DNA from: Hydnum rufescens UP504 | Lineage: Eukaryota > Basidiomycota > Agaricomycetes > Cantharellales > Hydnaceae | Direction of reading: 5' to 3' | DNA length: 44,083 nt | NCBI GenBank assembly: GCA_014904985.1 | Contig: MU129038.1 | Span: 135,161-179,243 of the forward strand | Shown: positions 1-44,083 of the stretch, piece after piece | Layout of the letters: each line of letters starts with the position of its first letter | Position numbering within the stretch: the stretch's first letter is position 1 | Notes under the pieces: model-generated | The model's database searches: none | Told to the model about the DNA's origin: nothing | The model's input: only the letters and a program-made list of their open reading frames with translations | Position numbers and translations under genes: made by a program

Positions 1-174
1 GCAGACTCAACACCTTGCATAATGCTCAGTAAAGACGTCACTGCATGACATTGCCCCAAAACACTCAGCACCACTCTTGGTCTCCTACTCGCCACTGGAT
101 ACATTGACAGCAGAACTCAGACAGCAAATCGAACCTAGAGAGACACGAGGCAATGCTCGGTCATGTAGGTGGGA

Positions 175-1159
175 TTGGGCTCGAGACACTCCGAAAAATA
201 AGAGGAAACCGTTTCTTTGAGATGCGCATGAATCGTATGTGCTCTCAAGCGCAGACTCCGTGACAAGCTTCGTGCACGGAAGTTTGAGGAGGGGAGGTTG
301 CGAGCTGATTATCGGCCATTTAACACTGGCATGTCAATTTTAACTTGTACCTGCATCCTTTCCTTACAAATTGAGTATATCAGATCAGCGGGTCCATGCC
401 CAAGTTTCTGAAGTGGTAAAGCGCCGTGGTGGTGCCTTCAAGACTCTTGCGAACAAGATCAATGCGCTGATCAATGAGATGGTGGTTCTCAAAGAGAGCG
501 CTCCTGTGCCTGGTTTTGCTGCAATCCCCAGTTGTGTGGATGTTGCCCAAATATGGGACATGGCCAATGGTGCGCTTTATGAGGACTGGGACATGACGCT
601 AGATGAGGATGTCATACCAGCATGGTTATGTGATGGGGACACTCGAAGAGGTATAGCTGCAATGGTGGATAGAAAGCGTTGCCAAGAGGAGAAGAGGTGA
701 CTCTCCAGGCAAGTGAGAGCTGCCATAAACTGGTTTGTTGAAGAAGAAGAAGAGATCCAATCTGCATTTTTGATAGCTGGAAAGTTCATGACTTAGCTCA
801 CATACTTGTTTTCCATCACTGACTCCTGTCTTCCTCACAGAAAATGGCATCACAGCCTACCATATTGCCCAACGCTTAGATGCACATCTTAATATGGGAG
901 GCACATGCATGCAAATCTTGAAGCAATCGATATTCCTCAACCTAAATGGCCACTCAGCATGGTGCATGGCATTCAGCATAATCATGCTGCACTGATTGCC
1001 ACTGAAGTCCGACAGGAGGTTAGTGCCCACCAGGTGACTCAACTGCAGAATGTCCTTGATCTCCCCCTGGCTGAGCCTGAAGAACGGTACTCACTTGATG
1101 ATATAGAGTGTGAAGATGAAGATGAAGGGCTCCTTACTCCCATTGATACTGTAACTTAA
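175..1159 (+). pseudogene. KDZ transposase C-terminal remnant (copy 1)
   Basis: This is the distal part of a Kyakuja-Dileera-Zisupton transposase. Around 212-300 two frames carry FFEMRMN and then LKRRLRDKLRARKFE, the arginine-rich helix that other KDZ copies in the window show as a variant ending in ARKFELA. The shift between frames marks a frameshift. An intron-like gap ends at the CAG near 371. The following 109-residue frame (371-700) contains VHAQVSEVVKRRGG and then a section corresponding to 'LDVDQDIWQDIGL...WL...GI' of the other copies (here IWDMANGALYEDWDM...PAWLCDG). The 905-1159 frame ends in an acidic tail (CEDEDEG...PIDTV), matching the acidic ends of the KDZ genes near 22.1 and 24.8 kb. 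The catalytic domain is absent and probably lies beyond the left edge or is lost. It seems more divergent than the other three copies, so perhaps another KDZ subfamily. Confidence 0.6.
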
Positions 1160-1184
1160 TAAGTGTGATATGGAATATTATGAA

Positions 1185-2150
1185 TGTGTCTATGTCCCAA
1201 TTTAGACATGTCTATTTCACACATTAGCATGTCTATTGACACTGTAGACATGCCTATTCAACCATGTAGATGTGTCTAATTCTCTCAGTAGACATGTCTA
1301 CTTCTCTGAGTAGATATGCCTATTCATCTGTGTAGATGTGCCTATTCACTATATAGACATGTCTATTTGTTTGAGTAGACATGCCTATTTGTGATGTAGA
1401 CATGTCTATTTCTTTGAGTAGACATGCCTATTCCTGATGTAGACATGCTTATTTGTGATGTAGGCATGTCTATTTCTTTGAGTAGACATGCCTATTCCTG
1501 ATGTAGACATGCCTATTTGTGATGTAGACATGTCTATTTCTTTGAGTAGACATGCCTATTCCTGATATAGACATGTCTATTTTTTTTGAGTAGACATGCC
1601 TATTTGTGATGTAGACATGTCTATTTTCTTTGAGTAGATATGCCTATTCCTGATATAGACATGTCTATTTTTTTGAGTAGGCATGCCTATTTGTGATGTA
1701 GACATGTCTATTTCTTTGAGTAGACATGCCTATTCCTGATATAGACATGTCTATTTTTTTGAGTAGACATGCCTATTTGTGATGTAGACATGTCTATTTC
1801 TTTGAGTAGACATGCCTATTCCTGATATAGACATGTCTATTTTTTGAGTAGACATGCCTATTTGTGATGTAGACATGTCTATTTCTTTGAGTAGACATGC
1901 CTATTCCCGATGTAGACATGTCTATTTTTTTTGAGTAGACATGCCTATTTGTGATGTAGACATGTCTATTTCTTTGAGTAGACATGCCTATTCCTGATAT
2001 AGACATGTCTATTTTATTGAGTAGGCATGTCTATTTCTTTGAGTAGACATGCCTATTCATGATGTAGACATGTCTATTCACTATATAGACATGTCTATTG
2101 ACACTGTGTCTCCCTCAGTAGACATGCTTATTCAGTATGTAGACCTAGCA
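1185..2150. repeat. Minisatellite of palindromic TAGACATGTCTA motifs
   Basis: Tandem array in which the 12-bp palindrome TAGACATGTCTA, or TAGACATGCCTA, recurs about every 20-24 bp. Spacers alternate between TTTCTTTGAG-type, CCTGATG-type and TTTGTGATG-type. Two motifs make a ~43-bp dimer, and dimers alternate to give a higher-order period of about 86 bp. The edges decay into isolated motifs (near 1200-1380 and 2040-2150). Open frames across it reflect the repeat only. Confidence 0.9.
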
Positions 2151-2860
2151 TTACACATTTTACATTGTGGTTTTCTTGGCAGATCAGGGGACATTCAACC
2201 TGTTACTAACCAAGTTCATCAAATAGCCCCAATATTGCCCACTTGAAAGGGGAAAAAGTTATTCTCCCACTTGAAATTCAAGAACTCTGCTATTTGGCAA
2301 TTCAGCCACATCATTGACAAGAACACCACTACTCAACTCTCCAGGCCAATGCTTTACATTTGAATCATGTCCTTTGGTGCCAGAGTACTGCTCTGGAGAG
2401 TGTGTCTAGGAGGTCAAAGGCCCCCCTGCCACTGGACAATTCAACCACACACTTGATAAGAACACTGCTACCCAGCTGTTCATACTTGTGGATAAGTGAG
2501 CATTGCAGGCCACACCATGTTTCACATTCACATGATGTCCTTTGATTCTGGGGACTGTCCTGGAGAGTGGGCTGAAGGGAAGGAAAGTGTAGACATCACT
2601 AGACATCACTAGACACCACTAGACACCAAATAGACTCCACTGTGATGCAAAGGTGACTATAATTTTCATTGAGGACTTGGGGACCACTGGTGGACACTGA
2701 TAGACACTCCCATGGTGCCAAGGCAACTCCAACTTTAATTGCAAGCTTAGACACCAGTGGACACCAATAGGCACCACCATGATTCCAGGGCAATTACAAG
2801 TTTAATTTAGGATTTAGACACCAATCAATGCACCTGAATGAGACAACCTTGATAGGCCTT
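2151..2860. other. Non-coding spacer with scattered TAGACACC motifs
   Basis: No gene seen. TAGACATCAC/TAGACACCAC-like motifs recur in 2588-2830 and resemble the flanking minisatellites, suggesting older decayed array units. Two stretches (2320-2420 and 2430-2560) resemble each other: both have a TTCAACCACA-like or TTCAGCCACA-like segment, an AACAC(C/T)(A/G)CTA segment and a 'TGTCCTTTG' segment, so they are an old imperfect direct repeat. Confidence 0.5.
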
Positions 2861-3260
2861 GTCAAAGTCAATAATCAAGGTCTAGAGATGACAAGACACA
2901 ACTGATTTAGACATGCCTAAATCAAACTTTGGGACACCTCTTCAAAGTCAATAATTAAGCTCTAGACATGACTAGGCACAACTGATTTAGACATGCCTAA
3001 ATCAACCATTGAGACACATCTTCAAAGTCAATAATTAAGCTCTAGACATGACTAGACACAACTGATTTAGACACACCCAAATCAACCCTTGATATGCCTC
3101 TTCAAAATCAATAATTAAGCTCTAGACATCACTAGACACAACTGATTTAGACATGCCTAAATTAACCCTTGGTAGGCCTCTTCAAAGTCAATAATTAAGC
3201 TCTAGACATCATTAGACACAACTGATTTAGGCATGCCTAAATCAACCCCAGAATGCCTAT
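2861..3260. repeat. 80-bp tandem repeat, five units
   Basis: Units begin with TTCAAAGTCAATAATTAAGC (or a variant) at 2861, 2941, 3021, 3101 and 3181, exactly 80 bp apart. Each holds a CTAGACATSAC segment and the near-palindrome GATTTAGACATGCCTAAATC. The shared TAGACATG core ties this array to the minisatellite at 1.2-2.1 kb. Confidence 0.92.
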
Positions 3261-3457
3261 CAAATAGTTAAAAAGCCTGGGAGTGGCGCCTGCAGCGGGC
3301 ACAGATAGGTGTGCCTATTATAGGGACTTAGAAATTTTTCATCTTTGAACACCTTTAGACACCGCCTAGACGTGCCTATATAAAAACCACCTCTTAGGTC
3401 AAAGGCCAATGCAACCAGAACCCACCTAAGAGGTACCTTTTTGAGGGTGTGTTAGGT
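3261..3457. other. Junction between repeat block and duplicated segment
   Basis: No gene seen. Contains TAGACACC/TAGACGTGCC motif remnants (3355-3380) and an inverted pair CACCTCTTAGGT (3388) / ACCTAAGAGGT (3424). The homologous place left of copy B (6951-7152) has unrelated sequence, so this is the left break of copy A. Confidence 0.5.
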
Positions 3458-5990
3458 GGAAGATAAGGGAGGGTGATGATGAGCATCACAAGCAGATGAA
3501 GGACAAGAACGAGTGGGAGAGTGGGAACGAGAGTGACGGCAGGGAGGAGCAGGCGAAACATGAGAATTGGAGGCCTGGGAGTCAGATCGATGGTGAGAAC
3601 GAATAGCCAAAGGACGAGAGTGGGAAGGGGAATGGGAGTGAGAGCAACGGCGAGGAGAATGACTGGCAACAGGGTGAGAGTGAGAGGGAGAATGGGAGCG
3701 AGAGCCACAGCAAGAATGAGTGGCCCGGGGGTGAGAGCAAGAAGGGGAATGAGAGGGAGAGCAATGGTGAGGAGGACGAATGGCTGCAGGGCGAGAGCGA
3801 GAGGCGGAATGGGAGCGAGAGCAACGAGGAGGATGAATGACCAAGGGGGGAGAGCGAGAGTGAGAGTGAGGATGGCAGGGAAGACAACTGCTGGGAGAAA
3901 GGGGGGACTGTAGCCATACTTGACTCCCAGAATTGGGACCAGGAGAAGAATTGCGCACATCTCTCTTCTGTGCATCATCTCCCTCAATCTCTTTGAATTG
4001 CCTGTGAAGTCTCTTATTGCGCTTCTTTTCATTGGAGAGGATGCTCTTCTTATTCGTCCAATGGTCTTAAGGATATAATACACCTGCAGTTGCAGGGGGG
4101 GCTTTGTTGCCAACCAACCACTTGCCTCGCTTCCTGCCAGCCTCGGCCTTGATACGCTCGACAACCCCATGCTCTGCTTCTTTGTCGCCATTGTACGCCC
4201 TATTGAGTAATTCTCTTGCCTCCTGGATGGATTTATTTGCCTCTTCCTCCTCTTTTTGCTTCTTGGCTTGTCATTTCTCGAATGCACTGTCAGATTCACC
4301 AGAACACTGAGCCAAGTCCATCGTCTCTGGCCACCCTCCACGATCCATACCATCACTCTCATAGTCCTCAGCATCCCGAGAATTGTGAGGCCCCTCAGCC
4401 TCAACCCGAAACTTGTTGCCCAGTTCTGACGCTGAAGACCTGGGCTCTGAAGCAACATCATCTCAAAGAGACAACCCATCCATGCCAGGGAAAGATTCCG
4501 AACCATAGTCTTGGCTTAGGTCTTTGACTTCAGTGGCACTTGGGGGAAATTGCCTACTCCCAAGGATTCTTCTGATTTTCACAAGCATCCCAGGGACTAG
4601 GTTCGTCGAAGTGGGGTCAGGGAAGAGTGCCCTTAGCAGCTGGCCATCCAAAGACTCTCCAACTCCAGTAGATTCTCTTTCGGGTTGGACTAACCAGGGA
4701 TCTGGATGCTTGACATGGGTTGGGCATCATTCCACATACACAAGATGCTGCACTATTGGCGAGGTTATCACTGGTGGCTCGAGTATAGGGGAATGGGCAA
4801 CTCAGGGATTGCTGAAGCGCGTAACTGAGATGCGCCCTCAACTACACCAAAGACAGGGACCCCATCTCCGAGCAATTCCTCTAACCACTCTGCGTCTTCC
4901 TGGGATGTTATCGGATATGCAAAAATTGCCCCAATGAGGCTCTCGTCAATGCCCAGGCGAGGAGGAGATGCTCCAAATGTGCAGGCAATATGCCAGATAC
5001 ATCAATGAGCCAATAGACGGGCCAACCCGCCCCATTCGTATGCACACTGTAGAACATTGCTAACAGGGTTGTGAAAAGAGTGGGATTTCAGACACGAGGT
5101 AGGCAGACAAGTATCGGATAGGATTTTGGAGATGCCCTTTGGTAGACAAATACTAGGGCATGGCATGGTGATACCAAGTGAATTGACCACCTTCCTCCAC
5201 CCCAGGTAGAGTTTCCTGTTGGCCTCAAAGAACTCCTCAACATTGCGAAGATAAGATGCCTCAATGACAAGCTCATTGCCACGTTTCACTAAAAATTCTG
5301 AAGAGAATGGCAGGGGATCCATGGGAAGTTGTTGGATATAGGGTTGATATGGGGCTGCTTTGTTGTATGTGACGGGAACATGACAGAAGTCAGTCGAACA
5401 AATGCATGGACATTCATGAACAATATCGTCCGCAGGTGGGGGATATTGATTAAGTATGTAGTGGTCATTTGTGGTGTTCCCATGGTCCCAATGGCCAAGG
5501 AATTGGAATTGGCAGTGGGAGTTTGTATAGATTAGTGACCATTCATGTTGATCATAACAATGGGCCCGATTTCTTGGAGACCCACCTGGAGGTTAAAGTC
5601 AGTACTGTTTGTTTGAATCATTTTAAGCTGTAAATGCTTACGAGTAGCAAAAAGAATGCACTGACAAAGGTCTCCTCTATCAAGAGTAGCCCAGTCAGCC
5701 AGTCCAGATGGCAGTGGGGCAGGTACAAGTACACCATCAGTAGTCCAAGTCATGGCTTGGACTATGGTGCTGGGACAGTTGGCAGGACGATCTCCAGTGA
5801 GACGGTGATGCAATCCATGAGAGGAATCGCACTGCCTGTCATCGGACTGGCCATCAGACCAAATTTCCATGGATTGACTCGTCACCATAATCTCGTCACC
5901 AAACGAAGTGCAAAAGGTTCCACTACTTGCCCTCAGCGCTTGCCGACAAAGTCAGTCCTGACTGCCATGAACTGTAACTCCTTCCATCCA
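3452..5990 (-). pseudogene. Unrecognised gene with Arg/Ser-rich tail, copy A (broken)
   Basis: I do not recognise the family. Reading leftwards, a frame from about 5888 (MVTSQSMEIW...) includes CPSTIVQAMTWTTDG and LQLKMIQTNSTDFNLQVGL and ends at 5532. After a frame change or intron, a second block (about 5330-5002) contains RGNELVIEASYLRNVEEFF and CAYEWGGLARLLAH. It stops at a TGA (minus-strand codon 5004-5002) where copy B reads CGA. The continuation covers acidic and Gln/Glu-rich stretches (about 4510-4150), then an RS/SP/HS-rich tail (3958-3452). That composition resembles RS domains, but this is no proof of a splicing role. Many Arg codons of B are Cys or His here. An upstream start near 5990 (MEFWMEG...) is possible but is followed by TGA. 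Confidence 0.5.
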
Positions 5991-6950
5991 AAATTCCATC
6001 TTAAATTCTTAGATTTAATGGCTAGCATGAGTGTACTTCATAGTAGAAAAAACTGTCATAAAACTGATGCAAAACTGGACTCAGTTTTGCTTGAGTTGTG
6101 ATCTGTGGTTTCTACTCAGTTTTGTGTGCCCAGAACTGGCATACAAGTAACCCAAGCAGAGGGTGAATCATGCTTTGTCATCATAAGGAGGGTAATGGCA
6201 ACCTGGCTGAAATGTGATATGTAACTGGAGCAGAGTTTGAGAAGGGGGAAATGATGGTGCCTGCCTAGTTTTTTGAATTTTTCTCTTTTAGCCTCTGGAG
6301 GTGAAAGACAAAATTGGCAGTTTTGCACCTGTTTTTCCAAAACTCACCAGTTCTGTTTCCAGTGGTGTTTTTCATTTTGTCTTAGTTTTGCTCCAGTTTT
6401 GCTACTGTGAAACCTCCTATGTCATCAAAGTAGTTGCAAACAAGTGTGATGCTTCTGTAATTCAGAGTGAATATCAATGCCTTTTATCATGCAGTGTTGC
6501 TGAAGTTCAGTTGGCAAGTGCCAAGTTACATGTCAGTATATTGAGACATGAGATAGGATGCATCCAAATATCTCAATCATCTAGGCCAGATAGCCCTGAT
6601 GGATCTTAGAAAAAGACATCAGGATGCCTTGGAAGGGTGATACTGTATTGGGCCCCTTGCTCATACTGTATTTGTGTCTCCCTTGTGACTAGTTTGAACT
6701 GGGTTTGAACTCAAATGAGGACAGTACCTTGGAATGAGGCAAACTGTATGGTTCCAGGGGACTCAAACAAATGTCCTATTTTGAATATAGGTTCAGGGGG
6801 TTGAAGATGGGACATAAAAATTACCAGTGAGGCTTGGTTCAGGGGGTCTCAAAATCTGTGACAATCTGGCACCTAGTCCATTCCATAATGGCACTATCTT
6901 TGAGAAGGTACTGGTATGGAACAGTATATGCATGGGAGAAGATTGGGGTC
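3458..6950. repeat. Segmental duplication, copy A
   Basis: The 3.49-kb stretch starting GGAAGATAAGGGAGGG recurs almost base for base at 7153-10631 (copy B), in the same orientation. Copy A ends at ...GATTGGGGTC and passes directly into sequence belonging to the 3' part of copy B's gene. The two copies differ mostly by transitions. Many CpG sites of B are TpG or CpA in A, so A looks older or more heavily deaminated. Confidence 0.93.
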
Positions 6951-7152
6951 TCTCTCGAGATGGTAGCTGAGGATGTTGTGGCAGTGAAAGAACGAGAATT
7001 GAGAGACGGACGAGGAGACCGACAGCGGGAAAATCGATCCGGAGGGACTCCTGGGGGAGTCTCTTTCTGTCCAATGGCTCCTCTTTGGGCAATAACTTCT
7101 TGTGCAACCGGAGGAGATCGACAACGGGGAGGGGGCTTGTAGATCGATTTCT
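6951..7152 (-). other. 3' portion of copy-B gene not present in copy A
   Basis: The reverse strand continues the RS-rich frame of copy B with RSTSPLPVVDLLRL and KKLLPKEEPLDRKRLP, so it is probably the natural C-terminal or 3' part of the duplicated gene. Copy A lacks it. The frame stays open into the repeated non-coding sequence at the end of copy A, so the original stop was probably lost at the junction. Confidence 0.4.
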
Positions 7153-9690
7153 GGAAGATAAGGGAGGGTGATGATGAGCATCACGAGCAGATGAAGGACG
7201 AGAACGAGTGGGAGAGTGGGAACGAGAGCGACGGTGGGGAGGAGCAGGCGAAACATGAGAATTGGAGGCCTGGGAGTCAGATCGATGGCGAGAATGAATA
7301 GCAACAGGACGAGAGCGGGAAGGGGAATGGGAGCGAGAGCGACGGTGAGGAGAATGACCGGCAACAGGTGAGAGTGAGAGGGAGAAACGGAGCGAGAGCC
7401 ACGGCGAGAACGAGCGGCCAGGGGCGAGAGCGAGAAGGGGAATGAGAGGAGAGCGATGGCGAGGAGGACGAATGGCCGCAGGGTGAGAGCGAGAGGCGGA
7501 ATGGGAGCGAGAGCGACGAGGAGGATGAATGACCAAGGGGGAGAGCGAGGACGAGCGGGGAAGACAACTGCTGGGAGAAAGGGCGGACTGTAGCCGTACT
7601 TGACTCCCAGAATTGGGACCAGGAGAAGAATTGCGCACATCTCTCTTCTGCGCATCATCTCCCTCAATCTCTTCGAATTGCCTGCGAAGTCTCTTATTGC
7701 GCTTCTTTTCATTGGAGAGGATGCTCTTCTTATTCATCCAATGGTCTCGAAGATATAATATGCTGCAGTTGCGGGGGGGCTTTGTTGCCAACCGACCACT
7801 TGCCTTGCTTCCTGCCAGCCTCGGCCTTGATACGCTCGACAACCCCGCGCTCTGCTTCTTTGTCGCCATTGTACGCCCTATTGAGTAATTCTCTTGCCTC
7901 CTGGATGGATTTATTTGCCTCTTCCTCCTCTTTTTGCTTCTTGGCTTGTTGTTTCTCGAATGCACTGTCAGATTCACCGGAACGCTGAGCCAAGTCCATC
8001 GTCTCTGGCCACCCTCCACGATCTGTACCATCACTCTCATAGTCCTCAGCGTCCAGAAAATCGTGAGGCCCCTCAGCCTCAACCTGAAACTTGTCGCCCG
8101 GTTCCGACACTGAAGACCTGGGCTCTGAAGCAACATCATCTCGAAGAGACAACCCATCCATGCCAGGGAAAGATTCCGAACCATAGTCTTGGCTTAGGTC
8201 TTTGACTTCGGTGGCACTTGGGGGAAATTGCCTACTTCCAAGGATTCTTCTGATTTTCGCGAGCATCCCAGGGACTAGGTTCGTCGAAGTGGGGTCAGGG
8301 AAGAGTGCCCTTAGCAGCTGGCCATCCAAAGACTCTCCAACTCTGGTAGATTCTCTTTCAGGTTGGACTAACCAGGGATCTGGATGCTTGACATGGGTTG
8401 GGCATCGTTCCACGTACACAAGATGCCGCACTATTGGCGAGGTTATCACTGGTGGCTCGAGTATAGGGGGAATGGGCAACTCAGGGATTGCTGAAGCGCG
8501 TAACTGAGATGCGCCCTCAACTACACCAAAGACAGGGACCCCATCTCTGAGCAATTCCTCTAACCACTCTGTGTCTTCCTGGGATGTTATCGGATATGCA
8601 AAAATTGCCCCAATGAGGCTCTCGTCAACGCCCAGGCAAGGAGGAGATGCTCCAAATGTGCAGGCAATATGCCGGATACATCGATGAGCCAATAGACGGG
8701 CCAACCCGCCCCATTCGTATGCACACTGTAGAACATTGCTAACAGGGTTGTGAAAAGAGTGGGATTTCAGACACGAGGTAGGTAGACAAGTATCGGATAG
8801 GATTTCGGAGACGCCCTTTGGTAGACGAATACTAGGGCATGGCATGGTGATACCAAGCGAATTGACCACCTTCCTCCACCCCAGGTAGAGTTTCCTGTTG
8901 GCCTCGAAGAACTCCTCAACATTGCGAAGATAAGATGCCTCAATGACAAGCTCATTGCCATGTTTCACTAAAAATTCTGAAGAGAATGGCAGGGGATCCG
9001 TGGGAAGTCGTTGGATATAGGGTCGATATGGGGCTGCTTTGTTGTATGTGATGGGAACATGACAGAAGTCGGTCGAACGAATGCGTGGACGTTCATGAAC
9101 AATATCGTCCGCAGATGGGGGATATTGATTAAGTACGTAGCGGTCATTTGTGGTGTTCCCGTGGTCCCAATGGCCAAGGAATTGGAATTGGCGGCGGGAG
9201 TTTGTATAGATTAGTGACCATTCATGTCGATCATAACAATGGGACCGATTTCTTGGAGACCCACCTGGAGGTTAAAGTCAGTACTGTTTGTTTGAATCAT
9301 TTTAAGCTGTAAATGCTTACGAATAGCAAAAAGAATGCGCTGACAAAGGTCTCCTCTATCAAGAGTAGCCCAGTCGGCCAGTCCAGACGGCGGTGGGGCA
9401 GGTACAAGTACACCATCAGTAGTCCAAGTCATGGCTTGGACTATGGTGCTGGGACAGTCGGCAGGACGATCTCCAGTGAGACAGGTGACGCGATCCTTGA
9501 GAGGAATCGCACCGCCCGTCATCGGACTGGCCGTCAGACCAAATTTCTGTGGATTGACTCGTCACCATAATCTCGTCGCCAAACGAAGTGCAAAAGGTTC
9601 CGCTACTTGCCCTCGGCGCTTGCCGACAAAGTCAGTCCCAACTGCCATGAACTGTAACTCCTTCCATCCAAAATTCCATCTTAAATTCTT
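6960..9690 (-). pseudogene. Unrecognised gene with Arg/Ser-rich tail, copy B
   Basis: Best preserved copy. A 412-residue open frame (8968-7730) holds NELVIEASYLRNVEEFF, CAYEWGGLARLLAHRCIRHI and PITSQEDTEWLEELLRDG, then acidic and coiled-coil-like Glu/Lys/Gln segments (EKQQAKKQKEEEEANKS). The same frame is open upstream to about 9230 (DRYVLNQYPPSADD, CHVPITYNKAAPYRPY). A further upstream block (9522-9211) carries CPSTIVQAMTWTTDG. A probable intron lies near 7755-7805 (donor in GGCAAGTGGTC, acceptor after AACTGCAG). It would link the 412-residue frame to the RS-rich frame (SNEKKRNKRLRRQFEEIEG, then SRSHSASRS...). A one-base insertion near 9482 breaks the N-terminal frame. No homologous function recognised; a mobile-element accessory gene is a guess. 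Confidence 0.5.
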
Positions 9691-10631
9691 AGATTTAATG
9701 GCTAGCATGAGTGTACTTCATAGTAGAAAAAACTGTCATAAAACTGATGCAAAACTGGACTCAGTTTTGCTTGAGTTGTGATCTGTGGTTTCTACTCAGT
9801 TTTGTGTGCCCAGAACTGGCATACAAGTAACCCAAGCAGAGGGTGAATCATGCTTTGTCATCATAAGGAGGGTTATGGCAACCTGGCTGAAATGCAATAT
9901 GTAACTGGAGCAGAGTTTGAGAAGGGGGAAATGATGGTGCCTGCCTAGTTTTTTGAATTTTTCTCTTTTAGCCTCTGGAGGTGAAAGACAAAATTGGCAG
10001 TTTTGCACCTGTTTTTCCAAAACTCACCAGTTCTGTTTCCAGTGGTGTTTTTCATTTTGTCTTAGTTTTGCTCCAGTTTTGCTACTGTGAAACCTCCTAT
10101 GTCATCAAAGTAGTTGCAAACAAGTGTGATGCTTCTGTAATTCAGAGTGAATATCAATGCCTTTTATCATGCAGTGTTGCTGAAGTTCAGTTGGCAAGTG
10201 CCAAGTCACATGTCAGTATATTGAGACATGAGATAGGATGCATCCAATATCTCAATCATCTAGGCCAGATAGCCCTGATGGATCTTAGAAAAAGACATCA
10301 GGATGCCTTGGAAGGGTGATACTGTATTGGGCCCCTTGCTCATACTGTATTTGTGTCTCCCTTGTGAACTAGTTTGAACTGGGTTTGAACTCAAATGAGG
10401 ACAGTACCTTGGAAATGAGGCAAACTGTATGGTCCCAGGGGACTCAAACAAATGTCCTATTTTGAATATAGGTTCAGGGGGTTGAAGATGGGACATAAAA
10501 ATTACCAGTGCGGCTTGGTTCAGGGGGTCTCAAAATCTGTGACAATCTGGCACCTAGTCCATTCCATAATGGCACTATCTTTGAGAAGGTACTGGTATGG
10601 AACAGTATATGCATGGGAGAAGATTGGGGTC
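7153..10631. repeat. Segmental duplication, copy B
   Basis: Tandem partner of copy A. Unlike A, B's homology continues beyond 10631: sequence from about 9551 onward is found again after the N gap (copy C). At about 9481-9484 B has one extra base relative to A (gacaggtgacg versus gacggtgatg), which breaks the reading frame that stays open in A. Confidence 0.93.
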
Positions 10632-11364
10632 CTATTGAGGAACTAATTGAATGGGGGCACAAAATAAGGAAGAAGTAATGTCTGGAAAATGGTAAGTATG
10701 GAAGTACAGTCTACAGTACCCACATCCAGGGGATTGGGGATTTTGGGATTTTTGAGATTTTTGGGAAAATTGTGAAGATATTTTCTACTAGTTGGGTCTC
10801 TGTTAACGAATGTCCACAAATGTCTATCCGGAGTCACGATATGCCCACTGATTTGGCACAGGGGTCCCTTTCCTCAGTAATAGCGACTGAGTGGAAGGTT
10901 GGTTTCATCATTGTGATGGCTGTGTGACTTGTTACTACTGGCACCTGAATCCCGGCAGTCCGATCATCGAAACGAAAGTCCTAAGGCCATTAAGCAGGAT
11001 GATTAGAAGCGCTAGTACGAGTTATCTCTCAGCTGTTGGTGTCTTTGTCTGGAGGGAAGCCTAGCCACAAACATTTTTTGGAAGTTCGATAACCCATACA
11101 TCCCAGTGTCTTCTGACAAAATACCTGGTGGCCTCTGGCATTCTGGTGTGCAGGGTGCCTTCAGACTCTCAGTTGGAAGCGTGTGATTCGATGAATAATG
11201 TTTAATTTTTGGGTCGTTTAGTCTTATTAGCCCTGGCTCACCCGCAGCTTGAGTCAGTCACTGAGATTTATGTCAAATGAGGATGGTGTATCTAAATTTC
11301 ATTCCCAAAACTTGACATCAAATAAATGATTTGATTCAACAACAGAAGCGCGCGATCGTCCTAT

Positions 11365-11544
<180 letters not shown>

Positions 11545-12031
11545 GTACAAAGATGAAGACTTCCTGGAGTGGGGCCCCCCTTCGAACTTTCATTGGGAAC
11601 CCAAGGATCACGCATAGACTCGGGTGACCCACATCGCCTTTGCGGCAGGAGGTGCCAGGCGAAGTCTCCTGTCAAGTTGGGCAGGGCTAGGTATGATTAT
11701 CCACTACTGCGTAATGAAAAGCCACTTCTACGGGCTTACTGGTAATACTGTGCACATCTAGGCTTCGAAAAATTGGGCCCACGAGCAAGCATATGGAGTC
11801 GGTGGACAGGCCAACAAGCTGAAAAAGAACCGAATTCAACTTCGTCACCGACTGGGGCAGTGAAACAAAGCGCTAATTCGTTGATCGTTTGAAATTCTCC
11901 CCAGTCCCCTGGCCTCCTTGCACCTTTATTTCGTAATCACGTTGTATCAATCCCCCAGTGCCAGAGGCTGTGGTATGTTTGGTGGACGTGCGAACTCAAA
12001 ACATGCCGCAACAGAGGAATACCCTGTCCCC

Positions 12032-12036
12032 TGATG
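12032..12036. other. Empty target site of the solo LTR in repeat copy B
   Basis: Single TGATG in the homologous context GTCCCCTGATGCCCTCAC. It proves the 846-bp sequence in copy C is an insertion that happened after B and C separated. Confidence 0.8.
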
Positions 12037-12458
12037 CCCTCACAGAGAAAATTTGAGAATTAGAAAATGAAAACTCGGCCCGTTAGTGCCCTACAACCAT
12101 TAACATATGCGGGGTCGAATTAGTCCAGGCCAGGAAGTGGGGCGGGAACATGGCAAAGATGGCAATGTGGCATGGAGGGGGGCACGGCCCAAAGCTGATG
12201 TCGCAATGGATGGGCGCCAGCAAACTGTGCGCAATAATAACTACAATATATGGAGGCACATTGGTGTGGGACCCACTTCCTCCGAGAGATCGTGTTTTTT
12301 TTTTTGTACTACCCTTAATCCCATTTTCAATTCTCAAGCTCCCATTAATACACATAACACACATTTTGACTATTGAATATGCGACGTGCCAGTAACGTCA
12401 TTTCAATAGAGATGAATGCAACAAAAATTACAAGTTCATTCATATGCCCGACATTAAC

Positions 12459-12872
12459 TCATGCCCCTGGACTAGGAAGGAGAGGTGGCCAGGAATGATG
12501 AGGTGTGGCTTCTGAAGGGGGGGGGACCCCGTCCTTCATGCCGTTTCCATTGTGTGAAGAGCCTACCTCCATTTCCCTGCGATCCTCCTTCCCCTGTCTT
12601 CCTCTCTCATCCAATCGCACACAGCTCATTTCCATAATCCGTGAAGCTCCCAGTTCCACCGAGGATGCTGTCCCAGCCATCCCCCACGACGGAAGTCGAA
12701 GCAACTGGGTGGACAGAGACGAGGGCATTGAGAGAAGCGTGGATGAGGTCGCTTGAGTGGAAGGAGACGAGAGAATCTGAGTTGTCGATGAAGGCTGCTG
12801 CATGTGGCTCGCCGGTGGGTGGCGATCAGAGGGGTTGAGGACCATAGCGATGCAGACCACACTCGTGACCAA
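12459..12872 (-). pseudogene. Hypothetical Ser/Gln/Pro-rich protein, repeat copy B
   Basis: Open frame of 137 residues with PSSTTQILSSPSTQA in its N-terminal half. The same phrase occurs in copy C, so this may be a real but decayed gene. The C-terminal halves differ because of indels: copy C reads a clear coiled-coil where B reads a shifted frame. Function unknown. Confidence 0.3.
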
Positions 12873-13634
12873 TGCAGTTTGAGTACTAGAAGGAACGAAA
12901 ATTGGCTGAGACTGACACCGAAAACGGCACCCCCCATGTCCAACAGTGTGCCTTTCACCACCCGCAGAACCATCTCCTGTTGTTATTAAGAGGAGCAGAG
13001 TGTACCGTCAAGGCTTATAGCCATCCGTTGTCGTTGCGATGACAACAAATGAAGCGATAAGTCAAGCTATACGAAGAAGTCTGGATTGTATTATGGCACA
13101 CATAAAAGGGGGGTCTCTGCCAGCAATGGCAGATGAATTCCCCATCTACATAAAGACGGACGAGTCTTATGCGTAGTCATATGCGCAAAATTAACGTAAG
13201 AACACGCAAGAAACGGCCTGGACATCAATGTGCGGTCGACAACCTGGGCTACGCGAGGCTCGGGGTGTAAACGATGCTAGAAGTCGAAGTGGATCGACAC
13301 CCGTAACAAGGTAGATAATGATAGTGCGCCCGGAGTTTTTTCCGAAAATAGAGATCGGGTTCACTCTGACCTCCAGCAGTCCACCTTCCGGCCTTTTTTT
13401 TAGAAGCCTCAGTAAAGGTCCGAAGGCGGTGGACGTCCGGTTTTTCCTGACATTCGGTGCCCTTTCTTACCCCCAAATCGAAAGGCTCTTTCCACTGCGA
13501 CAGTATCTGTCCCACTCACCCTGCAGCGCAATCAAAATATGTGGTCTGATTGGTTTGGTCTGACACATCCAAGTCTATCTGACTTTTATTAGAGGCCTCA
13601 GTAAGGTCCTAAGGCAGTGGCATGGGTTTTTCTG

Positions 13635-13659
13635 NNNNNNNNNNNNNNNNNNNNNNNNN
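13635..13659. other. Assembly gap (25 N)
   Basis: Exactly 25 Ns. The sequences on the two sides overlap in content for over 4 kb, as described for copies B and C. Confidence 0.99.
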
Positions 13660-15927
13660 GGAATTGACTCGTCACCATAATCTTGTTGCCAAACGAAGTG
13701 CAAAAGGTTCTGCTACTTGCCCTCGGTGCTTGCCGACAAAGTCAGTCCCTGCCATGAACTGTAACTCCTTTCCATCCAAAATTCCATCTTAAATTCTTAA
13801 TTTAATGCTAGCATGAGTGTTACTTCATAGTAGAAAAAACTGTCATAAAACTGATGCAAAACTGGACTCAGTTTGCTTGAGTTGTGATCTGTGGTTTCTA
13901 CTCAGTTTTGTGTGCCCAGAACTGGCATACAAGTAACCCAAGCAGAGGGTGAATCATGCTTTGTCATCATAAGGAGGTTATGGCAACCTGGCTGAAATGC
14001 AATATGTAACTGGAGCAGAGTTTGAGAAGGGGGAAATGATGGTGCCTGCCTAGTTTTTTTGAATTTTTTCTCTTTAGCCTCTGGAGGTGAAAGACAAAAT
14101 TGGCAGTTTTGCACCTGTTTTTTCCAAAAAACTCACCAGTTCTGTTTCCAGTGGTGTTTTTCATTTGTCTTAGTTTTGCTCCAGTTTTGCTACTGTGAAA
14201 CCTCCTATGTCATCAAAGTAGTTGCAAACAAGTGTGATGCTTCTGTAATTCAGAGTGAATATCAATGCCTTTTTCATGCAGTGTTGCTGAAGTTCAGTTG
14301 CAAGTGCCAAGTTACATGTCAGTATATTGAGACATGAGATAGGATGCATCCAAATATCTCAATCATCTAGGCCAGATAGCCCTGATGGATCTTAGAAAAG
14401 ACATCAGGATGCCTTGGAAGGGTGATACTGTATTGGGCCCCTTGCTCATACTGTATTTGTGTCTCCCTTGTGAACTAGTTTGAACTGGGTTTGAACTCAA
14501 ATGAGGACAGTACCTTGGAAATGAGGCAAACTGTATGGTTCCAGGGGACTCAAACAAATGTCCTATTTTGAATATAGGTTCAGGGGTTGAAGATGGGACA
14601 TAAAAATTACCAGTGAGGCTTGGTTCAGGGGGTCTCAAAATCTGTGACAATCTGGCACCTAGTCCATTCCATAATGGCACTATCTTTGAGAAGGTACTGG
14701 TATGGAACAGTATATGCATGGGAGAAGATTGGGGTCCTATTGAGGAACTAATTGAATGGGGGCACAAAATAAGGAAGAAATAATGTCTGGAAAATGGTAA
14801 GTATGGAAGTACAGTCTACAGTACCTGCATCAGGGGGATTGGGGGATTGTTTGGGATTTTTTGAGATTTTTGGGAAATTGTGAGATATTTTCTTACTTAG
14901 TGTGGGTCTCTGTTAACGGAATGTCCGCACAAATGTCTATCCGGAGTCATGATATGCCTACTGGATTTGGCCATGGGGTCCCTTTCCTCAGTAATAGTGA
15001 CTGAGTGAAGGTTGGTTTCATCCATGTGATGGCTGTGTGACTTGTTACTACTGGCACCTGAATCCTGGCAGTCTCTGATCGTCGAAACGAAAGTCCTAAG
15101 GCCATTAAGCAGGATTGATTAGAAGCGCTAGTAGCAAGTTTATCTCTCACTGTTGGTGTCTTTGTCTGGAGGGAAGCCTAGCCACAAACATTGTTTTGGA
15201 GTTCGATAACCCGTACATCCCATGTCTTCTGACAAATACCTGGTGGCCTCTGGCATTCTTGGTGTGCAGGGTGCCTTCAAGACTCTCAGTTGGAAGCGTG
15301 ATTCGACGAATATGTTTAATTTTGGGATCGTTTATCTTATTGCCTGGCTCACCGCAGCTTGAGTCCAGGTCACTGAGATTTATGGTCAAAATGAGGTATG
15401 TAATCTATTTTCTCGTTCCAAACTGCACATCAAATAAATGGATTTGATTCAACACAGAGCTCAGCAATTGTCCTTCTAGTAGCCAATGAAGACTTCGAGT
15501 GGGCCCTTCGAACTCTTGTTGGGAAACACGAGGTCACCATAGGCTCGGTGACCCATGTCGCCTTTGTCCAGAGGTGCCAGGCCAAGTCTCCGTTGAGTTG
15601 CAGGGGCTAGGTATGTATTTCCACTACTGTAATATCCATTTACTGTGCTTACTGTGTTAATACTGTCATCTAGGCTTCGAAAAATTGGGCCAGAGCAACA
15701 TATGGAGTCGGTGGACAGGCCACAAGCTGAAGAAGAGAACCAAATTCGACTTCATCACCATGGCAGAGAAACGAATAGCACTAATTTGTTCATTTGGAAA
15801 TCTCCCCAGCCCTGGCCTCCTGTGCATTCGATCATGAGTCGTCCGCCCATGCCAGAGCTGTGGTATGTTTGGGTGGATGTGGCTAACTCAAAACGATCTG
15901 CAACAGAGGAATCCCTGTCCCCTGATG

Positions 15928-16773
15928 TGTCAGGATCAAATTGACATTTGCTTCCGCCTAAGGACTTACCCGTCAGAGTATGATTCTTCATCGACTCTAT
16001 CATATGGCGCCTACTTCCTCAAATGCTCTTGTCTCCTCTATCCCTCCATTCACTACGGGGGTTATTGTCATCCTTGCCATTATTGGCATTTCTCTTATTA
16101 TTATTGCCCTTGTTCTATCAGGCCTCGGCCAGCGGGCTATGGGCTGGGTAGCCAACCAGTGGCAGCATTGGCACCCTTGTCAGCACCTGTCGTTCCCTCA
16201 CTCCCCACGTGAGTCCATGGAGTTGCCAATCCAGACTCCCCCTCCTCCTCCTCTACCCCAGTCCCTGCATCCACATCACCTGTCCCAATCCGTACTCCAT
16301 CCACGTCATTACGGTCATTTGACACTTTGGACACCTTTGGAGTACCCAGGCGTACACTGCCTTGGAAGTACATACGCTAAGGGGGATACATATGGAAGTT
16401 GGGGCATAGCCATGTGGAGGTGCACACAGGATTCGTAACACGGCTGCGTCAGCTTAGTGAGGCTTAGTGATGGTGGCTGTGGAGGCTGACTGATGGGCTG
16501 TGGAGCCGGCACTCTAGGAGGATCCGGAAGGTTATGGAAGACGGCGGAAGGCTCTGGAAGGTTGGAGGCTGTGTGCAGGAAATAGTATTTATAGCCCTTC
16601 GCAGTTGGGGGATCACCAGTTTTGATCTCTCAGGATTCCCACTGCGATAGGTGCGAGACTTGTGTGTCCCTTGTTGTGTGGTGTATACTCAGGATTCCCA
16701 CTGCGATAGCGTGTGGTTAATTAATCTCTTTCCTCTTTCTGTTTGTGGCTTCGACGGCAGTGTCGCCCTGACA
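15928..16773 (+). mobile_element. Solo LTR with 5-bp target-site duplication
   Basis: Begins TGTCAGG and ends CCTGACA, the TG...CA termini of an LTR. It is bracketed by TGATG at 15923-15927 and at 16774-16778. Copy B keeps the empty site, CCCTGATGCCCTCAC, with a single TGATG at 12032-12036, so the insertion boundaries are exact. A TATA-like TATTTATAG lies at 16586-16594. Downstream, the 20-mer CAGGATTCCCACTGCGATAG occurs twice (about 16640 and 16691). A 5-bp duplication suits Ty1/copia or some gypsy elements. Open frames inside, such as 15980-16438, are probably incidental. Orientation is inferred from the TATA box. Confidence 0.85.
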
Positions 16774-17167
16774 TGATGCCCCTCACAAGAAATGTTGCTG
16801 AATCGAAAATGGAAAACTCGGCATTAGTCCTACAACCATACACAATATGGGGGTCGATTTATCCGGTGCCAGGAGTGGGGGGGTGGGGAACATGGCAAAG
16901 ACAGGCAACGTGGCCGTGGAGGGGGGCACGGCGCAAGCTGATGTGCAGATGGATGGGCTGCCAGCAACCATGTGCAATAATATACCTCCATATATGGAGG
17001 CACATTGGTGTGGGCACTTCCTCGAAGATTGTGTTTTTTTTTGTACTAGCCCTTAATCATTTTCATTCTCAAGCATCCCATTAATACACATAACACACAT
17101 TTGACTATTGATATTGATGCAGTAACGTATTTCAATTAAGAGAATGATGGTGACAAAAATTAGAAGT

Positions 17168-17581
17168 TCATTCAATATTGCCGACATTACTCATGCGCTG
17201 GACTAGGAAGGAGAGGTCGGCCAGGAAGTGATTGAGTTTGGCTTCCGATGTGTCCTTTGCCTTGGTCATCATGTGAAGAGCCTCCTCCATTTCCTGCAAT
17301 CTCTTCTCCCCCGCTTCCTTCTCTCTCGTCATCACACACAGTGAATTTTCCATATCGTGAAGCTCCAGTTCCAACGATGTGATTCATCCAGCCATCTCTG
17401 TGATGGAAGTCGAACACACTTGGGTGGGAAGAGATGAGGGCATTTGAGAGAAGCAAGACAAGGTCGCTTGAGTGGAAGGAGATGAGAGAATCTGAGTCGT
17501 CGACGAAGGCTGCTGCATGCGGCTCGCCAGTGGGTGGGCCAGATCGGATGGGGGTTGAGGCCCATAGTGATCAGACCACAC
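17168..17581 (-). pseudogene. Hypothetical coiled-coil protein, repeat copy C
   Basis: One reading frame runs from MWSDHYGPQPP (17581) through PSSTTQILSSPSTQA to ITEMAG. It meets a TGA (near 17384) and continues in the same frame as a strongly heptad-like helix (LELELHDMENSLCVMTREKE, then RLQEMEEALHMM) to a stop at 17168. The total is about 135 codons. Copy B keeps the first half but has indels in the second. Function unknown. Confidence 0.35.
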
Positions 17582-18064
17582 TGTGAATCATCAGTTTGAG
17601 TACTTAGAAGAACGAACATTGGCTGAGACTGACACCAAAAACGGCACCCCCCATGTCCAAAGTGTGCCCTTTCACACCTCCAGAACATCTCCCATTGTTA
17701 TTAGAGGATCTAGAGCATACCGCCAAGGCTATATAGTCCAATCATCATCGGTTATCGATGACAATCAATTGAAGCGATAAGTCAGCTATATCAAGAAGCT
17801 CTGGATTGTACTTACAATGTAGGGGGTTCTCTGCACAATGGCAGATGAATTCCCCATCTACATAGAGGATGGAGTCTTTGCATAGCATTGTCGCAAAATT
17901 AATGCGATGAAAGACACCAGAAAACGCACTGGACATCAATGCAGGTCGACAACCTGGGCTGACTGAGGCTCGTGGGTGTAAACAATGCTAGAAGTCAAGT
18001 TGGATCGACACCTAACAAGGTAGATGATGATAGTGGGTCACCGGAGTTTTCTGAAATAGAGATC

Positions 18065-18395
18065 GGTTCGCTCTGATGCCTCAAGTCCACTCTGGCCTTT
18101 TTTTTAGAGCCTCAGTAAGTCCTAAGGCAGTGGACATCAGTTTTTCCTGATGTTCGGCACCTTTCTTACCCCAAATTGAAGGCTTTTCGCTTGCACTCAG
18201 TATTTGTCTCATACCCTGCATCAAAATATTGTCTGATCGGTTTGGTCTGACACCTCAAGTCTAATCTGACTTTTTTTAGAGCCTCCATAAGTCCTAAGGC
18301 GGTGGACGTTGGTTTTTCCTGATGTTTGCCGTCTGTCTTGCCCTGAATTGAAGGTTTTTTGCTCGCATTTGGTATTTGTCTCATACCCTGCGTCA
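18065..18395. repeat. ~165-bp tandem repeat, two units
   Basis: Each unit reads in order: CTCAAGTC, a T-run then AGAGCCTC, AGTCCTAAGGC(A/G)GTGGACRT, GTTTTTCCTGATGTT, and ATTTGTCTCATACCCTGC. The units start near 18072 and 18249. The counterpart in copy B is cut by the N gap partway through its second unit. Confidence 0.75.
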
Positions 18396-18399
18396 AAAT

Positions 18400-18620
18400 A
18401 TTGTCAAGGTCAGTGCTGGACGTCGGGTCAATCCGACACTCAGTATCCTATCTGACATGTGTTTTGTGAAAAAAAAAACCATCGAGTTCAGTGCTGGGTG
18501 TCACTTTGTACCGACGCTCAGTATCCTGTCTGATGTGTTTTTTCTTCACACAACAATCGTCAAGTTCAGTGCTGCATGTTGCTTTGCACCGACGTTCAGT
18601 ATCCTGTCTGACATACTTGC
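18400..18620. repeat. ~78-bp tandem repeat, three units
   Basis: Each unit has a TCARGGTCAGTGCTG-like start (GTTCAGTGCTG in units 2 and 3), then CCGACRCTCAGTATCCTGTCTGA and a TGTGTTTT(T) end. Units start near 18400, 18483 and 18558. The array sits just upstream of the KDZ pseudogene, perhaps part of its subterminal region. Confidence 0.75.
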
Positions 18621-18707
18621 CGAATCCTCCAAACTCGTATAATAATCAGCAGTTTGTCGAAATCGCCCATCGCATCGCCAGGTCCCATGAAGAAATATTT
18701 GCATTGA

Positions 18708-21700
18708 AGTCGAGCAAAATACCCAAAAGCTGAAGTTGTTGCACAAGGCCCTTCCAGATTTGTGTTCTCACAAGAACCTTCGGCCTCTCAATCAGATACA
18801 GCACTTTCCTTCGACATCCGTAGTGCTACTCCATCAGAGTTTGTTGCACAATACCAGCTTAATCTTGATTACGAGCCTTGGCTGGCTCCCAACCCACATA
18901 TCCACATTGTAACGAAAGAGTTGAGGCATGCCAGGTGGAAACATGTGCAAGCCGCATGCTGGAGCCAGACAGTTCTACCGATTCTCATAAGACCGTTTAT
19001 GCATGAGCAGGCGTCATCACACCGTTCGCCAAGTTTCCCGGAGTGCGGGATTGTCAATGTATGCTCCTGCATGACGCATCACAGGACTCTGAAGGTTGTG
19101 TGTGTCTCGATTGAAGGTATGCATATCGCATCCCCCATCTGTTATGATGCCTTGACTTACAGTAGATTATATAGCCCTCTACAATATTGAACTCTCGCTT
19201 TGCAACCACTCCCATTTGGCACCAGAGCAGCTCATGGAAATCGGCTATTTCCCATGCACTCCAGTATATCCTATGCTTGCTGTGAGCTTGGATATGCTGG
19301 AGTTAGTCTCGATATTGTTTGTCCATTCTGCACCAAATGAAAGAGCGTGGGCAGTGACCATCACGAAATACCTCAAGAATTGTGGTCATGAATTTTCAAC
19401 TGGAGATTCCTTGCGGCGACGGTTTGCCGCTGCCCTGGTGCAGTATCAAGTCCTGATACAGCTTGTGGATGGAGAGATGGGTAGGATCACTGATGATATC
19501 AGGGGAACAAGATCCTGTAGGACAATTGCGCTTGATGAAAAGTCACCTGTCCACATGCACAAGTACCCAAATGCGCAGACATCCACAGGACCTACTGTGA
19601 TGCAGGATAGTAGTTCTACTGATTCCTCTACTTCCCACGGCAACATCTCTACCTCCAACAGTAGTCCCATCTCCCACCCACAAGAGTGTTCCGCCACCTA
19701 CCTTCAACATGCTTGTCCCCTCTGTTTTGGTGGCCTTAATATGGATGCTGGGAACACGAGTGTGGATCTCATCGTGTGTCTGGATGCAAACTTCCAGTTG
19801 AAGCGGAATTGGGACAGAGACCAAAGACAGGAGTACAAAGGCCAGGCCAGGTCTCTAGACCCTGAAGTCACTTTGCCACGGACTATCTTCCTTAGTGAAT
19901 CGCAGATCTGGGTGTGGGAGGAAAGGGTTGAGGCCATACGCCCCTCCAGACCAAAGTCAGGGGATAAGCAAATGGCCAAGGAGATGGAGACAACTGAAGC
20001 CAACTTGATGGACAGAGGCAGGGCTACTGAGATTGAGCCTGGAATGAATTTGCCAAATGCAACATACGATGCATGTCGAGATTCATTCATTGCAGCTGAC
20101 AGTGACTGGATCAAGGCCTCCTTGACTTTTTTTGACTCAACGGGTGTCATGGCAATGCTTTGTCACCACGACTGTCCTCTATTGTTGGCAAATTTAAAAA
20201 CTGCAGGTGAAAAACAGTTCTACCCTTTCACACTCATATCCGCCTTGATGAACTCATTGCCGGGCCATTGGAGAGTTGGGATTCTCTACGACATCGGGTG
20301 CCAACTGCATCACACCCTCCAGAAATGGGATTTCATGCCCCAATTTTTCCATCGACTTGTGTTTGCAGTCTCTATCTTCCATGCTTATGGTCACCAGTGG
20401 GCATGCCAGCTTTGGTACCACCCTCAAAAGGCCGAGCTATGGGGCTTGTCGGATGGGGAGGGATGCGAACGGTTTTGGAGCAAGCTGCGAAAGTTAATCC
20501 CAGGTCTCAGGGTCACTGGGGTGCGCTACATGGTTTAACGAGACATCTCATTGTCATTGATATATGAACTTTATGACAGCATCACTGACACCTTTTCATT
20601 TTGGATCGTCAGGTGGAGTACATCCATGAGATGAAGCAGGCTGGGATGGGCAAATGGTTGCAAGATCGAGTCCATCGAGCTAATGAGCATCTTAATGAGG
20701 CGTTGGCAGTTGTGGATGCATGTCCTCATCGGTTGGACTTAGATGGACTGCTGGCCCAGTTCAAGGAACAACATGAGTTCCAAACTAAATCAGTTGACCG
20801 TAAGTAGCTCCCTTATTGTGGGATTGAGAATAATGCTAATGTCAAGTCTTGTAGGGCAATCATGAACAAAAGGGACATGGGCAATTGAGCAAATATTAGC
20901 ACTTGAGGGGGCATTGGAATCGCAGCAGGGGATCTTGGTGATGCTTTCGAAGGAGTTAGGAGGCTTAGTGAGGGATGATAGTGTCAGAGGTCAAAGCTTG
21001 CACAAGGAGTGGAAGGAGAGGGTTTGGATTGCCAAGGACTCAATATCATGCCTTGAAGAGAACATTGCCAAGAAGATAAAGGCTCTTCGACTTCAAGATC
21101 GCACATCTGCAGACCGACTGGCTAGTCTCAAGAAAGACAAGTGGATCAACCTTCAACTCAATATACGAGTTCTTCGAGACCAGTTGCTCAAGAAGCTTTG
21201 TGCACGAAAGTTTGAGCTTGCCAACTTAGAGCATGTCCACACCAGTCGGACCATGGGTATGTCATTCATTATTGTCAAAGTCTGGATCTCAGAAACTAAT
21301 AGGGATGAAGACCAGAAAACCAAGGTGCATGTCGAAAAGGCTGTGAAGCACCAAGCACCAGGCATTGATGTGACACTGAACAAGTACAATGCCTTGCAGA
21401 AGGATATGCTAAGGGAATGGGGAAAGAATGGTGTGAAGAGGGATGCCTATGTTCCCCCAGAGCTGTCGATAGAGGGATTATACAAGTTGGATGTTGATCA
21501 GGACATATGGCAAAATGCGGACATGGCAGACTTCGAGGGAGGGAAGGTTCCACTATGGCCCTCAGATACAGAGGTTCAGGATGGGATACGGGCTGCTCAG
21601 GAGGTTAAGAGCTGTCGGGAAGAGCTTTTCCGATGTGAATGGGAGCACTCAAACCTTCGTCTATGGCTTCTGAATGACTATGAGGTGGTACGACAAGTCT

Positions 21701-22098
21701 TTGAGTTCAGCAAAGGTATGTACTACAGGTTTAAATCCAATTCATCTATGCTCATGGAATTATCAATTCCTAAAGATGATGAAGTTGCATTCTTTGCACT
21801 TCTTCAACTTCACATTCTCTATGATTGGATGAAGACTTGGGAATGGGACTTACTGGGGATTCCTGCCCCTGCTGGTGTGGCTGATTGGAAAGATATTTTG
21901 GAGCCACCCCCAATCCATCATGCCTGGGGATGTAGGCAGGGCCAGCAGGAGAATCGAAGTTGGGTTAATATTGATGATGGTGATGCAAGCTCGGATGATG
22001 AAGATAACGTGGAATTGGAGCCAGCGGGAGAGACTGATGATGCGGACTTAGTAAATGACTTGGATCATGTCATAGGGACCAGTGACTTCTTGGATTAG
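18708..22098 (+). pseudogene. KDZ transposase, nearly complete but inactivated (copy 2)
   Basis: Family hallmarks appear in order: a Cys-containing N-terminal region (about 18960-19110); CPLCF, then VCLDANFQLKR (about 19717-19805); LYDIGCQLHH (about 20284); FHAYGHQWACQLWYHP (about 20376-20425); SDGEGCERFWS (about 20450-20480). The CLDA Asp, YDIGC Asp and DGEG Glu are the likely catalytic triad. Then come a long helical C-terminal region (ARKFELANLEH, KVHVEKAV, DVDQDIWQNA) and an acidic tail ending at 22098. Introns inferred by alignment with the other copies: 19117-19174, 20521-20579, 20800-20854, 21257-21310, 21716-21775, all 54-60 bp with GT..AG. Two in-frame stops, TGA at 20586-20588 and 20863-20865, replace probable Arg codons. 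No convincing start ATG; the N-terminal exon is missing or decayed. Confidence 0.88.
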
Positions 22099-22389
22099 AC
22101 TTAGAGTAGGGGGGATGAACATGTATGACATAGTAAAGATAAATGCTAGTAACTTCAACTAAGTGCCTTGTAAGCTACCCAAGTTGGGCCCAAGTCTCAC
22201 ACTATTTTCTGAGTTGATGAACTTGAACCTAAATTTGGGCCCAAGTGGACCCAAAAGCTTCTCATGCCGCTACAATTATTGATCTTTAGGCTGATGTTGG
22301 GCCCAACTATCTATGGGCCTCCATAGGTACCTATTCTGCCCCATTTTTCTACCTTTCATTGATAATAAAAGTGGCAGACCAGCCTGGCT
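22099..22389. other. Spacer between two KDZ pseudogenes
   Basis: No gene seen. TTGGGCCCAA-type palindromes recur (near 22184, 22234 and 22305). They may be subterminal motifs of one of the flanking KDZ elements. No clean inverted ends found. Confidence 0.5.
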
Positions 22390-24816
22390 GCAATGCTAGT
22401 CAAGTACCTGAAGGCCCGCAGATACCACTTCGTGACTGCTGATTTGTTTCACCATTGCTTTGCCAACGCACTTGCTCATTACCAGCAGCTTGTGAGACTT
22501 GTTGATGCAGAGGTTGAAAAATTGGTGGATCATTTGTGAGCCCTTAGTGGTGAAGATTGTGTGGCACCCCAGTTGGATGAGACTAACCCGGTCAATGGGC
22601 GAGAGTATTCAAATGCGCAGAACACTGCAACCTTCCTGAGCGATCACAACATCCCTAGTACCTATCTGCAGACACGGTGTCCCTTATGTTTTGGTAGTAA
22701 TAGCTCAGAGAATGGGGATTTGAAGGTTGATGCTATTGTGTGCCTCGATGCAAACTTCCAATTGAAACGTCAGCGAGACTTGGACCGACACGCTGGTCAT
22801 CAGGGTGAGACTGGGACCCAGGATCCTTTTGTTGTGTCACCAAGAACAATTGAGCTATTGCAGAGAGATTTGGAACTGTGGGAGGCCAAAATCCTTGACC
22901 TTCGACCTGAGAAGTCCTCAGCCCGAGCTGGGCAGAAGTGAAAAGCCAACAAGACCATGGAAAGTGAGGTGCACGCTGTAGAGGATGAAGACAAGGTGGA
23001 GGACGATCTTAAAATGCTGAATTCAACATATAGTGCATGTGGCGAGTCCTTTATTGCTGTGGATGGAGACTGTGTCAAGGCTTCAACTCAATATTTCAGT
23101 GATACTGGTGTTCTTGCCATGCTCTGCCGCCACGATATTCCCCTAGTTATTGCTAGCATGTGGACTGCTGGTGAAAAACAGTTCTATGCATGCACTCTTC
23201 TTGATTTCCTTTTCAAGCATTTGCCTCATTGCTGGAGAATTGGTGTTTTGTACAATATTGGCTGCCAAATGGACCAGTCATTGAAGAAATGGAATTTCAT
23301 GCCCAACTGGTCTCCATGTCTCGAGTGGGGCATCTCAATTTTCCACGCTTATGGCCACCAGTGGACGTGCCAACTCTGGTACCATCCAAGAAAGAGCACA
23401 ATTTGGGGCCTCTCAGATGGAGAAGGGTGTGAACGTTTTTGGAGTGGACTCCACTGACTTATTCCATGCCTTAGGGTAACAGGCTATCATCGACACCTTT
23501 TCATTCTTGATCTACAAGTGGAATGCATTGATGAAGAGAAGTGGGGGGACTTTGGAAAATGGCTGCGGGTCCGTGTTGATTGAGCTCAATCTCAGTTGGA
23601 TGAGGCTAAAGAGAAGCTTGCCGAAAGTACATTTTCAATCAAGTACCTCCTCCACCAATTCAAAGAGCAACATGCATATCATAGTAAACCTATCATGTGG
23701 CAGTCAAAAACCCAAGGGGCTCGTGCAATAGAGCACATCCTGTCCTTGCAGTCAATGTTAGAGGCACAACAAGAGAATTTATGGGAACTGATTAGCAAAG
23801 GGAATGATGTGATCCCCGAAGACTCTGCTGGTGAAGCCGTACTTGTCGAGTGGCAGGAAAGAGTTCATTCGACCAAGCTGGCTATTAGTCAACTTCAGTC
23901 CAATATCAAGAAAAAGACGGAAGGGCTGAAATTAGGGGATCGGGTGGCAGCACGGAAGCTAGAGCAACTGAAGAAGGATAGATGGATCACAATGCAACTT
24001 AATCTTCACATTCTTCGCGAGCAGCTTGTGCAGAAGTTACATGCCTGCAAATTCGAACTTGCAACACTGGATCATGCCCATTCTACATGGATATTGCACC
24101 AGAAGACAAAGGTGCATGTTGAGAAGGCGGTACACCATCACTTGTCCAGGATTGATGCAATGATGAAAAAATACAATGCAAAGATAAAGGAGATGGCAGA
24201 ATATCGTCAGACATCAAGGACAATATCAAAAAGTGCATATATTCCTCCCTTGCTTTTAAAGGAGGGTTTGTACAAGATGGATGTGGATCAGGATATATGG
24301 GAGGATGCGCGGGCTGACGTTGGAGACTTTCCTGACAGTGTTCTTCCTCAGTGGTTGGTGGATGCTTCGGTCAAAAAGGGTATTTTCATGGCACAAGAAG
24401 TGGTTAATTGTGAGCAAGAGTTGGAGAGGTGCAAGGTGGAGAGCAGTAACCTTTGAACATGGTTCTACATGAAATATTGGGTGGTCAAGAGACTAGTCAA
24501 AGAAGCGGATGATGAAGTATCATTCTTTGCACTTCACCAACTCCATCAATTGTATGAGTGGCTAGAACTCTGGAGGGTGAACATGATCCATGTTCCTACT
24601 CTGTCTACTGCCCCAAGCTGGGATGAGTTTCTTCCCCCTCCGACACTGGAACATCATGCATCATGCATACGAGTCCATGTGCCTAATGTAGATGGTGATG
24701 ATGATGATGCCATATCTTCAGATGATGATCAAGATGGAGAAGTAGAGGAAGATATAGAGACTGAGGATCTTGGATTTATCACGTTAATAGACAATGTAAT
24801 AGGAGACTTTCAGTAA
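22390..24816 (+). pseudogene. KDZ transposase, 5'-truncated pseudogene (copy 3)
   Basis: Starts inside the family's N-terminal helical region (VKYLKARRYHFVTADLFHHCF, matching TKYLKNCGHEF... of the copy at 19.3 kb). It continues through CPLCF, VCLDANFQLKR, VLYNIGCQM, FHAYGHQWTCQLWYHPRK and SDGEGCERFWS. The second catalytic position reads YNIGC instead of YDIGC, so the Asp is lost. Stops: TGA at 22537-22539, 22939-22941, 23455-23457, 23581-23583 and 24454-24456. Several fall at Arg positions of related copies. The C-terminal helices (CKFELATLDHAH, KVHVEKAV, DVDQDIWEDA) and acidic tail are kept to 24816. The introns seen at the equivalent C-terminal sites of copy 2 are absent or shortened here. 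It sits in tandem with copy 2, 290 bp downstream, but is diverged from it. Confidence 0.88.
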
Positions 24817-25081
24817 TACTATAGTCTTAACCCATATTCGGTTGATAGACTGAGATTTTGCACAAGTCCCAATAAATGAGGCACTTGACAATGATTGATG
24901 TCAAAAGATTGTCAAATTGTAGGTTCCCATTGTCAAGATTCAGTTTTTTGATCATCACTTGACATCAACCATTATTTCAGCCATTTAGGCATACCTAAGT
25001 CATCAACATGTCCCTCCTTTTAAGGCCCCTCTATATGGCTGACCAGGCTGTGCTATAGTAAGGTCAGCTGACACTCAAGCC
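24817..25081. other. Spacer, no gene seen
   Basis: AT-rich, non-coding. Contains an inverted TTGTCA / TGACAA theme (24885-24970: CTTGACAATG, GATTGTCAAATTG, CATTGTCAAG, CTTGACATC), possibly a decayed palindrome end. Confidence 0.4.
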
Positions 25082-26025
25082 TACCAGTATGATAAGAAAC
25101 AACAGGCTGTACTCTACAAACTAGGTGATGAAGTATTGATAAACCCCCACATGCTGGAGCTGGTGGATGTTAAGGGTATGGGCACAAATTCATGCAAAAT
25201 TGTATAGGGCCTTTCAAAGTCATTGAGTTTGTTAGCCCCATGGCCTACCAGTTAAGGCTACCTGATACTATGCCAATGCATAATGTAGTCAATCTGGAAC
25301 ACCTGACACTGTACAGACAGTCAGAGGATAAGGACTGCCCCTGACTCATAAACCCTCAGGACAGAATACAGGCCTCAGAAGAGTACAAAGTGGACAAAAT
25401 CCTCGACCACCAGCACAATAAATGAAAACACTCAATTGAATACCTAGTGTGGTGGCTAGGCTATGGCCTGGAACATGACTCCTGGCAGTCCAGCTGCAAC
25501 CTGAGGAATGCACTGGAAGCCCTACAGGAATATCACAAAAAAAGGGTACCCCCTATACCTAAGGCCACCACTCCCATCAAGATCTATCTCACAGGAATAG
25601 CCAGACTTCACACCTCAAACACATGTCTACCACACCACTACATCATGATTTCCTGCACCAACTTCAATGACCTTCAACTGGCCCATTGTGTGGGCAGCCA
25701 GCACCATGGCTACACATTCTGGGACATGATGGCAGGTGTCCTTACACCACTGATTGTACATCTTACTCACACAGGACACATGGGCATAAGAGACTTCCTG
25801 GGGCATAGGCCCTTGTATGAACTGATCTCCACCCCCCCCCCCACAGGCTGCTCTTGGCCTTCATCCCCACCTTCCTCCAGCCCATCTGTGATGTGCAGTA
25901 TGAGAACAAGCAATTCTTTGTATGAAAAGAATGTCTCATTACCCTGCAGGCCTCCTGGGAGTACACCTGGGCCCAGTGTAAGCAGGAAAGAAGTGAATCA
26001 ATCCAGCTACAGTCCATGTCATTGA
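25082..26025 (+). pseudogene. Ty3/gypsy chromovirus pol tail with chromodomain
   Basis: The frame from 25082 reads YDKKQQAVLYKLGDEVLI...GPFKVIEFVSPMAYQLRLP...HNVVNLEHL. This is the integrase C-terminal (GPY/F-type) region of chromoviruses. IEYLVWWLGYGLEHDSWQ (about 25438-25490) is a chromodomain core. In-frame stops interrupt the frame, for example TAG after NSCKIV, TGA after DKDCP and TGA before KHSIEYLV. The 192-codon frame 25447-26025 is open but its distal half resembles nothing I know. The reverse transcriptase and most of the integrase are missing upstream, where the KDZ pseudogene lies. Confidence 0.8.
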
Positions 26026-27430
26026 GTCGAGGACAAGGAAGGGAACCACAGAATTAATCTGAGTGTTCAGGCTTGAGTGAGGGAGGTCTTTTGGATCAGG
26101 GAAAATTACTGTGAGCCAACAAAGCCCAAGCAATTAAGGGAGAATGTGTGTTCTTGTGAAATTACCACACCCTAAGAATCTCTTCTCAAGACCTTAGTCA
26201 AAGTGTAGCTAGAATTTGCTTTTTGTAGTGAGAAATCACCCAAGGACCAGCAGCTATTCAAGGAGCTTCAAACTGGAGTGAGGGGGAGAACTACTGAATT
26301 TGTGTCTTAACTACACCTAATATACAATCCAGACTTCAACTCAATAGAAAGAAAAAATTTCGGATATAAGGGTCATACAGAGAAAAAGAAATGAAGTTAA
26401 AATCTTCAAAACTGATGGAGATATTCCAATTTCAAGATAAAAGGGGGAATTGACACACTACATGCATTTCCTCCTTCAATTCTGAACAAGTTCCCTTAAG
26501 GAAAGGTGGAATAGGTCGCTGTGAGGGTCTTCTCCATTGGAAATAAGAGGGCTGGAAGCAATTCACAATTTGTGAAGGTGGAGCAGAGGGGAGTCATGAG
26601 GGGCAAGTTGTCTTGTGAAAGATGGAGTTCGCATCCGTTCGTTTTGCCCCTGATCCTTTTGATGCGAATTTTCAACAGCTTTCCGGGAGTGGTTTTTTGA
26701 GTTGATCCAATCAAAATTGATGGAGAAATTTGAAAAATACTTCTTTAGAGGATGGAACATGGAAAGATAATAGTACAGGGACCGCATTTCTGGTCCAATA
26801 TTGGCGTGTTTGGTACCGTGCGATAGGTACGATTCGTAGCTTTCCGGGAACGGTCGTTTCAAGCCAATCCGATTAAAACTGATAGAGAAATTAGAAAAAT
26901 ACTCCTTTAGAGTATTGCAGCCCCTTTCTTGATGATGTGACAGATCCACGAGTCCAGAATTGGAACAAAGGCCTGGTCCATGTTGTTACATAATCACAAT
27001 TCCTCACCCTTAAGGCAATAGGATGACTTTGGAAACATAGAGAAGTCATAGAGTCTTGAAGAAAGGTGGCAAGTTGACTTGCCTTGTCCAAAGAAATTGG
27101 ACTTGGAGTAGGGCATAAACTGCCCCTTTTTGATGAGGACTGTTGAAGTCTGATGAACAGTCAACAAAATGACTGGAATTCATGGTGGACAAGTATGGTG
27201 AAATTGGGGATCAAAAGGGGTAGAAATTCAATTGATCCTTCAATAAATGAATGATGAAAGGATTTTAATGAGTGGGTGATAATTGATTAATTCATTTGTA
27301 GGCAAATTTGATGTTGGATGAGGATTCTATGGTGTAGGGACTCATCCCTCCAACATATTAGGCCTCAGCTAAGTCATGGTCCCTTGCAACAGGCATCCAA
27401 AATATATTATCATTGTGCAATAAGCTGTCA
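26026..27430. other. Non-coding region, probable retroelement 3' ends
   Basis: No gene seen. AAGGGAGAATGTGTGTTCTTG at about 26130 could be a polypurine tract and LTR start for the plus-strand gypsy tail, but no partner LTR is visible. On the reverse strand TTGGAGGGATGAG (about 27350) might play that role for the minus-strand gypsy element. Both are tentative. Confidence 0.35.
26675..26915. repeat. Imperfect direct repeat, two ~75-bp units
   Basis: Both units contain AGCTTTCCGGGA, GGT(C/T)(G/T)TTT, CCAATC, GATRGAGAAATT and GAAAAATAC(T/C)(T/C)CTTTAGAG, at about 26679-26752 and 26839-26911. Spacing is about 160 bp. Confidence 0.75.
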
Positions 27431-27435
27431 TGTGA

Positions 27436-28681
27436 TTAAGACTCTGATGGGGTATTGCCAATGACAATAGGTTCACTGTGTTCTTTTTCTTGATCATTTG
27501 ACTGCAAAGAAGGCTCATTGACTGAAACCTCTGGCTGTTTAAACATGAGTGGCATAGGTCTATTGGATAGATCAACCTTCTTCAACATTTCCTTCTTCTT
27601 TTGGCCAATAATGTTTGCTATCTCAGCCATCCAAATGGCATGACTCAGTGAGGTTGGAACTATAGAGTTCCATTGGTGGAAAACACTCTGGACTTCAGCT
27701 TTCAAGGCCAAGAACCTTGAATCTTTGCTATTGACATAAATAGATATCAAGGTGACTGCACTGTGGAACAGCTCATTGATTGCAAGAAAATAATCCTCAT
27801 TTGAAAAGGAATTGGTATGGATCCTCAAGAGGATGTCTTTCAATGTGTGAGTTGTCTCAATCACATGCATTTGTTGGATGCTGATGGAATTGAATTGTCT
27901 ATATATTGACAAAGTCAGTTCTTTTGTAGTCCTTGATCAATTCTTCCATCCATTTGACAAGAACATTCACAACATCATGAACACAGTGGAGGTTCTGATC
28001 CAAGATTTCAAATGTTTCTTTGGATGTCTCCTGGAGTTCATGACACTCTCTTTCATAGAATTCTAGCTGAGAACTGATGATTCCAATGTTCTTCAAGAGC
28101 TGGTCAGAGATGCTTATAAACAGCTTGCATTTAACAACTTGGACAGAGGCTGTCCTGCCCATGATCAATGTTTCAGCTTTCTCTTCAGGAAGACTAGGCA
28201 AATTCAAGTTTATATCACCTGATTTGCTCAAGTCTTTTAAAGCCTCAAGGAGCTGGTTGCAATCCATCATTGAAATGGAGGGCTCATGCCTTCCAATCGG
28301 TTCTGGTGTATCAGATTTCAAAACTGGTTTTCTTCCAGAAGAATGCTTCTCTACACTCTTACTTGGGCATTTGTCCACACTCTTGCTAGAAGATGGATGG
28401 GCATGCCAATTTTCTGATGTAGCACCTCTATCTGACATATGATGGAATGATCCCCTCATCTCACTAGGTCTGTATGAGTTCATGCAATGAGGTGGAAGAC
28501 GTTTGGACATGTTGCAGTCAAAAATATGGGAGTCAAGGTTTATGGGTTCATTAATCATCATTATGATCTCAACTAACCCTTCATCTTGGACTACTAGATC
28601 AATTTCTTCATGTTCCTCTGTAATGGACTTCCCTGGTTCCGCAGAACTCAACATTACCATGTTCACTGAAGGGATTTCCAT
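27436..28681 (-). pseudogene. Accessory ORF region downstream of the gypsy integrase (frameshifted)
   Basis: A 260-codon frame (28681-27899) and a 158-codon frame (27912-27436) overlap by a few bases. They fit one protein broken by a +1 shift at about 27900 (KDYKRTDFVNI / IYRQFNSISIQQ). Content is helical, with ELEFYERECHELQETSK-like segments and an acidic-Ser-rich C-terminus. It follows the pol remnant in the same strand with no LTR between, so it may be the distal end of the polyprotein or a third ORF. No transmembrane segment or known domain seen. Confidence 0.4.
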
Positions 28682-28699
28682 TCAAAGGTTTGTACACAA

Positions 28700-31600
28700 A
28701 CACTTCGATGTCATGCCCCAGGGCAACCAGTTGAATAGCTTGGGTACAAATTTGATTCCATTTGGGAACCAAGGTTGATCGTTTTCCTCATTTAGCCTTT
28801 CACGGCTGTAGTCCCATAACTCACATTCTTCTTCAATAAATGGATCCAGATCATCTTTGACTTTCTTGATAGGTTCATAACCTAAGGCTCGACATTTGGC
28901 AGCTTTGTATCTCGACTTCCAATATTCAATTTGTTCATCAGGATCTGTTATCTCCCAAGGCCTAAGCCTGTGTCAGTCGATTGATCTAGTCACAGATAAT
29001 ATCACGAGATCCTCTTCATAATAGTTCCAAACCAGTTTTGTAATGACAGGTTCCCTATTTTCTCAGAAATGATAGAGCTTCAATCTCTTCCAGGCTATTG
29101 GTTTCTGCAAAACTATGCTGTCAGGCTGCTGGATGATATACGTGCCAGATGGCCTTTGTTGGATGATTATAAATTCCCTTTCTGACTGTGTTGAGTGTCT
29201 AGGGCCTCATTATAAACAATGACCCAGTCTCCTGGGTGATATTCACTGGATCTCATACATGCTCCATGTTTTCGATTGAAAGCAGCTGTGGCTTTCTTCT
29301 GCAAGTTCTCATTTGCTAAGACTGCATCATCTAGCAGGTCATCTCACTTGCTGATCTGTAAGATTCTTAGGGTGAGCAAATCCTCAGTACTTCTCATGGA
29401 TGGCCAGTCTAATGAATGAAAGGTCCTATCTTTGATGTCATGAGGCATAAGTGGATGCTGGCCATATAGCAGATAATAGGGAGTATATCCTGTAGTTCGT
29501 TTGACCGTTACACAATCAGCCCAGATGGCATGACCTAAATAGTCGGGCCAGTCATAGATTTGGATTGACATTACTTTCCATAGGGTGTTAATCCATACTG
29601 TGTGTCTGCATTCGGACTTTCTGTTCACTTGTGGATTATAAGGTGATATTCTAACAATAGGTACCTTATATTTCTGCATGAGGTGCTCAACAGCTCCTTT
29701 AAACTCAGAGCTGTTATTGATTGTAAGCTGGAAAATGCAGCTGTATCGACACATAATGTCAAATAGAAAGTTGGTGATCTTGTCCAACAATAATGCCTTA
29801 AGCTTCATGGCTTCAAGAAACCCGGTGAGATTGTCGACAAGGTCAACAACATATCTGAATCTGTGTTTCCCTTTAGGCATATAGACCAAGTCCATATCAA
29901 ACCACCTAAGCAATGTGTGAGTATACTGGGGTTGAATTGGAATTGTATTTCTGTAAGTTGATCATATTTGGCATTCATGACAAGGCATGCAGTACTGGCC
30001 AACAAAATTGTACATGTTAGGCCACCAATACAAGTCTCAGACTTTTCAAAAGGTTGGATCTCATCCTCAATGCCCAGATTCATTGTGCACATCTTGACAA
30101 ATCCTCGTATGGATTTCCTTACTCAATACGACTTGAAGTGGTGGCTTATCACCATTTTGATGCCACAGCATCTTTTCCAGGATAAAGAAATGCCTAGCTT
30201 GACCTACTATATGATTTCTTTGCTTTCAGTCCTCAGGAAGTTTCAAATTTGTGAGGTATGCTAGAAGTTCATCCCAGTACTCAGGAGTGTCATACTCATA
30301 AATTTTATGTTTATGAGTTAGCTTCTTTGTCGATTTGTCTTCATCAGGTATGAATGCTTCACCTTCAACCCTTCGAGTGATAGATTGTCATCAGGAATCT
30401 CACCAATAATGCAATTTGGCTCAATCCAATTGACCTCAAGAGAATTCTGTTCTCCAGATAATCAATTTAGGGCAGTAATTCGCAAGATCAGATCTTCCAT
30501 AATGTCTTGCATTGCTGATAAGTTGTCTTTCAGTACACTAATTTAATAGTTTCACTAATATCAGGTTCTGCCTCAGAATCTTCCAAATCTTGGTTTGCCT
30601 GTTGACGATGTGATAAACCATCTGGGCCTCAATGTTTTGAAGCTGGTGAATGCACAACTTCAAAATCAACCAGCAATATATATGAGACCCATCTTGTCAT
30701 TGCTGCATTCAGTAAGCCCAGGTTGTTAATCATTTTGGCTATGTAGCTGGCATCCAAGACTAAACAGAAATGGATTCCATGAAGCCTATATTGTTCAGCA
30801 TTCAAGGCATGAAAAACCCTGTACAGTACAACTCCAGCTTGGGCTGAGAATAATGACTTTTGGTGGAACTGAAAGTAAGTGATCTGAAATTAATCAGATA
30901 ATCAACACCTTCAACTTGTTGGCTGACCACCCAGCCACATCCCATAGTAGACAAGTCCACCGCTATCAAAACAAGACCGTGGTCATCATTTTGCTGAGAT
31001 TTTGGTACGATAGATCAGGCAAGATCATAATTTATTGCCTTAATTGGTACAGCCATTGCAGCCAATTGTTTTAATTCATTGAGTGAATCCTGTGCTTCCT
31101 GGCTCCAAAGAAACTCGCCAGATGCCATTTTTTGGGTCAATAATGTGAGTGGCTTTGCAATCATTGCAAAGTTCTTAATCCAACATCATATGACTCCAAC
31201 AGTACCAAGAAATCCTCAAACTTTGGTCGAGTTACTACAGGTAGGCCATTTCTTTAGTTTGGCATTGATCTCATGTGAAACATGAGCTCCCTCCTTAGAG
31301 ACTACTGCTCCAAGGAGTGCAAGTCGAGGCATTGCTATCATAGCTTTCTGGCCTGCAATTGTGGCACCGGATTCCTTAACTTGTACCAAAAGTTCTTGTA
31401 ACATGGCTGCAAACTCAAAAATAAAGTGATGAATTTGATCATTCTCCGGAATTGTAGCATTATTATAATCGGATCATGGTCCCATCCCAGTGCAGTCATC
31501 AACAAAAATGTTGGCTTGTTCAGGTGCCATAGAACCGATCATATGCAAGGTCACTCAACAAAATCCTTGCATCAAGTTGGTATACCCCTGGGGTAATCTT

Positions 31601-32390
31601 GTAAGTCTCAGTGGCCCTAATGCATATCCATGAAATGTGGTCAAGTCATGAGATTTTTCCGCTAATAAATAGCTGTCATAACCACTTTTCAGGTTGCAAA
31701 TACAATAACAAGTCCAGCTGGTAAATTGCTTGATCATTTCATCAATATGAGGTGGAAGTCCAGCATCACGGATTATTACAGCATTGAAAGGCTGCAGGTC
31801 ATGAACCAAGCATAGAAACCCAGATTTCTTTTCGACTGCAAAAATAGCCAAACAATAGGATGAGGTGAATTGTTCATACTTTCTGCTTTCAAATTGCTCT
31901 TGGAGTAGATGCAAGACCTCATCCATTCAGCCAAGAGGAATCCAGATATTCTTCCTCATCCATGGCTCATGAGGTATGGTCAGCATTTTATATGGAGGAA
32001 AATAATCTGTATTAAAAGTTCCTCTTTCATGTTCCTCAAATGCAAAGGCATCACCATGCACAATGATTAGATGAGCTATAAGCTCGATTTCCAACTGGCT
32101 TAGAAAACCTGCAGGTATCTTGTGCAAGATATAGGTAAGCTGGTCCTTCATAATTCATTCTGTATATTGAATATCCTCAAGTCTGGTAGGATTTGTTGGT
32201 AGCACAGGAAGTTTTCCCAGATTCATCAGATTGAAGACTAAGGTGCGAGAGTCTGGGTTATAAGATGCTACCAGATGGACCTTCTTTCCAATGGGCTTGT
32301 ATTTCCTGTTGCCCAGAATAAACCTAGTAATTTGATCTGTGGGTTCTATTGTGCAGGAAAATGAAAGACCATCATGAATTCACAACAGGC
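28700..32390 (-). mobile_element. Ty3/gypsy retrotransposon, decayed pol
   Basis: Read leftwards. A protease-to-RT linker includes RFILGNRKYKPIGKKV (about 32330-32280) and FAFEEHERGTFNTDYFPPYKM (about 32045-31985). Reverse transcriptase (31926-31200) has GYALGPLRLTRLPQGYTN and the catalytic box IFVDD at about 31510-31497. An RNase H-like segment (about 31200-30600) holds many stops. Integrase (about 30250-29344) keeps FDMDLVYMP (first Asp) and a SEC Glu, but the expected second Asp in the 'DNG' motif reads INNSSE. A basic tail (DWVIVYN near 29226) leads to a frame ending near 28690. Several in-frame stops and frameshifts. Gag and protease are missing, and the 5' side ends near 32.4 kb. No intact LTR pair seen. 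Confidence 0.85.
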
Positions 32391-32490
32391 TGTACTGTTG
32401 ATATATCAGCTGTGGTATGATACCACAGTTAATTGATATATCAACATGGTAACTTGCCACTGTGGTAACTTACCATAACTGATACATCAG
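32391..32490. repeat. Dense palindromes of GTTGATATATCAAC and TGTGGTA motifs
   Basis: GTTGATATATCAg and cTGATATATCAAC-type motifs (32400 and 32434), with CTGTGGTAT/ATACCACAG between them, form a ~50-bp inverted repeat. TGGTAACTT / ACTTACCAT and a second TGTGGTA follow. It lies at the broken 5' edge of the gypsy remnant. Confidence 0.7.
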
Positions 32491-32517
32491 ACACAGCCCC
32501 TATGCTTCAAAAGAAAT

Positions 32518-32604
32518 GTTGCACTTTGTGGGATTTGAACCTGCATCCCCATGACAGGGATTTGTCAGCAGCCTCAAGGTGCACTTTAACCACTAGGGCA
32601 CACC
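32518..32604 (-). tRNA. tRNA-like sequence (pseudogene or SINE head)
   Basis: The minus strand has an A-box-like TAGTGGTTAAAG (32596-32585) and a perfect B box GGTTCAAATCC (32541-32531). Total length is 87 nt, suggesting a long variable arm (Ser/Leu type). A 7-bp acceptor-like pairing, GGTGTGC with GTGCAAC, has one mismatch and two wobbles. TTTCTTTT follows at once (32516-32509), like a Pol III terminator. The T-stem (GCAGG/CCCAC) has two mismatches and the D-stem is poor, so a working tRNA is unlikely. Confidence 0.5.
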
Positions 32605-32714
32605 ACCCTCTATAAAACTTCCTCTTATTAGTTCTATAAGTACCCTCACTGACTTGTGGACTTAGAAAATATTATTGGATGAACATAAGTGGTGGATGGT
32701 ATGGGGTATGGGGA

Positions 32715-32900
32715 CAGGCTGGTCAGTCACTTTTGCCCATCATATTAGATATAATGCACATTGCATTTATTATATCTAATTAGATGTATTTACTGTGGTC
32801 CCCCTGGGGGCCCCTGGGAGGTGTTTTGGAGGTGGGTATCCTACAGCCAGGGGCCCCTGGGGGCCCCAAGAGACTTTTAGGGGCCCCAAAATGGCCTTGG
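32715..32900 (+). repeat. Left terminal region of the outer KDZ element
   Basis: Starts CAGGCTGGTCAGTCA, which aligns with the ends of the nested element (CAGCCTGGTCAGCCA and CAACTCAGTCAGCCA). It is followed by ATTAGATATAAT, TATATCTAATTAGAT and three GGGGGCCCCTGG/GGGGCCCC blocks, the same order as in the nested element. The 8 bp before it, TATGGGGA (32707-32714), would be the target duplication. I found no second copy or right end in the window. Confidence 0.65.
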
Positions 32901-33003
32901 GACTGCCTCCAAAGACCTTGTTCTAATAATGGATATTTTCTAAGTTCACTGGCACAAGGGGAGGGGCCCCAATTATTATTCAAAATTATGTAAGTATAAA
33001 TCT

Positions 33004-36000
33004 CTACAAGTCAATACTGGAGTCCCAGTCACTACTTCCTGCATCAGAGGCCCCATCATCTGAGCACTGCTGACAGATTAGATCTGAAGCAGCAAGGATA
33101 TCCATATCTGCCAGAACAGGAGCAGGCTCCAGTTCCAGATCTTCATCATCATCAGAACTATCAACATCGCTCTCAATGCCATTGGAATCTAGTTTCCTGG
33201 GCCTATCAGACTGCTGTGGTCTTGCATGGGCTGGAGCCTGTATCTGTTCTGCCAAAAGTCCTACACTGTGCGACAATGGGTGTCGAGCTGGCAATGATGG
33301 AGCCATGGCATCAGATATGACCAAAGCATCCAGTGATCGCCCCCAAGTCTGGCCAAGATTGCAAACAACTCAAAGACGTTCCAAGAGGAAGAATTTCACA
33401 TCTGAGTCTTAGATTCAAAGCATTCATTAGAAGAATTGGCCAAACTAAGAAGAAAGATATCATACCTGTGGAAGAATTCAATAGAGTCATCATTGCAGCC
33501 GATTCCTCATCAAACCAATGTTCAAGAGAATGTCTTTCTCTCCAACAAAGCTTGAGTTCATCCTGACAGTTAGCAATGTCTTGGACAAGTCGTATTCCAT
33601 TTCGAACCATTTCATCGCCCAGCCAAGGCGGAACATCACCGTCGAACTCATCATCAGCAAGACCAATGTCCTGCCAAATGTCATTATCAACATCCAGGCT
33701 GAAGAGCCCTTTCATATCGATAGATGGCGGAATGAGAGCATTTTGAGGGATACCTTGACGACCACGAAGCTTCTTCATACTTTCTTGGTGTTTATTGTAC
33801 TCTGCAACAAGACCCTTGACAGATTGATAACAGCGCTTGATTGCTCTGCTGGTGTGCTGCAGGGTACTATGGTCTGTAACACAATCAGATTTGCCAGTGA
33901 GCACAAGCAAATAGCGAAATAATAGATTATGAGTACACACCTACAGCCTTGATTCAAAAAGCACCAGTGAGATTATGAGTTTCGAAATTTTTCTCACACA
34001 CCCTTGTGATAATCCGAGCTTTGAGGGCATGCATGTTCAGCTGATGTTCAAACCATGCGTGGTGTTTCATTTTTTGCAGTTGCTTGAATGAGACTGGATC
34101 ACCGAGCTGCAACGTTGCCATCATATCCTCATCTTGTTTTGATAAATGTGAGATGACTTTCTCTTGCTCAGCAATTGCGGACGTTATCTCACCAATCTCA
34201 TTCCTACTGGCAATGCTGTCCACCACTGGGGCAGCGACAAGCTGTTGCTGGAGAGCCCTGACCAAATCACGAGCCACATTAATGCGTTGACACACAGCAA
34301 GGATCTTCTCAACAGCGTGGAAACCCTTTTTCTTGGATTGTCATTCCAAAGGTCGGCTTTGATACACTCGTTGTTCTTCAAATTGTGCTCAAAGGTACTC
34401 GTCACTGTAAATAATTGCTGACCTCTTCTGCTGAGCAAGAAAAAGATGTTCCATCGTCGACTTCACACGTCTCTCCAACCAGATTCCAGCCTGGGACAAC
34501 TTAACATCATCTAGGTGTTCAATTTGGAGATCAAGGATGAACAACCGACGATGATATCCAGACACACGCAGGTTGGGAATAAGATGTCGAAGGTCACTCC
34601 ACAGATGCTCACAACCCTCACCATCCGTCAGCCCCCAGACATCCCCCTTCTGAGGATGATACCACAGCTGGCACACCCATTGATGACCGTACGCGTGAAA
34701 AACACTGATGGCAAATATGATGCATGGCATCCACTGTGGCAGAAGATCCCATTTGAGAGCACTGTGGTGGATCTGGCAGCCAATGTCATACAGGATACCA
34801 ACTCGCCAATGCTCAGGAAGCTCAGCCATGACTGCATCGATAAGGGCGAAGGCATAGAACTGCTGTTCACCAGGAGTCCACATACTGGCATAGACAATCA
34901 CACAATCATGTTGGCAGACTGCAGCTATCACTCCAGTGTCAGAGAAATGGTCCCCAGGTGTCTTTATTCTGTTTCCATCGGCTGCCACAAAGGACTCACC
35001 ACGGGAATCAAGAGATGAATTGGGGACTTGTAGCCCTGGTTCAATTGCATCTCCATGATCATCATGAGGTGCATACTCGCCTTTGTTAGATCGTCTTGGG
35101 GCTTTGGCATTATTGCCTTCATGTTGCATGGAGCGCGCGGCCTCGACTCTCGCTTTCCAAGCTTCCAGGAAACTGCAGGGTACTTCGTGTGTTCCTGGTG
35201 CGACAATGTGAGGATCTTGGACACCAGGTTGTTTCTTGTGGCCTGGATGTCGGTCATAGTCCTTGTTTTGGCACAAAGCAAAGCAAGCATCAATGCATAT
35301 GAAGAGTTCAGGGCTACAAAGGGTGCTTCATAAGTAAGAGTTAAGAACTACATAGACATTACTTACAGCTTGCTTCCTGTGGTCTGACTGCCAGCTCCAG
35401 CACATAATGGGCATCGAGAACGAATATAATCAGATGGAGTAAGACAAGGATTATGAGGGGGGTCCAGGTTTGGGACATCAGTACTTGGCAAGTTGCCATG
35501 AGAAACAGTGGGCACACTCTGAGAAGCAGTGGGCTTGCGAATAGTGAGGCCGTTGCTGCTCAGGGCACCGACATACAGCTGGTGTGTGATAGGGGTGATC
35601 ACATCAATCTTTGGTAAAGGTATCACTTCAGACATGACAGCCTCTCGTTTGATGGGGTCTCAGGATAGGACTTCCTGATGGGCAATGCCTATTTGCTTGT
35701 CCATTTCAGCATTGACAACTCATATCAGAACTTGATACTGGTGCAGTGCAGTCCCAAATCTCTGACAGAACAAGTCTTTTGCATCGAATACATGTCCTCT
35801 CTTTGACAAGAACATTGTGAGAGCATCACACCATGCGGCTTCATTCGGAGCGAGATGGATGAATAGTGTTGCAGCGAATTCCAGCATTTCCAGGCTGATT
35901 GCAAGGGCCAGATAAACAGGCAAGCAAGGAAATAATCCCTGCTTTACTAGTTGAACTGGAGCACTCGCAGTTGTACATCGACACATGTGTAACTCAATGC

Positions 36001-36775
36001 TACCAAGACCTATGGAAGTCTGTCTGTTAGTTAGAATCTAACCATGATATTAAGGCAAAACTACGTACGATCCATGTAAACAGTAGTAACCACCTTAAAT
36101 ACTGCAGGGCCACCACATGAACACTCGACCGACACATGATCTATGTGAGATTGGCCCCACTTCGACCGGCGTATGTACTCCATATATGGACGAATTAAGG
36201 AGGGGATAATCTCGTGATCCCACCTCCGTGCTGTGGCAGCCCAGCAACGTGCATGATGAGACAGCGCCTGCTCCACTGAGAAGTGATCTAAACCTCTGGC
36301 ATATGTTGGATATTGTACAGAAAATGGGCATTCCACAGCTTCTGGCAATGGAGCCTCATGACAAGGGGTACTATCGCCACCTACTGCAGTAGAAAACAGC
36401 GATGTGTGGCGTTCCTTGTCATGGAGATCGGTGGATGACATGGCAGATGATACAGGTTGATGATAATGGGGTGCTGAGATTGCTGGTTGTGCAGGCCGGT
36501 TAACAGCCTTATGCACTGGCACGACAGTAACAAATGTGCCAGTCTCCTCGTCCAACTTCCACACAGAAGAAGTTGCGATCAGTGCTAGTTTCTTAGGGCC
36601 TTTACGACCTGTCGAACTTGAGGGCTCCTGCAGAAGAATTGTTTTGGGAGCCACCGATTTCTTTGAGATCCCACGATGGGCACGTCTGGGAGGTTTTGGA
36701 CAAGTATCAGCCACATCCTGGAACAAGGCCACACCTGCCTTGAAGGCATTTGTATATGTGGAGGAGGGGTCAGTC
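33004..36775 (-). pseudogene. KDZ transposase, split by an insertion (copy 4, main part)
   Basis: Read leftwards: FKAGVALFQDVADTCPKPPRR (36745), a Cys-containing region ending VYMDR, and an intron 36068-36010 (GTACGT...TTCTAAC...CATAG). Then FPCLPVYLALAISLEMLEF, CPLCAG, an intron after 35363, FICIDACFAL (35290), LYDIGCQIHH, FHAYGHQWVCQLWYHP, and TDGEGCEHLWS. The helical C-terminal half ends in an acidic tail (SSDWDSSIDL, stop at 33004). The three catalytic acids (IDA, YDIGC, DGEG) are kept. Stops include TGA at 35722-35720 (HQYQVLI*), TGA at 35662-35660, TGA after YSDEYL near 34389, and TGG-to-TGA in the 'WQSK' motif near 34340. The N-terminal exon lies beyond the nested element, at 42804-42723. 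Confidence 0.85.
36768..36775. repeat. Target-site duplication, left copy (GGTCAGTC)
   Basis: Identical to 42723-42730. The identity extends one base leftwards (GGGTCAGTC), but the reading frame test fits an 8-bp duplication. Confidence 0.85.
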
Positions 36776-36930
36776 CAGCCTGGTCAGCCAATTATCAGTA
36801 TCTAATTAGATACTTTGAAGGTTGCATTTATATGCTCTAACTAGATATCAGACCCGGGGCCCCCAGGGGCCCCTGCAATTCAGTCGAGGGGGCCGGTCAA
36901 GCAGCCCAGGGGCCCCTGGGGCCCCTAGCC
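36776..36930 (+). repeat. Left terminal inverted repeat of nested element
   Basis: Holds TATCTAATTAGATA (36799-36812), TCTAACTAGATA (36836-36847) and three GGGGCCCC-containing blocks (36855-36926). The same order appears inverted at 42570-42722. Confidence 0.8.
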
Positions 36931-36942
36931 ATTAGGATTATT

Positions 36943-36982
36943 GATTTATTATTTATTTATTTATTTATTATTATTATTATAT
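36943..36982. repeat. (TTTA)n/(TTA)n microsatellite
   Basis: ATTTATTTATTTATT followed by TTATTATTATTA. Counterpart of the (AAT)n at 42420-42456 near the opposite end. Confidence 0.9.
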
Positions 36983-36990
36983 ACAGTACA

Positions 36991-37102
36991 CTAGGCTCAC
37001 CCATGCACCCAAGAAGAGCAGCCACAGGCTGCTCTTCTTGTGCACTTGGAGCAAAATGGAAAATGCATACCTTAAATGACCACCCCTGCCACAGCAGGGG
37101 TG
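36991..37102 (-). repeat. Array unit L1 (left end, truncated)
   Basis: Leftward unit. The P1 palindrome is diverged (CACCCCTGC/GCAGGGGTG, 37081-37102). The donor-like GTATGC starts at 37070. P2 hairpin at 37010-37040 has 14-bp perfect arms, CAAGAAGAGCAGCC/GGCTGCTCTTCTTG, and a 3-nt loop. No CTAAC; a CCTAG at 36994-36991 could be an acceptor. Confidence 0.7.
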
Positions 37103-37237
37103 TGCTTGCATGGGATCCTGTTCATGCGTTCATGTGGCCTCGTTTGCCTATTTGCATGGGGCCCAGTGCGCACATCTCGTGGGGGCTTATTCGGGGGTTC
37201 ACACAGGTTCCTGTCCAGGGGGAGGTTATTTTGTCAC

Positions 37238-37380
37238 CTAAAATAAACAATGTGTTAGGTAAATGTAATAAAGTGCAAGATGAGCAGCCCATGGCTGCTC
37301 TTCTTGCGTGATTGTAGCTCCAGAAAAAAAAACTTACCTTGAGAGTACCACACACCTGCCACAGCGGGTGTGTGGTACTC
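37238..37380 (-). repeat. Array unit L2
   Basis: P1 at 37343-37380, with arms GAGTACCACACACC and GGGTGTGTGGTACTC. Intron-like stretch 37337-37238 (100 bp): GTAAGT, P2 hairpin 37276-37306 (one mismatch, AGATGAGC), CTAAC at 37258-37254, and TTTTAG. Best-formed leftward intron together with L4. Confidence 0.8.
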
Positions 37381-37516
37381 GCACATTCGCGGTTTCGTTC
37401 ACGGGATTTGGTTTCGCAGGGTGGGTTTGGGGTCGCGGGGCTTCGGGTCATGGGTTTCGGTTTGCGGGGTTTCAGGTTGTGGGTTTGCTGTTGGGGGTTC
37501 GTGCAGGGTTCAAGAT
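37381..37516 (-). other. Spacer of degenerate AACCC(G/A)CAAACCGAAACCC motifs
   Basis: Read on the minus strand, this and other spacers are strings of CCGCRAAACC/AACCGAAACCC-like words. They resemble the CCGCCAAACGAACCC words of the rightward half. Probably non-coding. Confidence 0.5.
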
Positions 37517-37666
37517 CTAGAAAAATAAAGGTGTTAGTTATTAAACATTAAAGCATCACAAGAAGAGCAGCTTACGCTGCTCTTCTTGCGCCACAAAAAT
37601 AAAATAAAAAATAAAGATAAACTCAGCTTGGAGTACCACACACCCGCCGCAGTGGGTGTGTGTGGT
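37517..37666 (-). repeat. Array unit L3
   Basis: P1 at 37632-37666 (CCACACACCC/GGGTGTGTG). The donor position reads AAG then CTGAGT (37626) in place of GTGAGT. P2 at 37559-37588 has 13-bp perfect arms and loop TTAC. CTAAC at 37537-37533. TTTTTCTAG ends at 37517. Confidence 0.75.
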
Positions 37667-37868
37667 TTTGTTGGCTCTGCATCATTTCATGTCTTCAGTG
37701 TGGTCCTTCACATGTGGTGTTCATTTGGCGTGTGGCCTTCAGCATGTGGGTTACCGTCTAGCAGGTGTCCATGTGGTGCGCAGTCGTTTCGGGGGCTCGG
37801 GGTTCATTTGGCAGGTCTTTACTTGGTGGGCGTGTGTTCCGTTTGTTGGTTGTGGGTCAGCCGACAAC

Positions 37869-38009
37869 CTGGAAAAGCAGATACATTAGTTAGAAATTAA
37901 AACCAGCACAAAAAGAGCAGCTTTTGCTGCTCTTTTTGTGCGGCTGTATCGATTTGGGGGAGAACTCACCTTATATAGTACCACACACCCACTGCAGTGG
38001 GTGTGTGGT
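37869..38009 (-). repeat. Array unit L4
   Basis: P1 at 37980-38009 is a perfect 30-bp palindrome (half: ACCACACACCCACTG). Intron-like 37969-37869 (101 bp): GTGAGT, P2 at 37906-37941 with 16-bp perfect arms (GCACAAAAAGAGCAGC) and loop TTTT, CTAAC at 37893-37889, and TTTTCCAG. Confidence 0.85.
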
Positions 38010-38039
38010 CTCTGGTTCACTCATTGGGCGCGTCTGGTG

Positions 38040-38495
38040 TGTTGGGCACATTCTCGTGTGTCATGTCCTCATGTGTCGTGTCCTCGTGTGTTGCATTCTC
38101 ATGTGTCACGTTCTCATGTGTCGTGTCCTCGTGTGTCGCATTCTCGTGTGTCGCGTTCTCATGTGTCGTGTCCTCGTGTGTCGCATTCTCGTGTGTCGCG
38201 TTCTCATGTGTCGTGTCCTCGTGTGTCGCATTCTCGTGTGTCGCGTTCTCATGTGTCGTGTCCTCGTGTGTCGCATTCTCGTGTGTCGCGTTCTCATGTG
38301 TTGTGTCCTCGTGTGTCGCATTCTCGTGTGTCGCGTTCTCATGTGTTGTGTCCTCGTGTGTCGCGTTCTCATGTGTCGCGTTCTCATGTGTCGTGTCCTC
38401 GTGTGTTGCGTTCTCGTGTGTTGCGTTCTCGTGTGTCGTGTCCTCGTGTGTTGCGTTCTCGTGTGCCGCGTTCTCATGTGCTGCGTTCTTTTTTC
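38040..38495. repeat. 15-bp minisatellite, about 30 units
   Basis: Units CTC(A/G)TGTGT(C/T)G(C/T)(A/G)TT or ...GTC, with a 45-bp higher-order period (…GTC, …ATT, …GTT). It occupies the spacer between L4 and L5. Because 15 is a multiple of three, long frames appear on both strands; I do not treat them as genes. Confidence 0.95.
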
Positions 38496-38559
38496 TCGCA
38501 TTTCTGTTTGGGCCAGTGTCGTTTGATGAGGCCCCACCGTGCCTTGACCAGGTTGTGAT

Positions 38560-38720
38560 CTAGAATAATAAAAGACAATAAAAGATATGTTAGTAAAAAA
38601 ATCTAAAGGAGCACAAAAAGAGCAGCAGCAGCTGCTCTTTTTGCGCTATTGTAGCTACTACAATAAAAAAAGAAACTCAGCTTATATGACCACACACCCA
38701 CAGCAGCAGGTGTGTGGTCA
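38560..38720 (-). repeat. Array unit L5
   Basis: P1 at 38687-38720 (TGACCACACACC/GGTGTGTGGTCA). The donor position reads CTGAGT (38680), as in L3. P2 at 38611-38646 has 16-nt arms with one mismatch and loop AGCA. TACTAAC at 38595-38589. TATTCTAG ends at 38560. Confidence 0.75.
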
Positions 38721-38799
38721 TCTGCTTCCCTTTTCGGGCGGTTGCCCTGCTTCCTTTTCTGGGCAGTTGTGGTGGGTGGTTGTTGTGGTTGTGAAGAGA

Positions 38800-39456
38800 A
38801 CGCAACTCAATGCCGGCAAATGCCGGCACTCAAAAAGTGCCCAAGTCTTGTGGCCACAAGCACAATATAAATTAATAGCAAGCACCTAGACATGTTCTAA
38901 ATACTAAATAATAAATATTTATCCAAAAATGCAAAAGAAGATCACGATAATAAGTTAGGGCTCAATAAGGCACAATAGGCCTATATTATAAAGTGGATTG
39001 GGCCACTTCTATAGTCAGAAGTGGCCCAAATTTAAATATATTGTGGGTATATGTTCCCCCTACATGGGCGACTAATTATACCGGGTGTTCCTTCCATTTT
39101 TCAATTTTTCATGCCTTCAATTCCCTATTTAGAGAATTGAAGGTGTGAAAAATTGAAAAATGGAAGGAACACCCTGTATAATTAGTCGCCCACATAGGGG
39201 GAACATATACCCACAATATATTTAAATTTGGGCCACTTCTGACCTATAGAAGTGGCCCAATCCACTTATAATATAGGCCTATTGTGCCTTATTGAGCCCT
39301 AACTTATTATCGTTATCTTCTTTCACATTTTTGGATAAATATTTATTATTTAGTATTTAGAACATGTCTAGGTGCTTGCTATTAATTTATATTGTGCTCA
39401 TGGCCACAGGACTTGGGTGCTTTTGAGTGCTGGCATTTGCCGGCGTTGAGTTGTGC
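38800..39456. repeat. Central ~650-bp palindrome
   Basis: Two ~325-bp arms around 39128. Matched landmarks: CAATGCCGGCAAATGCCGGC (38808) with GCCGGCG at 39440; GCACCTAGACATGTTC with GAACATGTCTAGGTGC; GGCCACTTCT/AGAAGTGGCC; and GGGGGAACATATACCCAC with its mate. Innermost CAATTC...GAGAATTG leaves a loop of about 8 nt. Arms are near-identical, with a few mismatches and small indels. It separates the leftward and rightward arrays, so it could act as a bidirectional promoter or an inversion centre; this is inference. Confidence 0.92.
39066..39191. repeat. Inner palindrome core with TATAC(A/C)GGGTGTTCC ends
   Basis: GGGCGACTAATTATAC(A/C)GGGTGTTCC occurs inverted at both sides (the central 126 bp). 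The ACAGGGTGTTCC word resembles outer ends of some mariner/pogo-type elements, so a small fold-back element may have seeded the palindrome. Weak evidence. Confidence 0.4.
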
Positions 39457-39511
39457 TCTCCGCAACTGCGCAGCCACACACCGAACAGACAACCGAGAGA
39501 GGCAAGCCAAC

Positions 39512-39661
39512 GACCACACACCTGCAGCAGCGGGTGTGTGGTCATGTAAGGTGAGTTTTTTTTTATTGAAGCAGATATGCTGGCACAAAAAGAGCAGCAA
39601 AAGCTGCTCTTTTTGCATGGCTTGGAATATCATTACTAATGTTATTCTTTTATTATTTTAG
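39512..39661 (+). repeat. Array unit R1
   Basis: P1 at 39512-39543 (GACCACACACC/GGTGTGTGGTC). Intron-like 39551-39661 (111 bp): GTGAGT, P2 at 39583-39616 with loop AAAA, TACTAAT at 39633-39639, and TTATTTTAG. Confidence 0.8.
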
Positions 39662-39813
39662 ATCATGGCCTGGTGCTCGAAAGAAAACCGGCCAACGATG
39701 AGGGCCGAATGGTCAGGGTCCAAACGACAATGTGCCAACTGAATACGCAACAAACAAAAAGGCGCCAAATGACACCATGACAAGTGAGAACACGCCCACC
39801 GAGTGACCATGTG

Positions 39814-39955
39814 AACCACACACCCACTGCGGCAGGTGTGTGGTTCTATGTAAGGTAAGTCCATCGTGCACCTCTAATAGCCCAAAAAGAGCAGCCAATG
39901 CTGCTCTTTTTGGGCTGGTTTTAATTTTTAACTAATATATCATCTCTTATTCTAG
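39814..39955 (+). repeat. Array unit R2
   Basis: P1 at 39814-39845 (AACCACACACC/GGTGTGTGGTT). Intron-like 39855-39955 (101 bp): GTAAGT, P2 at 39879-39916 with 17-bp perfect arms (AGCCCAAAAAGAGCAGC) and loop CAAT, AACTAAT, and TATTCTAG. Confidence 0.85.
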
Positions 39956-40074
39956 ACCATCGCCTCAACCACAAGAAACCCCGCCAAACGAACCCCCCTC
40001 AAAACAACAACCTGCACGCCACCCCCGAATCATCACCCACCAAAACTGTGCCAGAAGACCATGAGAGCCACAAG

Positions 40075-40219
40075 AACCATGCACCTGCCAAAGGGGTGCA
40101 TTGGTTTTCAAGGTAAGTACTTACCATCACACAAAAGGAGCAGCCTAGGCTGCTCCTTTTGCATGGCTTTTCTTTTTTATTTATTTTGGCTCTGACTAAC
40201 GTTTGATTTATTATCGTAG
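40075..40219 (+). repeat. Array unit R3 (both stems changed on both sides)
   Basis: P1 at 40075-40106 has become AACCATGCACC/GGTGCATTGGTT, still self-complementary. Intron-like 40113-40219 (107 bp): GTAAGT, P2 at 40132-40161 now CAAAAGGAGCAGCC/GGCTGCTCCTTTTG (extra G·C pairs on both sides, loop TA), GACTAAC, and TATCGTAG. Confidence 0.82.
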
Positions 40220-40287
40220 GTTGTCCATCTGTACCCACAACCCGCACAAACCGTGAATCGAAAACCCCGACCCACCTATGGATGCTG

Positions 40288-40945
40288 TGGTTCAGGTTTA
40301 AACCTGTGGAACCTGAGTTTAAACCTGAACCTGACCCAGGTCAGGTTCCATTGGGGTCAGGTTCATTTCATTTTCTCAGGTCAGGTTCAGGTTTTGCCCT
40401 TGCCCTGAATCCAAAAACCGGTCTGAAACCAGGTTTAAACCTGAACCTGAAAGGTAGGGTGTAGGTTCCATTCCATGTAAATTGACCACTATTCTGCCAC
40501 CAAATCTGGCAATTTACACATGTGACTATAGTTCTGGAGTCAGAAGTCACATGACTTGGCCATCAAATGAGGTAATTGGTGCAGGTCACAAGTCACATGA
40601 CAGAATGTAGTGTCTAAATACCATCTCCAGAAGATGTGTGAGCAGTAAATTGAAGTGAAAGGGGGCTAGGAAGGAGATGTGGATGTAAAGCAGGATGTAA
40701 AGGGAGTGGCAGAGGCAGAGACTTGAGCACAGGGTGTAGATATTCTGTAGTACCCCCTGAAAATGTTGGCTTCCCTCATACCTCAGGTTTCAGGTTTAAA
40801 CCAGGTTTAAACCAGAACCTGACCTGAATGAGACCAAACCTCAGGTCAGGTTCAGGTTTTGCCCTCATGGGTGATTTTGGAACCTGGTCAGGTTTAGGTT
40901 TTGCCCAAATTGGGCAAAACCTGACCAAAACCTGACCATGGCAAC
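40288..40945. mobile_element. Insertion with CAGGTT / AACCTG repeat ends
   Basis: About 650 bp between R3 and R4. Both ends are crowded with CAGGTTTAAACCTG, GGTCAGGTT and AACCTGACC words in inverted arrangement (40290-40455 and 40783-40940). The middle is unique (40460-40780). It breaks the regular ~250-bp unit spacing, so it looks like a MITE-like insertion. No convincing target duplication; the ends are approximate. Confidence 0.6.
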
Positions 40946-41013
40946 CATAGACCCGCCAGACAAAACCTGGGAACAGGGATGCACAACGCAAGACACCAGA
41001 AACGCCAGACAGA

Positions 41014-41135
41014 ACCACACACCCACTTCAGCGGGTGTGTGGTAATACTAGGTATCTCTAATCCCACCGGTGCCAAAAGAGCAGCAGAAGCTGCTCTTTT
41101 GGCACCTCTGTTTTCTCTTTTTTACTGGAAACAAG
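41014..41135 (+). repeat. Array unit R4 (acceptor decayed)
   Basis: P1 at 41014-41043. Donor-like GTATCT at 41052. P2 at 41069-41106 has 17-bp perfect arms (GGTGCCAAAAGAGCAGC) and loop AGAA. Then TTTACTGGAAACAAG, where other units have TTTACTAAC...CTAG, so branch and acceptor motifs are damaged. Confidence 0.75.
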
Positions 41136-41168
41136 GCATATACCACGCACCGAGAATGCCCCAAATGA

Positions 41169-41309
41169 ACCACACACCTGCTGCAGCAGGTGTGTGGTAA
41201 TATATAAGGTAAGTAAATGTAGTGTATGCAACTGTGCAAAAAGAGCAGCAAATGCTGCTCTTTTTGCGCTGGTTATGATCTCTTACTAACATATTATCGA
41301 TTTTTCTAG
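41169..41309 (+). repeat. Array unit R5
   Basis: P1 at 41169-41198 is a perfect 30-bp palindrome (half: ACCACACACCTGCTG), differing from L4 and R8 at two positions with matching changes in the other arm. Intron-like 41209-41309 (101 bp): GTAAGT, P2 at 41236-41267 with loop AAAT, TACTAAC at 41284-41290, and TTTTTCTAG. Confidence 0.85.
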
Positions 41310-41460
41310 GACATCGCCTGAACCGGAACCCACCAAATGAACGCACGCCAAATGAACCCCCCCCCTCCCAAACAACCAACCACTGAATGAAGGCCCACCG
41401 AACGCAACCTGCCAAACAAGACCCGCCAAGCGAAGACCCGCCAAACGAATAACCACATAA
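41310..41460 (+). other. Spacer ('exon') between R5 and R6
   Basis: Made of CC(G/A)CCAAA(C/T)GAAC-type words. All three forward frames are closed: TGA at 41319, 41338 and 41384. This argues against a protein-coding exon. Confidence 0.6.
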
Positions 41461-41601
41461 ACCACACACCCACCAAAGCGGGTGTGTGGTAATACAAGGT
41501 ATGTTTTTATTACTGTAAATACAGTGGCGCAAAAAGAGCAGCAAAAGCTGCTCTTTTTGCACTGCTTTGAATCATTGATACTAACATATCTATTATTTTA
41601 A
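41461..41601 (+). repeat. Array unit R6 (acceptor lost)
   Basis: P1 at 41461-41490. Donor-like GTATGT at 41499. P2 at 41529-41560 has 14-bp perfect arms and loop AAAA. TACTAAC at 41579-41585. The acceptor place reads TATTTTAA instead of TATTTTAG. Confidence 0.78.
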
Positions 41602-41706
41602 ACATGCCCGCCAAACCAGAGGCTGAAACCCGACACACCAAGAACACCCCCCAGACGAAACCCAGTAATGGAACACATGGCATGAGGCTGCAGGGGCCCT
41701 GAACAA

Positions 41707-41844
41707 ACCACGCACCCGCTTCAGCGGGTGTGTGGCAATATTGGGGTGAGTTTTTGAGTACAGTATGGTGCCAAAAGAGCAGCATCAGCTGCTCTTTTGG
41801 CATTGTCTTCGGTTTTTTTTCTTTACTAATGTCTTATTATCTAG
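41707..41844 (+). repeat. Array unit R7
   Basis: P1 at 41707-41735 (ACCACGCACC...GGTGTGTGG). Intron-like 41746-41844 (99 bp): GTGAGT, P2 at 41769-41802 with 15-bp perfect arms and loop ATCA, TACTAAT at 41824-41830, and TATCTAG. Confidence 0.82.
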
Positions 41845-41947
41845 GTACCTCCACTGCGCAATACCCCACCTGATGAGGTTCGAGACGAATATGAATGTGC
41901 GCAGCTGCCCAGACCCCGGATCTGCACGACACCGAACTAAATATGGT

Positions 41948-42094
41948 ACCACACACCCACTGCAGTGGGTGTGTGGTAATACCTGGTAAGTTATCAATTA
42001 CAGGACGTATGATGGTGCCAAAAGAGCAGCAGAAGCTGCTCTTTTGGCGCTGCCTCTTTTGTTTTTTTTATTAACATATTATTTACTGATCTAG
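41948..42094 (+). repeat. Array unit R8
   Basis: P1 at 41948-41977 is a perfect 30-bp palindrome identical to that of L4. Intron-like 41986-42094 (109 bp): GTAAGT, P2 at 42014-42051 with 17-nt arms (GGTGCCAAAAGAGCAGC; one mismatch near the base) and loop AGAA, ATTAAC, and GATCTAG. Confidence 0.82.
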
Positions 42095-42218
42095 GTGCCT
42101 TCTCCCTCCCTGTGTGAAAAACCCCACACGAAATACGGAGGCATAGCCCCTGACAACTGTGCCTGAGGGCCCAGCCCTCAAACACCCGCAACTGATGCGA
42201 CCCTGGGCAAAGCACCTG

Positions 42219-42328
42219 GTAAGTTCTTAATTACAGGACGTACAAGGGGGCCAAAAGAGCAGCTTCTGCTGCTCTTTTGGCCCCCCTTGTTTTCTTTTTT
42301 ACTAATGTATTGTTATTTGTTGTTCTAG
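42219..42328 (+). repeat. Array unit R9 (right end, without P1)
   Basis: Intron-like 42219-42328 (110 bp): GTAAGT, the longest P2 (42244-42286, arm AAGGGGGCCAAAAGAGCAGC, one bulged C in the other arm, loop TTCT), TACTAAT at 42300, and TTGTTCTAG. The upstream spacer has TGAGGGC/GCCCTCA (42164-42181) in place of P1. Confidence 0.8.
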
Positions 42329-42417
42329 GTCCCCTCCAGAAAATCATGCCAGAGACGGGCTGGGCAGCAGTCTGATTCCCAATTGGGAGTGAGGTGCATG
42401 ATAAGGGGAGGATATGT

Positions 42418-42457
<40 letters not shown>

Positions 42458-42569
42458 CATTATAAACAAAACACACCACCCCAGAGGGGTATGTAAGAAT
42501 AATACTACAGTGGTGCAGGAGAGAGCCCTGGTTGAGATCTATAAGTTGGAGCTTGGTTTGATGTGTGAG
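42329..42569. other. Outer non-repeated part of the nested element
   Basis: No gene seen. Lies between the last unit and the right terminal repeat, includes the (TAA)n tract and CACCCCAGAGGGGTATG (42477), perhaps a decayed P1. Confidence 0.45.
42420..42456. repeat. (TAA)n microsatellite
   Basis: About eleven TAA units plus AATAAATAAATC. It lies at the mirror position of the left-end microsatellite. Confidence 0.9.
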
Positions 42570-42722
42570 GTCCCACACAGGGCCCCTGGGGGCCCCTGCC
42601 TGAATCACGGAAATCAGGTTAGCCGGCCCCAGGGGCCCCTGCTATCAAAACCTCTAGTTAGACTATATACATGCAAGGCTTGTAATATCTAACTAGATAT
42701 ACATTTGTGGCTGACTGAGTTG
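42570..42722 (-). repeat. Right terminal inverted repeat of nested element
   Basis: Reading inwards: GTCAGCCA, then TATCTAGTTAGATA, TTGCATGTATA, TCTAACTAGA and GGGGCCCC(C/T) blocks. It is collinear with the left end and moderately conserved. Confidence 0.8.
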
Positions 42723-42730
42723 GGTCAGTC
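42723..42730. repeat. Target-site duplication, right copy (GGTCAGTC)
   Basis: Partner of 36768-36775. On the minus strand it encodes the end of 'MTD' in the interrupted KDZ exon. Confidence 0.85.
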
Positions 42731-42804
42731 ATACTGTTTTGTGGCGGACTGGACCCCCCTTTTCTCTTTCTCGAGCCACTGGTATTTGGGTCATGGGTTG
42801 ACAT
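42723..42804 (-). pseudogene. KDZ transposase copy 4, separated N-terminal exon
   Basis: ATG at 42804-42802 begins MSTHDPNTSGSRKRKGGS. The frame reaches NSMTD at the edge of the nested element. Deleting 36776-42730, the element plus the right copy of the duplication, joins NSMTD to PSSTYTNAFKAG in the same frame, so this is the original start of the gene. An in-frame ATG 34 bp further upstream is possible but less typical. The basic KRK segment suits a nuclear localisation signal. Confidence 0.75.
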
Positions 42805-44083
42805 ATTCTCACTAAGAGAAGATTGTGAGGTGAATTTCACTGAGGGCTGCGTAGAGCAGAGATATGCAGGGGGGGGGGTGATATGTCACAGGATAAAAAC
42901 CCAGTGTGGAGGATAATAGTTAACACTGTTACACCTCACTCGACCTGGGGCCACAACAGACCAACAGAATGCAAAGGCCCACAGTATGAGCCATAATGAG
43001 GTCCTTGTAAATCAAATGGTAGCTAGATGGAGGATGAACCAATGGATATGCTAACCAGAGAGCATAAGGTGATATCCAATAGCACCTCCTGCTGACAGAA
43101 AAGCCATGACACGGGAAGTGTAGCCTGACCTCTTAGGCTTGAAGTTGCAATGGAGTGAATGCCAAAACGGATGGGAAGAACTGTGCCGACCCGCGAAAGT
43201 GATAGGGATGGAGATATGAGTCCTGCTGACCAGGATGGAGCCTGTTCAATCCTCGATATCATGCCTTGATGAGGGGTACCACACAAGTAATAATAACATT
43301 GTTGCCAGGAACAAACTGATGTAGGAACAAGCAACGTAGATAAAAAAAAAACCATATGTCAAGCCAGCTCAATGACAGATGCCATTTTCATATTGGATTT
43401 ATCCCAAAAGTCTCCGAGACTCCAACTCTCACGTGTACCAAACCCAATCCAAAAAACCTGACCAGGCTCATTAGCAAAGAAACCACATGTGGAGGAGAGA
43501 GAGTCTGGGTCGTTAAATGGTTTTGCAGGCCTTTCTTGACCATAAGCCATCGAAGCAGCCATCATAAACTGTCAAATTCCTGAGACTGATAGAGTCAGGG
43601 CCTTCATTCTGCCTCTTGGGAGGGTAATACGCATCTCAAATCGTCGGTGGTGAAGGACATGCGGCCATTTTGTGTACATTACCAGGCGATAGTTGGGGGG
43701 AAGAGGGGTGGAGGTCATGCTCAAGAAATTGGGCCCATCTGTGCTGAGTTGATGTGAATACTGGGTGCAACGGTAAGTAAGGCATCCGTTCCTCCAGTGA
43801 CCAGTGCTCGATCATACACCACAGAGGCATAATGCAAGGTCCATAGCCTTGCACCCAATTCCAGCATAATCAACATTGGTTGGAGTGTGATAAACTCAAC
43901 ACCTAGATAATTTTCGCACCTTGGCTATCGCACGAATATTCTCAAGGCACTTTGTGCCCATATCTGGTCCTTAAAATAGGATGAACATCTTGTTCACAAT
44001 ACGTCCTTGACTCTTTTGACTGTTTTTTTGTTTGGCACGAGAGGCGGGGACTTGTTTATCTTTTCCCTTTCTCTTTTTATTTT
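42805..44083. other. Unresolved right flank
   Basis: No confident gene. A 10-base G run lies at 42871-42880. The minus strand has fragments in shifting frames between 43860 and 43050 (for example NVHKMAACPSPP, ISLRNLTVYDGCFDG and NEPGQVFWIGFGTRESWS), suggesting a decayed coding sequence I cannot identify. If the outer KDZ element is complete, its right end should lie here or beyond the window. Confidence 0.35.

What the first reader, a model, noticed from the sequence alone, without database searches (positions are those of the whole stretch)
36990..42330. Fourteen intron-like units, each with an upstream palindrome and an internal hairpin, arranged divergently
Each unit follows the order P1 palindrome, 6-10 nt, GTAAGT-like donor, P2 hairpin, CTAAC/CTAAT, TAG. 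Most intron-like parts are 99-111 bp. Basidiomycete introns normally share only the splice signals; here a hairpin with fixed core AGAGCAGC/GCTGCTCT sits mid-intron in every unit. The spacer 41310-41498 has stops in all frames, so a protein gene is unlikely. Candidate explanations: an introner-like family that spread inside a transposon, a multiply spliced structured non-coding RNA, or a tandem duplication of one exon-intron unit. I know of no described system with this layout.
Basis: partly seen in the sequence, partly recalled or inferred. Interest (0 to 1): 0.93.

Follow-up and report, generated by a model that had tools for sequence, protein, structure and literature searches.

The report
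Jumping element with divergent spliced-intron arrays
A jumping DNA element in this fungus carries two outward-facing rows of repeated intron-like units with built-in hairpins, and it is predicted to make spliced RNAs that code for no protein, which would be a kind of mobile cargo that our literature searches did not find described.

Summary
The window has 14 hairpin units, 5 pointing left and 9 pointing right; 9 of the 14 keep a full donor, branch site and acceptor. They lie inside one discrete insertion, 36776-42722 (5,947 bp), with an 8-bp target duplication; seven paralogous empty sites show the target without it. Its ends match the end of a KDZ-transposon stretch in the same window, so it is most likely a non-autonomous KDZ-type DNA transposon. 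The genome holds 4,240 P2 and 3,829 P1 palindromes, probably hundreds of copies. Each arm is laid out like a gene: a ~665-bp central palindrome, exon-intron units, an AATAAA tract, then the transposon end. Oriented only by side, 65 of 106 units in nine elements have donor plus branch site and acceptor, against 0 in antisense and 0 in reversed sequence. The donor-to-P2 spacer has diverged almost to random. Exons are T-poor, introns T-rich, and the spliced product has no convincing reading frame. Transcription and splicing are predicted, not shown. P1 and P2 also show DNA-level behaviour (CpG decay, inverted loops), so an RNA role for the hairpins is unproven. No copy was seen in a host gene in the sample examined, so 'introner' is not supported.

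The parts
36768..36775 (.). target-site duplication, left copy (GGTCAGTC)
   Evidence: empty sites
36776..36790 (+). left terminal inverted repeat CAGCCTGGTCAGCCA, start of the element
   Evidence: 826 places genome-wide match CAGSCTGGTCAGYCA, control 0
36844..36930 (.). left subterminal GGGGCCCC palindromes
36945..36985 (-). AATAAA-rich tract in sense of the left arm (putative polyadenylation region)
37015..37035 (-). P2 of outermost left unit (donor-like GTATGC at 37070, no branch site or acceptor)
37238..37337 (-). intron-like part, complete; P2 hairpin 37282-37300; P1 at 37348-37375
37517..37630 (-). unit with P2 37564-37583; donor reads CTGAGT (GT lost); CTAAC and acceptor kept
37869..37969 (-). 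intron-like part, complete (GTGAGT ... CTAAC ... CAG); P2 37914-37933; P1 37981-38008
   Evidence: acceptor read
38034..38480 (-). predicted left-arm exon made of 15-bp tandem repeats
38560..38680 (-). first left unit; P2 38619-38638; donor CTGAGT (GT lost); P1 38690-38717
38796..39460 (.). central palindrome (arms 93.4% identical in inverted orientation), putative bidirectional promoter
39551..39661 (+). intron-like part, complete; P2 39591-39610; P1 39514-39541
39855..39955 (+). intron-like part, complete; P2 39888-39907; P1 39816-39843
40113..40219 (+). intron-like part, complete; P2 from 40138 (GGAGCAGC core); imperfect P1 around 40076
41015..41115 (+). truncated unit: P1 41015-41042, P2 41078-41097, no branch site or acceptor
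41209..41309 (+). intron-like part, complete; P2 41242-41261; P1 41170-41197
41499..41600 (+). unit with donor GTATGT, P2 41535-41554, CTAAC at 41581, acceptor TAG lost; P1 41462-41489
41746..41844 (+). intron-like part, complete; P2 41776-41795; P1 near 41707-41735
41986..42094 (+). intron-like part, complete (GTAAGT ... TTAAC ... TAG); P2 42023-42042; P1 41949-41976
   Evidence: acceptor read
42219..42328 (+). intron-like part, complete; P2 42256-42275 with inverted loop TTCT; no P1
42422..42456 (+). AATAAA-containing tract in sense of the right arm
42582..42640 (.). right subterminal GGGGCCCC palindromes
42708..42722 (-). right terminal inverted repeat, end of the element
42723..42730 (.). 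target-site duplication, right copy (GGTCAGTC)

Best explanation
Window 36776-42722 is a discrete insertion with an 8-bp target duplication and ends like those of a KDZ transposon, and it likely works as a non-autonomous mobile carrier of two non-coding RNA genes that would be transcribed outward from a central palindrome and spliced at hairpin-bearing introns. Shown by sequence: the insertion; ends homologous to the end of a KDZ stretch; divergent polarity; conserved donor, branch and acceptor beside a near-random spacer; T-poor exons and T-rich introns; AATAAA tracts in sense beyond the last unit of both arms; no convincing reading frame after virtual splicing. Inferred: KDZ transposases move it; the palindrome is a two-way promoter; the units are spliced; the P2 stem-loop folds in the transcript and shortens the effective intron from about 104 to about 68 nt, close to the 40-67 nt gaps between exon matches of actin-family genes here; the array grew by tandem duplication of one exon-intron unit. 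What the spliced RNA does for the element is the weakest step. The most likely role is in cis: an RNA that looks well spliced keeps the element transcribed and out of silencing.
For: Insertion: TSD 8/8 in window, L009 and L028, 7/8 in L024 (the 4 elements whose two ends were read); 7 of 7 empty-site loci align across the joined flanks at 93-97%. KDZ link: left end versus the end at 32715 scores 51.5 against a maximum of 18 in 300 shuffles; KDZ domain in 3 of 10 window ORFs scanned; at least 154 KDZ matches in the genome. Splicing signals: orientation set by side alone, 106 units in 9 chosen elements: donor (GTRAGY or GTATGY) 77, branch+acceptor 83, both 65; antisense 3, 6, 0; reversed 2, 1, 0. 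Motif orientation agrees with side in 100 of 106. In 87 motif-selected units the donor-to-P2 spacer identity is 0.48 (shuffled 0.43) while donor is 0.84, branch 0.91, acceptor 0.87; the P2 base (pair 16) lies 16-17 nt before the branch site in 53 of 87. Exon bodies T 10.6% (39 exons), introns T 36% (87). AATAAA 62 in sense, 1 antisense, in 14 of 15 arms (61 to 1 and 13 of 14 without L026 plus, whose end is irregular). Non-coding: longest sense stop-free stretch within the shuffle range in 10 of 10 arms, exon lengths in mixed phase. RNA fold z -3.1 to -7.1 in 9 window introns. GNRA loops in sense 548, inverted 37; AGAA 79, inverted 31; Fisher p 6e-10.
Against: No transcript data: transcription, splicing and polyadenylation are all unobserved. 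Five of 14 window units, and 41 of 106 in nine elements, lack the full signal set by the patterns used. The units are related by descent, so the counts are not independent, and the set was chosen by splice-motif score. The P1 and P2 palindromes behave like DNA palindromes too: P1 arm differences look like CpG decay, with wobble-type 23 against A-C-type 19 of 91 classed; P2 loops are sometimes inverted in otherwise like units. No transposase lies in the element; movement by KDZ is inferred from ends only, and the second KDZ-side end tested (25050) matches only in its first 15 bp. AATAAA tracts are low-complexity and shared by descent. Three of 12 centres compared gave no full-length palindrome, and in 2 of the other 9 the arms are no closer to each other than to another element.
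Confidence: 0.7

Rival explanations
1. The arrays are DNA-level binding sites. P1 and P2 palindromes bind a transposase or host factor, and the splice signals are relics of a captured gene fragment.
For: P1 and P2 are near-perfect DNA palindromes, P2 stems change on both arms together (pair 8 AT 125 / GC 20, pair 10 AT 124 / GC 22 of 149), loops invert, P1 shows no wobble preference. Divergent subterminal arrays are usual in DNA transposons (recalled).
Against: Signals stay at 84-91% identity while the donor-to-P2 spacer is near random; T-poor exons and T-rich introns alternate on both strands; AATAAA tracts follow the sense of each arm; the exact P2 pattern occurs in the window only inside the element, not in its KDZ stretches, although one KDZ-side end is homologous to the element's ends.
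Confidence: 0.2
2. A strict introner family: the intron unit itself is mobile and seeds introns in host genes.
For: Introns of like length with a stable hairpin in thousands of copies.
Against: All 50 P2 places listed (C1-C2) and 4 of 4 apparently isolated places lie in arrays; polarity follows the element's side. The other places were mostly not examined.
Confidence: 0.03
3. The element is a double-stranded RNA source: read-through of the central palindrome gives a long hairpin that feeds RNA interference, and the arrays are passengers.
For: In 7 of 9 elements with a full palindrome the arms are 93-99% identical and closer to each other than to any other element compared; most element pairs are 72-82% identical.
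Against: Unit polarity, AATAAA tracts and exon composition all point outward from the palindrome, not through it.
Confidence: 0.05

Closest known systems
KDZ (Kyakuja-Dileera-Zisupton) DNA transposons of fungi
   Same: CA...TG termini, 8-bp target duplication as reported for Zisupton (PMC12730594, passages read), end sequence homologous to the end of a KDZ stretch in the same window
   Different: no transposase inside; carries divergent exon-intron arrays and a central palindrome; the two Kyakuja families in that paper have 7-bp duplications and no terminal inverted repeats
Introner-like elements (ILEs) of fungi and introners
   Same: many copies of ~100-nt introns with splice signals; the stable structure of ILEs is recalled (the passages read of PMC4457414 do not mention it)
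   Different: copies sit in arrays in a non-coding mobile element, not in host genes, in every place sampled
Symmetrical (D1,2) stwintrons of Hypoxylaceae
   Same: proliferated spliceosomal introns with inverted repeats that can pair (PMC8469720, abstract and outline read)
   Different: there the inverted repeats are terminal and the introns sit at gene positions; here one mid-intron hairpin, no nested intron seen

Membership tests
KDZ DNA transposon, non-autonomous member | precise insertion with ~8-bp target duplication | tested here: met
   8/8 in 3 elements, 7/8 in 1, of 4 whose two ends were read; 7 of 7 empty sites. 8 bp is reported for Zisupton, 7 bp for Kyakuja (PMC12730594, passages).
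KDZ DNA transposon, non-autonomous member | ends shared with an element that encodes a KDZ transposase | tested here: met
   end at 32715, 1.7 kb from a KDZ ORF, score 51.5 vs shuffle max 18. The other end tested (25050) shares only the first 15 bp: score 16.0, reached by 14 of 300 shuffles. Neither KDZ element was delimited at both ends.
KDZ DNA transposon, non-autonomous member | own KDZ transposase (autonomous member) | tested here: not met
   in 36776-42722 the ORFs of 150 aa or more are three overlapping ones in the 15-bp repeats; no sense frame beyond shuffles after virtual splicing
KDZ DNA transposon, non-autonomous member | mobilised by KDZ transposase | not testable with these tools
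   inferred from ends only
Introner / ILE | copies inserted as introns in host protein-coding genes | tested here: not met
   50 of 50 listed plus 4 of 4 isolated-looking places in arrays; a sample of 4,240
Introner / ILE | spliced in vivo | not testable with these tools
   no RNA data available
Introner / ILE | shared sequence beyond splice signals | tested here: met
   P2 stem identity 0.82-0.85 across 87 units
Symmetrical stwintron | terminal inverted repeats of 45-55 nt | tested here: not met
   pairing is a mid-intron stem of about 13-16 pairs

The most novel reading that the evidence does not exclude
A DNA transposon family whose payload is a pair of divergent, multiply spliced, structured non-coding RNA genes built by tandem amplification of one hairpin intron: a mobile intron nursery, in which a GNRA-capped intron hairpin at fixed distance from the branch site is kept because it helps splicing.
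Probability: 0.5. Interest if true: 0.88.

Novelty: new variant of a known kind. Interest (0 to 1): 0.76.

Why it matters
Introns are normally thought to enter genes one by one. Here thousands of intron-like modules, over a thousand of them with an exact GTAAGT donor, lie in tandem and in both directions inside a non-coding jumping element. If spliced, they give a natural library of intron variants to learn which intron features matter, a case of splicing kept without any protein to protect, and a possible way for a transposon to look like a gene to its host.

Tried and rejected
Protein gene: rejected. Virtual splicing of 10 arms gave no sense stop-free stretch beyond the range of 200 base shuffles, and exon lengths are in mixed phase. 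On the antisense strand 4 of 10 arms exceed the range (window plus and minus, L009 minus, L028 minus); I put this down to the 15-bp repeats and the T-poor sense strand, untested.

First version of the by-side test: the donor pattern also let the GTGTGT of P1 pass (97 donors, 77 complete). One search repeats it with stricter patterns (77 donors, 65 complete; with GTRAGT alone 66 and 57); these replace the counts.

RNA structure proved by covariation: not claimed. P1 changes look like CpG decay (wobble-type 23, A-C-type 19, fully paired 49, of 91 classed; 23 of 114 P1 not classed). In P2 pairs 1-18 wobble 166 vs A-C 94, but 17 of the wobbles are one T-G change at pair 1 and 88 come from pairs 17-18, where only 63-64 of 149 units still pair.

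Loop counts: by eye about 6 of the 37 inverted GNRA rows and 2 of the 31 TTCT rows look like upright hairpins read from the other strand beside a chance GTRAGT; leaving them out strengthens the contrast.

Known RNA family: Rfam with a lax threshold gave 40 matches, none at its gathering score, the best on the central palindrome.

Introner in host genes: not supported.

Host intron length: 10 of 11 gaps between neighbouring actin-family exon matches are 40-67 nt, one is 166; these are match edges, not mapped splice sites.

Organism: not settled. For one window ORF three relatives were found, two of them named, both Hydnum rufescens, at 40% and 37% identity. An agaricomycete near the Cantharellales is a guess.

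Literature: seven of eight searches bore on novelty (one search asked about loop inversion); none of the listings showed a non-coding transposon with intron arrays. The library holds open-licence papers only.

Rows dropped: 168 units collected; 19 of unclear orientation left out, 81 in all left out. Searches used the 106 units of nine chosen elements. Of 12 centres compared, L024 (both) and L027 gave no full palindrome. In one search the L026 plus arm was taken to an end that belongs to a neighbouring copy.
Full report
Observation. The window holds 14 P2 hairpins, five read on the minus strand left of 38700 and nine on the plus strand right of 39500. The exact core is in 12. Nine units have a complete donor, branch and acceptor; five do not: 37024 has no branch or acceptor, 37572 and 38629 have CTGAGT for the donor, 41088 is truncated, 41545 has lost its TAG. 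P1 is readable in 13 of 14.

It is one insertion. The element starts CAGCCTGGTCAGCCA at 36776 and ends TGGCTGACTGAGTTG at 42722, flanked by GGTCAGTC on both sides. The three further elements with both ends in hand have 8/8 (L009, L028) or 7/8 (L024) duplications. Seven loci fetched with the right flank (L017-L023) carry the uninterrupted target: the joined flanks align over 285-291 columns at 93-97% in 7 of 7. Another, L015 on contig C217, carries the element's right end and an identical 147-nt flank, perhaps the other haplotype.

It is KDZ-related. KDZ domains lie in ORFs at 19216-20538, 22957-23457 and 34389-35276 (3 of 10 ORFs scanned). The end at 32715, 1.7 kb from the third, shares with the element's left end the first 15 bp (two differences), ATCTAATTAGAT-like palindromes around TTGCATTTAT and GGGGCCCC palindromes (local score 51.5; maximum of 300 shuffles 18). 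The end at 25050 shares only the first 15 bp (score 16.0, reached by 14 of 300 shuffles). The genome has 826 exact CAGSCTGGTCAGYCA (control 0) and at least 154 KDZ matches (150 of 584 candidates scored). The element has no transposase of its own.

Abundance. P2 4,240 places (backwards control 1); P1 3,829 (control 0); GTAAGT 20-50 nt before P2 1,010 (control 0). At about 10-14 units each this would be several hundred elements (inference).

Anatomy. At the centre is a palindrome of about 665 bp (38796-39460). Of 12 centres compared, 9 gave a full-length palindrome; their arm identities are 93.4 (window), 94.8 L008, 98.8 L009, 97.2 L028, 97.2 L011, 97.8 C1, 94.7 L010, 89.5 C2 and 77.7 L026, while different elements are mostly 72-82% identical (exceptions: L009/L011 about 96, L010/C2 up to 92.6, short C1 pieces up to 86). 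So in 7 of 9 the arms are closer to each other than to any other element compared; in C2 and L026 they are not. Outward follow exon-intron units; beyond the last unit an AATAAA-rich tract in sense (62 sense, 1 antisense; 14 of 15 arms; one arm, L026 plus, has an irregular end, and without it 61 to 1 in 13 of 14); then GGGGCCCC palindromes and the terminal repeat.

Are the introns real? With orientation set only by side of the centre, 106 units in nine elements gave donor 77, branch plus acceptor 83, both 65; the opposite strand gave 3, 6, 0; reversed sequence 2, 1, 0 (which corrects a looser donor pattern). Orientation by motif agrees with side in 100 of 106. In 87 motif-selected units median intron length is 104, 68 without the P2 stem-loop; the donor-to-P2 spacer is near random (0.48 vs 0.43 shuffled), the P2-to-branch spacer, T-rich, is 0.60 vs 0.53, while donor, branch and acceptor are 0.84, 0.91, 0.87 identical; pair 16 of P2 lies 16-17 nt before the branch site in 53 of 87. 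Gaps between neighbouring exon matches of actin-family genes in this genome are 40-67 nt in 10 of 11. Exon bodies are T 10.6%, introns T 36%. Virtual splicing gives no sense reading frame beyond shuffles.

RNA or DNA hairpins? Both signatures appear. P1 variants CCCGC/CCTGC/CCCAC are what CpG decay gives, with wobble-type and A-C-type combinations alike (23 vs 19). P2 pairs 8, 10 and 12 change on both sides with few intermediates, which RNA selection or DNA template switching would both give. Loop inversions in otherwise like units (for example C2:157642 GAAA and C134:156734 TTTC) show DNA-level flipping. GNRA loops are seen inverted in 37 of 585, AGAA loops in 31 of 110 (p 6e-10), which hints that the GNRA orientation is kept in the transcript; inheritance by descent is not excluded.

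Not introners, as far as sampled. All 50 P2 places listed (C1-C2) and four places picked because they looked isolated lie in arrays. No host-gene copy was seen; most of the 4,240 were not examined.

Literature. Seven novelty searches listed no such element in the open-licence library. PMC12730594 (passages) gives 8-bp duplications for Zisupton and 7 bp with CA...TG ends and no terminal inverted repeats for two Kyakuja families. PMC8469720 (abstract) describes proliferating symmetrical stwintrons at gene positions.

Verdict. A discrete, KDZ-ended, non-autonomous transposon (firm for the insertion, likely for the KDZ link) with two divergent, tandemly built, predicted spliced non-coding RNA genes (likely). 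The use of the RNA to the element is unknown; the proposal that it keeps the element expressed is inference.

Noticed in passing
32715-36740: A KDZ stretch with its gene on the minus strand (34389-35276 carries PF18758); the array element sits just upstream of it at 36776. Homologous flanks elsewhere are the empty sites.
   Followed up: partly
40290-40940: A repeat rich in GGTTTAAACC/CAGGTTCAGG palindromes interrupts the right arm between units, likely a nested insertion.
   Followed up: no
38034-38480: 15-bp tandem repeats fill one predicted exon; exon bodies of other units also show a weak 15-nt period (0.35 vs about 0.29).
   Followed up: partly
G000:C217:7605-8396 (L015): Element right end with an identical 147-nt flank: the same insertion on another contig, perhaps a haplotype copy.
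   Followed up: no
L024:4756-4768: Two array elements lie next to each other only 11 bp apart.
   Followed up: no
L011:5246 and 5686: A left end and a right end face the same way with target duplications that are reverse complements of each other, as after an inversion.
   Followed up: no
P2 loops genome-wide: Hairpin loops occur inverted in otherwise matching units, a trace of hairpin flipping in DNA.
   Followed up: partly
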